Source: a virus. Taken from it: a stretch of DNA of 45,615 bases. The position numbers were made by a program, and so were the translations under genes. Position 1 is the stretch's first letter; every line of letters starts with the position of its first letter. The notes beneath the pieces were generated by a model. The model did not search any database and was not told the DNA's origin. It saw nothing but the letters and a program-made list of their open reading frames with translations. Shown piece after piece: positions 1-45,615 of the stretch. Where the stretch lies: IMG/VR virus record IMGVR_UViG_3300021131_000012, positions 1 to 45,615 of that record; one strand, written 5' to 3'.

Positions 1-42
1 CCCATACGAAATATAAGGACCGGAGTTAGCTGTAATAGACAT
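1..42 (-). CDS. Virion structural protein, N-terminal fragment
   Basis: Only the first 14 codons lie in the window; the gene continues past the left edge. The start ATG at 42-40 follows GGAG at a good spacing. The peptide begins MSITANSGPY. I recall similar N-termini in structural proteins encoded just after the capsid gene in related phages, but this is memory and not a search. It follows the capsid gene by 15 bases on the same strand, so it belongs to the late operon. It may continue towards the gene cut at the right edge if the map is circular, although a direct join is out of frame. Confidence 0.6.
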   Translation of the reverse strand, partial: MSITANSGPYISYG

Positions 43-57
43 TTGCTGTCTCCAATC

Positions 58-972
58 TTACGAAGTTGGGAATGAACCGTAGATCGAACGCCAGTTGTAG
101 TAGCCGACCGAATAACGCTCGTAGCCCTTCACCAACAGGTTGTCTGTTGTGAAATCGACTTGCATATCCATTTCGAAAGGAACGCGTTCCATGTACACCA
201 GACCTTTAACGTTGGTCAGGAGGAACCAAGCGTAGTTGGAGGTCAAGAAGTCCATTACCATGTAACCTTCTGGCAAGCCGCCAGCGGTCATGAGGATAGC
301 GTTCACATCGTTGTCTGCTGTACCGGGACGTAGCTGGGTCTTGGTCAGGCGGATCGCGACTGGCTCCAGTGAAGGAGGAACAATCAATTTACGACCGCGA
401 GCGAAGATTTTGATGCCAGCGATATCACGGAAGTTCTGACGGATCGAAACCATGCCGTTCAACAGAGTCGATTCGTTGAGGTCAACGTCAACGGTTGGCT
501 TGTTGGCAATGGTGGTGCCATCAATAGGATGCGAGGTGGAGCAGAGAGAGACACCGTCGCCGCCGATTGCAGCATTGTAGGTCGTAGCCGTGTTCAGAAC
601 GTTAGCAGCGTAGATTTCTTTCGTCTGATGGAAAGACTCAACGAGGCCGAGGTTGGTTGGCTTGAACTGCGCTTTGTACAGGTTATCGTCGATAGCCTTA
701 CGGGTGATCGCGTAACCGAGAGCGATTTCGTTATGTTCCTGATTGTAGACATAACGTTCGCCAGCGGCGTTATCAAACTGGGTGTTACCACCTTCAGTTT
801 TCAAAGCGGCGAGGCCGAGGTAGCGCATTTCTGCGGTGCGTTCCAGAGCCATATTTGACTTGGTGATTTCGAACACCTTGTCGTACTGGCTTGGAATCTG
901 GGTGTACTTGCCTTCGACGCCACGGAGACCGGGGAGGAGAAGGTCACGAATCTGACTAAGATTAATAGCCAT
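58..972 (-). CDS. Major capsid protein
   Basis: A 304-aa protein that should build the icosahedral shell. It starts MAINLSQIRDLL and has the acidic, beta-rich pattern of HK97-fold or Mu gpT-like capsid proteins, including a central stretch (about residues 150-235) in the style of capsid P- and A-domains. It lies after the scaffold and decoration genes in the usual head-gene order. The ATG at 972 is preceded by AAGGAG. I see no N-terminal prohead-protease domain and no separate protease gene, so assembly probably uses the scaffold 5' of it. The call rests on size, position and general sequence pattern; no single diagnostic motif was used. Confidence 0.8.
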   Translation of the reverse strand: MAINLSQIRDLLLPGLRGVEGKYTQIPSQYDKVFEITKSNMALERTAEMRYLGLAALKTEGGNTQFDNAAGERYVYNQEHNEIALGYAITRKAIDDNLYKAQFKPTNLGLVESFHQTKEIYAANVLNTATTYNAAIGGDGVSLCSTSHPIDGTTIANKPTVDVDLNESTLLNGMVSIRQNFRDIAGIKIFARGRKLIVPPSLEPVAIRLTKTQLRPGTADNDVNAILMTAGGLPEGYMVMDFLTSNYAWFLLTNVKGLVYMERVPFEMDMQVDFTTDNLLVKGYERYSVGYYNWRSIYGSFPTS

Positions 973-985
973 TGTGTATTACTCC

Positions 986-1594
986 TTACAGGCCAGTAGT
1001 GGTGCGGAAGGTCTGATTGTTGAACGCCACAGTGATGTAGTTGTACGGAGTGGTAACGTCCGTACCGTTCGCGCCCGGAGGCTGGGTAATCAGATTGAGG
1101 ATGCGGAAAGCATAGTTGGTCGAAGCACTGATGTTCGCCTGATTGGCGTATGCAATTGACTGACCGCTAAACTGCTGCGAGGAGGTAGGAGTGGTCGTCA
1201 GACCAGCCCAGTCAATGTTCTTGCCGACGTTGGCCTGAACAACAGCGGCGGAACCGCTCGACTGCACCCTGAAAGTAGCCTGTGGATCAGTGATAACCCA
1301 TGCAGTGATGACAGTGCCCGACGGCACGGTCGTGCTACCGGGCCAATATGGCGACCAGATAACGCGGTTTACTGCGGAGGAGTAGTATTCACAGCCAATG
1401 AAGATGCCGAGAATCTGGTTGGCACCGACAGTTGCGGCAGTCAAGTAACCGCCCGAGAGGGAGACGGGATCGCCCGTCATGTAGTAGTTAGTATCACCAC
1501 TAGCAATCAACCACTGCGATTGGCCCAGAGAACCTTCACGCCCGTCGAGGAAGCCAGCAAGTTGGAAACCATTGGGCGCAGATGTGTTCGCCAT
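986..1594 (-). CDS. Head decoration or stabilising protein
   Basis: A 202-aa protein directly before the capsid gene (13-base gap). The sequence is rich in Gly, Ser, Thr, Ala and Asn, with short beta-like segments and no membrane helix. That is typical of small proteins that sit on the outer capsid surface. The start at 1594 has AGGAGCTACCT just ahead of it. It is the first gene after a promoter-like sequence and a structured leader, so it and the capsid gene could be made at higher level than the rest of the operon. Function is inferred from composition and neighbours. Confidence 0.55.
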   Translation of the reverse strand: MANTSAPNGFQLAGFLDGREGSLGQSQWLIASGDTNYYMTGDPVSLSGGYLTAATVGANQILGIFIGCEYYSSAVNRVIWSPYWPGSTTVPSGTVITAWVITDPQATFRVQSSGSAAVVQANVGKNIDWAGLTTTPTSSQQFSGQSIAYANQANISASTNYAFRILNLITQPPGANGTDVTTPYNYITVAFNNQTFRTTTGL

Positions 1595-1603
1595 AGGTAG
1601 CTC

Positions 1604-1756
1604 CTGTCTGGAATGATCTTACTTTTGACAGCGCGTCATACTAAGATCAGTCAGAAAAGCCCGCTACGGCGCGTAACGGAAGTGAATACGCGATAAATAC
1701 CATGATGAATATTTATCGCGCAAGAGTGTTAAAGGAAAAAATTACATTAATTTCAA
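1604..1756 (-). promoter_or_regulatory. Promoter and structured leader of the capsid genes
   Basis: On the minus strand TTGAAA (1756-1751), a 17-base spacer and TTTAAC (733-728 of the 1 kb block, i.e. 1733-1728) form a sigma70-like promoter overlapping the stop of the previous gene. The predicted start (about 1727-1721) is followed at once by a perfect 11-bp stem, CGCGATAAATA with its complement (1720-1710 and 1699-1689, 10-base loop). Next comes a 6-bp stem with a CGC loop at 1677-1663, followed by GGGCTTTT, then an 8-bp inverted repeat TGATCTTA/TAAGATCA (1649-1642 and 1621-1614). The ribosome-binding site lies after these. Confidence 0.5.
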
Positions 1757-2346
1757 CCTTTGGGAATTTCCATTGGGATATATTCTTTCTTAACGACCTG
1801 ACGACGCTGGTCGCGTTCGAAAGTGCCGCTAGGAGCCATGCCCAATGCGCGTTCTTTTTCATTTACAACGCGGCGGGCTTCCTGCAATTCCAAGAACTTG
1901 GCGCGATTAGAGATTTCCGCTGGGCGTTCCATTAAAATCATGCCTTCGCGGATGATTGGACCCTTGTGATTGGCAGGCATCATCGATGGATGACGGGCGG
2001 AATCAACCGCTTCCCAACCAGTCTGCGCCAATTCGACTTCGTACGAGCCGTCTTTCATGCCCAAAGTCTCATAACGCTTCCAATTATAGTCCCATCCATC
2101 CGGAATATCGCGAGGATCGATGTAAAACTTGTCGTAAACGGTCGCATCCGAATCTTCGTTGCGCGAACGAGCGCGAATTTGCTCGGCGCGAAGGTTAGCT
2201 TCACGAATCCCGCGTGTAACGGGGGCCGATTTGGTTTCGATTTCCATATTATTCACGGTATCTACCTCATATGACTGGTGGTTGGTTGAATTAGAGACAC
2301 TTTCGTCCTTACGGGGCCGACCCGGTTTGCGTTTAATGTCACTCAT
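1753..2346 (-). CDS. Head-region protein with basic N-terminus
   Basis: A 197-aa hydrophilic protein of unknown function between scaffold and decoration genes. The N-terminus has KRKPGRPRKD (residues 5-14), an AT-hook-like stretch that could touch DNA, followed by charged helices and a Trp-rich middle (GWDYNWKRYE near residues 83-92). The start ATG overlaps the scaffold stop as ATGA, so it is probably translated by coupling; there is no strong ribosome-binding site of its own. The position suggests a virion or assembly role. The AT-hook likeness may be chance. Confidence 0.6.
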   Translation of the reverse strand: MSDIKRKPGRPRKDESVSNSTNHQSYEVDTVNNMEIETKSAPVTRGIREANLRAEQIRARSRNEDSDATVYDKFYIDPRDIPDGWDYNWKRYETLGMKDGSYEVELAQTGWEAVDSARHPSMMPANHKGPIIREGMILMERPAEISNRAKFLELQEARRVVNEKERALGMAPSGTFERDQRRQVVKKEYIPMEIPKG

Positions 2347-3287
2347 AGCTTCAACTGACCTTTTTTATTGTAATAAAGCATCGCTTCCGCGTATTCTTCA
2401 TCACTCATGCCCAATACTTCGTCCGCATATGCCCGCATTTCGGGGGTAAGTGTAATGCGAACTTGATTATTGTTGATGGTTGGAACGCTTCCGCCACGTG
2501 CAACAGGTGCAGCAGTGACAACACTACGCTGTCGATTGCTTTGCGGAGCTTCTTTTTCCCCCAAACCCAGTTCATTTTCCAAATACTGAAAATATTGTGG
2601 GGTATCGGGCTGGTAATTGTCCGCAATAGCGCGGTAATGAGCCGCCGCCATCAAGTTTTTGCTTTTTTGGTCATGCATAATGTGGATATTCTTGCGTACC
2701 CACGCCTGCGAAGGGCCAGAAAGACGCTGCAATTCTGCTTCGATAGGGTCATATTGCGTCTGTTCGTATGTCTGACGCTGCACTTGCGGTTCTGGACGCG
2801 AACGTTCGTATTGAATGCGTTCGTCCAATGCCTCACGGCCCTGATGAAGGGTCGCGAGTTTGCTTTCCACCTGTGCCATCTGCCGCTGGATTTTGGCAGC
2901 AGCATGATAATCGCCCTGTTCGAGCTTGGAAGCGTATTCATTCTCCAGCATTTCGCCATCACGCTCGTAAGAAGCAATGGCATTAACAAATGCTGTCAGT
3001 TGGTTGTCCGCCGCCTGATTGGCGTACGTGCGAACTTCCGTTTCTTTCTGCTGGAGGTTCTGTTCCGCCTCAAATTTCTGGCGGCGAATCTCGTCAGCTT
3101 CACGCTTTTTGGCTTCCAATTCGCGTTTTAGCTGTTCAATACCGTTGTCCGCAGAATTAACGGGCAGTTCTTCTTCTTTTGCAACCGCATTTACGGGAAG
3201 TTTGGCGGGGGAATCCGCGCCAATATCAATTTCTTCCGTTAATGGCGGCTTAACTTCAATCACGACTTCTTTTGAAGCGGTTTCCAT
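2343..3287 (-). CDS. Scaffold-like protein
   Basis: A 314-aa, very charged protein. Residues about 45-175 are rich in Glu, Lys, Gln and Arg, with long helical, coiled-coil-like heptads (for example KRELEAKKREADEIRRQ). The C-terminal third is basic and ends KKGQLKL. This is the usual plan of phage scaffolds: an acidic coiled-coil body and a basic tail that binds the capsid protein. It sits between the portal side and the capsid gene, as scaffolds do. AGGTGA precedes the ATG at 3287. No protease motif is visible, so the scaffold may leave the shell intact. Confidence 0.65.
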   Translation of the reverse strand: METASKEVVIEVKPPLTEEIDIGADSPAKLPVNAVAKEEELPVNSADNGIEQLKRELEAKKREADEIRRQKFEAEQNLQQKETEVRTYANQAADNQLTAFVNAIASYERDGEMLENEYASKLEQGDYHAAAKIQRQMAQVESKLATLHQGREALDERIQYERSRPEPQVQRQTYEQTQYDPIEAELQRLSGPSQAWVRKNIHIMHDQKSKNLMAAAHYRAIADNYQPDTPQYFQYLENELGLGEKEAPQSNRQRSVVTAAPVARGGSVPTINNNQVRITLTPEMRAYADEVLGMSDEEYAEAMLYYNKKGQLKL

Positions 3288-3297
3288 ATGTCACCTA

Positions 3298-3690
3298 TTA
3301 AAATGCGGAGTCGGGGGCGGGGATGCGCATGCGCACTTGCACGTCTTGCACCATACGGCACAGCACACCATTGATCATGACTTGCCAACCATCCGAAGGA
3401 CGGATCACAACCCAATCACCAACGTCTACATTTTGCCCTTGGAAGGAAGTGTTTGCGTCATCGACAAAGGCTTGTACGCCTTTTTTCAAAACAAGACCCG
3501 CCTTGCCCTGATATTCGTCTTCTTTTCGCGTATCATCGGTAAGAAAAAGCCCGGATTTGGTACGTTCCGGACGCTTGTAAACTGCTACAAGTACCCAATT
3601 AAAGAAAATATCTACTTTAGAAAGGTCGCCGATAGCGTTTCGGATTTCCTCACGTGGATCGCCCACGTGGTCCATAGTCATATACGTCAT
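3298..3690 (-). CDS. GroES-like co-chaperonin
   Basis: A 130-aa protein with the GroES beta-barrel pattern: NWVLVAVYKRPERTKSGLFL (about residues 31-50) matches strand one, the Lys-Thr-Gly mobile-loop region and its return. Later come GLVLKKG, VDVGDWVVI and a final strand around MINGVLCRMVQDVQVRMRI. GroES caps the host GroEL ring, and phage versions such as T4 gp31 let capsid proteins fold. Its place between scaffold and portal fits that job. About 30 extra N-terminal residues precede the barrel, longer than bacterial GroES. AGGAAAAC precedes the start. Confidence 0.8.
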   Translation of the reverse strand: MTYMTMDHVGDPREEIRNAIGDLSKVDIFFNWVLVAVYKRPERTKSGLFLTDDTRKEDEYQGKAGLVLKKGVQAFVDDANTSFQGQNVDVGDWVVIRPSDGWQVMINGVLCRMVQDVQVRMRIPAPDSAF

Positions 3691-3696
3691 GTTTTC

Positions 3697-3909
3697 CTAT
3701 CTCGCGTTGTTGGTATCGCCGATTAACTGATTGTTAATCTCATTAGCCCAGATAAGTGTGTCGGAAATTGCTTTCATATATCCGACGGCAGCTTTGTAGT
3801 CCTCTAGGTTGGTATAAGACCCGCTTAGGATGAACTCCGCACGGGTCTTTGTTTCTTCGGTTAACTTCTCCCGCAGCTTGCGGAAGAACAATATGTCAAA
3901 ACTATTCAC
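3697..3909 (-). CDS. Small helical protein
   Basis: A 70-aa protein of unknown function. It begins at GTG (3909-3907), placed directly after a strong GGAGGTGAC site; that site decides the start. The sequence is one or two amphipathic helices (KLREKLTEETKTRAEFILSG) followed by a Tyr-containing helix. I recall similar 60-70 aa proteins next to portal genes in related phages. It is 6 bases ahead of the co-chaperonin gene and 8 after the Gly/Pro-rich gene, so it is part of the head operon. Confidence 0.6.
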   Translation of the reverse strand: MNSFDILFFRKLREKLTEETKTRAEFILSGSYTNLEDYKAAVGYMKAISDTLIWANEINNQLIGDTNNAR

Positions 3910-3917
3910 GTCACCTC

Positions 3918-5294
3918 CTATTTAGCAAGAGGCCACTTTCGTTTTTCTAAACGACCGAGGCCCGAGCCGGAACCATAATCGTGTTCTTGATGGGTTGGCA
4001 TTGCTGCCTGTGGAGCTTTGCCGCCCACACGGCCACCTGTCTTGCGACCCATAGCACCACCAGCCATAGGAGGCACAGGAGCGGACATTCCGGGTTTGCC
4101 GGGAGCCATGGAGCCCATAGCACCAAGACCCGGTCCTGCGCCTGCGCTAGGCAATGCACCGGGGGGAGGACCACCGGGAGGCATACCGCCGGGAGGACCA
4201 CCAGCACCGCCACCAGCCATTGCGGCAAGCAGCTGCGGAGGAATAGCAGGAGGACCACCAGCTGGCATTGGGGCTGCGCCCTTCTGGCCTTCTGGCGAAA
4301 TGATAATGTTGATGTTGGTTTTACCCTTGGTGCGACCGCCATCCTTGCGTTTGGCGCGACCGCCCCAGCACATTTCATCAGACGCGGGAACGTTAACGCC
4401 GTTTCCTTTTGTGCCGTACAATTTGGAAGCAGCCGTAGCTATCCCTTTAGTGCGACGGTCAGCTTCATCCTTGTATTTGTTGTAAGTTCCCATGCCGCCT
4501 GCACCATTGCGCTCAAGAAACTCCATGCCACGTTGTGCGCCAGCGCGTTTCATTGCTGCTTTTTTAATATAACCTTCCAATGCGCCACCGGACAGTTTGT
4601 GCGCACGGTGTTTAAGGGCTTCACCCTTCACCATCGACTTGATCAACTTCTTGTCAGCCGCTACGTCTTCATGGCGATGCACTGCACCACCCTTTTTGTG
4701 CGGAGCGATAATGCCGGACGACATACCCACGCCGGGATTCATAGGCGCAGAATATGGAATGCCTTCTTTTTTCTTGCGGATAGCCATTGCAGCAGCGCGT
4801 TTCTTGCGCAGCGCAGGGTTAAACCCAGCGACACCGCCGCTTTTCAGGCCAGCAGGACGCTCTGGAGGCATCGGAGCTGGACGCTGTGGAGGAAGAGGGG
4901 CACTTGCAAACGGGTCTGCGCCACGACGAATTTCATCGTCAGTCACATAATGACCCTTGTTGTCGGTTATACCGCGAGTGCTAATGTCTTTGTTCATTGG
5001 GTGGTTTGGGCTGGTCACGGGAACAAAACCGTCACCCTTGTATTTGCCGCGAGGTTTCTTGCCCAAATTGTGCTTTGCTTTGTCGCCCATCAAGTGAGCC
5101 ACTTTACCGCCGCGTTTGAACCGCTGTTTGCCAACGGGAGCAGCTCCGGATGGCATGTCAGTGTTAAGTTGGGGCACACCATCGTAGGGATGCACATCAT
5201 CGAAGTGCTTCTTGGAAGAATGCTCTTTATGCAAACCCATGCGCTCCATTTTGCTATGAGCAGCTTGTTTTGCTTCGTGTTTGTAGTGTGTCAT
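3918..5294 (-). CDS. Gly/Pro-rich virion-associated protein
   Basis: A 458-aa basic protein. The start at 5294 (MTHYKHEAKQ) is preferred over an upstream ATG at 5324 because GGAG lies 7 bases ahead of it and nothing precedes the other. The N-terminal half is rich in Lys, His and Gly; residues about 320-430 are low-complexity Gly/Pro/Met/Ala. GG-x-V/A motifs recur (FKRGGKVAHL, HKKGGAVHRH, RKTGGRVGGK). The same type of motif occurs in three large tail-side proteins of this genome. Function is unknown; its place next to the portal and the shared motif suggest an internal or portal-proximal virion protein. Confidence 0.6.
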   Translation of the reverse strand: MTHYKHEAKQAAHSKMERMGLHKEHSSKKHFDDVHPYDGVPQLNTDMPSGAAPVGKQRFKRGGKVAHLMGDKAKHNLGKKPRGKYKGDGFVPVTSPNHPMNKDISTRGITDNKGHYVTDDEIRRGADPFASAPLPPQRPAPMPPERPAGLKSGGVAGFNPALRKKRAAAMAIRKKKEGIPYSAPMNPGVGMSSGIIAPHKKGGAVHRHEDVAADKKLIKSMVKGEALKHRAHKLSGGALEGYIKKAAMKRAGAQRGMEFLERNGAGGMGTYNKYKDEADRRTKGIATAASKLYGTKGNGVNVPASDEMCWGGRAKRKDGGRTKGKTNINIIISPEGQKGAAPMPAGGPPAIPPQLLAAMAGGGAGGPPGGMPPGGPPPGALPSAGAGPGLGAMGSMAPGKPGMSAPVPPMAGGAMGRKTGGRVGGKAPQAAMPTHQEHDYGSGSGLGRLEKRKWPLAK

Positions 5295-5352
5295 TCTAAA
5301 TCTCCACGGTGGATTTCGCACCATAAACTAAATTTTGGCAACCGCCAATAGG

Positions 5353-7497
5353 TTAAACATTGGGATTATCGGCCAATTTCTGTACGTCTGGTTTGACAAA
5401 CTTTTCGGCTATTGGCGCACTTTCTGGGTGTACTGCAATTTCGCGGGCGAGTTGCAGCATGGAGATACGTTCTTTGCTTTCGCGGTCTGCAACGCGGTTT
5501 TGGGCTTCCGACGTTACGTCTACGGCGCGAACCTTGACTTCCGCCATTTTGGCTTGCGAATCCATCATCTTCGCCTGAGCCATAACCATTGCAGGGTCTG
5601 CCATTGGGTCTTGCTGCTTTGGCGGTGCAAACAACGATTTGGCATCATTGATGCCCATCATATCCATAATGCGTTCATCAACCGCTTGCGGGTTGTACAT
5701 TTCCGGATTAGCGGCTTGCAGTTGCTTGATAGCCATAGCTTTTTGAATGCGAGCCGTCTGCGACGGAGTATTCGGGTCAGCCATAGGGACCAAGTTTACG
5801 TCGTTAAGGGCTTTGACAAGAATTGCTTCGGACCAAGTGCCCGCGGGAAACTTATTTTCGCGCCAGAAGCTTTCGGGGTCTTCCTTGAACAGTTCTTTCA
5901 GCAGTTCAAATTCACGAGCCTGCGCCGCATGCATGCGTTTATGCACGGATGCCATAGTCTTCTGCGCCTGTTCGATCAACGCGATGGTTGTACCGACAGG
6001 AGCCTGTGTATTGCCTTCGCCAACGTTCAATTCGGCGGTACCGCCCAAACGCTGTCCGGACGAGTCAATAAGCTCCAGCAATTGCAAGAAACCAGCATCC
6101 ACGCCACGGTATGGGAGGTTCATAACCATGTTCTGAATTGGCTGACCGCCCGTTTCAATGGCAACGCCAGACCCGGGGGCAACGCGGAATTCGTTCGTCA
6201 ACTGACGACCAGCTTGTTTTGCATACAAGAAGCCCGGGAAGTTAGCGAACATCCCGTTGTCAAGGCACAAACGCCAACCAGCAGTCAGGGCCATTGTCGA
6301 GTTACCCAGCAAATGGAGCAAACCAAACCCATAGAAACCAATGCCGGGGACAAAAATAAAGTCTACAAACACGCCCTTGCGAAGGAAATTGTCATCCTCC
6401 GGCTTCCACCAGCGGCGGATTTCAAGGATTTCGCGGCTGCTCTTGTCCAGAGTCACGCGGTAAGGAAGGCGAAGGCCCGTAATGTTGCCATCAGCGTCTT
6501 CATGCTCGTAACCGGGGATGTCCAGTTCGCAATAGCATTCGTACACATCACGCAATTCGTTTTCCAAATTGGAAGACTGCGTTGGTTTGATTCCCTGAAT
6601 GTCGTCGATTTTTTCTTCGACTGGGTTCTTTTTTGTGGGACCAGCATCCGTTAACGGGATTGTGCGGTACACACCCAATAGCTGCATGCGTTTCATAATT
6701 GAAGGCTGCATTTTGATGTGATGGGTAACGCGCTGTGCCGAGTCGATATTTGTTTCCGAGGAGGAAACAATCACGTCTTTTACGTCTACAAATTCGGAGA
6801 CAGGCCGACGACGAATTGGGCAGTGATATACTTTTTTGAAGGCAGTACCGCAGAAGCCAAGCGAAAAGAACATACGTTCCGTGTCCGGATAGTATTCCTT
6901 GGCGGTGCTGGTCAGGTAATGGTTAAAGTCCATTTCAAGCGCATGCGCTTCAATGTTAACCCCTTTGTTTTCCAACCCATCATTACGCAGTTTAACGGGG
7001 CCGGAAGACGGAAGCATTTCACCTTGCGCGTTGGCCTGAAAGCGAACAATGGATTCCAGCAGCAGCGGGTGTTTAACAGTTGCCTGACCTTCAACGGAGG
7101 TAGAACCATCCGCCGAATTGGATTTGGGGGACTCAATTTTGGTCCCCAGCAGTTCCAAACCCATAACAATCTGCTGTAAGTATTCGGCGCGAGACTGGTC
7201 GTCCTGTTCAATCAAACGAAGAAGATCGTTCGCAATCTGACCCAACGTCGAGTTATCAAGGTCCATCGCGATGTTTTCATGGAAATCATCGTCAATTTTT
7301 TTATTTGGGCTGGCCATTTGGCCTATATTGATCGTAACGGAACCGTCTGCGTTTTCAACTTTGACGTAACCTTTGTCCGTGTCAATCGTAGGCTCAATAT
7401 CGCCTTCGGCCTCCAGATCAATGTCCATAGGCTTGTAATCGTCATACGTTTTACCGGAGACGGGGTTCTGTCGAATATTGAACGGGGCGAGAGCCAT
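5353..7497 (-). CDS. Portal protein
   Basis: A 714-aa protein directly after the large terminase (3-base gap), the usual slot for a portal. The portal is the dodecameric channel at one capsid vertex through which DNA is packed and ejected. Length and features fit the long portals of P22-like podoviruses: an acidic N-terminus, a DDFHENIA/LLRLIEQD helical start, a central region around VFVDFIFVPGIGFYGFGLLHLLGN (a hydrophobic segment that is typical of these portals), and a long charged helical C-terminus with repeats of AKM-type heptads (about residues 615-690) that could form a barrel. No frameshift is seen. Confidence 0.85.
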   Translation of the reverse strand: MALAPFNIRQNPVSGKTYDDYKPMDIDLEAEGDIEPTIDTDKGYVKVENADGSVTINIGQMASPNKKIDDDFHENIAMDLDNSTLGQIANDLLRLIEQDDQSRAEYLQQIVMGLELLGTKIESPKSNSADGSTSVEGQATVKHPLLLESIVRFQANAQGEMLPSSGPVKLRNDGLENKGVNIEAHALEMDFNHYLTSTAKEYYPDTERMFFSLGFCGTAFKKVYHCPIRRRPVSEFVDVKDVIVSSSETNIDSAQRVTHHIKMQPSIMKRMQLLGVYRTIPLTDAGPTKKNPVEEKIDDIQGIKPTQSSNLENELRDVYECYCELDIPGYEHEDADGNITGLRLPYRVTLDKSSREILEIRRWWKPEDDNFLRKGVFVDFIFVPGIGFYGFGLLHLLGNSTMALTAGWRLCLDNGMFANFPGFLYAKQAGRQLTNEFRVAPGSGVAIETGGQPIQNMVMNLPYRGVDAGFLQLLELIDSSGQRLGGTAELNVGEGNTQAPVGTTIALIEQAQKTMASVHKRMHAAQAREFELLKELFKEDPESFWRENKFPAGTWSEAILVKALNDVNLVPMADPNTPSQTARIQKAMAIKQLQAANPEMYNPQAVDERIMDMMGINDAKSLFAPPKQQDPMADPAMVMAQAKMMDSQAKMAEVKVRAVDVTSEAQNRVADRESKERISMLQLAREIAVHPESAPIAEKFVKPDVQKLADNPNV

Positions 7498-7500
7498 ATG

Positions 7501-9099
7501 TTACACCCAATATAACGGTTTACTGTTAATCTGTGGCTTGTATATCATGGATTCTGTCTTTTCCGCTATAGCTTCGGCGGGTTTTTGTGCAAATCCAATG
7601 GTTCGCAGATGCAAAAGTGCTTGCGTCATACTGTCCACCAAGTCGTCATGCGACCCACGGGGGAAAGATTCGGCTTGCGAAATGATCTTTTCCGCCCAAT
7701 CAAAGTCCGGTGCGTAGATCATCCCTTCGGAAAACAGGTGCTGGATGGCATATGCACGAGCGACCTTATCACCCCGACCGGGGTCGATAAGTTGCAAGCC
7801 CCAGTTTTCCCTCGCGAAATTGGCGCGAATTTCTTGTGCGACGCTAATCCCGGCGGCTTTCGATTCGATCAGGAGCTTGTCGATCTTGAACTTGTTGCAC
7901 AACAAACCGACTTGTTTGACGAGCTGCGGGAACTCTAGACGGTCCTGCCATGCGTAAATGAGCATGATCCGCCTGTTATCATGGCGGTCTGTCCATACGC
8001 CCCAGATTGTCAGAGCCGAATAATCATTCTCTTGTTTTGTTGTGTATGCCGTATCCAAAGACGCAACGACGTATTCAAACGGCGGGAAAACAGTTTTGGG
8101 GAGCCCTTCCGTACCGGAGATGCTTTCATCCCATAAAACCCACCATTCCCTTTTGATAATACCGCCGCCTTTGGGCTGTGGACGTTGCTGCAACTGGCCC
8201 GCCGCCGCAAACGGCCCGAGGCTTGATTCAAGTTCTTTGACTTCCGCGTCCCCAAATCGCTCAGGAATAAGAAGTTCACCCTCTTCCCGTTCGTCAATGA
8301 ACCATTGAGTAATACAACGGCGGTCTGACTCAAAGCGCATCGGTAGGCATAGATGAGTCCAATTTCCGATATCTTTTTGAAGGATGTGACCCGTAAGGTC
8401 ACCTTCGTGGAGTCTTTGCATGATAACGATAAACGCTCCCGTTTTGGGATCGTTAAGTCGGGTGGACATCGATTGATCCCACCACTCCAGTGTACCTTCA
8501 CGGACAAGGTCTGACTCCACTTCGTTCGCGTTGTGCGGATCGTCAACGATGATAATGCTACCACCTTCCCCTGTCAGGGAGCCGTCAACGGATGTCGCGA
8601 GGCGATACCCACCCTTATCATTGTCAAACCGAACCTTTGTGTTCTGGTCGGACGTAATCCGGAACCTTTCACCCCAATATTTTTTATACCACGGGCTTTC
8701 AAGGAGCCGCCGTGTTTTCAAACTATCGCGGATGGACAGGGTTTGCGCGTAGGATGCGAACAAGAACTGCACATGCGGGCCGGACAGGGGTCCATACTCG
8801 CGCTGCGCCCACACCCAAGCGGGAAACGCGACGGAAACCATTGAAGATTTGGATGTGCGGGGCGGAACGTTGATAACAAGCCGCCGAATTTCCCCGTTAG
8901 CGACCGCCTGCAAATGTTCACCGATAGCGTTCAAATGCCAACCGTGTTTGTACGGGTTAGGATCGATGTACTTCCAACCGCCACGAAGGAATTTATGGAT
9001 GTTATTCTCGTACTCCAACCGGAAGATTTCCTTGATCGCTTCATCCGGATGCTCATCAAGGGCATTTTTGTAGTGCGATGGCAGAATAAGGTCACTCAT
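7501..9099 (-). CDS. terL: Terminase large subunit
   Basis: A 532-aa packaging motor. The ATPase has a variant Walker A, VPPRTSKSS (about residues 78-86), and Walker B IIVDDPH (about 183-189). The RNase H-like nuclease follows with acidic residues in SLDTAY (D349), LLIESKAAG (E412) and GSHDDLVD (D485, D486). It cuts concatemers and pumps DNA through the portal. The start at 9099 overlaps the small-subunit stop by 8 bases (ATGAGTGA), which favours coupled translation; an ATG at 9123 has no ribosome-binding site. Which packaging mode is used cannot be read from the sequence alone. Confidence 0.93.
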   Translation of the reverse strand: MSDLILPSHYKNALDEHPDEAIKEIFRLEYENNIHKFLRGGWKYIDPNPYKHGWHLNAIGEHLQAVANGEIRRLVINVPPRTSKSSMVSVAFPAWVWAQREYGPLSGPHVQFLFASYAQTLSIRDSLKTRRLLESPWYKKYWGERFRITSDQNTKVRFDNDKGGYRLATSVDGSLTGEGGSIIIVDDPHNANEVESDLVREGTLEWWDQSMSTRLNDPKTGAFIVIMQRLHEGDLTGHILQKDIGNWTHLCLPMRFESDRRCITQWFIDEREEGELLIPERFGDAEVKELESSLGPFAAAGQLQQRPQPKGGGIIKREWWVLWDESISGTEGLPKTVFPPFEYVVASLDTAYTTKQENDYSALTIWGVWTDRHDNRRIMLIYAWQDRLEFPQLVKQVGLLCNKFKIDKLLIESKAAGISVAQEIRANFARENWGLQLIDPGRGDKVARAYAIQHLFSEGMIYAPDFDWAEKIISQAESFPRGSHDDLVDSMTQALLHLRTIGFAQKPAEAIAEKTESMIYKPQINSKPLYWV

Positions 9100-9670
9100 C
9101 GGAGATGTTCTCGTATTCCGCATCGATAAATTGTTTGTCTTTTGACTTGGAGGACAGCTTGTGCAGCATTTTCAACCGCTCCTCTTCGGGAAGGTTGCTA
9201 AAGTCAAACACAATAGACGGGCCACGTTGGAACTCTTCGGGGTCTTTATCCCGCCAGTTCATGCGGGCTTTTGTCAGGAATATACCCGCTTGGATCGATG
9301 ATGGTTGATCTTTCATAGCCTGTTGGTACAGGTTTTCCACAACGAGTGCGTTGGCGATTTGCCGCCCGAACTGGATTTCTTGCTTGTAGTTCTCCAGCAA
9401 CCACGTCTTGGATATACCAATCGTGTCCGCAATTTCGTCCACCGTCATGCCCATTTTGGCTAGACCCGTTAACGAGCGGCGCAATCTGTCATCAATGACA
9501 ATCTCTTTCCGCTTGCGGGGGTTCTTTTCCACGGGCTTTTTGGTTTGGTAGACTCGTTTGCGTTTTTCTTCTGGCATGCGCTGTCTTCCAATGGTTTTTC
9601 CATTTACGGTTTTCTGGTGGAGGCGGCGCAACCGTACTTTTACGCCGTTAATGACTTCGCTCTTGTTCAT
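9092..9670 (-). CDS. terS: Terminase small subunit
   Basis: A 192-aa DNA-binding partner of the large terminase. A basic N-terminal third (RKRVYQTKKPVEKNPRKRKE) precedes a helix-turn-helix, LAKMGMTVDEIADTIGISKT (about residues 71-90), and a helical oligomerisation part. It recognises the packaging site and hands DNA to TerL. An in-frame TTG at 9733 would extend it by 21 residues, but that codon overlaps the start of the divergent gene and has no ribosome-binding site, so the ATG at 9670 is chosen. It is the first gene of the leftward late operon. Confidence 0.8.
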   Translation of the reverse strand: MNKSEVINGVKVRLRRLHQKTVNGKTIGRQRMPEEKRKRVYQTKKPVEKNPRKRKEIVIDDRLRRSLTGLAKMGMTVDEIADTIGISKTWLLENYKQEIQFGRQIANALVVENLYQQAMKDQPSSIQAGIFLTKARMNWRDKDPEEFQRGPSIVFDFSNLPEEERLKMLHKLSSKSKDKQFIDAEYENISDE

Positions 9671-9732
9671 GGCACCAAAATGGACTAGGGTTAATCGAAT
9701 GTCAATTCTCGCTTGAAAGAGAAATTTAATCA
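9671..9732. promoter_or_regulatory. Divergent intergenic region, late-left/early-right
   Basis: These 62 bases separate the leftward terminase operon from the rightward accessory block, so at least one promoter per direction would be expected here or just outside. I see AAAGAG as a modest ribosome-binding site for the rightward gene. I see no convincing pair of -35 and -10 boxes on either strand, so late transcription may depend on a phage activator or start elsewhere. Confidence 0.3.
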
Positions 9733-9981
9733 ATGTCGGAAGTCGATGAAGATTTGACCAGTGAAGTTGACAGGATTACCGACGCTATTTTGAAATCGTT
9801 GGACGGGGAAACTGTTCCTTGTGCCATGATCGCGCTTGTCAATTGCGCGGCGTTACTCATCAAACAGATGCCGGAGCAGAACCATAGTGCCGCACTCGAA
9901 GAGTCGGTGGACATGCTCATGGGGTTTATGGGTTACGGGGAAATTGACCCAGATGAACTGCAAAACGCAACACGCCACTAA
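9733..9981 (+). CDS. Small acidic protein
   Basis: An 82-aa acidic protein of unknown function, first of the rightward block. The middle (VPCAMIALVNCAALLIKQM, about residues 28-46) is a hydrophobic helix, too polar at its ends to call a membrane segment. The C-terminus is Met- and Asp/Glu-rich. The overall layout is helical. It is transcribed away from the terminase genes and followed 12 bases later by another small gene. Confidence 0.55.
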   Translation: MSEVDEDLTSEVDRITDAILKSLDGETVPCAMIALVNCAALLIKQMPEQNHSAALEESVDMLMGFMGYGEIDPDELQNATRH

Positions 9982-9993
9982 CAGGAGACGATT

Positions 9994-10254
9994 GTGGACA
10001 AGAACTGGATGACCGAAGAAACCGCCGCCCATAAGTACTGCCCGAAGATCGGTGACTATTGCCTGATCTCCGACTGCATGTTTTGGGAGTGGCAGGAACC
10101 AGAATACCGTTACGCTGCGGAATCGCCCGGCGAAGGCTGGGTAAAAGGGGAGTTGGACGAATGGATGGTAGCAGCAGCCGATGGAAAGCCAGTTAAGTTT
10201 GAATGGTACAAGCCCCGTGCGGAAGAAAAGGGCAAATGCGGTATTCGCTGTTGA
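9994..10254 (+). CDS. Small Cys/Trp-rich protein
   Basis: An 86-aa protein of unknown function starting at GTG, set by AGGAG 6 bases ahead of it. Cysteines at YCPKIGDYCLISDC (about residues 15-28) and CGIRC at the very end could bind a metal ion together. The middle is rich in Trp, Glu and Tyr (MFWEWQEPEYRY). It may be a zinc-binding adaptor or host-takeover protein; there is no direct evidence. Confidence 0.6.
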   Translation: MDKNWMTEETAAHKYCPKIGDYCLISDCMFWEWQEPEYRYAAESPGEGWVKGELDEWMVAAADGKPVKFEWYKPRAEEKGKCGIRC

Positions 10255-10559
10255 CACCCGTACTAATTGAAGGTACGGTTTAACACAAGGGAAGTTCATC
10301 CCCCCGACCACTGGTTCAAAATTCAGTGTTTAGCTTGGTTTGACAGTGCTAGACTTGGATTCCGTGGTGAGTAGAAATCGGGCAAACGAGCGTAGCCTAG
10401 GCCCTAGGTGATCTGGATACGACTGGAAACGGTCGTCGCGATGCCAGACACCAGTCATCCAAATCGTGAGGAATGACATTAACTGCCATCATTGTAGCAG
10501 TTACCCCCATAAATGGCCCATAACTGCTAGTATCGTATCAATTAGACAGGAAAGCCCAC
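10255..10559. other. Structured non-coding region
   Basis: This gap of about 300 bases has no convincing gene but several inverted repeats. They are CCGTAC/GTACGG just after the previous stop (10258-10278) and CACTG/CAGTG around TTCAAAATT. A 14-bp imperfect long stem joins 10410-10426 (GATCTGGATACGACTGG) and 10451-10465 (CCAGTCATCCAAATC). The last is TAACTGC/GCAGTTA (10480-10486 with 10497-10503). A -35-like TTGACA lies at 10340-10345 without a clear -10. It could be a small RNA, a leader of the next gene or a DNA site. Confidence 0.35.
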
Positions 10560-10784
10560 ATGTGCGTACGACGCTCACAAGCTACACCGCCATACAAATC
10601 CAACCCCCATAAGTTCTACGAAGAACTTCGCCCAGCCCTCCAAGGTCTGGAGTACAACAGACTCGCGGATGGATACGCGTACGATGAAACAAAGGCGGCT
10701 ATTGTAAAGGCCACGACTAATCTGGTGGAACATCTCCTCATGGTTATGGAGACAGGCCGTAGTACGAAGCCGGAAGAGTTTTAA
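10560..10784 (+). CDS. Small hypothetical protein
   Basis: A 74-aa protein with AGGAAAG about 6 bases before its ATG. The N-terminus is basic (MCVRRSQATPPYKSNPHKFY); the rest is two helices (ALQGLEYNRLADGYAYDETKA and LVEHLLMVMETG). I do not recognise the family. It is isolated: about 300 structured bases lie ahead of it and nearly 400 bases of repeats and a terminator lie behind it. Confidence 0.55.
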   Translation: MCVRRSQATPPYKSNPHKFYEELRPALQGLEYNRLADGYAYDETKAAIVKATTNLVEHLLMVMETGRSTKPEEF

Positions 10785-10922
10785 ATACTATACCCCCGGG
10801 GGTTCCTTTTTAGGGGTGGCCTCCATTTCATTACGGCGTTAGCCTTTTTTAATAGGCTGGTGGTACAGTGTTTTAGTGGGGATTAAGAATCGTGGGGAAT
10901 TTTGGATTTATTGGGGGGGGTA

Positions 10923-10954
10923 TAGGGGCCCTAAAGGGCCCCTAGGTATTTTTT
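10923..10954 (+). terminator. Rho-independent terminator
   Basis: A 9-bp GC-rich stem, TAGGGGCCC with GGGCCCCTA, closes on a TAAA loop and is followed within five bases by TTTTTT. It lies 140 bases after the 74-aa gene and should end rightward transcription from region 9733-10784. Confidence 0.75.
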
Positions 10955-10963
10955 CTTAGGGGG

Positions 10964-11080
10964 TGTAGTCCCATTTTATAGGACTGTATCATTTTTTGGG
11001 ACTGCTTAGTCCCACTCCTTGGGACAACCATGTCCTACAATGTAGGACTACATGCAGTCGCATACGATGGGACGCATACG
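10964..11080. repeat. Cluster of AGTCC/GGACT palindromes and a direct repeat
   Basis: Three neighbouring inverted repeats share a core: AGTCC (10967-10971) with GGACT (10981-10985), TGGGACT-GCTT-AGTCCCA (10997-11014), and GTCCTAC-AAT-GTAGGAC (11032-11048). A further GGGAC lies at 11021-11025. They are followed by GCATACG twice with a 14-base period (11060-11066, 11074-11080). The last copy runs into the first copy of a dyad operator. No gene fits here. The pattern resembles a protein-binding cluster or a replication origin. Confidence 0.5.
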
Positions 11081-11095
11081 TATAACTACTTATAG
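11080..11095. promoter_or_regulatory. Operator copy 1 (GTATAA-N4-TTATAG)
   Basis: The 18-base sequence TACGTATAACTACTTATA at 11077-11094 is repeated exactly at 12893-12910 and with two changes at 12942-12959. The core is a dyad, GTATAA, four bases, TTATA. Here the symmetry is 5 bp. It sits about 90 bases before the gene starting at 11183. Confidence 0.5.
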
Positions 11096-11182
11096 ACTAA
11101 AGTATAGCTATCAACCAACGGTTTAATGTTGCAGGATACTTGGACCATCATATTCCGTGATGGTTTATTAGGAGCGTATCCC

Positions 11183-11380
11183 ATGAATACCGAAAACATT
11201 CTGACCGCCAAGCATCAAGCTGCCTATCTCTCAGAACGACTTCTCATCGGCTACTATGCACAGGCAGGCAGTGCGCGCGACTATCATATCCGACAAGCTC
11301 ATGAGGCATTGCGTCAAGCGGCAGAGGCCATGGGCTATGCGCTCGAGCCTATCGCGCAAGATGATCAAGATGCCGCTTAA
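11183..11380 (+). CDS. Small helical protein
   Basis: A 65-aa protein of unknown function. The start at 11183 is set by TTAGGAG nine bases ahead; an in-frame ATG at 11126 has no such site. The sequence is Ala-, Gln- and His-rich and helical (HEALRQAAEAMGYALEP). It is first in a three-gene run (11183-11902) that ends at a strong terminator. A 7-bp hairpin with a GCAA tetraloop (11387-11404) follows its stop. Confidence 0.55.
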   Translation: MNTENILTAKHQAAYLSERLLIGYYAQAGSARDYHIRQAHEALRQAAEAMGYALEPIAQDDQDAA

Positions 11381-11386
11381 CACTAA

Positions 11387-11404
11387 TGGGGGCGCAAGCC
11401 CCCA
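11387..11404 (+). other. GCAA-tetraloop hairpin
   Basis: TGGGGGC-GCAA-GCCCCCA is a perfect 7-bp stem capped by a GNRA-type tetraloop, between two small genes. No T-run follows, so it is not a normal terminator. It may limit read-through or protect the 3' end of the first message. Confidence 0.45.
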
Positions 11405-11423
11405 CACTCACAAGGGGCAGACT

Positions 11424-11657
11424 ATGAAAACAATCACTCTCACAGCACCCGCACATTGGGCATGCTACTTGATCAATGCTGATGCTTCCGGCTTGGATGA
11501 CGAAGATCAACGCGCATGCGATTTATTCTTTCGTTCGCAATTCGGGCGCAAAGGCGCGATTTGTGTCGATGCGGAAGATGTCGGTTTCGTCGCATGGCAT
11601 GATGCTCGAGCATATGCGCTAGCGGCAGACTGTGCAGAATTCACTTTTATAATCTAA
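11424..11657 (+). CDS. Small DUF6926-like protein
   Basis: A 77-aa protein beginning MKTITLTAPAHWACYLIN. The pattern HWxxYLINxDxSGLDD and a later CVDAEDVGFVAWHDA recall a family of small phage and plasmid proteins (I think DUF6926); the function of that family is unknown to me. The ATG at 11424 has AAGGGGC six bases ahead. It lies between two other small genes and ends in TAA, which overlaps an unused ATG. Confidence 0.6.
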   Translation: MKTITLTAPAHWACYLINADASGLDDEDQRACDLFFRSQFGRKGAICVDAEDVGFVAWHDARAYALAADCAEFTFII

Positions 11658-11668
11658 TGGGGGATACA

Positions 11669-11902
11669 ATGGTTGATCAATACGCAATACAGGCCGCCAG
11701 AGATACTCTCGAGCGCAATGGGGTGTTTATTCTCTTGTCTATATCAACGGAAGACATAAAGGACATAGCGGCTTCTAGCGATATGCCAGAACCGTCCTTT
11801 GTTGATTGTATGTTGATCGCAAAGGAAATAGACAAGGAATGGCAAAGCGGCGATGAGTGGCAATATATATGCGATAGAGTGCAAGACAAATTGAACGATT
11901 AA
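11669..11902 (+). CDS. Small acidic hypothetical protein
   Basis: A 77-aa acidic protein, unknown function. The start at 11669 (MVDQYAIQ) is chosen because GGGGGA lies just ahead; the ATG at 11657 overlapping the previous stop has no ribosome-binding site. It is predicted to be helical with a Trp-rich C-terminal part (EWQSGDEWQYICDRVQ). It is the last gene before the terminator at 11936. Confidence 0.55.
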   Translation: MVDQYAIQAARDTLERNGVFILLSISTEDIKDIAASSDMPEPSFVDCMLIAKEIDKEWQSGDEWQYICDRVQDKLND

Positions 11903-11935
11903 CAAGCCAGACTAAAAGACTGTAACACAATGGTT

Positions 11936-11964
11936 AAGGCCCGCTCAAATATGGCGGGCCTTTT
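11936..11964 (+). terminator. Rho-independent terminator
   Basis: A 9-bp stem, AAGGCCCGC with GCGGGCCTT, has a 9-base loop and continues into TTTTC. It ends the rightward run 11183-11902 and lies between convergent genes. On the opposite strand the stem is followed by only two T residues, so it should act mainly on the plus strand. Confidence 0.75.
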
Positions 11965-12042
11965 CTATGTCCATTCTATTGTGCAGCGCAACATAAAATG
12001 GGGTTTTGAGGGGGTCGAGTATTTCGCAAGTGCGAGATAGGA

Positions 12043-12816
12043 TCAGGCGAACATGCTTTCACCGATTCCCCATAATTGCGCATTCAACCGCAAGTCACTA
12101 TCGGCCCCGCGAATCTTGCGGATTGATCGAACCTTGCCCATTGCAACACCCTGTATGCCACCACGGGTTAAATGCTCTTGAACCCGATTAAATGTGCACC
12201 ATGCGTTATCTTGCGCATCTTCCGGCCGTTTAGCCTCTAACAGGTCACCAGCCACGACTGGACGTTTATCCGCCACTGGATATCGCAATTCCAATGCGGC
12301 TTGTGCGAAGTCTAATTGTTGCGCGTAGGTCAAATGCTTTTTAGACCACCCGTCGATCAAACGGTCCGCCGCCGTTGTGCTTGCTTGGATATGCGCTACG
12401 GCCGCTTTGATCCTGTCCCACAGATTACCACCACGATGACCAAGTGAGGCAGAACCATAATCTTTCGAATAGGTCACAATTCCATTGGCGCACACAAAGC
12501 GAAACACACCACCAAACAATTCCACCGCCTTTGTTCCATCATGCGCATTGCGTAACAGGATTTGCGCCACAGTTCCATCATGGTTCACTGGTGCATCAAA
12601 GTGTTGGAATTTAACGATATGGGTATTGAAACCATACTTATGCGCTTTGCGAACACGGGCCGCTTGTGCGTCTACTACGCCAAACCCAAGCTCGGACATG
12701 TGCTGGACTATATCGATTGTGGGAATATGCGCATATTTTGCACTACGGGATTCGTGCGCTTCCATTTTAAACACCGCCGCCGGAAGGCTATTGATGCTTT
12801 TGAATTCGGTAAACAT
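12043..12816 (-). CDS. DUF932-family protein
   Basis: A 257-aa protein of the DUF932 (phage/plasmid-like TIGR03299-type) family. Signs are the N-terminal HESRSAKYAHIPTIDIVQHM (about residues 20-39), the GFGVVDAQAARVR segment and the later GGVFRFVCANGIV (about 101-113). The family is common on plasmids and phages and has no settled function. The gene stands alone on the minus strand inside the rightward accessory block. Its 5' region holds two copies of the dyad operator shared with the gene starting at 13045, so both could answer to one regulator. Confidence 0.75.
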   Translation of the reverse strand: MFTEFKSINSLPAAVFKMEAHESRSAKYAHIPTIDIVQHMSELGFGVVDAQAARVRKAHKYGFNTHIVKFQHFDAPVNHDGTVAQILLRNAHDGTKAVELFGGVFRFVCANGIVTYSKDYGSASLGHRGGNLWDRIKAAVAHIQASTTAADRLIDGWSKKHLTYAQQLDFAQAALELRYPVADKRPVVAGDLLEAKRPEDAQDNAWCTFNRVQEHLTRGGIQGVAMGKVRSIRKIRGADSDLRLNAQLWGIGESMFA

Positions 12817-12892
12817 AGGCTCTTATCCTTTTGTCTTATCCCCACCATTAGGGAAGGACTAACAGTGCCTAAACTTTTCCTTTAAGTCAATG

Positions 12893-12962
12893 TACGTATA
12901 ACTACTTATACCCTATGCGATCCGGCCTTGTTGCGCTCGCCTACGTATAAACACTTATACGT
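12893..12962. promoter_or_regulatory. Operator copies 2 and 3 between divergent genes
   Basis: Copy 2 (12896-12911) is GTATAA-CTAC-TTATAC; copy 3 (12943-12962) is ACGTATAA-ACAC-TTATACGT, a perfect 8-bp dyad with a 4-base centre. The centres are 49 bases apart. They lie in the 228-base gap between the leftward DUF932 gene and the rightward gp88-type gene. The same dyad appears once at 11080. TTGACT-like -35 boxes occur on both strands nearby (plus strand 12973-12978) but without strong -10 boxes. Confidence 0.55.
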
Positions 12963-13044
12963 TGATCTGCACTTGACTATTGTGCAACAATGATTAACGT
13001 GTGATGCATGACCGTGGGGACGGTCGTTTAGTGGAGCTAGAACA

Positions 13045-13782
13045 ATGCAGATACAATTTAAACGATTCTTTTCAGTTGATAGTCCCAAGGCAATCAAGGC
13101 CAATGAATACGGCTATCTTAACGCTATCAATTACATGGCACCAGCTAGAACAGCAGGCCATGGTGATATGTGTCCCGATGCTTCCAATGGTTGCAAGTCT
13201 ATATGCTTGGGCGAACACTCCGGACAAGCGGCGATGCGCAAGGATGGTGAGGATAACGCGGTAACGTTATCCCGCAAGAATAAGATCATCTATTTCATGT
13301 CCGACCGTAAAGCATTCATGGCGGAGATGGTGGCGCATATCGCGAAACTAGAACGATCCGCCAAACGTGATAATTTGACATTGGCTGTGCGCCCTAACGG
13401 ATCAACGGACATCGCATGGGAAGGAATTCGAGACGAAAACGGGTTAACAATCTTTGACCATTTCCCGTCTATTCAATTCCTTGACTACACGAAAAATCCG
13501 CGCCGCTTCAAACGTCCACTTCCAGCAAACTATCATTTGACCTTTTCCCGTTCGGAAACAAACGAAGCGCAATGCCGCGCATTGCTATCGCAAGGTGTCA
13601 ATGTGGCTGTGATCTTTGCCCATGGTTTACCCGTTGTGCGCAATCTTTGGGGGCATCCTGTGATTGACGGTGATAAGCACGATTTGCGATTCCTTGATCC
13701 GCAAGGCGTGGTTGTCGGGTTAACACCAAAAGGCAACAAGGCAAAGCGTGACATGTCTGGTTTTGTGTTGCGCGACTATTGA
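13045..13782 (+). CDS. Gp88-like family protein
   Basis: A 245-aa protein that resembles the phage 'gene product 88' family. It has an N-terminal cysteine group, MCPDASNGCKSICLGEHSG (C43, C50, C54), followed by a long conserved-looking stretch (SRKNKIIYFMSDRKAFMAEM) and NGSTDIAWEGI. The Cys spacing could hold a metal or Fe-S cluster, but no function is established for the family as far as I know. GGAG precedes the ATG by 8 bases. It diverges from the DUF932 gene and ends at a terminator whose sequence is repeated 180 bases further on. Confidence 0.65.
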   Translation: MQIQFKRFFSVDSPKAIKANEYGYLNAINYMAPARTAGHGDMCPDASNGCKSICLGEHSGQAAMRKDGEDNAVTLSRKNKIIYFMSDRKAFMAEMVAHIAKLERSAKRDNLTLAVRPNGSTDIAWEGIRDENGLTIFDHFPSIQFLDYTKNPRRFKRPLPANYHLTFSRSETNEAQCRALLSQGVNVAVIFAHGLPVVRNLWGHPVIDGDKHDLRFLDPQGVVVGLTPKGNKAKRDMSGFVLRDY

Positions 13783-13786
13783 GGAT

Positions 13787-13810
13787 TAGGGCGCAAGCCC
13801 TATTCTTTTT
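13787..13810 (+). terminator. Rho-independent terminator, copy 1
   Basis: A 6-bp stem, TAGGGC/GCCCTA, with GCAA tetraloop is followed by TTCTTTTT. It lies four bases after the stop of the gp88-type gene. Confidence 0.65.
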
Positions 13811-13924
13811 CGCTGGGTATTGCACCAGCGGCAAACGCTTCACGCTTGGGAGTCGGCGTGGTCAATGGCGGGGTAAAAGTCCTAAGAGTTTCCCGATATC
13901 ATTATCCGAAAAGGAAACCGATCA

Positions 13925-13966
13925 ATGACCGATCAAACCATTGCAGGCTTATTGCGCGACTATTGA
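13925..13966 (+). other. 13-codon frame or gene remnant
   Basis: ATG to TGA encodes MTDQTIAGLLRDY. AAAAGGAAACC lies just ahead, so it could be translated. The last codons match the C-terminus of the gp88-type protein, and the terminator after it is the same too. It is either a tiny leader-like peptide or what is left of a duplicated gene after deletion. Confidence 0.35.
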
Positions 13967-13970
13967 GGGA

Positions 13971-13992
13971 TAGGGCGCAAGCCCTATTCTTT
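13971..13992 (+). terminator. Rho-independent terminator, copy 2
   Basis: TAGGGC-GCAA-GCCCTA followed by TTCTTT, a near copy of the terminator at 13787. Its T-run is interrupted sooner (TTCTTTCCC), so it may be weaker. Confidence 0.55.
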
Positions 13993-14058
13993 CCCAATCG
14001 AACAATTTCAACAAACAATGTTAAATTTGCAAACATCAACCAAAAAGGAAATCAACCA

Positions 14059-14394
14059 ATGATCTATGTCACATCCGCCAAAAAACTATCCGAAACGCTC
14101 CCAATCATTAACGCATGCAATAAATTTCATATATACGAAACTGCGAGAAACTATGCGGATGAATTCGTTCGTTTGCGTGGTCAACCCTGTTACATTTACA
14201 GTTTCGTTCAACACGAAACAATCGAACCGGAACCGAAAAAAACGTTTCGCTTGGAATTCAACCGACTGGAAGTTGACCAAATAGACGTAAAAGCTGACGA
14301 CTTAGCGCAAGCAATCAAAATTGCCCGCTCTTCATTTCCCGCAAACGAATGGGAATTGATCCGTTCACACTTAATCAAAAAGGAATCAAACTAA
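14059..14394 (+). CDS. Small protein, paralogue A of a tandem pair
   Basis: A 111-aa protein of unknown function. The start MIYVTSAKKL has AAAGGAAATC ahead; longer in-frame starts run into the repeat region. Its C-terminal half (from about residue 43) closely matches the next gene: QPCYIYSFVQHETIEPEPK..RLEFNRLEVDQ..V.ADDLAQAIKIAR. and ending NEWELIRSHLIKKE. The pair is clearly a tandem duplication. The 'A-D/E-D-L-A-x-AIKIA' helix also appears in two even smaller genes of this block. Confidence 0.65.
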   Translation: MIYVTSAKKLSETLPIINACNKFHIYETARNYADEFVRLRGQPCYIYSFVQHETIEPEPKKTFRLEFNRLEVDQIDVKADDLAQAIKIARSSFPANEWELIRSHLIKKESN

Positions 14395-14723
14395 TGCCAT
14401 TTTTTCTTTCAAACGAATCGTTGCCCGACACCGTAGAAAACACTTCGTATTCGACTCTTTACGATAATCTCGGGGTTGCGCGGGAAGATGCGCAATACAA
14501 ATCCGAATTATACGGGTGCCCGATTTACATTTACCATATCGAAGTGACGGAAACGATCCAAAATCCAAAACTTAAAAACTGGCGGTTGGAATTCCAGCGG
14601 ATTGAATCGGATCAAACGGTTGTAGAAGCCGAAGACCTAGCCGAAGCAATCAAAATAGCTCGGCGGGAATATTCTAAAAACGATTGGGAATTGGTGCGCT
14701 CTAACTTGATCGAAAAGGATTGA
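14394..14723 (+). CDS. Small protein, paralogue B of a tandem pair
   Basis: A 109-aa protein whose ATG overlaps the previous stop (TAATG), with AAAGGAATC ahead. Shared with the previous gene are PxYIYxxxxxETI, WRLEFQRIESDQ, VEAEDLAEAIKIAR, and NDWELVRSNLIEKD at the end. The N-terminal 40 residues differ. Function is unknown; co-translation suggests the two copies work together or serve different targets. Confidence 0.65.
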   Translation: MPFFLSNESLPDTVENTSYSTLYDNLGVAREDAQYKSELYGCPIYIYHIEVTETIQNPKLKNWRLEFQRIESDQTVVEAEDLAEAIKIARREYSKNDWELVRSNLIEKD

Positions 14724-14728
14724 TTGAC

Positions 14729-14986
14729 ATGGCACAAACCGTTTGGACCGTTTTAAACGATTCGACTATCATGGATCACCCAAGCATCGCGGTATTTACC
14801 CGTCATGCGGACGCTTTGGAATTTATCCGAGAACTGCACGATAACTATTTGAAGGCATCCGAACTGCCGCCAATGCCGCTACCCGAACCCATCGACTATT
14901 GGGACGGGGTTAGATACGATTTTGACCACCCAGACGGCTATTGCAGCGAATGGGCCTATCTTTCCGATTCCGAAGTGCAGGAGTAA
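14729..14986 (+). CDS. Small hypothetical protein
   Basis: An 85-aa acidic protein. The ATG at 14729 is preferred to an overlapping TTG at 14720; AAAAGGA lies ahead. It contains AVFTRHADALEFIRELHDNY (helix) and a Pro-rich link LPPMPLPEPIDYWDG. The start TVWTVLNDST and 'VFTRxxDAxEFI' look like small phage proteins that carry a beta strand and helix, but I cannot name a function. It is in the same operon as the tandem pair. Confidence 0.55.
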   Translation: MAQTVWTVLNDSTIMDHPSIAVFTRHADALEFIRELHDNYLKASELPPMPLPEPIDYWDGVRYDFDHPDGYCSEWAYLSDSEVQE

Positions 14987-14991
14987 CCGAC

Positions 14992-15144
14992 ATGCGCGAA
15001 TTCACAGTGACCATGACCAAACGTTATCAAATCACGATCACCGCCGAGGATTGGGATGAGGCAATCGACATTGCGGAGGACATCCCACTATCGGATTCGG
15101 GGTGGGACTTCGTGGACGTTGATTTCGAGGCGGAAGGCGAATAA
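14992..15144 (+). CDS. 50-aa protein with AEDWDEAIDIA motif
   Basis: A 50-aa protein, start at 14992 with AGGAG eight bases ahead. It is mainly one strand and one helix: MREFTVTMTKRYQITITAEDWDEAIDIAED, then an acidic tail. The helix matches the AEDLAEAIKIA of the tandem pair upstream and ADNLTAAIEIA at 17040, so it looks like a reduced member of the same family. A terminator follows its stop. Confidence 0.6.
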   Translation: MREFTVTMTKRYQITITAEDWDEAIDIAEDIPLSDSGWDFVDVDFEAEGE

Positions 15145-15162
15145 TACCGAACGGTAAAACCG

Positions 15163-15195
15163 AAAGCCCCTGTGATAAGCGGGGGCTTTTTCTTT
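15163..15195 (+). terminator. Rho-independent terminator
   Basis: An 8-bp stem, AAAGCCCC with GGGGCTTT, has an 11-base loop and runs into TTTTTCTTT. It ends the run of small genes 14059-15144. Confidence 0.75.
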
Positions 15196-15228
15196 CCCGA
15201 ACGGGACAACCAAACGACAGGATAGGAT

Positions 15229-15453
15229 ATGAAACCAAGGCACATAGAAGCCCAAGCACTGGCATCGCCGCTCTTTCGAAACCGAATCAAACCGGACAAA
15301 AAGAAGGCGCAGAACAGGCGGAAATGCCGTTCTAAACCCCAGACAAACTTTACGATGACAAAGAGCAGGGGCGGGTCAAACCGCCCTTTTCTATTGATAA
15401 AACAATACACTAACCAAAAACAAACCGCAAGATATTACCCATTGACATATTAA
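15229..15453 (+). CDS. Small basic protein
   Basis: A 74-aa very basic protein with AGGATAGGAT before its ATG. The first 37 residues (SPLFRNRIKPDKKKAQNRRK) look like small basic phage proteins of the LFRxRxxxxKKxxxRK kind. The rest is translated across a terminator hairpin (15369-15390) and a promoter, which is odd. In the +1 frame the gene would stop at 15354-15356, before the hairpin, so the present 3' end may result from a frameshift. Confidence is good for the N-terminal half only. Confidence 0.5.
   Translation: MKPRHIEAQALASPLFRNRIKPDKKKAQNRRKCRSKPQTNFTMTKSRGGSNRPFLLIKQYTNQKQTARYYPLTY
15369..15390 (+). terminator. Rho-independent terminator inside a reading frame
   Basis: GGGCGG-GTCAAA-CCGCCC is followed by TTTTCTATT. 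It is a normal-looking terminator, but the reading frame from 15229 runs through it; see that entry. Confidence 0.6.
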
Positions 15454-15469
15454 ACCTTTCGTTTAAAAT
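15442..15469 (+). promoter_or_regulatory. Sigma70-like promoter
   Basis: TTGACA (15442-15447), a 16-base spacer and TAAAAT (15464-15469) lie just after a terminator and before a run of small rightward genes (15514-17141). It is probably an early promoter read by host RNA polymerase. Confidence 0.65.
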
Positions 15470-15513
15470 GATCGGCCAGAAGATCGGCCAAACCCATGAA
15501 AGGGCATCGAACT

Positions 15514-15708
15514 ATGCGAATTCGTTTTTACTACTGCCAGCAATGCGGCAGCACACACATAACCGCACCCACTACAACCGAATGGGACCAGATCGCGCAA
15601 CAATGGGTTGCCGAACCGCCCAATTTGGAAACCGGATTCTGTCGGGTCTGTGAAGGGCCCACACAAATCCGCGAAGGTTTGATCATGGAAAAGTTTGGGG
15701 ACCAATAA
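15514..15708 (+). CDS. Small zinc-ribbon protein
   Basis: A 64-aa protein with two CxxC knuckles, YYCQQCGSTH near the start and GFCRVCEGPT near residue 46, which should hold one zinc ion. The start at 15514 has AAAGGG ten bases ahead; the ATG at 15496 has no site. Zinc-ribbon proteins of this size often bind nucleic acid or a partner protein. It is the first gene after the promoter at 15442 and overlaps the next gene by one base. Confidence 0.65.
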   Translation: MRIRFYYCQQCGSTHITAPTTTEWDQIAQQWVAEPPNLETGFCRVCEGPTQIREGLIMEKFGDQ

Positions 15709-15881
15709 TGACCGCTTTGGGGTTCATTGGAATGGTGCTTGGTTTTTTGGGTTGCTTCATATCCGCGCATCATGGGCCATTCATAACAAAAACGGAAAAA
15801 ATATTTTCCGCGATATTTTGGTTTAGTGTCCCGTTCTTCGTGGGCGGGATCGCGTCCAAATTGTGGGAGGCAATGCCATAA
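15708..15881 (+). CDS. Small two-helix membrane protein
   Basis: A 57-aa protein with two hydrophobic segments, LGFIGMVLGFLGCFISA and IFSAIFWFSVPFFVGGIA, joined by a short charged loop (TKTEK). This is a small inner-membrane hairpin. Its ATG overlaps the previous stop (TAATG) and its own stop overlaps the next ATG, so three genes are translationally linked. It is too short for usual gene-calling cutoffs. It could be a host-targeting or superinfection-type protein; I cannot tell. Confidence 0.65.
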   Translation: MTALGFIGMVLGFLGCFISAHHGPFITKTEKIFSAIFWFSVPFFVGGIASKLWEAMP

Positions 15882-16003
15882 TGGAAGAGATCATCGTATT
15901 TTTATTGGTCCTTTGGGTCGTGTTTCTTATCGGCGGGTCGATGGTCTTGTTGACCTATATGCTTTGGGGTTGCCTGCGTGGCATGTTTAAGGGGGAATGG
16001 TGA
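15881..16003 (+). CDS. Small one-helix membrane protein
   Basis: A 40-aa protein, nearly all membrane segment: IIVFLLVLWVVFLIGGSMVL followed by a basic tail (RGMFKGEW). The start overlaps the previous stop and the stop overlaps the next start (TGATG). Pairing with the preceding two-helix protein suggests they may act together in the inner membrane. Function is unknown. Confidence 0.6.
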   Translation: MEEIIVFLLVLWVVFLIGGSMVLLTYMLWGCLRGMFKGEW

Positions 16004-16206
16004 TGGACATCGTCGAATTGCTTGAGAACCTGATAGTTGAAGGGCATCAGCAATCAATCATTGACAGTGCGGTTGACGAGATTGAACGGCTGCGAAGGCG
16101 GGTCGCAATGCTGGAAGACGCACTGAAAAAAGAATGGACGATATCTGAAGCGTTTGCATTGCTGGCAGATGGAATGGAAGAGGAGGGGAACAATGGACAT
16201 TGTTGA
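16003..16206 (+). CDS. MDIV-family small coiled-coil protein, copy 1
   Basis: A 67-aa protein starting MDIVELLENLI and continuing with a charged helix, DEIERLRRRVAMLEDALKK. GGGGG is seven bases before the ATG at 16003; an ATG at 15997 is too close to it. Two more genes in this window share the layout 'MDIVxRL ... E-I/V-E-x-LR': the next gene and the one at 24492. Proteins of this kind are common in phages; function is unknown. Confidence 0.6.
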   Translation: MDIVELLENLIVEGHQQSIIDSAVDEIERLRRRVAMLEDALKKEWTISEAFALLADGMEEEGNNGHC

Positions 16207-16417
16207 ACGGTTGCGGCGTTGGTCGCCCGAAGAAAGCACTCATGAACTGCATGAAGATGCCGCCACCGAGGTTGAACGGTTGCGGGAAGCGTTAAAAACC
16301 TTTGCTGATAATGTAACGGAAACAAATGTGGGTATTAATAAAAATTGGGCTAAAACGGTTAACGCATTAAAAGCAGAAAACCAAAGTTTGCGGAAAGCAT
16401 TAGGGGAGAAAGAGTGA
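16193..16417 (+). CDS. MDIV-family small coiled-coil protein, copy 2
   Basis: A 74-aa protein with a strong GGAGGGGAACA site before the ATG. It starts MDIVERLRRWSPEEST, then TEVERLREALKTFADN and a second helix with KAENQSLRKAL. It overlaps the 3' end of copy 1 by 14 bases. The two helices suggest a coiled coil. No function is known. Confidence 0.6.
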   Translation: MDIVERLRRWSPEESTHELHEDAATEVERLREALKTFADNVTETNVGINKNWAKTVNALKAENQSLRKALGEKE

Positions 16418-16698
16418 TGGACCACATGACAAGCAAAAGCAATTACGGAACTTACGAGCCAAGTGCGACAGTTGGAGGTGCTGGCAATATCCAGCAACAG
16501 ATGCTGGACACTTTGCAAATCTTGACCACGCCACAGATGGTGGTGGATGATCCAAAGAAACTGCGAGACCAGTTTGCAATGGTGGCGTTGATAGGAATAC
16601 TTGTAGGATTGCCAAATAGAAAAATTGGGCCGGAAAATTATGCTCATGACGCATACATGTTTGCCGATGCCATGATGAAAGAACGGGAGGCCAAGTAA
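16417..16698 (+). CDS. RDQFAM-family protein, copy 1
   Basis: A 93-aa protein; GGGGAG lies eight bases ahead of the ATG, which overlaps the previous stop. The C-terminal half has LRDQFAMVALIGILVG and AYMFADAMMKERE. The next gene repeats this pattern. Similar 'RDxFAxAALxGLL...AYxxADAML' proteins are frequent in phages and have no known role. The N-terminal half is Thr/Ser/Gln-rich and probably flexible. Confidence 0.6.
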   Translation: MDHMTSKSNYGTYEPSATVGGAGNIQQQMLDTLQILTTPQMVVDDPKKLRDQFAMVALIGILVGLPNRKIGPENYAHDAYMFADAMMKEREAK

Positions 16699-16934
16699 TG
16701 ATCAAAATGACCAAGAACCGGATCAACGATCTGGAAATCGAAAACGTTTATTTGAAATCCGAATTGCTAGACCGCCCGACGATGCGGGATCAGTTTGCAA
16801 TGGCGGCTTTAACTGGGATCATTACAAGTTCCGCAACATATTTTGACGAAAACGGATTTAACCAATTTGCGGTTTGGTCATATGAAATTGCGGATGCAAT
16901 GATGAAAGCGCAAGACGAGCCAACCAAAAATTGA
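16698..16934 (+). CDS. RDQFAM-family protein, copy 2
   Basis: A 78-aa protein, ATG overlapping the previous stop, with GGGAGG seven bases ahead. An N-terminal helix (KNRINDLEIENVYLKSELL) precedes MRDQFAMAALTGIIT and YEIADAMMKAQDE. It is a paralogue of the gene before it. A 69-base gap with a very strong RNA hairpin follows before the next gene. Confidence 0.6.
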   Translation: MIKMTKNRINDLEIENVYLKSELLDRPTMRDQFAMAALTGIITSSATYFDENGFNQFAVWSYEIADAMMKAQDEPTKN

Positions 16935-16967
16935 GCGGATTTGTCCACCAGTTTTATGCCGCAAATG

Positions 16968-17005
16968 ATATGGTCTTCCTGTTCACATCAACAGGAGGGC
17001 CATAT
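16968..17005 (+). promoter_or_regulatory. RNA hairpin hiding the next ribosome-binding site
   Basis: Bases 16968-16983 (ATATGGTCTTCCTGTT) pair with 16990-17005 over 16 bp, including two G-U pairs, with a six-base loop CACATC. The right arm contains the ribosome-binding site AGGAGGG and the first two bases of the ATG at 17004. Translation of the 45-aa gene would be blocked until the stem opens. Confidence 0.6.
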
Positions 17006-17141
17006 GGCTTTGTACATCGTTTCTTCGACTGCACCAATCGTTCGGGAGTGTGAAATCGTTGCGGATAATCTAACCGCCGCCATCGAAATTGCGGCATCCG
17101 AACTGGTCAAAATGCTGGCGGAAACGGAATCCGAAGACTGA
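17004..17141 (+). CDS. 45-aa protein behind a masking hairpin
   Basis: A 45-aa protein MALYIVSSTAPIVRECEIV followed by ADNLTAAIEIAASELVKML and an acidic tail. The layout (one strand, one helix with A-x-x-x-x-AIEIA) matches the 50-aa gene at 14992 and the ends of the tandem pair at 14059. It has an excellent AGGAGGG site, but that site lies inside a 16-bp RNA stem. It is the last gene of the rightward block and is followed by a strong hairpin. Confidence 0.6.
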   Translation: MALYIVSSTAPIVRECEIVADNLTAAIEIAASELVKMLAETESED

Positions 17142-17146
17142 TAAGT

Positions 17147-17184
17147 GGGGGAGGGCCAAAACTGGGGGAAAGCCCTCCCCCTTT
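17147..17184. terminator. Strong hairpin between convergent genes
   Basis: A 10-bp perfect stem GGGGGAGGGC/GCCCTCCCCC with a 15-base loop, followed on the plus strand by TTTC. It separates the rightward accessory block from the leftward helicase gene. The T-run is short on the plus strand and absent on the minus strand, so it may act with Rho or be a weak two-way stop. Confidence 0.5.
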
Positions 17185-17253
17185 CATCAACCGCCGCAAA
17201 AGGAGCAAAAACAGCGGGACGAATAACTTATCGGGCACTATACTCCCGACTAC

Positions 17254-18741
17254 CTAGCGGAACAATCGGTTTTTGGTATCAAAATTCAACACCGTGTACC
17301 CAATCTTGCCAGCATCCGGTTGATACCGAATCTTTTTAATGTAGATACCCGTAGTCGTATCGTATTCCGGATCACCAATTCTCCCGACAATTACACCCAA
17401 ATCGGCCTTGTTAGCCCAGTGGGAGCTGTCCGCGAGATTGTATAAACCCAGTTCCTCGCTATCCATTTGGCTAGATGCCTTGGTAGGATGAACCACTACT
17501 ATCACCAATACGTTATACTGCATAGCAAACGCTTTTAGCTTTTTGATCGCCCGACCAATGTATTCCGTCTGGCTTTCGTCAGCACGTTTTCGGTGTTCTA
17601 TTTCGTTCCAAGGATCGATCAATACGCACTTGACCCCTTCGCGGATCACTGACGTCTGCATCTTGTCCAACAACCAATCAATATCATGTTCGGTGTCGAG
17701 GTCACTACGGTTCGGCGCGATAAACGTGAAATACTTGTTGATAAAGACGGTCGCCTTTTCCTTCAACGCATGGGATGCGTCAGCGAACTTCCCACCAATG
17801 GCTGCACCCATGATCGCATGAGTGACGTATGGGGAGATTTGCATTTCGAATGACGCGACAGCAATGGGCCATTTATGCATCTTCGCGAGGTTTGCGACCA
17901 GCTGCATGGTCCAAGTACTCTTCCCATGCCCCGGAAATCCCCCTACAACCATGAACGCGCCCAAATGGGGGGTCAGGTAGCTGTCAACCAATGGCCAGCC
18001 TGTAGAGTAGGTTTTTATCGGTTCTGCGGGCGGGAAGTCCTGTTCCTTGAACAGACCGTCGATAGGGTACGGCTTCGCGTTCTTGATTATGTCCAGAACA
18101 GTTTCCGGACCATACTGGACAAGGACGTCATTAAAGTCCTTACAGCCATCCGGATATACCACGAATGAACAGCGAACGCGATCCAGCCTGCGCACAAGCT
18201 CTTCCGCAAGACGTTGACCAGCTTCATCATTGTCTGCCGCGATTATGATGCGCGGGATTTTGGAAAGGGCATCCCAGTCATTGACGATAAAACCATATTT
18301 GACATCTTGGTCAACATTGATGGGATCATTTTCAACAACCCGAATAAGCTGTCCATTACGATCACGAGGGGGAGGAGCCCCATCAGGAACGGAAACAACA
18401 AAATGATGACCGGAATGGGCAACTGATAACGCATCGACTTCACCTTCGGTAATAACAAGAGCCGCACGACCATCGTGCAACATTGGCTCATCCAAAATGT
18501 CAGCATTAAAGAACTGCTTGCGCCCGTCCTTCTTCTGCCAAAATGATTTTTGTGCGCCCCTATACTTCGCGCCTACTTCTACACCATTGCGAATGAAAGG
18601 GAAAACAAAAATGTCCCCTGTTTCATCTTGATGGACTGAACCACCGAGTTCGCGCTTCCCGCTGTAGCACCCCATATGTTCGGCTATTTGCGTTGTCAGC
18701 CCCCGACCTTCCAGCCACTTTGAATGTTTTTCCGCTATCAT
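17254..18741 (-). CDS. TOPRIM primase-helicase, T7 gp4-like
   Basis: A 495-aa protein with a TOPRIM primase domain (ITEGEVDAL, about 97-105; AADNDEAG, 168-175; KDFND, 201-205) and a RecA/DnaB-type helicase domain (Walker A GGFPGHGKST, 267-276; Walker B VLIDPW, 373-378; VVVHPTK sensor, 415-421). It should unwind the fork and make primers, as T7 gp4 does. The zinc-binding domain that normally precedes TOPRIM is encoded in the overlapping frame 5' of it. The ATG at 18741 has GGGGGAG six to eight bases ahead, so it can be made alone. Confidence 0.9.
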   Translation of the reverse strand: MIAEKHSKWLEGRGLTTQIAEHMGCYSGKRELGGSVHQDETGDIFVFPFIRNGVEVGAKYRGAQKSFWQKKDGRKQFFNADILDEPMLHDGRAALVITEGEVDALSVAHSGHHFVVSVPDGAPPPRDRNGQLIRVVENDPINVDQDVKYGFIVNDWDALSKIPRIIIAADNDEAGQRLAEELVRRLDRVRCSFVVYPDGCKDFNDVLVQYGPETVLDIIKNAKPYPIDGLFKEQDFPPAEPIKTYSTGWPLVDSYLTPHLGAFMVVGGFPGHGKSTWTMQLVANLAKMHKWPIAVASFEMQISPYVTHAIMGAAIGGKFADASHALKEKATVFINKYFTFIAPNRSDLDTEHDIDWLLDKMQTSVIREGVKCVLIDPWNEIEHRKRADESQTEYIGRAIKKLKAFAMQYNVLVIVVVHPTKASSQMDSEELGLYNLADSSHWANKADLGVIVGRIGDPEYDTTTGIYIKKIRYQPDAGKIGYTVLNFDTKNRLFR

Positions 18742-18934
18742 TCATCTCTCCCCCAGTCCAACTGCAATTGAAGCACCGCCAGCCAATCCCCGTGTCATCG
18801 ACGCGCACCGACAGGCAGCGATCAAATGTCTTCTTGCGTGTGGAACTGCACTGTGGACACAGGGTCTTGTACGACCCCGTTTTGCTCGTCCGCAAGTCTA
18901 TTCCATTGGCCCTAGCCGCCGCAAGCACATCCAT
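18623..18934 (-). CDS. Primase zinc-binding domain, split off
   Basis: A 103-aa frame whose residues 1-67 match the zinc finger of T7-type primases: LCPQC (C26, C29), then WRCFNCSWTGGE (C54, C57). That domain reads the template trigger sequence. After MNDSGK the frame diverges from what a primase should have; the expected continuation (KHSKWLEGRGL) is present in the +1 frame as the start of the helicase gene. Removing one A of the AAAAA run near 18729 would fuse the two. The last 36 or so residues therefore look like an out-of-frame tail. The start overlaps the previous stop (TAATG). Confidence 0.7.
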   Translation of the reverse strand: MDVLAAARANGIDLRTSKTGSYKTLCPQCSSTRKKTFDRCLSVRVDDTGIGWRCFNCSWTGGEMNDSGKTFKVAGRSGADNANSRTYGVLQREARTRWFSPSR

Positions 18935-19218
18935 TAATGGAAAGCCTTCGTTTCGACAAACCTAAAGTTCGGGTCGTTATTTTCAATCGCGGCAGACATC
19001 AACATGATCGTGACACGTATTACGCTCATCTTGTCTTCTTCGTCAAACCCCGCAAGAAGATGCGCCAAAACCAACTGCAATGAAGTCGTGCCGAGAACAA
19101 GGTTCTTGTTGTCGATCACCTTGCCAATTTCATTGCACAGGTCAGTGATTTCTTTATCGTGGTCGGTTACATACTTTTTTGTTGCTGCCAACATTTCATC
19201 ATAGGTTGCGTCAGGCAT
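18934..19218 (-). CDS. Small helical hypothetical protein
   Basis: A 94-aa protein of unknown function starting MPDATYDEML, with GGGGAAG ahead. It is predicted to be all-helical: YDEMLAATKKYVTDHDKEIT, LQLVLAHLLAGFDEEDK and VTIMLMSAAIE. Position directly before the primase finger and a TAATG junction show that it belongs to the replication operon. Confidence 0.55.
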   Translation of the reverse strand: MPDATYDEMLAATKKYVTDHDKEITDLCNEIGKVIDNKNLVLGTTSLQLVLAHLLAGFDEEDKMSVIRVTIMLMSAAIENNDPNFRFVETKAFH

Positions 19219-19336
19219 TGTTCTTCCCCATCGTTGCACAAATTTCACAAGCGGCGGTCACGGCAAGAAGCGCACCACTCCACATCAAAATCCCGACAGG
19301 GATATAAACGCACAAGATATCCAGATCACTGACCAT
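19211..19336 (-). CDS. Small membrane protein
   Basis: A 41-aa frame, MVSDLDILCVYIPVGILMWS followed by GALLAVTAACEICATMGKNNA: one membrane helix with cysteines. It overlaps the previous gene by 11 bases and the next start by 8 bases, a fully packed arrangement that argues for translation. Its ribosome-binding site (GATGGTG) is poor, so it probably relies on coupling. Function unknown. Confidence 0.45.
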   Translation of the reverse strand: MVSDLDILCVYIPVGILMWSGALLAVTAACEICATMGKNNA

Positions 19337-19580
19337 CGTTCAACACCATCAAAGCTGCGGCAAGGAAGCGAGCATACTGCTTGTACGAAATGTACAGCCC
19401 ATTGTCAGCGTATTCACAATTCTCCGTCAAACATGACAAAGTGTTATGCAATTGTTCAAGAGTGTTCGCGGCTTTCCACTCAAGCATTTCCTCTTTTTTA
19501 AATCCGCGATTATCGCAAGCTAGTTCGAATTCTTCGGCTGCTTCACATGAATTTTTTAATTGCGTAATTAAATCAAGCAT
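19326..19580 (-). CDS. Small helical protein
   Basis: An 84-aa protein, first gene of the minus-strand run that leads into the primase. The start at 19580 (MLDLITQLKN) has GGAG seven bases ahead; the open frame continues further 5' but crosses a promoter and has no start with a binding site. It is an acidic helical protein with several Cys and Tyr residues. Function unknown. A good promoter lies 50 bases before it. Confidence 0.55.
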   Translation of the reverse strand: MLDLITQLKNSCEAAEEFELACDNRGFKKEEMLEWKAANTLEQLHNTLSCLTENCEYADNGLYISYKQYARFLAAALMVLNDGQ

Positions 19581-19630
19581 GTATGTTCTCCTTGTTTTTG
19601 GCGGTCCCCGTGAACGCCATTGACAACTTG

Positions 19631-19658
19631 ATAGTATCACAGGGGAATTGAATGTCAA
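19631..19658 (-). promoter_or_regulatory. Sigma70-like promoter, leftward
   Basis: On the minus strand TTGACA (19658-19653), 16 bases and TACTAT (19636-19631). It drives the run from 19580 to the helicase. TTGACAACT on the plus strand at 19620-19628 overlaps its start site, and the same nine bases lie at the start site of the promoter at 23618. Confidence 0.6.
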
Positions 19659-19674
19659 GCAAAGGTTTAAAAGG

Positions 19675-20610
19675 ATGAATCGGAAATCACTGTCGAATGA
19701 GGTTTTGATCGAAACCTTGCAGATGCTGGTGGTCGCGGAACACAACATGGCGGCAGCTGCCCGCATGGCGAAAGTCCCGTATATCACATATGTCAAACGC
19801 GTTGACGCAGCGAAGTTAAAGTACCCGCAAGGGTTGCCGGAAGAGTTGAAACCGAAGATGCGGTGGAGCATCCCACCCATGTTGAACTACGACCCCAAAA
19901 AGGAAATTACGATCCTTGCTGGTGGCGATCTGCACACTTGGTATGGCCCGCCCCCAATGATGTGGGAAGCGTTCTGCCGCGTTGCACATCTGATCAAGCC
20001 GGATGTCATCGTGTTGATGGGTGACATGATCGATGGTGCCCGAATCTCCAAGTACTCCTCCCGATATGGAAGCACCGCCCCAAAGGTATCGGTCGAAATT
20101 GAGACCTTCCAAGATTATTTGACGATGCTCCCGAAGTGCAAGGAAGTGTACTGGACCGTAGGCAATCACGACATGCGTGTTGATAATTACCTCGCGAATA
20201 ATGCACCCGAGCTGGATGATTATGTCGGTGGTCTGGCGGATCGCTTCCCGCAAATCAAGTTCTGCCTCGGCGTGACCATCGGGGAAACAGAATTCCGTCA
20301 TCGTTTCCGTGGCGGCATCCACACGGCGTTCAACAATACCCGTGAGGCTGGAATCAATATGATCACAGCCCACACACATGCCCTACAGGTCACTGCGCAC
20401 CGGAATCGTCGCGGTACTACCTATGGCGTAGAGACGGGCATGCTCGGCCCTGTAAATGGCCCACAATTCGAATACACCGAAGGGGCACCGACCCGCTACC
20501 AAGAAGGGTTTGCTGTTCTGTCGATGGATGCGGAGGGATACATGTTCCCTCCGGAGCTGTGTGAGAAGGTGCGTGGCCGCCCAGTCTTCCGTGGCGACTA
20601 TATCTTCTGA
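19675..20610 (+). CDS. Metallophosphoesterase
   Basis: A 311-aa calcineurin-like phosphoesterase. The metal-binding motifs are all present: GGDLH (83-87), GDMID (116-120), GNHD (163-166), GGIH (213-216) and AHTH (232-235). Ahead of them is an N-terminal helix-turn-helix-like part (LQMLVVAEHNMAAAARMAKV), so it may be tethered to DNA. The family cuts phosphodiester bonds; the substrate cannot be told. It is the only plus-strand gene inside the leftward replication block. ATG at 19675 has AAAGG nine bases ahead; TTG at 19648 is less likely. Confidence 0.85.
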   Translation: MNRKSLSNEVLIETLQMLVVAEHNMAAAARMAKVPYITYVKRVDAAKLKYPQGLPEELKPKMRWSIPPMLNYDPKKEITILAGGDLHTWYGPPPMMWEAFCRVAHLIKPDVIVLMGDMIDGARISKYSSRYGSTAPKVSVEIETFQDYLTMLPKCKEVYWTVGNHDMRVDNYLANNAPELDDYVGGLADRFPQIKFCLGVTIGETEFRHRFRGGIHTAFNNTREAGINMITAHTHALQVTAHRNRRGTTYGVETGMLGPVNGPQFEYTEGAPTRYQEGFAVLSMDAEGYMFPPELCEKVRGRPVFRGDYIF

Positions 20611-20879
20611 CGACGAAATGGCTGCGGGGGCTTCCGTTTGATCGCAATGTATTCGTATTGCATCGACCGGAGCTTCCGCTGCACCAAGAATATTTTGCCC
20701 TTGTCGCTCAGTTCCATTGCCGCCCTTGCGACCTGTTGAGCATACTTCGCCAGTTCTGGCTTGCTGCGGTCTTCGCGATCCTTCGCTATGAAACCCGTGT
20801 AGTAGACATACGCGTCATATGGCTGCGATGTCGCGACGAATTCGTTGATGTCCTGCTTGGCATCTATTTCCGTTATCAT
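20598..20879 (-). CDS. Small hypothetical protein
   Basis: A 93-aa protein that overlaps the 3' end of the convergent phosphoesterase gene by 13 bases. The middle contains AAMELSDKGKIFLVQRKLRS, then a strand MQYEYIAIKR: a helix plus beta-hairpin layout like small winged-helix proteins in phages. AAGGAG precedes the ATG. It is last in a run of four tightly packed minus-strand genes. Confidence 0.55.
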   Translation of the reverse strand: MITEIDAKQDINEFVATSQPYDAYVYYTGFIAKDREDRSKPELAKYAQQVARAAMELSDKGKIFLVQRKLRSMQYEYIAIKRKPPQPFRRQKI

Positions 20880-21106
20880 GCTGGCTCCTTACGTGTTGAT
20901 AGTATCGTCCGGATTGTCTCGGTCTTAACGGACAATTCGTTTTTCAAATGACGGATGGTGGCGTCCTGCTGGGTCATAACACCCCTACCCATGCGCAGGA
21001 TGTCCATCAAATACAGGTTCTCCGGACCACTGACCTTCTCCAGTTTTTCGATAAGTTCGGTCGCACGATCCAGATAGCTTTCGAGCGGGGTTTTTACAGT
21101 TTCCAA
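20876..21106 (-). CDS. Small helical protein
   Basis: A 76-aa helical protein (YLDRATELIEKLEKV; RHLKNELSVKTETIRTI) of unknown function. Its stop overlaps the next start (ATGA), and its own start overlaps the previous gene's end by 13 bases. The helices could form a coiled coil. It belongs to the replication operon by position. Confidence 0.55.
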   Translation of the reverse strand: METVKTPLESYLDRATELIEKLEKVSGPENLYLMDILRMGRGVMTQQDATIRHLKNELSVKTETIRTILSTRKEPA

Positions 21107-21258
21107 TGCTTTGCCTCATCCTTGACAATTCGTGCGGTGCTTAAAGGCATAATCAACGCAGCACATGCGGCGAAAAGGAAATACCCGAAGAAGAACACGC
21201 GCAGGGATATTGAAATCCCCACGCGCTCCGCAAAGTTTTTTAAACGTTGCCAGTCCAT
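21094..21258 (-). CDS. Small membrane protein
   Basis: A 54-aa protein with a basic, amphipathic N-terminus (MDWQRLKNFAERVG), one membrane helix (LRVFFFGYFLFAACAALIMPL) and a charged tail. It overlaps both neighbours in other frames (19 bases 5', 13 bases 3'), so translation is probably coupled. It is short enough to be missed by gene callers. It may tether replication partners to the membrane, but there is no direct evidence. Confidence 0.55.
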   Translation of the reverse strand: MDWQRLKNFAERVGISISLRVFFFGYFLFAACAALIMPLSTARIVKDEAKHWKL

Positions 21259-21845
21259 TTTGCGGCCTCGATTGATTGTGCCGCCAACTGTTTCAACGAC
21301 ACTTCGTAACTAGTCGAGAACCACACATACATCTCCTGCGCTTTTGCGCAATCAATATCGTGCTTTACTTTCTCTTTCGTTGTCATTTTCGAAGTGTCAT
21401 TACCCGCAAGCAACTGGCCCAACGCGAAATAATGATCACGCTGTTCCATCAACCGTTCAAGCGCGTCAATGCGAGGGTCAGATGCTTCTTCGCGCACTGG
21501 TGGCACAGAAACGATCTGGACGGGTTCTGCGGGAGATACATTTTCACGCGCCCACTTGGGAACATACTCTTCTTTCTTTTTGGGGACATGGTTTGAGTAA
21601 ATTTTGGGGGACAACTGGATTGGCTCTTTCACGAAGCCAAAACGTTCCAATGCTTCCGCGATTTCATATTCACGACCGCCAAGCATGCGGGCGATGGAAT
21701 GAATGGATTTTTTTTCAACAAGGAATAACCGTTTCAATTTGTTTTCCTTGTTCTTTGACCATTCTACGATCTTGCGGGGTTTTGCCGCAGTCACTTCGCT
21801 GACGCTGTTACGGTACTTATCGATGTTCGATGATTCGTTAAACAA
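21240..21845 (-). CDS. Hypothetical DNA-associated protein
   Basis: A 201-aa basic protein. The start is TTG at 21845, chosen because AGGAG lies seven bases ahead and because it overlaps the previous stop (TTGTTTAA). The part after the start is KRLFLVEKKSIHSIARMLGG (about residues 40-58 of the frame), a helix-turn-helix-like segment, followed by a proline-rich linker and a helical end with a Trp/Tyr motif. Function unknown; DNA binding is inferred from the basic helix-turn-helix-like part and its operon. Confidence 0.55.
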   Translation of the reverse strand: MFNESSNIDKYRNSVSEVTAAKPRKIVEWSKNKENKLKRLFLVEKKSIHSIARMLGGREYEIAEALERFGFVKEPIQLSPKIYSNHVPKKKEEYVPKWARENVSPAEPVQIVSVPPVREEASDPRIDALERLMEQRDHYFALGQLLAGNDTSKMTTKEKVKHDIDCAKAQEMYVWFSTSYEVSLKQLAAQSIEAAKWTGNV

Positions 21846-22107
21846 AGTTCTTACTCCTTGGTTTGTTGATAGAATTCGCCATTTCGACAATTTCAGAAAT
21901 CGAGGGAGGGTATTTGCATTTCGCCAAGATACCCGCCCTTGGGTCCGCCAGTTTTTGGATCACCTTCTGATCGTACGTCACCAACACTTCCTCCACCAAC
22001 TTCATGTACTGCGTCGGGTTCGGCAAAAGGGTCAGAGTATACGCACTCGCTATCTTGCTCGCGAGTTCCATTGGGGTCATCAACTGGCTCTGGTGTCCAT
22101 TTTCCAT
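21838..22107 (-). CDS. Small replication partner-like protein, nested
   Basis: An 89-aa protein. The key part reads TPMELASKIASAYTLTLLPN, then a helix, then DPRAGILAKCKYPPSISEIV. This 'LP...Y...DP..G...C+..PS..EIV' pattern occurs in small proteins beside phage replication initiators, so I judge it real. Most of it (21893-22107) lies inside the C-terminal part of the initiator gene in another frame. The start could also be the ATG at 22125; GGAATAACT before 22107 is the better site. It may help load the helicase, by position only. Confidence 0.55.
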   Translation of the reverse strand: MENGHQSQLMTPMELASKIASAYTLTLLPNPTQYMKLVEEVLVTYDQKVIQKLADPRAGILAKCKYPPSISEIVEMANSINKPRSKNFV

Positions 22108-22834
22108 AGTTATTCCATGCTCCATCTGGTGAAGGACGCGACATAAGTTCCGCTACTGCTTCATTGTACTCGTTCCTTTTCTTCTCTAGGCCCGTAGGTG
22201 GTTTCGAAAGTATCTTCGAAATGTACGGGACCGGATCACGAGGGTTCGCGTTAAGAGCCGCCGTGAACACTTCCAGAACGCGGCGTTGGTCACCCTTGGC
22301 CCATTTAAGGCACCGCCCAGTGAACTGACGCGCTGTGGATTCCACCAAGCCCAGCACCATCAAAGACCCAACAGCCTCGTCCCAAAACTTTGCACCATCG
22401 TTCACTACAGGCGGAGTATCGTCTTTCATTAACGAAGTTAATGTATGGTTATCTATTACAGGTTTGGGTGTCTGATAGACACCCTCCCCCGTGTCTATTG
22501 GACACCCTAGGGGGTCTGCCTGAACCCCTACATTTTTCCCATCGTTCACTTCAGGTGAATAATTGTCGATGTGCAATTGATACTGATTGGATTTGTTCCG
22601 GCCAATCTTGTCACGGCGTTCAACGGCGGTAATCAACCCCGCCTTCTCCAGCTCATCAACCGACCGCAAGATACTGCTACGCGACATACAGCAATCCGTT
22701 TCCAATCTACGTATAGAAGGGAAGCAGTCGCCTGTGTCGGCGTTAAACCGATCCGCAAGTGCGAGAAGCACGAGCTTTGACATGTATGAGATTGATTTTT
22801 GGGACCATGCCCACGAAGTGGCCTTATGCGACAT
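21893..22834 (-). CDS. Winged-helix replication initiator-like protein
   Basis: A 313-aa protein starting MSHKATSWAWSQKSISYMSK, then LVLLALADRFNADTGDCFPSI and a helix-turn-helix with SRSSILRSVDELEKAGLITA (about residues 58-77). This N-terminus is typical of phage replisome organisers such as those with a lambda O-like role. Residues about 150-225 are a helical domain (SLMVLGLVESTARQF ...). The last 75 or so residues are Gly/Asp/Glu/Pro-rich and low in complexity; they are read over the next gene. GGAG lies seven bases ahead of 22834. Confidence 0.75.
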   Translation of the reverse strand: MSHKATSWAWSQKSISYMSKLVLLALADRFNADTGDCFPSIRRLETDCCMSRSSILRSVDELEKAGLITAVERRDKIGRNKSNQYQLHIDNYSPEVNDGKNVGVQADPLGCPIDTGEGVYQTPKPVIDNHTLTSLMKDDTPPVVNDGAKFWDEAVGSLMVLGLVESTARQFTGRCLKWAKGDQRRVLEVFTAALNANPRDPVPYISKILSKPPTGLEKKRNEYNEAVAELMSRPSPDGAWNNYGKWTPEPVDDPNGTREQDSECVYSDPFAEPDAVHEVGGGSVGDVRSEGDPKTGGPKGGYLGEMQIPSLDF

Positions 22835-22889
22835 TGTGTTCTCCAATAGCCTTGACTGGGAGAACACGGGCGGCTTATAAATGAGCCAG

Positions 22890-22975
22890 TTCCGATATTT
22901 TCCCGTTCATATCCGGAATTAGGGGTTGCCACCCCGTCCTTCCATTAAGCACCTCCGGTTCATTCCGGGGGTGCT
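22890..22975. other. Three hairpins ahead of the replication gene
   Basis: The 125-base gap between the DUF1064 gene and the initiator holds three inverted repeats. They are AGCACC..CCGG with its complement (22948-22975, overlapping the DUF1064 stop), GGGGT/ACCCC (22922-22935) and TTCCG(A)TAT/ATAT-C-CGGAA (22890-22918). None is followed by a T-run on the minus strand. They could shape the leader of the initiator message. Confidence 0.4.
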
Positions 22976-23358
22976 ATCTTTTTGATCCTAGGGCGGCGAA
23001 TCTTTTTTGTCAACGCTTTTCCGTCAACGAACAATGTAATCGTAACTTTGTGGTAAAGTTCAGCCGCCTTCTTGCGAAGTTTGAACGCCGTATCCATCAT
23101 CGTCCCGCGACTTTTAACGTCTTCGATCACCCATTCGCCAATCCTGTTATCGAAATAACGGAAGTCGGCTGTGTACGTGCAGTACAGTTGCAGATCGATA
23201 TAAACCTTGAACTTCGGCTGGAGTTCCAAGTGATGGATTTCCCCCGCCTTCTGCATCAAGCCCAATTCGACATACCGGAACGCTTCGGTCTTGCTATCGA
23301 AAACGATACCATTAATCGTTCGGTCTTTCTTCGGGGATACTCGGTATCTCGGAGGCAT
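22960..23358 (-). CDS. DUF1064-family nuclease-like protein
   Basis: A 132-aa protein of the DUF1064 family. The pattern GIVFDSKTEAFRYVELGLMQ (17-36, with E25), LELQPKF (44-50), YTADFRYF (62-69, D65) and VIEDVKS (77-83, E79, K82) is the PD-(D/E)xK nuclease core. Such phage proteins may cut branched DNA or help recombination, but the substrate is not settled. Start at 23358 (MPPRYRV) with AAGG ahead. It overlaps the Cro-like gene by 47 bases in another frame. Confidence 0.8.
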   Translation of the reverse strand: MPPRYRVSPKKDRTINGIVFDSKTEAFRYVELGLMQKAGEIHHLELQPKFKVYIDLQLYCTYTADFRYFDNRIGEWVIEDVKSRGTMMDTAFKLRKKAAELYHKVTITLFVDGKALTKKIRRPRIKKIAPPE

Positions 23359-23584
23359 TGGGCATCCTTGGGAAAAAGTCATCGGGGGTCAGTTCAATGC
23401 CACGCTGACGTGCGGCAACCATAAGTTCTAACTGGCGGCGATGAGGAATCAACCCACCACCACCGAAGTTTTCCTTCGGCCATGTCCAACGGTAGATCGC
23501 TTGCGGCGACAAACCCAACATCAACGATACAGCGCGAACACCACCAAGTTTGTTGATGACGCGTGTGGCAACCTTGTGTGTCAT
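23312..23584 (-). CDS. Cro-like regulator
   Basis: A 90-aa helix-turn-helix protein. LGGVRAVSLMLGLSPQAIYR (13-32) is the DNA-binding part. The later W..P....GGGGLIPHRRQ and GIELTPDDFFP patterns are typical of small Cro/C1-type or YdaS-like proteins that read the start of an operon. It is the first gene of the leftward replication block and lies just after a strong promoter, opposite the rightward Tat genes, so it could control both. AAAGGA is about ten bases before the ATG. Confidence 0.75.
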   Translation of the reverse strand: MTHKVATRVINKLGGVRAVSLMLGLSPQAIYRWTWPKENFGGGGLIPHRRQLELMVAARQRGIELTPDDFFPRMPNASEIPSIPEERPND

Positions 23585-23617
23585 TTTGTTATTTTTCCTT
23601 TAAACTAACGCTTGACA

Positions 23618-23646
23618 ACTATATGTTGAGTATGGTTTGATGTCAA
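23618..23646 (-). promoter_or_regulatory. Sigma70-like promoter, leftward
   Basis: On the minus strand TTGACA (23646-23641), a 17-base spacer and TATAGT (23623-23618), near consensus. It drives the Cro-like gene and the replication operon. A plus-strand TTGACA (23612-23617) faces it and would point to the rightward genes, but its -10 (GTTTGA) is poor. Together they make a TTGACA...TGTCAA symmetrical switch. Confidence 0.75.
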
Positions 23647-23667
23647 TCACAAAAGAGGAGAAAGATG

Positions 23668-23904
23668 ATGGATCGTAGGCAATTCTTTATTGGGGTCGGG
23701 GCGGCTGTTGCTGCTCCGGCGGTGATCCGAAGAAGCCTTATCATGCCAGTCAAACAAATTATTGAACGACCAACATACAAAGAAATTCTGTACACAACGC
23801 GGAAGTGTTTGATCCCACCCTTGATTGTTCAAATGTACAATACGCAAAATAGCATGCTGGCGAATATGCAGACCAACACATGGATAGAAAATCATGGATC
23901 GTAG
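23668..23904 (+). CDS. Tat-signal protein 1
   Basis: A 78-aa protein with a twin-arginine signal, MDRRQFFIGVGAAVAAPAVI (RR-x-F-F), followed by RRSLIMPVKQI. The Tat system exports folded proteins to the periplasm. The rest is short and partly aromatic. AGGAG lies seven bases before the chosen ATG; an ATG one codon earlier is also possible. It overlaps the next gene, which has the same kind of signal. The function is unknown, though 'AAP-AVIR-x-x-LMPVK' starts seem familiar from other phages. Confidence 0.65.
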   Translation: MDRRQFFIGVGAAVAAPAVIRRSLIMPVKQIIERPTYKEILYTTRKCLIPPLIVQMYNTQNSMLANMQTNTWIENHGS

Positions 23905-24364
23905 ATCGTTTATTAGGGGCCTTGTAGCGGCTCCACTCGTTATCCGGACTCCCGGAATTCTGATGCCCGTCAAAGCCGTCCCTGAGCCGTTTGCGTACGT
24001 CAGATGCATGTGGATGGATGGCAGTGAGTCTATGAAACTAGTTTGGAGCATGCAACCAGCATCGTTTGTCGCGGCGGAACCGTGGTTCGATGATGTCGCG
24101 AGCATCATAAGTTACGAATATACCGACAAGAACCCCGAAACGAACCCATACATTTCCAATGCGGAAGTGTTCTCTTCATTTAGCCGCAAGAGTGGTAGCC
24201 CAATGTTGGTGCCCGCCCAAAGAATGGAATACAAGCCGCATAAAACGATTGAATATGAAGATTGGGAACTATTTGCTTTCAATGAAATCGACAAATTGAA
24301 AGACGAATCGATAAAAATGTCATTAGACGCAAATGGCAACAAATTAATAATAGAATCAAAATGA
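23894..24364 (+). CDS. Tat-signal protein 2
   Basis: A 156-aa protein with another twin-arginine start, MDRRSFIRGLVAAPLVIRTP, then LMPVKAVPEPF as in protein 1. The mature part contains YVRCMWMDGSESMKLVWSMQ and FVAAEPWFDDV, then a charged C-terminal region. It overlaps protein 1 by 11 bases. Two neighbouring genes with paired Tat-like leaders and the same MPVK after-signal motif look like relatives. A Tat-exported phage protein would act in the periplasm or at the inner membrane. Confidence 0.65.
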   Translation: MDRRSFIRGLVAAPLVIRTPGILMPVKAVPEPFAYVRCMWMDGSESMKLVWSMQPASFVAAEPWFDDVASIISYEYTDKNPETNPYISNAEVFSSFSRKSGSPMLVPAQRMEYKPHKTIEYEDWELFAFNEIDKLKDESIKMSLDANGNKLIIESK

Positions 24365-24513
24365 TCCGACTTCTTGAAACGGTTGTTTCTTCATTGGTGG
24401 TCATAACGCTGGTTGTATTTATCGCAGTCACCATTGTCACATTGGTTGACTTAACGGCGAAAAAATATCCGGCATGCGAAAAGAGGGCGCAATGGACATT
24501 GTGGACAGATTGA
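24361..24513 (+). CDS. Small membrane protein
   Basis: A 50-aa protein whose ATG overlaps the previous stop. It has one long membrane helix (LVVITLVVFIAVTIVTLV, about residues 12-29) and a basic, Trp-containing tail. Its end overlaps the next gene by 22 bases in another frame. Function unknown; it follows the two exported proteins and could be their membrane partner. Confidence 0.55.
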   Translation: MIRLLETVVSSLVVITLVVFIAVTIVTLVDLTAKKYPACEKRAQWTLWTD

Positions 24514-24671
24514 AATCATCGCACTCACTCTTGGGCGACCCGCTTCATCGGGAAGCTTGGGAAAAAATCGAAGAGCTTCGCCATGCATTAGAGCATGCCG
24601 CTGACACGTTGTATGACGTTGGTGCATATGACGGATGGACAGCTGCACGTACCGTACTAGACGGAGAATGA
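24492..24671 (+). CDS. MDIV-family small protein, copy 3
   Basis: A 59-aa protein starting MDIVDRLKSSHSLLGD, then EAWEKIEELRHALEHAADTL and a C-terminal GWTAARTVL. The first residues and the 'K-I-E-E-L-R' helix match the genes at 16003 and 16193. GAGGGCGCA precedes the ATG at 24492. Function unknown. Confidence 0.6.
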   Translation: MDIVDRLKSSHSLLGDPLHREAWEKIEELRHALEHAADTLYDVGAYDGWTAARTVLDGE

Positions 24672-24672
24672 A

Positions 24673-25155
24673 ATGGGACTGATCATTAAACATTGGACCG
24701 TACACGAGCTTAAAACCGCCCGTGATATGGTGGAAAAGGGCCATACGGCACTGGAGATAGGGCGGGCCATAGGCCGCAGTAAGAGCGCGGTCATTGGTTA
24801 TTTCAACCGCCAAGGTTTGAACCTTGCTCGAAAACGGGGCGGTGTTGCTGGACCAAACGCCCGAACAAAAAAAGAGAAAAAATCGCCGCCTATTGTTTCC
24901 CTTTTACCCGACGAGAAGCCGAAGTTAAAGCCGACCAAGACCTTTATGGAAATGAGTGACAAATACTGTCACGCCATATTTGGGGATGTGGATGGCGTTT
25001 ATACGCAATATTGCGGATTGAACGTAATGAAAGCGGGGTGCGCGTGGTGCGAGGACCACTACAAATTGTATTACACGTACAAGAAGGAGAACACGAATGA
25101 GTACAAACAAACTAATTCGCGAAATAACAAGCTTTTTGCAAGACCACCAATGTGA
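24673..25155 (+). CDS. GcrA-like regulator
   Basis: A 160-aa protein resembling GcrA, an alphaproteobacterial cell-cycle regulator that works with sigma70 at GANTC-methylated promoters. The N-terminal helix-turn-helix reads KSAVIGYFNRQGL (37-49), very like GcrA's RNAVIGKxxRLGL. The C-terminal module has C99, C114, C123, C126 and H129 in the pattern C...FGD...YCG......C.WCEDHYKLYY, like GcrA's C-terminal part. GGAG lies before the ATG. It overlaps the next gene by 59 bases. As a phage protein it may redirect host transcription; this role is inferred. Confidence 0.75.
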   Translation: MGLIIKHWTVHELKTARDMVEKGHTALEIGRAIGRSKSAVIGYFNRQGLNLARKRGGVAGPNARTKKEKKSPPIVSLLPDEKPKLKPTKTFMEMSDKYCHAIFGDVDGVYTQYCGLNVMKAGCAWCEDHYKLYYTYKKENTNEYKQTNSRNNKLFARPPM

Positions 25156-25324
25156 CGTTGTAGTTGTTAAATCAAAACGCCACGTCAAATACTACGCGGA
25201 GAAGATGGGCAACGAAAAGATGTTTGTATCGAGCGCAAGCCCAAGCGACACGCGGACAGTAAAGAACATCCAAAGCGAATTTAAACGTTGGTTACGAAAC
25301 ATCGAAACAGGAGCAGTACTATGA
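25097..25324 (+). CDS. HicA-like small protein
   Basis: A 75-aa protein with the layout of HicA-like RNA-binding folds: an N-terminal helix, then VVVVKSKRHVKYYAEK, FVSSASPSDTRTVKNIQSEF and RRW-like end (KRWLRNI). HicA toxins use a catalytic histidine in a similar strand (here H29). AAGGAG precedes the ATG by seven bases. No HicB-type partner is beside it, so a toxin role is doubtful; related phage proteins of this layout exist with unknown roles. Confidence 0.5.
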   Translation: MSTNKLIREITSFLQDHQCDVVVVKSKRHVKYYAEKMGNEKMFVSSASPSDTRTVKNIQSEFKRWLRNIETGAVL

Positions 25325-25662
25325 ATAGCAGTGATGTGTTGAATACAGCAATCTTGACGATCCAGCAGCGCGGGAATGAGTACGGTGATATCCGCCCAAA
25401 CTTCATACGGGCGGCTACGATTGCCAGTTCTTTGTTGGATAAGAAGTTTACGGCGTTCGATATTGCCGTTATTATGATGGCGGTGAAAATGGCGCGTCTG
25501 TCGCATAACCGTGACCACCAAGACAGCTGGATCGATCTTACGGCGTATACCGCCTTTGCAGCCCAGTTTGCCGCTCCGCACACATCAGATTTCGATGACG
25601 TAGTCGCCGCCACTATCGAGGCGGAATTGACCAAACAGATGAACGAAGACCCGATAAAATGA
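25321..25662 (+). CDS. DUF6378-like protein
   Basis: A 113-aa protein with the layout of a phage family I know as DUF6378: VLNTAILTIQQRGNEYGDIR (helix with R..YGD), an N-F-I-R-A-A-T helix, VIMMAVKMARLSHNRDHQDSW and IDLTAYTAFAAQ. The conserved His, Asp and Lys/Arg pattern recalls nucleotide-pyrophosphatase (MazG-like) helical folds, but I cannot confirm activity. AGGAG lies eight bases before the ATG. The stop overlaps the next ATG. Confidence 0.65.
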   Translation: MNSSDVLNTAILTIQQRGNEYGDIRPNFIRAATIASSLLDKKFTAFDIAVIMMAVKMARLSHNRDHQDSWIDLTAYTAFAAQFAAPHTSDFDDVVAATIEAELTKQMNEDPIK

Positions 25663-25805
25663 CATTACCAAAATGGGAAGCCGCAATGTTGATCGTCGCA
25701 TACATCGCCATGCTTTTGGCGTTGACAAACTGCACGGTCGTTGTTCGGCAGGGGAGCCAGCCTGTAGCACCAAATGCTACACAAGCTCCTCACCCATTAA
25801 AATAA
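25659..25805 (+). CDS. Small lipoprotein-like protein
   Basis: A 48-aa protein: a short polar start, a hydrophobic stretch (AMLIVAYIAMLLALTNC) and a proline-rich tail (GSQPVAPNATQAPHPLK). The cysteine after LTN is where a lipobox would be, but N in the -1 place is unusual. The design recalls small outer-membrane spanins, though it sits far from the lysis genes. The ATG overlaps the previous stop. Confidence 0.45.
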   Translation: MTLPKWEAAMLIVAYIAMLLALTNCTVVVRQGSQPVAPNATQAPHPLK

Positions 25806-25808
25806 AAG

Positions 25809-25837
25809 TTGACACACTAATTCAGTTCATCTAAAAC
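25809..25837 (+). promoter_or_regulatory. Sigma70-like promoter, recombination genes
   Basis: TTGACA (25809-25814), a 17-base spacer and TAAAAC (25832-25837), about 30 bases before the YqaJ gene. It should drive the recombination operon (25869 onwards). Confidence 0.6.
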
Positions 25838-25868
25838 ATTGTTACATTGTTAAAAAGGGAGCAAAACA

Positions 25869-26657
25869 ATGGCTTTGACACCAGAACAGATACGCAAACG
25901 TCGGTATTCTATCGGCGGTTCGGACATGAACATCATCATGTCGGGCAATGCGGAGAAGATTTCCAAACTGTGGAAACAGAAGCATGGGGACGCAGAATCG
26001 GAAGATTTGTCTCGCATCCTGCCTGTCCGCATGGGCTCTTTTACCGAACCTTTCAACGTCCAATGGTTCCAAGAAGAGACGGGCCGCATGGTCACCAACA
26101 TGGGGGATGAACGTGTACATCCGGACATCCCATACCTGACTTGCACACTGGACGGCCTGACTGATGACGGGCAGACGGTGTTCGAAGCGAAGCATGTTTC
26201 CGCCTTCTCGAAGGACGAGGACATTGTCGAGCGGTACATGCCACAGCTGCACCACAACATGAACGTGTGCGGCGTCCGAAATTCCGTATTATCCGTATTT
26301 TACGGAACTTTGAAGTGGGAGCGGTACGATGTTTCTTACGACGATGTTTACGGTTCAATCGTGCAAGGTGCTGCGGAAAACTTCTGGGCATCGGTGCAAG
26401 GTGACTATGCACCATTCATTACGACCGCCAATGCGCCAGTCGATCCTATCCGCCGTGTGGATATGAACGGGAATAACGAATGGGCATATTTGGCTGCGGA
26501 AATCGGCGAAATGACATCATACAAGCGGGTGTACGACCAGTCTGTGGCGGCACTCAAACAGTTGGTGGAACCGGACGTGATTGAAGCGTACGGACACGGG
26601 ATTACGTTGAAGCGCGACAAGCGCGGAACGTTGCGCATGAAAGGAGATAAAGAATGA
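25869..26657 (+). CDS. YqaJ-type recombination exonuclease
   Basis: A 262-aa protein of the YqaJ / lambda-exonuclease family. Visible motifs: IGGSDM (15-20), MGSFTEPFNVQWFQEETG (55-72, with E60), TLDG (93-96, D95), VFEAKH (104-109, E106 and K108) and RYMPQLHHNM (122-131). These form the PD-(D/E)xK active site. Such enzymes chew one strand from a duplex end, giving single strands for the annealing protein encoded next. Its ATG has AAGGGAG ahead. The gene overlaps ERF by four bases (ATGA). Confidence 0.9.
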   Translation: MALTPEQIRKRRYSIGGSDMNIIMSGNAEKISKLWKQKHGDAESEDLSRILPVRMGSFTEPFNVQWFQEETGRMVTNMGDERVHPDIPYLTCTLDGLTDDGQTVFEAKHVSAFSKDEDIVERYMPQLHHNMNVCGVRNSVLSVFYGTLKWERYDVSYDDVYGSIVQGAAENFWASVQGDYAPFITTANAPVDPIRRVDMNGNNEWAYLAAEIGEMTSYKRVYDQSVAALKQLVEPDVIEAYGHGITLKRDKRGTLRMKGDKE

Positions 26658-27310
26658 TTACTTTCACCGAAGATTTGGACGCACTTGCCACGGCACTTGC
26701 AGCCTTCCAATCGACATTCAAGAACCCACCGAAGAACAAAACAAACCCGTTCTTCAACAGCACATACGTTGACTTGGCGGATGCGCTCGATGTGGTTCGC
26801 AAGGGCCTTTCGGAGCATGGCCTGTCATTCATCCAGCTCACGTCCGCTGGTGAAGACCGTGTGATCCTCCACACCCGCCTGTTACATGTAACGGGTCAGT
26901 GGATCGAAGGAACGTACCCAGTCACCAAACTGGCCAAAGCGCAGGAAATGGGGTCCGCCCTGACCTACGCACGGCGGTATGCCCTGTTCGCACTGGTGGG
27001 TATCGCTGGCGAAGATGATGACGACGGTAACGTTGCCACCCACGGCGATGCCAAGCCGAACAATGCGCAGTCTGTCGCACAGAAAGCGGTAGCGAAGGCC
27101 ACGGAAAAACAGATGGCGAAGATCGGCCTGACCCCCGAGGAAAGCAAGGAGCTGGCTCGTACGTTGACCGTGGAGATCGCGCAGCTGTTTAAGAAGGACT
27201 TGCTGACCAAATGGAACACGATCAACAATGACCGGAAGGACCAGTTGCTTCCATCCGACCGTGAAATCGTCAAGAAAGCATTCTTCGATCAGTTGGCATT
27301 GGTAAAATAA
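26654..27310 (+). CDS. ERF-family single-strand annealing protein
   Basis: A 218-aa protein of the ERF family, with NPFFNSTYVDLADALDVVR (about 35-53), LSEHGLSFIQ, and the well-known GSALTYARRYALFALVGIAGEDDDDGN (about 104-129). ERF proteins anneal complementary single strands and work with the exonuclease encoded just before it; together they form a Red-like pair. AAAGGAG lies ahead of the ATG. The C-terminal helical part has charged repeats and could bind partners. Confidence 0.9.
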   Translation: MITFTEDLDALATALAAFQSTFKNPPKNKTNPFFNSTYVDLADALDVVRKGLSEHGLSFIQLTSAGEDRVILHTRLLHVTGQWIEGTYPVTKLAKAQEMGSALTYARRYALFALVGIAGEDDDDGNVATHGDAKPNNAQSVAQKAVAKATEKQMAKIGLTPEESKELARTLTVEIAQLFKKDLLTKWNTINNDRKDQLLPSDREIVKKAFFDQLALVK

Positions 27311-27762
27311 TGCAGGAGATAACAGTCATCCGGAGGGGGTCAGCATTGATCCCCTCGTCACCAGTGGATGAAAATCTCCTGCACGATCTGCGCGAAGGGA
27401 CCGCGTACACGGTTAAACTCAAACGCGACAGAAGCAGTCGGCACCACCGATTCTTCTGGGGCATTTTGAAGAAGGTCGTGGAGAACCACGAGGAATACAA
27501 CAAGCCGGATCAATTGCTTTTGTGGTTGAAGATTCGGTTGGGGTATGTCGAAGAGGTTCGGTTCCACGATGACAAGATATGGTGGGTCGCGAAGTCTACG
27601 GGCTTTGCGGCAATGGACCAGACAGAATTCCGCCAGTTCTTTGACGCGTCATTGGATTTGATCGTGTCGGATGTCATTAAAGGCATGAATAAAAAAGAAC
27701 TGATTGAAGAAGTCGAACAAATGCTAGGCCTCAATTTTGAAGATGTATGGAGAAAACCATGA
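27310..27762 (+). CDS. DUF1367-like phage protein
   Basis: A 150-aa protein with KLKRDRSSRHHRFFWGILKK (about 37-56), LLWLKIRLGYVEEV and STGFAAMDQTEFRQFF. This pattern is found in DUF1367-type phage proteins near recombination genes. Its role is unknown to me; a single-strand DNA or nuclease-helper role has been guessed for such genes. It overlaps the ERF gene by one base and the next gene by four. Confidence 0.65.
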   Translation: MQEITVIRRGSALIPSSPVDENLLHDLREGTAYTVKLKRDRSSRHHRFFWGILKKVVENHEEYNKPDQLLLWLKIRLGYVEEVRFHDDKIWWVAKSTGFAAMDQTEFRQFFDASLDLIVSDVIKGMNKKELIEEVEQMLGLNFEDVWRKP

Positions 27763-28028
27763 GTTTTAAACCAAAAGAAGGTAGTTTCGTTTTGTTTAAG
27801 AACGAAAAATTAAAATCTGAAAAAACTCCGCATTACAAAGGGACAATTGTAAAAGGGGGCGTTAAACATGATCTTTTAATGTGGGATAAAGTATCAAAAA
27901 ATGGTTTGCCATTTTATTCCGGATATATTGGAGATGTCGCCCAGCCTCCTAAAAGTACTGCAAAACCCGAATACGAAGCGCAGCGGCAAGAATCCAAGCC
28001 ACTCGTGGACGATGAAATCCCGTGGTAA
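27759..28028 (+). CDS. Protein with SSB-like acidic tail
   Basis: An 89-aa protein. The start MSFKPKEGSF is followed by VLFKNEKLKSEKTPHYKGT and a Lys/Gly-rich strand region, then a flexible Glu/Lys/Pro part and the ending DDEIPW. That ending is very like the DDDIPF tail of bacterial SSB, which recruits host replication and repair proteins. Similar small phage proteins near recombination genes may bind DNA or mimic SSB. GGAG lies six bases before the ATG at 27759. Confidence 0.6.
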   Translation: MSFKPKEGSFVLFKNEKLKSEKTPHYKGTIVKGGVKHDLLMWDKVSKNGLPFYSGYIGDVAQPPKSTAKPEYEAQRQESKPLVDDEIPW

Positions 28029-28372
28029 GCCGCAAAACAATATCCGCCAAGAAGAGGGTCGCGTTATTCGCGGCCCACGGCGGGGCGTGTCACATATGTG
28101 GGGGAAAAATCAATGTCGGAGAGGCTTGGCAAGTTGAACACAAAATCCCTTTTGCTATGGGCGGAGCGGACGACGAAAGCAATTGGGCTCCGGCGCACAT
28201 CAAATGCCATCGCGTCAAAACGACGGAAGATGTGGGCAACATCGCTAAAGCAAAAAGGCGTGAAACGCGTCATATCGGTGCTAAAGTTTCGAAATCACCA
28301 ATGCCGTTTGGGCGGCAATCAAAATTTAAACGGAAGATGGACGGTTCAATCGTATTGAGGAATGAAAAATGA
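28022..28372 (+). CDS. HNH endonuclease
   Basis: A 116-aa protein with a clear HNH motif: C23 and C26 (HICGG), VEHKIPF (E39-H40), N54 in ESNWAPAHIKCH, and H63 in CHRVK. The metal- and DNA-binding fold is complete in the N-terminal 70 residues, with a basic C-terminal tail. It may nick DNA; roles range from recombination to being a homing-type passenger. The start is GTG, overlapping the previous stop; there is no strong site, so coupling is likely. Confidence 0.8.
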   Translation: MVSRKTISAKKRVALFAAHGGACHICGGKINVGEAWQVEHKIPFAMGGADDESNWAPAHIKCHRVKTTEDVGNIAKAKRRETRHIGAKVSKSPMPFGRQSKFKRKMDGSIVLRNEK

Positions 28373-28560
28373 AATGGAAACCATTTGAGACGGCTCCAAT
28401 GGACGACACTGACATTTTAATTTGGGATGGAGAACGTGTTTCCGTGGCCTATTATGATCCAAATGCAGATGTTTGGATTGGGTTGTATTGCGAAGAAATA
28501 AATGGGCCTACATGGGAAAGTTTTGATTATTGGATGCCATTGCCGGAGCCGCCCAAATGA
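28369..28560 (+). CDS. DUF551-like small protein
   Basis: A 63-aa protein with the pattern WKPFETAPMDDTDILIWDGE ... WMPLPEPP, as in DUF551 proteins of phages (W-x-P-x-x-x-A-P-x-D-x-x-x-I-L and a C-terminal WMPLPE). Function is not known. It overlaps the HNH gene by four bases (ATGA) and its tail overlaps an unused ATG. Confidence 0.75.
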   Translation: MKWKPFETAPMDDTDILIWDGERVSVAYYDPNADVWIGLYCEEINGPTWESFDYWMPLPEPPK

Positions 28561-28574
28561 CCGAGGAGCGAACG

Positions 28575-28763
28575 ATGGAAGTTCTGGAGATTTATGAATT
28601 ACCGGACGGGGGAGCGCGAGTTATGATAGAATGCGACCGCGAAGAATTTATCCTCTTTGCCAAAATAGGGTTCGTTCACGCCCTAAAAGAAGCATGCTTG
28701 ATCGAAAAGCAATATAGTGGACCCGTAGAGGAAGACCCCAATGGCACTGATACACCGGATTGA
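28575..28763 (+). CDS. Small acidic hypothetical protein
   Basis: A 62-aa protein starting MEVLEIYELPDGGARVMIEC; the ATG at 28575 has GAGGAG six bases ahead. It has a short beta-hairpin layout then a helix (FILFAKIGFVHALKEACL). Function unknown. It overlaps the next gene by 23 bases in another frame. Confidence 0.55.
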   Translation: MEVLEIYELPDGGARVMIECDREEFILFAKIGFVHALKEACLIEKQYSGPVEEDPNGTDTPD

Positions 28764-28971
28764 CCCATCTATGCCCGTCCTGACCCCCAAAGGGCCAGCA
28801 AACGCGCATTTCCTGTTGGACTACAGCGAAGATCACCATTTGTTCTGGGTTTGTGCTATGCGCGAAACCGGAGAAATGTGGACGTTCCCCAATTATAAAA
28901 TTCGGGCGCAAGCAAATCCGACTATGGGTAGGGATAAGATTCCCGTACCGGAAAACTGGTGGGTAAAATGA
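28741..28971 (+). CDS. Small hypothetical phage protein
   Basis: A 76-aa protein: DPSMPVLTPKGPANAHFLLD, YSEDHHLFWVCAMRETGEMW and NYKIRAQANPTMGR. The 'PVxTPxG...A.FLxDYS' layout is common in phage small proteins, function unknown. AGAGGAAG lies ahead of its ATG, and it overlaps the next start by four bases (ATGA). Confidence 0.6.
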   Translation: MALIHRIDPSMPVLTPKGPANAHFLLDYSEDHHLFWVCAMRETGEMWTFPNYKIRAQANPTMGRDKIPVPENWWVK

Positions 28972-29279
28972 ACCTCATTCAGACTATCATTTGGGCTAGG
29001 GCCATCACGCCACGAGACCAAATCTTAATCCTACGTATGCTCGACACGCATGGCACAAAGCCGTTCGATGCGGATATCGCTGATCTGGCGGAAATGATGT
29101 CACTCCCGAAGTCATCGATCTACGAATGCATCAAACGGCTCAAAAGCATCGACTGGTTAGAGACGGAGCCTGTGTACCTTGATGGGACTTATCGCCGTTT
29201 GAAGAAGCGTTCCAAAACGCGCTATCGGGTCAAACTAGAGATAAAAAAAGAGGCGGACCGAAGCCCGCCTGAGTTCTAG
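28968..29279 (+). CDS. Winged-helix DNA-binding protein
   Basis: A 103-aa protein with a helix-turn-helix: ADIADLAEMMSLPKSSIYECIKRL (about 35-58, the middle is the turn), then a beta-wing (IDWLETEPVYLDGTYRRL). Its layout is like initiators' N-terminal winged helices or regulators. It is the last rightward gene and faces the lysis genes, so it may switch expression late. The 3' end is within a short GC-rich inverted repeat (AGGCGG/CCGCCT) that overlaps the stop. Confidence 0.65.
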   Translation: MNLIQTIIWARAITPRDQILILRMLDTHGTKPFDADIADLAEMMSLPKSSIYECIKRLKSIDWLETEPVYLDGTYRRLKKRSKTRYRVKLEIKKEADRSPPEF

Positions 29280-29318
29280 GGAGGAAGACCTCCAACGTAT
29301 GTGGGACATCGTATTCTG

Positions 29319-29912
29319 TCAAGCATAAGAAGCGTAGTGATCCGCAAGTTTCACATCGTATTGATTAGCTGCATAGCCCGGCCCATTATAACCCTTCGCG
29401 AAAGCTGCCCAATCGAGTCTCGCGAGGGGAACATCCAATTTTGCTGCCTTGATGAACTTGGCCATGTGGATCAGCTGGTTGCCTTCCGATTCCATCGCCT
29501 GCTGCACCATGTCTTTAACCGATTCGCATCCGACCATGACCCAGTTCATACCCATGATCTGGCCAAGACCCCACGAGACAGAACACAGGGCGGCATCTTC
29601 ATCAATCTTGCATGCGCGGTCGATCTCCTCGTACACGGCATCCGAACCTTTCGGGTAGGGGAGCTGACCCCATTTTGGGTACGCGAGCTTCTCGTCAATC
29701 GCCAGCTGTTGAAGGTCCGGCTGGGCACGAAGCTCCCGATAGAAGATATGACGTTCAAAAAGGGCTTTAGGACGCCCGTCAGCGTCAAATCCCGATCCAG
29801 CGGCCTCGACAGCCGTGACGGCTTTAAAAGCCGCTAGAGGCACCTTAATTGAGTCCGCAGCCGCTTGGAAATCTTCTTCGGTGGCTTTCTTCGCGGAACC
29901 TACAAAATTCAT
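29319..29912 (-). CDS. Endolysin, N-acetylmuramidase type
   Basis: A 197-aa enzyme of the DUF3380 / N-acetylmuramidase family. The catalytic motif is VTAVEAAGSGFDADGRP (32-48, E36 as general acid), followed by LFERHIFYRE, then SWGLGQIMGMNW and a GYNGPGY C-terminal part typical of these enzymes. It cuts cell-wall glycan strands at lysis. It lies right after the holin gene, whose stop overlaps its ATG region, and it is the last gene of the late operon. GGGAG precedes the ATG. Confidence 0.88.
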   Translation of the reverse strand: MNFVGSAKKATEEDFQAAADSIKVPLAAFKAVTAVEAAGSGFDADGRPKALFERHIFYRELRAQPDLQQLAIDEKLAYPKWGQLPYPKGSDAVYEEIDRACKIDEDAALCSVSWGLGQIMGMNWVMVGCESVKDMVQQAMESEGNQLIHMAKFIKAAKLDVPLARLDWAAFAKGYNGPGYAANQYDVKLADHYASYA

Positions 29913-30406
29913 TTCTTTTCTCCCATTGGGGGGTTGCTACTACCGAACCAGAATGACAGGACGAGCATCAATGCGCCGTCCAGCGTACCGAGGACACGCG
30001 CAATCAATTCCCGCATGCTGGCTTCGATGACATGTGTAAACAGAAAGTATTGAATGATCGCCCAGCAGACGACGATGACGTACGACATGATCGACGGGGT
30101 AAACGAATGAGTACCGACCGCCATGTCACGCGCAGATGCACGATCACTGGCAGCAATCTTCACCAGATCGATGTCCAAACTTTTCATTTGGACTTTGAAA
30201 TCGTTGTCTACCTTGCGGATTGCAGCGATTTGATCGGGCGTTGCAGTAGCGAGTGCATCTCTAATGTCATCTTCTGATCCGTCACCGTGCCCCAAGAGTG
30301 CGTTGGATAGAGCCTTGACGGCCATGCCAGCAACAGGACCACCAAGAGCCGTAGCGATTGTTGGTGCAACATTTTCAATTAACTTTCCAAATATACCGAG
30401 GTCCAT
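29909..30406 (-). CDS. Holin, three-TM type
   Basis: A 165-aa protein with a Gly/Ala-rich first hydrophobic part (about 10-40), a soluble DRASARDM part and two C-terminal membrane helices (SYVIVVCWAIIQYFLFTHVI and LGTLDGALMLVLSFWFG). The S-D-R-A-S-A-R motif ahead of the membrane helices is typical of the 3TM holin family of alphaproteobacterial phages and gene-transfer agents. It would open the membrane for the endolysin. ATG at 30406 has GGGGGA; it overlaps both neighbours. Confidence 0.78.
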   Translation of the reverse strand: MDLGIFGKLIENVAPTIATALGGPVAGMAVKALSNALLGHGDGSEDDIRDALATATPDQIAAIRKVDNDFKVQMKSLDIDLVKIAASDRASARDMAVGTHSFTPSIMSYVIVVCWAIIQYFLFTHVIEASMRELIARVLGTLDGALMLVLSFWFGSSNPPMGEKK

Positions 30407-30693
30407 CACTTATCCCCCAATTTTGCTTCCAAAAGGCGAATGCGAACTTTCATGTCGTTGATATCCCTATAAATTTCGTCCCGCAGTTTATAACGGGCTT
30501 CCGCACTTAACGGGCTATCTGTAGGAATGCCCTGCGGTGTAATTAACAGGGGCATTTTGCCCTTGATGTCTTGCACGTCCATGTGAAGGCCGTTGATGCC
30601 GCTGACCAGCCAGCCTATAGCGGCAACCAATACCGGAAACATCATGCTCATGATCTTTGAAAGATCAAAGTGACCCTTGTCATCCATTGTCAT
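30406..30693 (-). CDS. Lysis-cassette membrane protein
   Basis: A 95-aa protein with one membrane helix near the N-terminus (MFPVLVAAIGWLVSGINGL, about 18-36), a linker and a charged C-terminal helix (DEIYRDINDMKVRIRLLEAK). This N-in topology with a coiled-coil end resembles an inner-membrane spanin or holin partner. No overlapping Rz1-like lipoprotein is seen. Its stop overlaps the holin start, so the lysis genes are co-translated. Confidence 0.6.
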   Translation of the reverse strand: MTMDDKGHFDLSKIMSMMFPVLVAAIGWLVSGINGLHMDVQDIKGKMPLLITPQGIPTDSPLSAEARYKLRDEIYRDINDMKVRIRLLEAKLGDK

Positions 30694-31160
30694 TTAACCC
30701 CTAAAAGTATAATCCCGACCGCCAGCATTATACTTAACAGCAACAAAACAATAAATGTCACTACTCCAGCTTCCCGAATCGCCTCCATTTTGGCAGCGTG
30801 TTCACGCTCTTCTTCCCACTTTTTCCGTTCGATTTCTTTACGGATGTTGATCACTTCCCGCTGGACCTGATCCCATGCGGCAAGTCCATACGCCCCGATA
30901 AACAGGTTACGGGCTTTCAATGCCAGATCGTGCGCTTCGGCTTTAGCCGCGTAGCGTTCAATTGCAATCTGTTCCGCGCTTTTGTCGTTGAAGAACGTTT
31001 TATGCGGTGGCTCTGCCGCAATCTGCGTCAATCTCGCAAGGTTACCCCACAATTCAGACAGGTCAGAAGCCATGCCTTGAATTTCTTTACCAGCAGCAAT
31101 GCCAGCCTGAATGCCAGCATACGCCGCCTGTGCTGCCGCGAGGATTGTTAACGGGTCCAT
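30690..31160 (-). CDS. Virion or lysis membrane protein
   Basis: A 156-aa protein, Ala/Gln-rich at the N-terminus (ILAAAQAAYAGIQAGIAAGK), highly charged in the middle (KEIERKKWEEEREHAAKME, coiled-coil-like) and ending in one membrane helix (VVTFIVLLLLSIMLAVGIIL). It lies between the fibre genes and the lysis genes. Similar proteins occur in this place in podovirus-like genomes, but I do not know the function. GGAG precedes the ATG. Confidence 0.6.
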   Translation of the reverse strand: MDPLTILAAAQAAYAGIQAGIAAGKEIQGMASDLSELWGNLARLTQIAAEPPHKTFFNDKSAEQIAIERYAAKAEAHDLALKARNLFIGAYGLAAWDQVQREVINIRKEIERKKWEEEREHAAKMEAIREAGVVTFIVLLLLSIMLAVGIILLGVK

Positions 31161-31161
31161 G

Positions 31162-31974
31162 TTAACTCCACGAGATGATGATTTGGCCTAATCCGCCTGC
31201 CCCGCCATATGCACCACGTCCGGTTGCACCAGCAGTACCGCCAGCTCCAACGACGACAGTGCCAGATACTCCAGCAGCCACTTGTGCGGGCACATATGTG
31301 GACAGCGCATAGCCACCACTACCGCCGCCACCAGCAACGGCGGGGAATTTACCGCCAGTCGAATAATAGAATCCAGAACCACCACCGCCGGGAACGGAAC
31401 CATCTCCGGAAGGGCTTGTTTGAATGGCAGGACTGACGTTGCCACCACCATTAGGGGCACCCGCACCGATACCGTAACTGGAGCCACTTATACCAGTGGT
31501 AGACGTAACGTTACCAGACGCAGTGCCGCCCGTGCCGTTAGCACCGAACGCCAGACCACCGCCATTGTAAGTCAGCGCATTCTGCCCACCCGTGCCGCCA
31601 TTTGCGCTCGTTACAAACGAACCGAATGTCGTAGACGATGTCCCGCCCGTTTGCCCATATGCACCGCCAAGTTCATAACTGCCACCCCCGCCACCACCAC
31701 CCCACATTTTGACCGTGAAAGTGTTGCGATAAAGCGGAACAGTGAACGATGACGTACCAACTGTTGCAAATGTCTGACTGCCATTACCCGCAGGGTCGGC
31801 ACCTTGTTTGTTGTAGAAGTCCGAAAAACTAATCTGATCCGGCGAAAAATTCCCATACACAAGCGACGCTGGCTGGTACCAACGGCTGTTCTGGTAGTTG
31901 TTCATGCCATATCCGAAACCAAACGCAGTTTGAATGTCCGCGAAACTGATTGCGCCGCTAACTGGAGTTGCCAT
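31162..31974 (-). CDS. Gly-rich tail-tip or fibre protein
   Basis: A 270-aa protein. The N-terminus (GAISFADIQTAFG, ISFSDFYNKQ) repeats a short phrase common in tail-fibre tips. After FTVKMWGGGGGGGSYELGG (about 88-106) the rest is Gly/Ser/Thr-rich, with glycine runs like those of polyglycine-II adhesins in phage receptor-binding tips. It lies next to the S74-fibre gene. It is probably the distal receptor-binding part. Confidence 0.7.
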   Translation of the reverse strand: MATPVSGAISFADIQTAFGFGYGMNNYQNSRWYQPASLVYGNFSPDQISFSDFYNKQGADPAGNGSQTFATVGTSSFTVPLYRNTFTVKMWGGGGGGGSYELGGAYGQTGGTSSTTFGSFVTSANGGTGGQNALTYNGGGLAFGANGTGGTASGNVTSTTGISGSSYGIGAGAPNGGGNVSPAIQTSPSGDGSVPGGGGSGFYYSTGGKFPAVAGGGGSGGYALSTYVPAQVAAGVSGTVVVGAGGTAGATGRGAYGGAGGLGQIIISWS

Positions 31975-31977
31975 CGT

Positions 31978-32832
31978 TTACCTCGACTTCAAAGCAGCCA
32001 CTTCGTCGGACAGTTCCTTGATTGCCTGAATAAGTAGGGGGATAATCCGATCATAGCGAACGGTCAGGTAATCTTCACCGCTCATGCTCTTGCCGTCCAT
32101 CCCGATATCAAACGGGGCGGCAGTGACAGCTTCCGGCAACACGGACTGTACTTCCTGCGCGATCACACCGACTTGCACTGACGGGTCATTGTAACCCATT
32201 GCAGCGGCAATCTCGTTCTGGACATAACGAACGCCACGGATGCTCCCAAGCATATCCAGCGCACCTTCGATGGGCTGGATGTCTTTCTTCAAACGGCGAT
32301 CCGAGTAGAAAGCTGTGATGTTGCCTGTAGCAAGGATTTCACCCGTTGTTCCGGATGCGGCAGTTCCGATACCGATACTGTTAAAGCGAACGGTGGTGGA
32401 TGTCGTACTCAAATCCTGCGGAGAAGAATATGGGGTTACACGGTCATCAGCAAAATAGACGTTTGTTCCATTTGCCGTGATGAACGAACGCACACCCTGC
32501 GTCACAGCCACGCCAGTACTGCCGCCAGCAACGGTTTTGACGGTTACGGTAAAGCTGCCAGTCGTTTGGTTGTCAACGATCCACATGCCCCCGACAGCGG
32601 GTAGAAGGATGTTAACGTTTGCCGTCAAAGTTCCTTGCAAGTAAATGCGAAGGTTTTGGCTTTCCGTAGTAGTTACGGTAACGTTTGAACTGCTCAAAGT
32701 GTAAGTTTGAGTGCTGCCAAACGCTTTATCGATGACAGTAAAGTCGCTGTTAGCGGGCACGTTCCATGTGTCAACATAGTCGCCATTGCCCGGCAATTCC
32801 AAATTTTTGTTGGGGCTATACGTCGAAACCAT
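31978..32832 (-). CDS. Tail fibre with S74 self-cleaving chaperone
   Basis: A 284-aa fibre. The N-terminal part (residues 1-170) is Thr/Ser/Val-rich beta structure. From residue 177 (SDRRLKKDIQPIEG) a complete peptidase-S74 intramolecular chaperone follows, including GVIAQEVQSVLPEAV and YDRIIPLLIQAIKEL. In that family the Ser and Lys of the S-D-x-x-x-K/L-K motif cleave the chaperone off after folding of the trimer. It lies beside the Gly-rich tip gene and the candidate ejection proteins. Confidence 0.85.
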   Translation of the reverse strand: MVSTYSPNKNLELPGNGDYVDTWNVPANSDFTVIDKAFGSTQTYTLSSSNVTVTTTESQNLRIYLQGTLTANVNILLPAVGGMWIVDNQTTGSFTVTVKTVAGGSTGVAVTQGVRSFITANGTNVYFADDRVTPYSSPQDLSTTSTTVRFNSIGIGTAASGTTGEILATGNITAFYSDRRLKKDIQPIEGALDMLGSIRGVRYVQNEIAAAMGYNDPSVQVGVIAQEVQSVLPEAVTAAPFDIGMDGKSMSGEDYLTVRYDRIIPLLIQAIKELSDEVAALKSR

Positions 32833-32834
32833 GA

Positions 32835-35540
32835 TTAAACCTTTTTCTGTGCTACACGGAGTGCTTTGACAATGTCATCATCGGGAACATTTAGAAGATG
32901 TTTAGTATGGCTGTCCACGTACTTTTTGGCGGTTTTAAAGAGTTTGTCCGCCTCCGGAATGCGACCGCCAGTAGAACGCCTGCTACGCCCCGTCTTATCA
33001 ACGGCATAGCCACGTGCAGATACGTTACCCAAGTCTGGGGTCCAGATCGGGTTTGGCTTGCGCAGAACATTGAGCCTATCGAACACATGCGATTTGTTCG
33101 GGTCATACGTCGATGACGTCATGGATGGCCCAACGAAGTCCGGATCGCCGGGTTTAGGCATGATTACGGATGTGTTCGCAACACGGGTATCGTTAGCTGC
33201 ACCGCCGGAACCAAACTTCTTAACGGCACCGCCAGCAGCGTGACTCTGAACAGGCGGGCTACCAGCTGCGGAACCAATTATAGCGGGAGCCGCTTGAACA
33301 AGATAATCGCCAAACGATTTATTCGCTTGAGGATTATTCTGGATCATCCCCAAGCCCTGCTTGTACGCATCGATGTTGTCGGAAGACAGTTTCCGGGCAA
33401 GGTCTTTTGCGTATGCGCCGCCAACCTTATCATCCGCCCAACGATACGCAACGGTCATAAGAGCCGCACGGTCATAAGCAAGAGCATACAGCAAGTACCG
33501 AACATCACGGACCTGTTCAAAATTAGAACCAGCACCCAATTTCTGCGAAGATTTAATAGCATTCGACAGCGCAGTTTGCGTCCGCAAATGGCGTTCAAAT
33601 TCTTCAAAACGACGAGGCCCAAGCGAGTTCATAACCGCCTGTTTCGTATATTGGTTAGACAGCATTTTGTTCAATGAATTAACATCGATTGCCCCATCCG
33701 GACGCGATGCCCGAGCAATAGCTTCTTCCATCAAACCGTGCGCCACGTAGAACTTTTCGCGTGGCGACATTGCACTAATGTCATCCGCAATCTCTGACGA
33801 CTTGCGAGCATTCTTCGCGCTGTCCCAAATTTTCTTGCCGTACGTAAACGCGTTTTTCGTGCGGTCAACGTTATCATTCGCCCGCAATGCTTCCGCGTAG
33901 TCCGCATTGTACAAACGGCTTTTTGGGTTTGTCAGGCTGTCCATAATCTGTTGACGTGCCTTAGCGATTTCCGCACCGACATCACCACTTGGCGTATTTT
34001 CAATTCTTGTTCTTGCCTTAGAAGCTTGGTTGAGATTGCGCTGCAATGTATCAAGGAAATCGATGTCTACGCCGTTTGGATTAACAAGTTGGTAACGCCC
34101 AACTGGGGCACCTTCCCCAAGATGCTCGATACCCGCAGGAGGCTCGACACCTTTTTTTGCGAAAAAGGATTCTGCCATTGCACGGGCATCATTAGGGTCA
34201 ACAGCGGATTCTGTCGGTTGAACTATTTTGAATGGCGACTCGTAAAGGTCTGGGTCGCCTTTGCGAAGTGCGGTTTTCTCGCGCATATCCGCAATAGTTC
34301 TATCCAATGCGTCCGTAAACGTGTCGGAATTTAACCACTTATTCCATTTTGAGTCCCACGATCCCACACCGTTGCCCTCGCGTTTAGCCGTTTCATACGC
34401 AGTGTCAACACGTTGAGCCGCCAGTGACTTGGCGGTGTCTTCCATTTCGGCAGGGCTCGCTTTGGTTTTCAACAAACCTTGCGCAAAATCTTGAAGGCTG
34501 GACTGCGCATCGCCGGACCATGTAGCCAAACGGTCTTGCAAAATTTTTGCGGCTTCCGGACGGCCCTCAAACATTTTGGCGACTTCGTCATGTTTGGTAG
34601 GGTCAATCAAATTGTAAAGAGTGACAGGCTTGCCTTCTTCTTTGGCTTTGGTCCAATCCGACAACGACATTTCGCCCTTGCCTTCATTGATCCAGTTAGC
34701 AATTTTTTGGGTTTGATTCTTGCTGGCTCCAAAATAGTTCTGGACAAACTCCGGTGCAAGTTTCTCATATGCGTAGGAAGGGGTTGCCCAACTAGGTGCG
34801 ACGGCTTCCCATGCTTTTCCAATGCCTTTACCCACTGGACCCAGCGCAGCACCAACGCCGCCGCCAACCAACGCGGAATTTATGATGCCCGGCTCATCGT
34901 GCTGGCTTTTAGTGCCAAATGCCTGTTCACCAGCGGCAGTACCAGCACCCCATGCAGCACCTTCTGCGCCCATGCCCAATGCTTTGGCGGCTGTAGGGCC
35001 AAGACCACGCGCTGCTGCGGCGGCTTCTACGGGAGCAGCAACTGCCAGACCGGGAGCAAGCAAACTTGTTCCGACGACGCCAGCAAGTTCCCCCGCACCC
35101 TTCGCAATAGGATGTTGTTCCTCATAAGCACGGGCTACAGCCTCGTCCTCGGCCTTTAATTGGTTATACCGCTCCGAAAAGTTTTTACCCTCCCCTGCGC
35201 CAAATGCGGCCATTGCACCACGGGTAGCGGTGCGAAGACCTGTCCATTCCCCGACTTTACCCACGCCTTCTATGGCGGCTCCGGGAATTCCTTTTGACGC
35301 AACATCGCCATCCTTGGAGATGAACTGACGCGCTTTTGGCATCAAGGATTGAACTTTTGATTCGTATTCGTCGTCAGGAGACGCGCTAGCAGCAGGCCCT
35401 GTCGAAGACCCAAAACCCGGCAACGTCGTAAATTGCGACGCTACATCGGGTTTTTTGCTTGCAGGGGCTTGTTGATCTGTTGTCGGTTTAGTTTCAAACC
35501 CGGGAAGGGCACCAAATTGCGAAGCAACATCATTGGGCAT
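32835..35540 (-). CDS. Large internal or ejection protein
   Basis: A 901-aa protein. The start at 35540 (MPNDVASQFGALPGF) follows GGGGAGGG; an ATG at 35585 has none. The phrase DVASQFxxLPGF occurs twice in the first 50 residues. The next part is Gly/Ala-rich and partly hydrophobic (LAGVVGTSLLAPGLAVAAPVE, about 152-172), then long helices. Near the C-terminus are HAAGGAVKKFGSGGAAN and TGGRIPEADK. Position and design match proteins that leave the capsid with the DNA and cross the host envelope. No enzyme motif is seen. Confidence 0.65.
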   Translation of the reverse strand: MPNDVASQFGALPGFETKPTTDQQAPASKKPDVASQFTTLPGFGSSTGPAASASPDDEYESKVQSLMPKARQFISKDGDVASKGIPGAAIEGVGKVGEWTGLRTATRGAMAAFGAGEGKNFSERYNQLKAEDEAVARAYEEQHPIAKGAGELAGVVGTSLLAPGLAVAAPVEAAAAARGLGPTAAKALGMGAEGAAWGAGTAAGEQAFGTKSQHDEPGIINSALVGGGVGAALGPVGKGIGKAWEAVAPSWATPSYAYEKLAPEFVQNYFGASKNQTQKIANWINEGKGEMSLSDWTKAKEEGKPVTLYNLIDPTKHDEVAKMFEGRPEAAKILQDRLATWSGDAQSSLQDFAQGLLKTKASPAEMEDTAKSLAAQRVDTAYETAKREGNGVGSWDSKWNKWLNSDTFTDALDRTIADMREKTALRKGDPDLYESPFKIVQPTESAVDPNDARAMAESFFAKKGVEPPAGIEHLGEGAPVGRYQLVNPNGVDIDFLDTLQRNLNQASKARTRIENTPSGDVGAEIAKARQQIMDSLTNPKSRLYNADYAEALRANDNVDRTKNAFTYGKKIWDSAKNARKSSEIADDISAMSPREKFYVAHGLMEEAIARASRPDGAIDVNSLNKMLSNQYTKQAVMNSLGPRRFEEFERHLRTQTALSNAIKSSQKLGAGSNFEQVRDVRYLLYALAYDRAALMTVAYRWADDKVGGAYAKDLARKLSSDNIDAYKQGLGMIQNNPQANKSFGDYLVQAAPAIIGSAAGSPPVQSHAAGGAVKKFGSGGAANDTRVANTSVIMPKPGDPDFVGPSMTSSTYDPNKSHVFDRLNVLRKPNPIWTPDLGNVSARGYAVDKTGRSRRSTGGRIPEADKLFKTAKKYVDSHTKHLLNVPDDDIVKALRVAQKKV

Positions 35541-38500
35541 TCGACCCTCCCCAATAGCGGCCCAAATTGCCGACCTGAGCATCACCCGTCAATTGTTTGA
35601 TGCGAGCATTAAACACGTCGTGGGTAATATACCCTTTGGCGAGTGCAGAAGCGAGACTTGCTCGTTCCTGCTGACCTTGTGGGTTTGTGATGTTTTGTGG
35701 CGTCAACGCTCCAAGGATGGCCCGACGTTCCGTATCATATGCGGAAGCTGGAACAGCGCGTGAAAATGCGTCTTGAACGCTTCTACCCATGCTGCCAGTC
35801 ATCGAACCATATTGGTTGTAGAACGAAGCCTTATCCATTGCGAGTTGGTTAGAAACATACAGAGAAGCAAGCAATTCACGGGCCGCTTCCGGTGTGATGC
35901 TGCCAGATGGATACGACTGACGAAGTTTATCGATCATGAAGCCCGCTTCATTTCTCCAAGCAGAGTTTTGCGCGGACATGGTGGACACTTTGAACAAAAG
36001 ATCGTTCATCGTAACGTCTTTGAGCATATCGGCTGTCAATTCTTTGTTGCCTGTCAATTGGGCTATATAGTTAATAGTTTTGGCCAAAGAAGTACGAACT
36101 TCCAATGCAGGGCCTGCCCCAGCAAGCGAGTCTTCACGCAGTCCAGCCAATGCTTTTGTAACGGTCGCAAGTTCCTTTTTTGCATCATATGCGCTGCTCG
36201 CCGCCTGTTGGACGGGCTCGTTCAACTTTTCAAAAGCCTGTCTGTTCGCGTTGCGCGTATCGGGGTCAAACTGGCCCTGAAGGTCACGTGCGACATATGG
36301 CTTAATGGCGGCATCCGGATCAGGAGTGCCCGCAACTTGCGGAATGGAAATTTTGGGAGCCGCTTCGGTAGGACTTGTCGGGGCTGTAGGAGCCGCACCA
36401 GAAGTCACTTGCCCGCCAGATGGGCCAGCACCACCAGCAGCACCAGCAGCACCCTGCCCATACGACACGTTTGGCTGTTCAGCCGTGGCACCGGGAACAA
36501 ACTTCTGCCCCGTAACGTCGCCCGCCTGATTTTGTTCAAGAATGCGCATGCCACCCAATGGACTTGGTTGTGCGCCCTTCGTGAACGATTCCACGCCAGC
36601 CTTCTTAACTTCGGCCTGACCTTTTGCCTGTTCGAGCGTCTGTTTGTTCGCTTCCATAAGGGTCTTGGAATACGTGTCCGCAGCTGCCGCCAGACCCACA
36701 CCAAACTTCCCGGGGGTACCAGCAAGTTTCGCAAACGCATTGAAGGCGGCAAGACGCTGATTGTCGGTCATGGAAATGCCGAGCATGCCAGACAACCCTT
36801 CTTTTGTTGGCGTCTGAGTAATTCCCGCAGGCATTTGTGGTTGTGTTTTCTGTTGCGCGCCCGCAGCTGGCGCAATCCTATTGGAAGTTGCGCTACCATC
36901 ATTGGGCCCAGCAGCACCCGCTTCCACGGTCGCAATGGTTTTACCCAGAATATCACGGATTTTCGGATCGGTCACATCAATTGGGTCGTTAGGAGACACG
37001 CCCAATTTTTTGGCCACCTGTGCGATATACCCGCCTGTATCGTTGTTGTCGGATGCTGGTGCCCATTTGCTAATAATGCCAGCGGGCGTTGTAATGCCCT
37101 GCTTCTGATAGTTCTGCAAAAGCCCGTGCATAGCCGCTTCGCCATGCTCCGGTGTTTCAAACCGAGCAAAACGACCGTCTGTGCCCGCATAACCGGGCTG
37201 AGAACGTGCAAATCCGGAATCGATAATGTTCCCGGGATTGTTGTTCTTCGCGGCGCGAGAATTCGGATTAAGGCCTTCGAAGATGTTGCTTTTTGCCACG
37301 CCTGTCGTTGCGCTTTCTTCCGGTGCTACAGCAGCGACGCCCGCACCTTTACCCACGACATTGCTTTGATCGTTAGTATCATCCGGACCAGCGTGGTGTT
37401 CGCGACCAATCACGCCGCCACGAGCAGCCTGTTCGGGCAAGTAATCTTGCGATGCGATAGATGCCAAAGTGGGATCGCCGCCGCTTTCGCCGGACCCAAC
37501 AACGTTTTCCGCACCTTCTTGAAGGGATTTTTTAGTTGGCATTCCAATGTAATTTACAACACCGCCGCCAGACCCATAATGATGATTATGGATACGTCCG
37601 CCAGCAGCATTATTGCCCCCGCCTCCTCCACCTTCTGCACCGGAACCACCAGAATCGTTCGAAACGGGTGTGTTTGTTTTATCGGTTGTTCCACCGCCCA
37701 ATTGGACTTGCGTAATTGCTTCCGGTGTAGCATGCGCATGCGTGTACAAATCATACGCACTTTGAAGGTCCGCAAGAGATGCATTGCCGCTTGTTGCCAA
37801 AGTTGTGTAATTGCTTCGAGCCAATGCAGGATTATGCAATGCGGGGCCATTTGCATCAATCGGTGTGCCGCTAGGTGCGCCTCCGGTAACCCCAGTAGAT
37901 GTTTTTGGGGTTGGGACAACGCCAGCATTCGGCAACGACTGGGTAAAGTGCTGTTGAGACGCTTTTAAGGCGGAAAACGAGTCGGAAGAATGCGGAGAGT
38001 CGGCAGTAATGCTTGTATCCGGATGAGCCGTTGCCGCGCCCCCTACATCATAATGATGCGGATGAATGCGTCCGCCGAATGCTTCAGGTTTCATTTCTAA
38101 CATGAATGGGCCCATTTGAGATGGGTCCGAAACAATATTGGGATTCACCCCAACCTTGGTGTCCGTTGGCGTAGTTTTAGAAGCATCGTCAGGTTTGCCC
38201 ATCATGGACTTAACGCTTTTTACGGCACTTGCCAGATTGGAATACATATCCGCATTCGGGTTTTTAGCCTGTGGGGCTTGCGGCATATGTGGATTCGCCA
38301 TTGCATTTTGTGCATTGGGCAAATAAGAAGTAGCCGTCATTCCGGCAATGGGACTTACTCCCAACAAACCTTGTTGCTGTTGAACGTCACCGCCCGCCGC
38401 AAAATGCCCACGATGTTCCGCATTTTTTGTTGCTTCGTCATAGTTAACGGTTTTGTACCCTTGCGACTGTCCAACGGCAGAAGGATGTTTGTGTTCAACT

Positions 38501-39675
38501 TCTTGCGCAATCAACCCGATTTGTGTGGTTGGATCGCCTTTATAGTTGTATTTATAAATATTTTGTCCGTCGAATGTTTTACCGACAGGGTGAATGTTTT
38601 CTTTTACGCGCTCATCGGAAAACAACCCTAAAAGGCCAGCACCAGCCGCGCCAATGCCTTCACCAATACCCCCGGCAGCAGCACCAATGCCACTTCCAAT
38701 GCTGCCCAAGAAACTTCCAAAACCGCCAGCACCAGCAGCACCAGCAGCACCGCTTCCGCCGAACAAACTGCCAAGGGAGCCAAGCGCACCCAAGCCACCA
38801 ATGATTTGGTTAGCAGCTCCCGGTTGCGCAGGAGTGGATGTGGTTGTGCCGCCAGACCCAGATGCGACACCGGATATAAGGCCACCTTCAAACTGTGCCT
38901 GTTGGTACGGGTACGCAATTTGGTTTAAATAATTCTGGTAAGCGGTAGACAGTTCCGCCTGGCTCTGCTGCTGTTGCGCACCACCAATTCCATATTGGGC
39001 TTGCGCCTGTTGCAATGCTGCATTTTGGCCCATAGTACCCAAATTGCCAAGCAAATTAGCCCCGGATTGAGCTAGCTGACCACTGCCCAACTGAGCCTGT
39101 ATGCCTTGTTGGTTCATTTGGTTGAACTGACCCAAGGCGGAATTGTAACCCGTATTGGCAACGTTCGCGAGAGTCGCGTTGTTTGCAAGGTTTTGTTGAC
39201 GAGCCAATTCAGACTGCGCAATACCGGAGCGATCCCCGCCATACGCGCCTTTGGCAATAGCGTTACCCAACACTTGCTGCTGCTGCTGCGCGTTGGTTTC
39301 GTTAATGTTCGCGACAGTCGATCCCATGACATTCTGCAAGAATGGGGACATGTACTGGCTTACTGACTGGTTATTAAACTGCTGCAACCCAATTGGTTGG
39401 GTTCCCTGCTGTACAAGGTCAGTAGCGGCATTGGCATACGGCTGGTAATAACCCGCTAGCGATGCAATGTTTTGCCCCGCAGCCACTTGATTTGGCGTTT
39501 GTGGCGCGACAGTAAGCGGAACCATATCCGACGCAGTTTCGGCTTTACCAGCGGTATATGGCTGGTATGGAGCCGTAAACAACGGTTGAGAGTTGCTCAA
39601 TAGCTGTTTATACGCTGCCGCTACTTCGGGCGGCGGGCTATACGTCGATGTAGATGAACCGCTGCTGCCACCCAT
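35530..39675 (-). CDS. Giant virion protein with muramidase-like and S74-like parts
   Basis: A 1381-aa protein, overlapping the next gene by 11 bases. Residues 1-350 are Gln/Asn/Gly/Ala-rich and low in complexity. Residues about 350-430 (FSDERVKENIHPVGKTF ... IGLIAQEVEHKHP) match the N-terminal part of an S74 chaperone. Residues about 800-910 (KNNNPGNIIDSGFARSQPGY, WAPASDNNDTGGYIAQVA) look like a cell-wall-lysing domain found in virion proteins. GG-R/V-I-x-x-H motifs separate these parts. The C-terminal third is helical. It is probably an ejected protein that helps open the wall. Confidence 0.7.
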   Translation of the reverse strand: MGGSSGSSTSTYSPPPEVAAAYKQLLSNSQPLFTAPYQPYTAGKAETASDMVPLTVAPQTPNQVAAGQNIASLAGYYQPYANAATDLVQQGTQPIGLQQFNNQSVSQYMSPFLQNVMGSTVANINETNAQQQQQVLGNAIAKGAYGGDRSGIAQSELARQQNLANNATLANVANTGYNSALGQFNQMNQQGIQAQLGSGQLAQSGANLLGNLGTMGQNAALQQAQAQYGIGGAQQQQSQAELSTAYQNYLNQIAYPYQQAQFEGGLISGVASGSGGTTTSTPAQPGAANQIIGGLGALGSLGSLFGGSGAAGAAGAGGFGSFLGSIGSGIGAAAGGIGEGIGAAGAGLLGLFSDERVKENIHPVGKTFDGQNIYKYNYKGDPTTQIGLIAQEVEHKHPSAVGQSQGYKTVNYDEATKNAEHRGHFAAGGDVQQQQGLLGVSPIAGMTATSYLPNAQNAMANPHMPQAPQAKNPNADMYSNLASAVKSVKSMMGKPDDASKTTPTDTKVGVNPNIVSDPSQMGPFMLEMKPEAFGGRIHPHHYDVGGAATAHPDTSITADSPHSSDSFSALKASQQHFTQSLPNAGVVPTPKTSTGVTGGAPSGTPIDANGPALHNPALARSNYTTLATSGNASLADLQSAYDLYTHAHATPEAITQVQLGGGTTDKTNTPVSNDSGGSGAEGGGGGGNNAAGGRIHNHHYGSGGGVVNYIGMPTKKSLQEGAENVVGSGESGGDPTLASIASQDYLPEQAARGGVIGREHHAGPDDTNDQSNVVGKGAGVAAVAPEESATTGVAKSNIFEGLNPNSRAAKNNNPGNIIDSGFARSQPGYAGTDGRFARFETPEHGEAAMHGLLQNYQKQGITTPAGIISKWAPASDNNDTGGYIAQVAKKLGVSPNDPIDVTDPKIRDILGKTIATVEAGAAGPNDGSATSNRIAPAAGAQQKTQPQMPAGITQTPTKEGLSGMLGISMTDNQRLAAFNAFAKLAGTPGKFGVGLAAAADTYSKTLMEANKQTLEQAKGQAEVKKAGVESFTKGAQPSPLGGMRILEQNQAGDVTGQKFVPGATAEQPNVSYGQGAAGAAGGAGPSGGQVTSGAAPTAPTSPTEAAPKISIPQVAGTPDPDAAIKPYVARDLQGQFDPDTRNANRQAFEKLNEPVQQAASSAYDAKKELATVTKALAGLREDSLAGAGPALEVRTSLAKTINYIAQLTGNKELTADMLKDVTMNDLLFKVSTMSAQNSAWRNEAGFMIDKLRQSYPSGSITPEAARELLASLYVSNQLAMDKASFYNQYGSMTGSMGRSVQDAFSRAVPASAYDTERRAILGALTPQNITNPQGQQERASLASALAKGYITHDVFNARIKQLTGDAQVGNLGRYWGGSNAQ

Positions 39676-40136
39676 TATACCACTCCAGCACTTTCTTTAT
39701 TGTAAACAAAGTAGTTCCCAGCGCGATCAAACTGACGCTCATACAACCGGGATTTCGCCTCCGTCCGGATATTGGACATGATGCCCATAACCAATGGAAG
39801 TTTCATTTCTTTCGCGCACTTCTTGGCAAATGCAAGCAAGCATTTTGCGCGTGTTGACCGACGGAATTCCGGATGCACAAACGTAAACAAATCAAACAGG
39901 TACCACTGATCCGAAAACCAAAACTTGTCCAGTTTAACGCCAATGATGCCTTCGATACCGCTTTCCCCCACGATAACGCCAAGCAACCCGCCATTTTTGT
40001 TCATGATATCGCGCACGAACTCAAGCACAATCTCGCGATCAGGAGGGAACACGAACCCCTCATCACGACCCTCAAGCAAAACGTCAGTTATTTCTTCCGC
40101 CATGTGTGGTTGGGCAAGCTGAACGTCGTATTCCAT
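39675..40136 (-). CDS. GNAT-family acetyltransferase
   Basis: A 153-aa protein with the GNAT fold: FTFVHPEFRRSTRAKCLLAF (about 86-105) corresponds to the acetyl-CoA-binding V-x-P-x-x-R-x-x-G/A turn and helix, preceded by strands with LLGVIVGESGIEGIIGVKLD. It may modify a virion or host protein; some such genes in late operons are of unknown use. AAGGAG lies ahead of its ATG; its stop overlaps the next gene's start (TAATG). Confidence 0.75.
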   Translation of the reverse strand: MEYDVQLAQPHMAEEITDVLLEGRDEGFVFPPDREIVLEFVRDIMNKNGGLLGVIVGESGIEGIIGVKLDKFWFSDQWYLFDLFTFVHPEFRRSTRAKCLLAFAKKCAKEMKLPLVMGIMSNIRTEAKSRLYERQFDRAGNYFVYNKESAGVV

Positions 40137-40151
40137 TAAAAATGACTCCTT

Positions 40152-41399
40152 TTAGTCTTTCCGAGGGCCGGGGAGATTCTGCAACGTTTTAGCGGTATGC
40201 GCACGAACATATTTGACGAAGTTATCAAGATATTCATGCCCTGCATTCATATCACCTTTTCCCAATTGTGTAACGGTTTCCGGATGCACAACATATTCGC
40301 CGCCAGCAGCAATGATGGGTACAGGTTTGCTGCCTGAACTCATGGAACGCCCACCAGTAGCACGGGCAGGCGTATTTGTGGTAGTGCCGCCCATTGAAGG
40401 GGCAGACGGAAACTTAGGGCTAGCCCGAAAATCTGGGGTTTTTGTTGCGTAAGGCGAAGAGTGGAACATGTTATCCAAAATCTTCGATCCAGCCAGCGTA
40501 TTGCCTTCACCCAGACCCGACACAATGTCAGCAGGAAGGACATACGAACCTTCAAGCACGTTCATTGGGATGTGGTCGGTGCGACCGCCAACAGCCATGT
40601 TGATGATGCCGCTATGGCATGGGGTGGCTTTTTCCTTGGCAACCTTGTCGGCACGGTGAATTGCACCGCCAGCAGCGTTACCAGTCGGGATAATGTTACC
40701 CTGAGCATCACGAGGAACTTCCATACCAGCAGGCTGACCAGCAGAACCAAACTCGGGAGGACGTGCAGGAGGCAACGGAGCCTGTTTCGGCTGCGCCTGT
40801 GGCGTTGGCTGGCCCACGTTAGCCGGACGAACGGGAGGCATAGGAGCGTTGGTCTGCGGCTTCTGCACATTGTTCTGACCGGAGAAATCCCCCTGAAAGA
40901 ACTTTTGCGCAAAAGTCGTTGGCTGAGGAATCGGAACAGCAGAAATGTAACCGCCGCCGGGTTGAGCCCCGACAGACATCCCGTTAGGAAGAGAACGACC
41001 CAATTGGACCATGCTGCCGTCGCCACGATCCATGTAGTACATATTCGGGCTTTGTGGGGTCTGCGGCTGAGTCTGGGCAGGAGTAGACACGCGACCGCTT
41101 GTAGTCGGCGTAGACTGCCTCAACGGGCCCGTAGGCATTTTACGAATGTGGTCCACTTCATTCTGCATGGCAGAAGCGGTGTTGGCAGGAGTAATGCCAG
41201 ATGCCGTCACGGTCGGCTGATACAAACCAGTAGCAGGATCGCCCCATGTGTCCGAGCGAGTGCCGTTACCAGACGTATCGGATGTCTGCTGTTTGCCACT
41301 TGGCTGGGGCCGAGTGGGGGATTTCGACGGGCTATTCGTCTGCAACACGTGCGTCAGAAAGTCTTGTAGCCGCATCAGGTAATTTGTATCGTCCGCCAT
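40152..41399 (-). CDS. Pro/Gly-rich virion protein with a repeated module
   Basis: A 415-aa protein. GGAG is eight bases ahead of the ATG. The first 235 residues are Pro/Gln/Thr/Ser-rich and flexible. The C-terminal part holds two copies of one module: GGRTDHIPMNVLEGSYVLPA with DIVSGLGEGNTLAGSKILDN, and AAGGEYVVHPETVTQLGKGD with MNAGHEYLDNFV. The copies start 90 or so residues apart. They share 'G-x-YV-x-x-x-x-V-x-x-LG-x-G-x-x-x-AG-x-x-x-LDN'. Function is unknown, perhaps a structural linker in the ejected protein set. Confidence 0.65.
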   Translation of the reverse strand: MADDTNYLMRLQDFLTHVLQTNSPSKSPTRPQPSGKQQTSDTSGNGTRSDTWGDPATGLYQPTVTASGITPANTASAMQNEVDHIRKMPTGPLRQSTPTTSGRVSTPAQTQPQTPQSPNMYYMDRGDGSMVQLGRSLPNGMSVGAQPGGGYISAVPIPQPTTFAQKFFQGDFSGQNNVQKPQTNAPMPPVRPANVGQPTPQAQPKQAPLPPARPPEFGSAGQPAGMEVPRDAQGNIIPTGNAAGGAIHRADKVAKEKATPCHSGIINMAVGGRTDHIPMNVLEGSYVLPADIVSGLGEGNTLAGSKILDNMFHSSPYATKTPDFRASPKFPSAPSMGGTTTNTPARATGGRSMSSGSKPVPIIAAGGEYVVHPETVTQLGKGDMNAGHEYLDNFVKYVRAHTAKTLQNLPGPRKD

Positions 41400-41460
41400 C
41401 ACTCAAACTCCGGTTTACATGTTTTGTTTATACTACAGGTTTCGTAATTGCCCAAGACAC

Positions 41461-41817
41461 TTACGAGTACGTTATTGCTACGGTTTGACCAGTCCCGGTC
41501 GTTACGACAATACCTTTTGTAAACACCATGTTTGTTGGGTATAAGCCGGATGTATTGGGGATAACCGCCTGTATGTTGGTTGCCGCCACTAAGTTTGTGG
41601 CATTGGTGTCGTAGATCGACCCGGGAGTCGATCCGGGGGCGATGACGCTTAACGTTACAATGCGGCCACCACCGTTTTTAACAACGGTAGTCGTCCCCGC
41701 AAGGAGAGTGTTTGTTGTATTGCTGTTACCACTCAATTGAATGTTGGACTGCGTAAAACTGTTAAACGCAGTAACAATGTTCTTGGCGGTTGTAAAAATG
41801 TCATCAAGGTTTGCTAT
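41461..41817 (-). CDS. Small virion protein with an AUA start
   Basis: A 118-aa protein if it starts at ATA (41817-41815), giving IANLDDIFTTAKNIVTAFNS and so on, ending in VVTTGTGQTVAITYS. No ATG, GTG or TTG fits before a TTG 27 codons later (41736), which would cut a helical start that looks real. GGGAGG (41828-41823) lies five bases before ATA, and the context is TAATA where TAATG would be the normal stop-start overlap. The beta-rich C-terminal part suggests a small tail or head decoration protein. Confidence 0.6.
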   Translation of the reverse strand: MANLDDIFTTAKNIVTAFNSFTQSNIQLSGNSNTTNTLLAGTTTVVKNGGGRIVTLSVIAPGSTPGSIYDTNATNLVAATNIQAVIPNTSGLYPTNMVFTKGIVVTTGTGQTVAITYS

Positions 41818-43832
41818 TATCGCCTCCCATCAAGTGCAAATCTATACCGAATATTACCAAGCCTCCACCAAGACCCTAGATCATTGGAGGATACTTTGAT
41901 GGCAACCTGTCGGCCCCGGAAACGAGTATTGATATATTCTGACGCCTGCGTGACGGTATACGGACCATAAACGGTTGGGGTATCACCCGGGTAGTTCGTT
42001 ACGTATAACGTAATCTGGATGCTCGCGGATTGCGTTTGATTGTAGTAACCCCATTTCATGTCCGGAATGAAGTAGTCCACAAACGTAAAATCTTCCCCTT
42101 GGGAAAGAGACGCGTAACCCGTAGTGAACGTCGAATTCATGGCCACGCCAGCGGCGTCAGGCGATGTTTCGTGCTGGTACAGGTATCGATCCGATCCAGC
42201 CCCAATAGGCGGGCCAAGAACCGACTGATCCACCCACGCCGTTCGCGACAACGTTCCGTAGTCCCAAACTTGATCCTGCGTGTTGTATTTGACGTAGGAG
42301 TCAATTTCACCGCCGCCAGACAACGATGGGTAGTACCACGCAATTTCGTTAAACTGCGCATTAGCGGCGGCGCGAATTTTGTACACGTTGTTCAAGTCAA
42401 GATTCTGGTACAACGCATCCCATACGGTACACTGGATAGCCGTTATACCGTTGCTGGACATCATGAAGAACTGCTTCTGCGACATCCAAAATACGTTTGG
42501 ACCCAACGATGCGACCGCCTTTTGAGCAATCAAACCGCAGCCGGATGAAATTTTCGTAAACCCGTACACCAGCGGCGGCTGGATATATTGCATGGACCAA
42601 ACGTCCAAGTCAGTCCAAATAAGCCCCTGTTGCGGTGCTTGCATGGCCCCAACGATGCGGGAACCTGTCGGAATACGATATGAACCCGCTTGGTTCTGCG
42701 AAGTGGCATTCCAAACGGTATAGTCCGATACATCGCACCAACGAACGAGCAATGGGTCTTGAACGCCTGTAAACGTCGATCCGTAAGCAACGATTTGGCG
42801 TTCCGGCATCGCAACAAACATGCCCGCATTGACGGGTGGTGCAGTTGGAATGATCGTGGCGTTCAACAACCCGCTTTCGGGCGACCAATTGTAAATAGGG
42901 CCGTTTAGAGGGCATGCAATTAGGTTCTGGCCCCAGTTATCCAGCGTCCAGTCCAATTGGGTTATTGGCGTTCCTGTGTGGGTTACAGGAGGGTTCCCCG
43001 TCCCGTAGCCGCCAGCCCCGTAGCCTTGGATGCCATACCCAACGCCGGGAAGAGCGGGGCCCTGACCAATGTAGTACACATAGTGCGCATTCCCGCCATT
43101 CATCGACCCGGATGCGGTCGAAGATGCTTGATGGAATACGTTGATGGTAAATGTGTCCGCTGTTGGAACGGATTGAACGGTATACTCCCCGAAGATCGTT
43201 GTCCCGCCCACAGTCGTGGATACGAGAAACGTAGCACGGTCATTAACTTGATATCCATGATTGACTAACGTGACAGTCACGATTGGAGATGCAATGGTCG
43301 TGTTAAAAACGGGTACGGCCCCACCAGTCGTAACTGTGGACGTTGCGTAAGCTGTCGCCAATATTTCATACGCATTTGCCCCACCGGACGCGTAAACTTG
43401 GTACAGCCCCTTTAGAATAAGCCCGCCAACAGCAATCGGGGTCTGGATATAAACGGTATCATAGACACTGGCGTTACGGCCCGTATCGTGAATGGTGACG
43501 ACATTTGAGCCGGATGTTGTATCAACACTAACCGCGACGTTTACGGTCTGCGTCTGCGGCGTAATTTCTTGATAGTTCCCGCTTGTCAGGTAAGCGAGAT
43601 TGCCCGTCATACCAATGCCCAAATACAGGTTGGTATTCAAATCTTCCCACGAGTTTAAGCACCGGACGGTCGAAGGCATTTGACCCGCGAAGTATTTCGT
43701 CCAGCCACCTAGTTTTTCCGGCAGTCCATACCGAAAACGAATTAGATTACTAGACGAAATGGCAGCAGTGTTCAGCGTTGGTGTAAACTCAACGTTGACG
43801 CCCGGCTTAATTTTGATTTCGCTAAACCCCAT
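41817..43832 (-). CDS. Tail protein, gp10-like stabilisation type
   Basis: A 671-aa protein. The start IKIKPGVNVEFTPTLNTAAI followed by LIRFRYGLPEKLGGWTKYF and a Trp-containing strand is typical of podovirus tail proteins of the 'packaged-DNA stabilisation' (P22 gp10-like) group. The rest is beta-rich with Gly/Asn/Thr, and RFRYG, W-x-D-L-N and YGPY motifs. It should close the portal-adaptor channel below gp4. It follows the adaptor gene by 3 bases on the same strand. GAGG precedes the ATG. Confidence 0.75.
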   Translation of the reverse strand: MGFSEIKIKPGVNVEFTPTLNTAAISSSNLIRFRYGLPEKLGGWTKYFAGQMPSTVRCLNSWEDLNTNLYLGIGMTGNLAYLTSGNYQEITPQTQTVNVAVSVDTTSGSNVVTIHDTGRNASVYDTVYIQTPIAVGGLILKGLYQVYASGGANAYEILATAYATSTVTTGGAVPVFNTTIASPIVTVTLVNHGYQVNDRATFLVSTTVGGTTIFGEYTVQSVPTADTFTINVFHQASSTASGSMNGGNAHYVYYIGQGPALPGVGYGIQGYGAGGYGTGNPPVTHTGTPITQLDWTLDNWGQNLIACPLNGPIYNWSPESGLLNATIIPTAPPVNAGMFVAMPERQIVAYGSTFTGVQDPLLVRWCDVSDYTVWNATSQNQAGSYRIPTGSRIVGAMQAPQQGLIWTDLDVWSMQYIQPPLVYGFTKISSGCGLIAQKAVASLGPNVFWMSQKQFFMMSSNGITAIQCTVWDALYQNLDLNNVYKIRAAANAQFNEIAWYYPSLSGGGEIDSYVKYNTQDQVWDYGTLSRTAWVDQSVLGPPIGAGSDRYLYQHETSPDAAGVAMNSTFTTGYASLSQGEDFTFVDYFIPDMKWGYYNQTQSASIQITLYVTNYPGDTPTVYGPYTVTQASEYINTRFRGRQVAIKVSSNDLGSWWRLGNIRYRFALDGRR

Positions 43833-43835
43833 TTG

Positions 43836-44537
43836 TTACCTCGAAGGAGTTGCGATAACGGTGGGCGACATAGAAGACCAAGCAGAAGACTGGAACTTCT
43901 TACGGAATTCTTCGACGGTTGCGGATTTAAGGAGTGTTTCGTACTGGTTTTCCCACGACTGCGCCATTTGCGGGGTATCCGCTTGGGAGCCGTAGTTGCG
44001 CATCCAGCCGGAAGCCGACACCATTGCCCCTGCCAAATATAAGTCGGGCAGATACGTAGACAGATAGTTGGATGCGTTGGTAGCGGACAACGGTATAGCG
44101 CGTTGGGTGCCAACGACTTCCACGGGGTAAGCCTGATCCGGAACCGGGCCAAGCGAAATGGTCCAGTTGTCCACCATCGCGAAATACTGCGGCAGGGCCT
44201 GAATGGTCGCGTTCCCATAGACCGTATCGAGGAATTCTTTCGTAACGGGCGTCAAAGCGTTCTTCGTGCCAGTCGAGACAGTAGCCGACACGGGGGTAAT
44301 GACGTTTAGCTGCTGGATTACAACGAAGGCGTTTGGAGCCGAATAGGTTCTAGAGCCCGCCGTTAGAACGGTTGTAGCGTCAGACGTAACGGTGTTTAGA
44401 AGGTCAAGATCGCGCTGGATACGCAATTCCGTGTAGTCGATGAAGTTAGGCAGCATCGCCACGAAATTGGGGTCCGTCAACGAAACAGCCATTTCGTTCG
44501 CCAAAGAAGATACGAATGTGGTATATGTTAACGACAT
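43836..44537 (-). CDS. Head-tail adaptor, gp4-like
   Basis: A 233-aa protein. The first part (TTFVSSLANEMAVSLTDPNF, LPNFIDYTELRIQRDLDLL) is the N-terminal helix pattern of adaptors that ring the portal (gp4 or tail-tube-A type). A middle beta domain is followed by a C-terminal helical part (WENQYETLLKSATVEEFRKK). It joins capsid portal and tail proteins. Its ribosome-binding site (GAAAG) is weak. The place just before the gp10-like gene supports the call. Confidence 0.72.
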   Translation of the reverse strand: MSLTYTTFVSSLANEMAVSLTDPNFVAMLPNFIDYTELRIQRDLDLLNTVTSDATTVLTAGSRTYSAPNAFVVIQQLNVITPVSATVSTGTKNALTPVTKEFLDTVYGNATIQALPQYFAMVDNWTISLGPVPDQAYPVEVVGTQRAIPLSATNASNYLSTYLPDLYLAGAMVSASGWMRNYGSQADTPQMAQSWENQYETLLKSATVEEFRKKFQSSAWSSMSPTVIATPSR

Positions 44538-44565
44538 GGCGGTACTTTCGGTTAAGTTCTTTAAT

Positions 44566-44898
44566 TTAACCTATTTTAAAGGCTGGCGGTAGTGCCGTAT
44601 TGATAGGATTTCGTTGCGCGTAAATCTTGGCGGCAAGCAAATCTTTGTACGTTTGCACTTGATCCGCCCCGATTGTTGCAATGACCCATTGCTCCATGAT
44701 AAATGGGTCCACTTGATCGAACGGAATGAAGTCTTGCGATGTGGGTGGGTCAAACACCGATACACCCGACATAGACGCAATCAACGGGCCATCTTGCGCA
44801 GTCAACGACCAGTTAACCGAAAGAATGACATTCGGAAGATTCTCAAAATCCGGGGCAGATTTGATGTTCGAAAATCCCCAAATGTAATCGATAGCCAT
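44566..44898 (-). CDS. Small virion-operon protein
   Basis: A 110-aa protein with MAIDYIWGFSNIKSAPDFEN, NLPNVILSVNWSLTAQDGPL and a helical C-terminus (YKDLLAAKIYAQRN). The 'NVIxSVxWxxTAxDG' strand pattern is familiar from other tailed phages, where the protein is close to the adaptor gene; its function is unknown. AAGGGGTGACC precedes the ATG. Confidence 0.65.
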   Translation of the reverse strand: MAIDYIWGFSNIKSAPDFENLPNVILSVNWSLTAQDGPLIASMSGVSVFDPPTSQDFIPFDQVDPFIMEQWVIATIGADQVQTYKDLLAAKIYAQRNPINTALPPAFKIG

Positions 44899-44908
44899 TG
44901 GTCACCCC

Positions 44909-45142
44909 TTACTTGTCGGCTTTCCCGTCAAGTTTGTCAAAAATCTTTTCCAACATGGCCTTGATTTCTTTCATGCTCTCGGAGAATTCATCCTTGCGAA
45001 CATAATAGATAGGAAGACTGATCTCCAGCGTATGAATGTCTTTCCGGAGTTCCTTGACGGCGTCCCACAGTTGGCGGCAGAACCAGCCAATAACGGCTAG
45101 TACGGCCCCGCCAACCATATCAATGACATGTTGCCAATCCAT
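44909..45142 (-). CDS. Small membrane-anchored coiled-coil protein
   Basis: A 77-aa protein starting MDWQHVIDMVGGAVLAVIGW (one membrane or amphipathic helix), followed by ELRKDIHTLEISLP and YVRKDEFSESMKEIKAMLEK (coiled coil). Similar small proteins lie in late operons of many tailed phages. AGGTG precedes the ATG at 45142; an earlier in-frame start at 45205 has no binding site. Function unknown, possibly a holin-like or spanin-like accessory protein. Confidence 0.65.
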   Translation of the reverse strand: MDWQHVIDMVGGAVLAVIGWFCRQLWDAVKELRKDIHTLEISLPIYYVRKDEFSESMKEIKAMLEKIFDKLDGKADK

Positions 45143-45152
45143 AGGGCACCTA

Positions 45153-45365
45153 TTATGCGGGAGTGTCAGAAGGGGGAGTGAATTCTTCTTCCACCGCTTT
45201 GGCACCTACTTCCACCGCCTGTGCGGCAGCAGCAATCTGTGACTCGGCATGGAATTTGATTTTGTGGATCAAATCCGCAACTTCCGCGTATGGCTTTGAT
45301 GCCAATGCGGAAAGGATCGAATTGATTTCGTCAACTGTGTGTTCAAGATTGATAGGGTTTTTCAT
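45153..45365 (-). CDS. Small acidic hypothetical protein
   Basis: A 70-aa protein: a helix (TVDEINSILSALASKPYAEV) followed by ADLIHKIKFHAESQIAAAAQ and a Pro/Glu end. The pattern 'L-x-x-LA-x-KPY-x-EV-x-x-LI-x-KI' is seen in small late-operon phage proteins with no known role. AGGAACAA lies just ahead of the ATG. Confidence 0.6.
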   Translation of the reverse strand: MKNPINLEHTVDEINSILSALASKPYAEVADLIHKIKFHAESQIAAAAQAVEVGAKAVEEEFTPPSDTPA

Positions 45366-45374
45366 TTGTTCCTC

Positions 45375-45615
45375 TTATTCATATTGGATGTTGATTGAAC
45401 CAGCGTCAAAAGTGTCTGTGCCGCCAACGGTAGTAATGACAACACGGTCAAGTGTCCCAGAAAGGTTGGGACAACCCCCACCACCAGCAAATGTATAAAA
45501 TGTAGATAGATAATCTCCAACTGTATGCGACGATACCCATGTATTGCTGTTTAGAAGCGTAAAAACCATATGGCCATAAATGACATTTCCCGCATTTCCT
45601 CCATACACAACTATA
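45375..45615 (-). CDS. Tail or fibre protein, C-terminal fragment
   Basis: The last 79 residues of a protein that enters from beyond the right edge; no start is in the window. It is Gly/Thr/Asn-rich beta structure and ends TDTFDAGSINIQYE. That closing phrase (with INILYE more usual) is familiar from phage tail and fibre proteins. It is the first visible gene of the right-hand late operon, 9 bases before the next gene. Confidence 0.6.
   Translation of the reverse strand, partial: IVVYGGNAGNVIYGHMVFTLLNSNTWVSSHTVGDYLSTFYTFAGGGGCPNLSGTLDRVVITTVGGTDTFDAGSINIQYE

Follow-up and report, generated by a model that had tools for sequence, protein, structure and literature searches.

Operators bound by the CI and Cro proteins of lambdoid phages (lambda, P22 and 434) are short dyads with a free centre, present in several copies at divergent or early promoters. 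A spacing of 23–24 bp between operators is characteristic of lambda OR. Putative operators of the hicAB type offer a second likeness. They are found ahead of HicA/HicB-like genes (HicB-like antitoxin, PF15919) on four contigs (L313, L316, L322 and L356) of a viral family unrelated to the phage described here. These regions carry two copies of a TACGTA-N4-TACGTA dyad, one of them exactly between a -35 (TTGACA or TTGACG) and a -10 (TATAAT) sequence, where a bound protein would, by its position, be expected to repress. The NarL/FixJ heptamer is TACYNMT, which TACTTAT fits and TACGTAT does not; no protein of this kind was seen in the phage. A literature search on palindromic TACGTA repressor operators returned a single paper, on Vibrio VarR (PMC5595328). 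A literature search for DUF932 together with gp88, the two gene families that flank the paired sites described below, returned nothing.

The stretch of DNA analysed here (the window) is a 45,615-base IMG/VR virus record, in which TACGTATAA-NN-ACTTATA has three copies (11077, 12893 and 12942), all of them intergenic, and no others (0.03 copies expected by chance). The 18-mer TACGTATAACTACTTATA is exact at 11077–11094 and 12893–12910. The copy at 12942–12959 differs at two bases and forms a perfect 8-bp dyad, ACGTATAA-ACAC-TTATACGT. The positions of the 18-mer and this dyad agree with a preliminary description of the DNA, as does the intergenic location of the three copies, one in the leader of the 11183 gene and two in the space between the DUF932 and gp88 genes. 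A related word, GTATAANNNNTTATAC, is exact at 12896 and 12945 and has one mismatch at 11080. The motif is specific: no other site in the window, within a gene or outside, matches the 18-mer at three mismatches or fewer (0.03 expected), and none of 100 shuffles reaches three. Few copies confined to intergenic DNA are what is looked for in the operators of a regulon. The features of the locus are as follows.

11077–11092: putative operator O1, TACGTA-TAAC-TACTTA, an exact match to TAMGTA-N4-TACKTA
12893–12908: putative operator O2, TACGTA-TAAC-TACTTA
12942–12957: putative operator O3, TACGTA-TAAA-CACTTA, one mismatch
12883–12898: possible extra half-site TAAGTC, phased 10 bp to the left of O2
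11183–11902, plus strand: run of small genes (65, 77 and 77 amino acids), downstream of O1
12043–12816, minus strand: DUF932 gene (PF06067, E = 2e-27), downstream of O2
13045–13782, plus strand: gp88-family gene (PF17338, E = 2.5e-36), downstream of O3
11103–11108, plus strand: candidate -10 box of the 11183 run, TATAGC
12885–12890, minus strand: candidate -35 box of DUF932, TTGACT, placed by alignment, 2 bp beyond O2
12862–12867, minus strand: candidate -10 box of DUF932, CACTGT, 17 bp from the -35
12973–12978, plus strand: candidate -35 box of gp88, TTGACT
12995–13000, plus strand: candidate -10 box of gp88, TAACGT, 16 bp from the -35
11113–11123: second conserved dyad, AACC-N3-GGTT, at the presumed 11183 transcription start
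11144–11164, plus strand: leader hairpin of the 11183 gene, just before the ribosome site
13010–13025, plus strand: leader hairpin of gp88, GACCGTGGGGACGGTC, before the ribosome site
10923–10944 (upstream of the 11183 run) and 11936–11962: terminator-like hairpins

Judged from sequence and setting, a gene-control protein very probably binds these sites. The reading preferred here, with a probability of about 0.6, is that O1–O3 are operators of one sequence-specific dimeric regulator, which would most likely repress genes that are probably early. Each putative operator is a 16-bp dyad with half-sites 10 bp, or about one helical turn, apart, to which a dimer would bind. The three stand at three promoter regions: that of the 11183 small-gene run, and the divergent promoters of DUF932 and gp88. 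The operator set is real but of a familiar kind. The lambdoid operators differ from it in sequence and arrangement: the paired window sites are 49 bp apart, the sites lie at accessory genes, and none is found at the Cro-like gene. From the earlier proposal of a dimeric regulator we keep the intergenic, conserved and probably dimer-bound sites at three places, and give up the dyad register and the candidate proteins.

The sites are conserved in related phages. Protein searches identified the relatives G001 (45.2 kb), G002 (58.9 kb), G003 (21 kb) and L119/L003 (4.4 kb), the first three syntenic with the window. G002 carries about 8 kb missing from the window, which is therefore probably a fragment of a 55–60 kb genome. 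Between DUF932 and gp88 the motif recurs in G001, G002 and L119, and G002 has it at the 11183 place as well; sites are kept at both places in G001, G002 and L119, and in altered form in G003. With one mismatch or none, TAMGTA-N4-TACKTA is found four times in the window (0.15 expected), five times in G001, three times in G002 and four times in G003. All of these matches fall in the same two intergenic regions, with none elsewhere in the 171 kb that the window and these three contigs make up; no match is present in G007, which is more distant. Sites of the originally described type number exactly three without mismatch in the 58.9-kb G002. The space between DUF932 and gp88 always holds two copies, spaced 49, 49, 49 and 48 bp. 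Mean identity in four close relatives is 93% for O2 and 100% for O3, against about 41% for the 31 bases between them. Orthologous places are thus kept while neighbouring bases drift, and conserved sites with a drifting spacer are what a protected site would look like. Similarly, in an alignment of the 11183 leader from six relatives, ATACGTA and TAC.TA are invariant and few of the bases around them are.

The pattern also performed well out of sample. (i) Searching for a single operator followed by an AACC-N3-GGTT dyad picked out L213, in whose leader two more exact sites stand outside the query, making three in all. (ii) The operator pattern alone, searched as two copies within 30 bp, returned L317 and L351. 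Both are relatives of the window phage (terminase 90% and portal 83% identical) and carry three exact sites upstream of their counterpart of the 11183 gene. A different query, a 15-mer scanned against viral contigs, gave 93 matches that were chance-like except for L119. DUF932–gp88 pairs without the site are common, as on L009, L011 and L013 and, in divergent orientation, on at least 12 further contigs, and therefore the control or link is not general; nor is the site generally enriched at other DUF932 loci.

The dyad had been read as GTATAA-N4-TTATAC. This register proved to be wrong: its outer right arm varies in close relatives, and other relatives have lost the dyad, whereas the kept dyad is the 16-bp TAMGTA-N4-TACKTA, centred 3 bp further left. 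The idea of a retained half-site around a variable four-base centre survives in part, since the centre is indeed freer than the arms, but not with the half-sites originally drawn. Over 20 sites, many of them orthologous and hence not independent, 62% of arm cells pair in the original reading and 83% in TAMGTA-N4-TACKTA. In the original dyad, centred at 11.5 of the 18-mer, the required partner of position 4, a G in every site, is position 19, where all four bases (C, G, T and A) occur. In the dyad centred at 8.5, G4 and C13 are invariant, and M3 and K14 both vary. The leaders of L199, L119/G001 and G003 have lost the original right arm and retain TACGTA-N4-TACKTA, and G003 has no copy of the original dyad. 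The symmetry of the revised dyad is kept in orthologues and in the out-of-sample matches. The 8-bp perfection of the third copy looks like a local accident, because its orthologues in L119 and G002 break the outer arm and leave the left TACG unchanged.

Promoter-like sequences can be placed beside each site, and their arrangement bears on the direction of control. A scan for consensus promoters lists none of the candidates at 11183, DUF932 or gp88. At the DUF932 promoter place, relatives read TTGACT, TGGACT, TTGCAT or TTGTTT, then N17, then CATTGT or TATTGT; the G003 form is TTGTTT-N17-TATTGT. The possible extra half-site left of O2, also present in G001, may be merely the -35 box of this promoter. 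The gp88 -35 candidate begins 13 bp past the original 18-mer of O3, and TTGACTATTG at this candidate promoter is invariant in five aligned sequences. A separate dyad, ATTGT-GCA-ACAAT, occupies 12979–12991 within the gp88 promoter spacer and is kept in most relatives. The 11183 promoter has no -35 box, and O1 occupies its place; relatives give TCTAGC, TATACT or TATTAT at the candidate -10. A further operator stands directly next to TTGACA in G003 and in L213.

A site may thus lie over the -35 place, abut the -35 or stand further out, and because this position varies repression appears most likely. A promoter-like sequence of its own stands beside each site, so the suggestion that the two copies 49 bases apart could be bridged is not needed. 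The paired spacing is kept at 48–49 bp; 49 bp is about 4.7 helical turns, and the paired sites would therefore face different sides. The sites could instead serve an activator, a phage or host protein that brings RNA polymerase to weak promoters, as in a temporal switch of early genes. The poor candidate -10 boxes, the absence of a -35 at O1, and the abutment of O2 and of the upstream site of G003 and L213 on a -35 all suit such a protein. We consider it somewhat unlikely, in that site–promoter distances vary from one of the three promoters to another by amounts other than whole helical turns, which weakly favours repression over activation, and the hicAB-type analogue sits in a repressor position.

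Alternatively, the hexamers might form a tandem direct repeat, TACKTAYA with a period of 10 bp, bound head to tail or by two ribbon-helix-helix dimers on the self-complementary TACGTA. Over the same 20 sites the direct reading scores 0.81 and the inverted reading 0.83, nearly equal because TACGTA is its own complement, and the leader sites keep TACGTA-N4-TACKTA. Ribbon-helix-helix proteins are suited to self-complementary subsites one turn apart. The only sites that separate the two readings are the TAAGTA-N4-TACTTA sites of G003 and L317, which fit inversion alone; for this reason a purely direct repeat, numerically close as it is, was set aside. Searches of the window, G001, G002 and G003 found no RHH_1, Arc or HicB-like gene, which a HicB- or Arc-type operator would be expected to have in the same genome; the window is without the ~8 kb present in G002. 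The head-to-tail or ribbon-helix-helix arrangement is, on balance, unlikely.

There is little probability that the TATA-rich sites are themselves promoter or origin elements that bind no regulator. They are AT-rich, copy 1 of G002 reads TATAAT, and the paired sites lie within a divergent intergenic region; against this, no proper -35 stands at a fixed distance, and separate promoter-like boxes lie beside the sites. T7-like promoters in particular were excluded, as no phage RNA polymerase was found among the large proteins tested. Chance similarity, conceivable for a short AT-rich motif, is refuted for practical purposes because the sites are conserved in relatives, with a drifting spacer, recur out of sample and exceed an expectation of 0.03–0.15 per window.

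The leaders may contain further signals besides the dimeric regulator's putative operators. The AACC-N3-GGTT dyad, which could act as a second operator or form a hairpin in the RNA, is also found in the leaders of G002, L119, L199, G003 and L213; G003 has the form TAAACC-TTT-GGTTTA, and G001 one with a broken pair. The 11183 leader hairpin suggests a conserved RNA structure, because the stems of relatives are spelled differently at the same place; only some fold better than shuffles. The gp88 leader hairpin is 92% identical in four close relatives and absent from G003. Rfam gave no match. The gp88 fold is predicted with confidence (pLDDT 91.6) and has no significant PDB match; the DUF932 model is poor. 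The gp88 family has three invariant or near-invariant cysteines, C43, C50 and C54. A genome scan found only distant gp88 genes, in planctomycetes and Ekhidna, and pointed to no host. In G002, a tRNA-Gln gene (L189:5465–5539) immediately precedes the 10560-type gene; the window lacks one.

The regulator itself was sought among three encoded DNA-binding candidates named previously: a Cro-like protein (23312–23584), a GcrA-like protein (24673–25155) and a winged-helix protein (28959–29279), all conserved in G002. None has a site near its own gene in either the window or the 58.9-kb G002, and autoregulation by any of them was rejected on these grounds. A lambdoid immunity operator would be expected at the gene of its repressor. 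Near the Cro-like gene there is no TAMGTA-N4-TACKTA site at two mismatches or fewer, and its region in G002 has none either; the gene is also 66–67% conserved in G007, which lacks the site. The G007 homologue (L181/G007:7298–7570) has an in-frame TAA near its C-terminus. Face-to-face promoters occupy 23585–23664, between the Cro-like gene and a rightward operon, with TTGACA-N17-TATAGT on the minus strand. The dyad CAACTATATGTTG within this interval is a better candidate operator for the Cro-like protein than O1–O3. Two proteins encoded beyond it, at 23665–23904 and 23894–24364, begin with twin-arginine-like signal sequences, such as MDRRSFIRGLVAAPLVIR. The regulator of O1–O3 could come from the host or be a phage protein that escapes recognition.

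Related operator arrangements extend beyond this phage group. Pairs of TACGTA-N4-TACKTA operators occur on 67 viral contigs (within L293–L358), against about 0.1 expected by a rough estimate scaled from the match count of the 15-mer scan; flanking similarity groups these contigs into about 18 families, one of them the family with hicAB-type promoters. Start-to-start spacing peaks at 23–24 bp (39 of 66), in which these pairs resemble lambda OR. On L321 (1168–3703) and L347 (594–1541), members of a phage family unrelated to the window phage and found only by the operator pattern, a DUF932 gene is preceded by a TACGTA array, and on L321 a GP88-family gene stands beside it. A paired TTATAA array on L197 was discarded, this contig having no visible relation to the window phage. 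It is improbable, if conceivable, that a single, widely distributed type of regulator, encoded by phages or by their hosts, recognises the paired TACGTA-type operators of many unrelated phages and has a possible functional tie to the DUF932/gp88 gene pair.

For an uncultured group of 55–60 kb phages, the analysis supplies an exact, testable operator sequence and the set of genes beside it. The correction of the register changes which bases should be mutated, the outer arms first proposed being positions free to vary. About 18 viral lineages have paired TACGTA-type operators, and this recurrence offers a route to finding the regulator. DUF932 and gp88 are both families of unknown function, and the sites between their genes suggest that in this group they are under shared control.

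Follow-up and report, generated by a model that had tools for sequence, protein, structure and literature searches.

A start-site hairpin in an uncultivated bacterial virus most likely adds a further example of the leader lock known from phage T4

Switches in which a long message is silent and a short one is active are already known from phage T4. As described in PMC3014915, a helix sequesters the Shine-Dalgarno sequence and/or AUG of the T4 genes e, soc and 49 when the transcript is a long early one, and late promoters located upstream of e give RNA without the 5' strand of that helix. A similar arrangement is set out in PMC2988022 for I-TevI, I-TevII, I-TevIII, segB and Aeh1 mobE, where read-through messages are silent and the transcripts of the promoter cannot form the hairpin. 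According to PMC3014915 and PMC2988022, relatives of T4 have a late promoter within the DNA from which the 5' strand of this structure is transcribed.

The hairpin that we describe here is most likely a further example of the leader lock of T4 e and I-TevI. It was found in an IMG/VR virus record of an uncultivated bacterial virus, of which we analyzed a 45.6-kb stretch (the window, meaning the whole stretch of DNA analyzed). The gene content is that of a phage, with terminase, portal, capsid, replication-initiator and primase/helicase genes, and a GcrA-like gene in the window hints at an alphaproteobacterial host. As in T4 e, soc and 49, the start site is predicted to be held in a helix on long transcripts, and, as in the I-TevI group, a silent read-through message would be combined with a promoter that appears to be positioned to avoid the hairpin. 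T4 uses a phage late-sigma promoter, whereas the putative promoter motif found here resembles a host-type extended -10 element, in a phage of a different type and ahead of a small uncharacterized gene; the genes of the I-TevI group encode homing endonucleases, whereas the gene considered here is the last of its operon and encodes a protein of 45-77 aa.

Anatomy and strength of the start-site hairpin

The stem at the start of the 45-aa gene consists of 16 continuous pairs, of which 14 are Watson-Crick and two are G-U (16974/16999 and 16976/16997), and AGGAGGG (16993-16999) lies wholly within its right arm (Table 1). The first-pass annotation, made from the sequence alone, had placed the two arms and the six-base loop exactly so, had counted two G-U pairs, and was right that the stem buries AGGAGGG and the first two bases of the start codon. 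The refolding of the region that it proposed likewise recovers the stem, with RNAfold giving -39.7 kcal/mol in a 131-nt context (z -2.39, 4/200 shuffles as good); the stem folded alone has -24 kcal/mol. Its remark that ribosomes terminating at the preceding gene cannot reach the stem stands, with a gap of 33 bases from the stop at 16934 in place of the 34 given. The position of the G-U pairs, which it had read as a sign that RNA pairing is being kept, is weak evidence when taken alone, as a G-U pair necessarily falls where the DNA repeat is imperfect.

Table 1. Coordinates of features at the 45-aa gene and of a second start-site stem in the window
Feature	Position	Strand	Remarks
Predicted sigma-70 promoter, TTGACA-16-TAAAAT	15442..15469	+	11/12 consensus positions; heads the small-gene operon
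78-aa gene preceding the leader	16698..16934	+	stop 16932-16934; member of the small-gene operon
Untranslated leader, 69 nt	16935..17003	+	between the 78-aa and 45-aa genes
TGATATGGT, extended -10-like motif TGnTATRGT	16966..16974	+	candidate promoter; overlaps the left arm
Left arm AUAUGGUCUUCCUGUU, anti-Shine-Dalgarno arm	16968..16983	+	from sequence and RNAfold
Predicted short-mRNA start, G	16981..16981	+	7 nt after the motif; the RNA would be without most of the left arm
Loop CACAUC, six bases	16984..16989	+	from sequence and RNAfold
Right arm AACAGGAGGGCCAUAU	16990..17005	+	holds AGGAGG (16993-16998) and the AU of the start codon
45-aa gene at the end of the operon	17004..17141	+	ATG 17004-17006
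GC-rich inverted repeat, possible terminator	17139..17189		18-nt arms, 83% complementary
Second start-site stem, GUGUUCUCC (22867-22859) with GGAGAACAC (22844-22836)	22836..22867	-	ahead of the replication-initiator gene

Stems of this length are rare in the window. A scan for continuous stems of at least 12 bp (loop 3-12, at most two G-U) on the + strand of the 45.6 kb returned two only, the one at 16968-17005 (16 bp) and one of 17 bp at 22466-22507, and 20 windows randomized with a first-order Markov model held on average 0.05 stems of 15 bp and none of 16. The hairpin at 22466-22507, which has two G-U pairs and a loop of 8, lies within the replication-initiator gene. With the start site kept fixed, 0/500 shuffled upstreams and 0/500 random 32-mers from the window fold as stably as the window leader. 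The start site of the 45-aa gene is also the most buried among those of 56 called genes, with a mean unpaired probability of 0.118 vs 0.29 for the next, the calls coming from a simple in-house scheme and 56 being an approximate gene count. The stem is missing from the list returned by a repeat search with a 9-base exact seed, because its G-U pairs interrupt such a seed. A role as terminator was rejected, there being no T run after the stem, which is also absent from the terminator-like sites listed.

Predicted folding leaves the Shine-Dalgarno sequence of the window fully paired with the upstream arm on the long RNA, which is the pairing described for T4 e and I-TevI, and we consider repression of translation by the stem quite probable on a read-through message. 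Comparable hairpins over start sites serve as RNA thermometers, and opening at higher temperature could be imagined here too. The energy model speaks against it: the unpaired share of the Shine-Dalgarno sequence of the window is 0.1% at 45 C and 4.6% at 90 C, that of the related contig L033 is still completely paired at 45 C, and those of L031 and L032 hardly change from 5 to 45 C. We rejected a thermometer on this computed melting, by which the stem is predicted to be stable beyond 90 C, and regard it as exceedingly improbable. Of the first-pass proposal that translation is held off until the stem is freed, the holding off on the read-through message is thus retained and release by temperature is not, with the Shine-Dalgarno sequence more than 95% paired up to 90 C.

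The 45-aa gene closes a run of close-set small + strand genes behind the strong predicted promoter at 15442-15469, whose 28-base string recurs identically in L031, 985 bases upstream of the small gene, and no + strand terminator-like site was found between 16000 and the 45-aa gene. The operon is probably an early one. Downstream, the GC-rich repeat separates the 45-aa gene from the convergent primase gene (17254-18741).

Several other structures were observed in the window. 3' of the primase gene (about 17254 down to 17139 of the window, - strand; L001-L017) two hairpins follow one another: the first has a bulge of two bases and, in most cases, CUCC in its loop, and the second is strong and has a loop rich in pyrimidines. 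The fold with the bulge occurs in 11/26 folded sequences, including phages whose primases are only 62-65% identical, and may represent a 3'-end small RNA. Rfam reported nothing at the leaders of the 45-aa and replication-initiator genes, its sole two matches (E up to 1) being at 29236-29313 on the - strand, directly after a gene ending at 29319; these are weak matches below the gathering score, to suhB/mmgR (E 0.037) and SorX (E 0.1). A 14-bp inverted repeat lies at 1687-1722 (- strand) in the gap between two structural-region genes, and the GTG start at 3909 (- strand) has its Shine-Dalgarno sequence inside a stem, with 5/500 shuffles equally stable.

Related leaders and conservation of the pairing

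Scans with the primase, the small protein, the upstream protein and a DNA pattern identified the same arrangement in four other viral contigs (L001/L031, L010/L033, L002/L032 and L003/L034), all sharing the order of upstream small gene, 69-71-nt leader, small gene, GC-rich repeat and convergent primase. Homologues of the 78-aa gene sit ahead of the leader in L035/L036. The leaders of L032 and L034 are near-identical, leaving four distinct leaders including that of the window, which share ancestry and have lengths of 69, 71, 71 and 70 nt; identity to the window leader is 79% for L033 and 59% for L032. These lengths exclude a kept coding frame through the leader, and for this reason the alternative TTG start at 16941 (66-aa ORF) is not favored.

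No further relatives beyond the same four were found among the viral contigs. Searches of 50,697 phage records gave no match to the leader (blastn) or the small protein (tblastn), and genome contigs gave no match either. A small-protein profile matched none of 16 further records, a set that included no positive control, and next to primases at most 66% identical no such small gene with this stem was seen among the listed 0.5-0.9 kb downstream.

We judged the pairing in these leaders from single folds and a register set by hand rather than from RNAalifold. On a MAFFT alignment the latter gives a weak consensus (-6.76 kcal/mol, 24 pairs, 5 changed on both sides) and breaks several pairs of L032/L034, since MAFFT misses the different register of their stem.

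In L033 pairs 5-15 of the window register all form, and pair 9 changes from G-U in the window to C-G. Pair 8, which is C-G in the window, is U-A in both L033 and L031, a compensatory change. Both of these leaders break pair 16, and in both an extra base beside the start codon disturbs the four lowest pairs of the window stem. L032 and its near-copy L034 have the lower stem rebuilt in another register: in L032, GUUAUAGUG pairs with CACUAUGGC and GCCUUC with GGAGGC around a three-base bulge, making 9+6 bp in which the start codon is paired at 0.998. L031 has two uncompensated mismatches, at pairs 9 and 10, as well as a G-U.

The same division is seen in the comparisons with randomized sequence. 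Folds as stable were obtained among 500 shuffled upstreams 0 times for the window, 0 for L033, 3 for L032, 2 for L034 and 119 for L031, and among 500 random window 32-mers 0, 3, 44, 38 and 174 times in the same order. When Shine-Dalgarno and AUG pairing was compared with that of 600 random upstreams, 17 were as high for the window, 9 for L033, 5 for L032 and 282 for L031; with the Shine-Dalgarno sequence only, the numbers were 0, 0, 81 and 188. A kept lock is therefore supported by three of the four distinct leaders, by L032 less than by the window and L033, and not by L031. Conservation of the stem is mixed, because the L031 stem, with its two mismatches, does no better than random sequence. 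The paired changes in relatives that the first-pass annotation had looked to are accordingly present as the compensated pair of L033 and the re-registered stem of L032/L034, and fail in L031.

These observations also bear on the reading that the stem is coincidental, either neutral sequence or a DNA palindrome that regulates nothing. The broken stem of L031, where the gene is nevertheless kept, the number of distinct leaders, only four, and the shortened state of the window gene itself all fit such a reading. However, a stem of this kind at a start site is very improbable by chance, and one compensated pair and one re-registered stem also speak against coincidence, which we consider very unlikely.

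A conserved extended -10-like motif and proposed release of the start site

The most conserved block of the leaders is the motif TGnTATRGT, rather than the stem. The alignment has 71 columns, 27 of which are invariant among the four distinct sequences. All seven fixed columns of the motif are invariant in 4/4 distinct leaders, the only such placement of 62, and invariant columns elsewhere amount to 9/32 upstream, 3/9 in the part of the left arm that follows and 8/21 in the rest. From the end of the motif to the ATG there are 29 nt in the window and 30 nt in the other four contigs. A caveat on the motif is that complementing an AUAUG start would itself favor TAT in the left arm.

The motif resembles the extended -10 consensus, TGnTATAAT. 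By an approximate sigma-70 table, its extended -10 score is reached by 0.18% of window positions for the window, L033 and L031 and by 0.01% for L032. No convincing -35 box was found for the motif at 16966-16974, and with a -35 element included the score is unremarkable: the positions scoring as high, again by approximate tables, are 2.5% for the window, 0.4% for L033, 0.4% for L031 and 1.1% for L032. TATAGT is plausible as a -10 element in this phage because a strong TTGACA-17-TATAGT site is present at 23623 on the - strand. The corresponding promoters of T4 are late ones, whereas ahead of structural genes, where examined, no matching motif was found here, a point against the model proposed below. 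The motif is largely unpaired in the folds of L033 and L031.

An RNA starting at 16981 in the window would begin GUUCACAUC and could not form the stem; with the 5' end at this position the computed mean unpaired probability of the Shine-Dalgarno sequence rises from 0.00 to 0.60. In the model that we propose, the hairpin would lock translation of the gene that closes an operon of small and probably early genes. Polymerase from the operon promoter (15442-15469) would read through into the 45-aa gene, and on the long mRNA the left arm would pair with the Shine-Dalgarno sequence and start codon, leaving translation almost off. Bypass would most likely occur via a second, weaker extended -10-type promoter overlapping the left arm, whose RNA, starting at about 16981, would be without most of that arm and have its Shine-Dalgarno sequence exposed. 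Release would then be due to an RNA that starts within the arm and not to a protein, a choice that we make because the conserved TGnTATRGT overlaps the left arm. What the analysis itself provides is the stem with its strength and position, the conserved motif and the predicted opening upon 5' truncation; repression in cells, an internal promoter together with its timing and any factor it requires, and the early nature of the operon are inferred. The whole model, a lock plus an internal promoter following the logic of T4 e and I-TevI, has in our judgement about an even chance of being correct.

Two other routes to release or control have to be weighed against it. An RNase could cut the hairpin, remove the left arm and so switch the gene on, which would give much the same short mRNA as an internal promoter, and the 16 bp of continuous helix in the window would suit it. 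The helix of L033 is 12 bp, however, and those of L032 and L031 are interrupted, which makes them rather short substrates for a double-strand RNase; cleavage of both strands would moreover harm the Shine-Dalgarno arm, and TGnTATRGT would be left unexplained. Such processing appears to us quite unlikely. A static or factor-controlled repression needing no internal promoter, possible though rather unlikely in our estimate, would have the stem keep the protein scarce on the long mRNA, or an RNA-binding protein open or hold it, by analogy with the T4 translational repressors RegA, gp32 and gp43, which act at other start sites. It would agree with a stem that is strong in the window and L033 and present in L032, and with a candidate promoter that has no -35 box. 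It would not account for a top conserved block that is a -10-like motif and not the arms or loop, and -24 kcal/mol seems, as a matter of judgement, more than a binding protein would need.

The small protein and a second start-site stem

The small gene encodes a protein of 45 aa in the window and of 69, 69 and 77 aa in the distinct homologues, and the four distinct proteins have in common MA.(Y/F)IVS..AP..RE.E.VAD....AIEIA. Relative to its homologues the window protein is shorter by 24-32 residues at the C-terminus, a stretch that takes in the last predicted strand, while no other leader of the set has as strong a hairpin. Pfam gave no match for the window protein. The two 69-aa homologues weakly match phrog_1307, annotated as 'RNA polymerase inhibitor' (E 0.0024 and 0.0013), and the window protein and the 77-aa homologue do not match it.

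A model of a 69-aa homologue (pLDDT 73) has a beta-beta-alpha-beta arrangement. Its first PDB row in Foldseek is T7 Gp2 (4lk0_M), with a non-significant E of 0.59, and the top viral row carries the name 'RNA polymerase inhibitor' (E 0.07). In VIA-align Gp2 4lk0_M has Z 4.5 and other folds reach Z up to 5.7, with ribosomal proteins above Gp2, and sequence searches of solved structures returned no Gp2 row. We did not file the protein as Gp2, as other folds score as high in VIA-align. The likeness to T7 Gp2-type inhibitors thus consists of the weak phrog_1307 matches of two 69-aa homologues and of Gp2 as first Foldseek PDB row, whereas the window and 77-aa proteins have no phrog_1307 match and the structure matches are not significant; that the small protein might act on the RNA polymerase of the host is at best a lead, based on sequence similarity and a predicted structure.

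A scan for start-site stems over all collected loci gave many matches, GC-rich contigs included, of which only the leader of the replication-initiator gene was credited. This gene (21893-22834, - strand; phrog_1032, E 9.6e-24) has its Shine-Dalgarno sequence within the stem. In the related L040 the stem is kept as GUAUUCUCC/GGAGAGUAC, with a G-C to A-U change plus a G-U; it holds in L041, L042 and L046, is altered with a bulge in L043-L045 and was not seen in two distant relatives, L047 and L048. Its stability relative to shuffled upstreams is modest, with 13 as stable among 500 for the window, 47 for L040, 12 for L041, 15 for L042, 0 for L043 and 9 for L046. By eye, the 170-nt leader of this gene has further upstream inverted repeats, GCACCcCCGG/CCGGAGGUGC, GGGGUggcaACCCC and UUCC-GAUA/UAUC-GGAA.

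The model of a promoter within the arm is not transferable to the replication-initiator leader, because a promoter-like TTATA lies ahead of the arm there. A stem whose pairing is kept through changes with no such motif in its arm is what static or factor-controlled repression would lead one to expect; against it, inspection reveals no obvious loop motif common to both leaders.

For the small gene we continue to favor a lock bypassed by an internal promoter. If this is right, the timing known from T4, with a silent long and an active short message, would extend to a very different uncultivated phage with host-type promoters, and an extended -10 element inside an anti-Shine-Dalgarno arm would provide a search rule for metagenomic phages. 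It is also conceivable, though unlikely, that the locked gene encodes an inhibitor of host RNA polymerase made only from the weak promoter inside the lock, which would time host shut-off. Were this true, the phage would first exploit the host polymerase and shut it down at a later stage, and, together with the replication-initiator stem, leader hairpins would time both transcription and replication. The presence of two start-site stems in one phage suggests that translational timing by leader hairpins is not just a speciality of T4.
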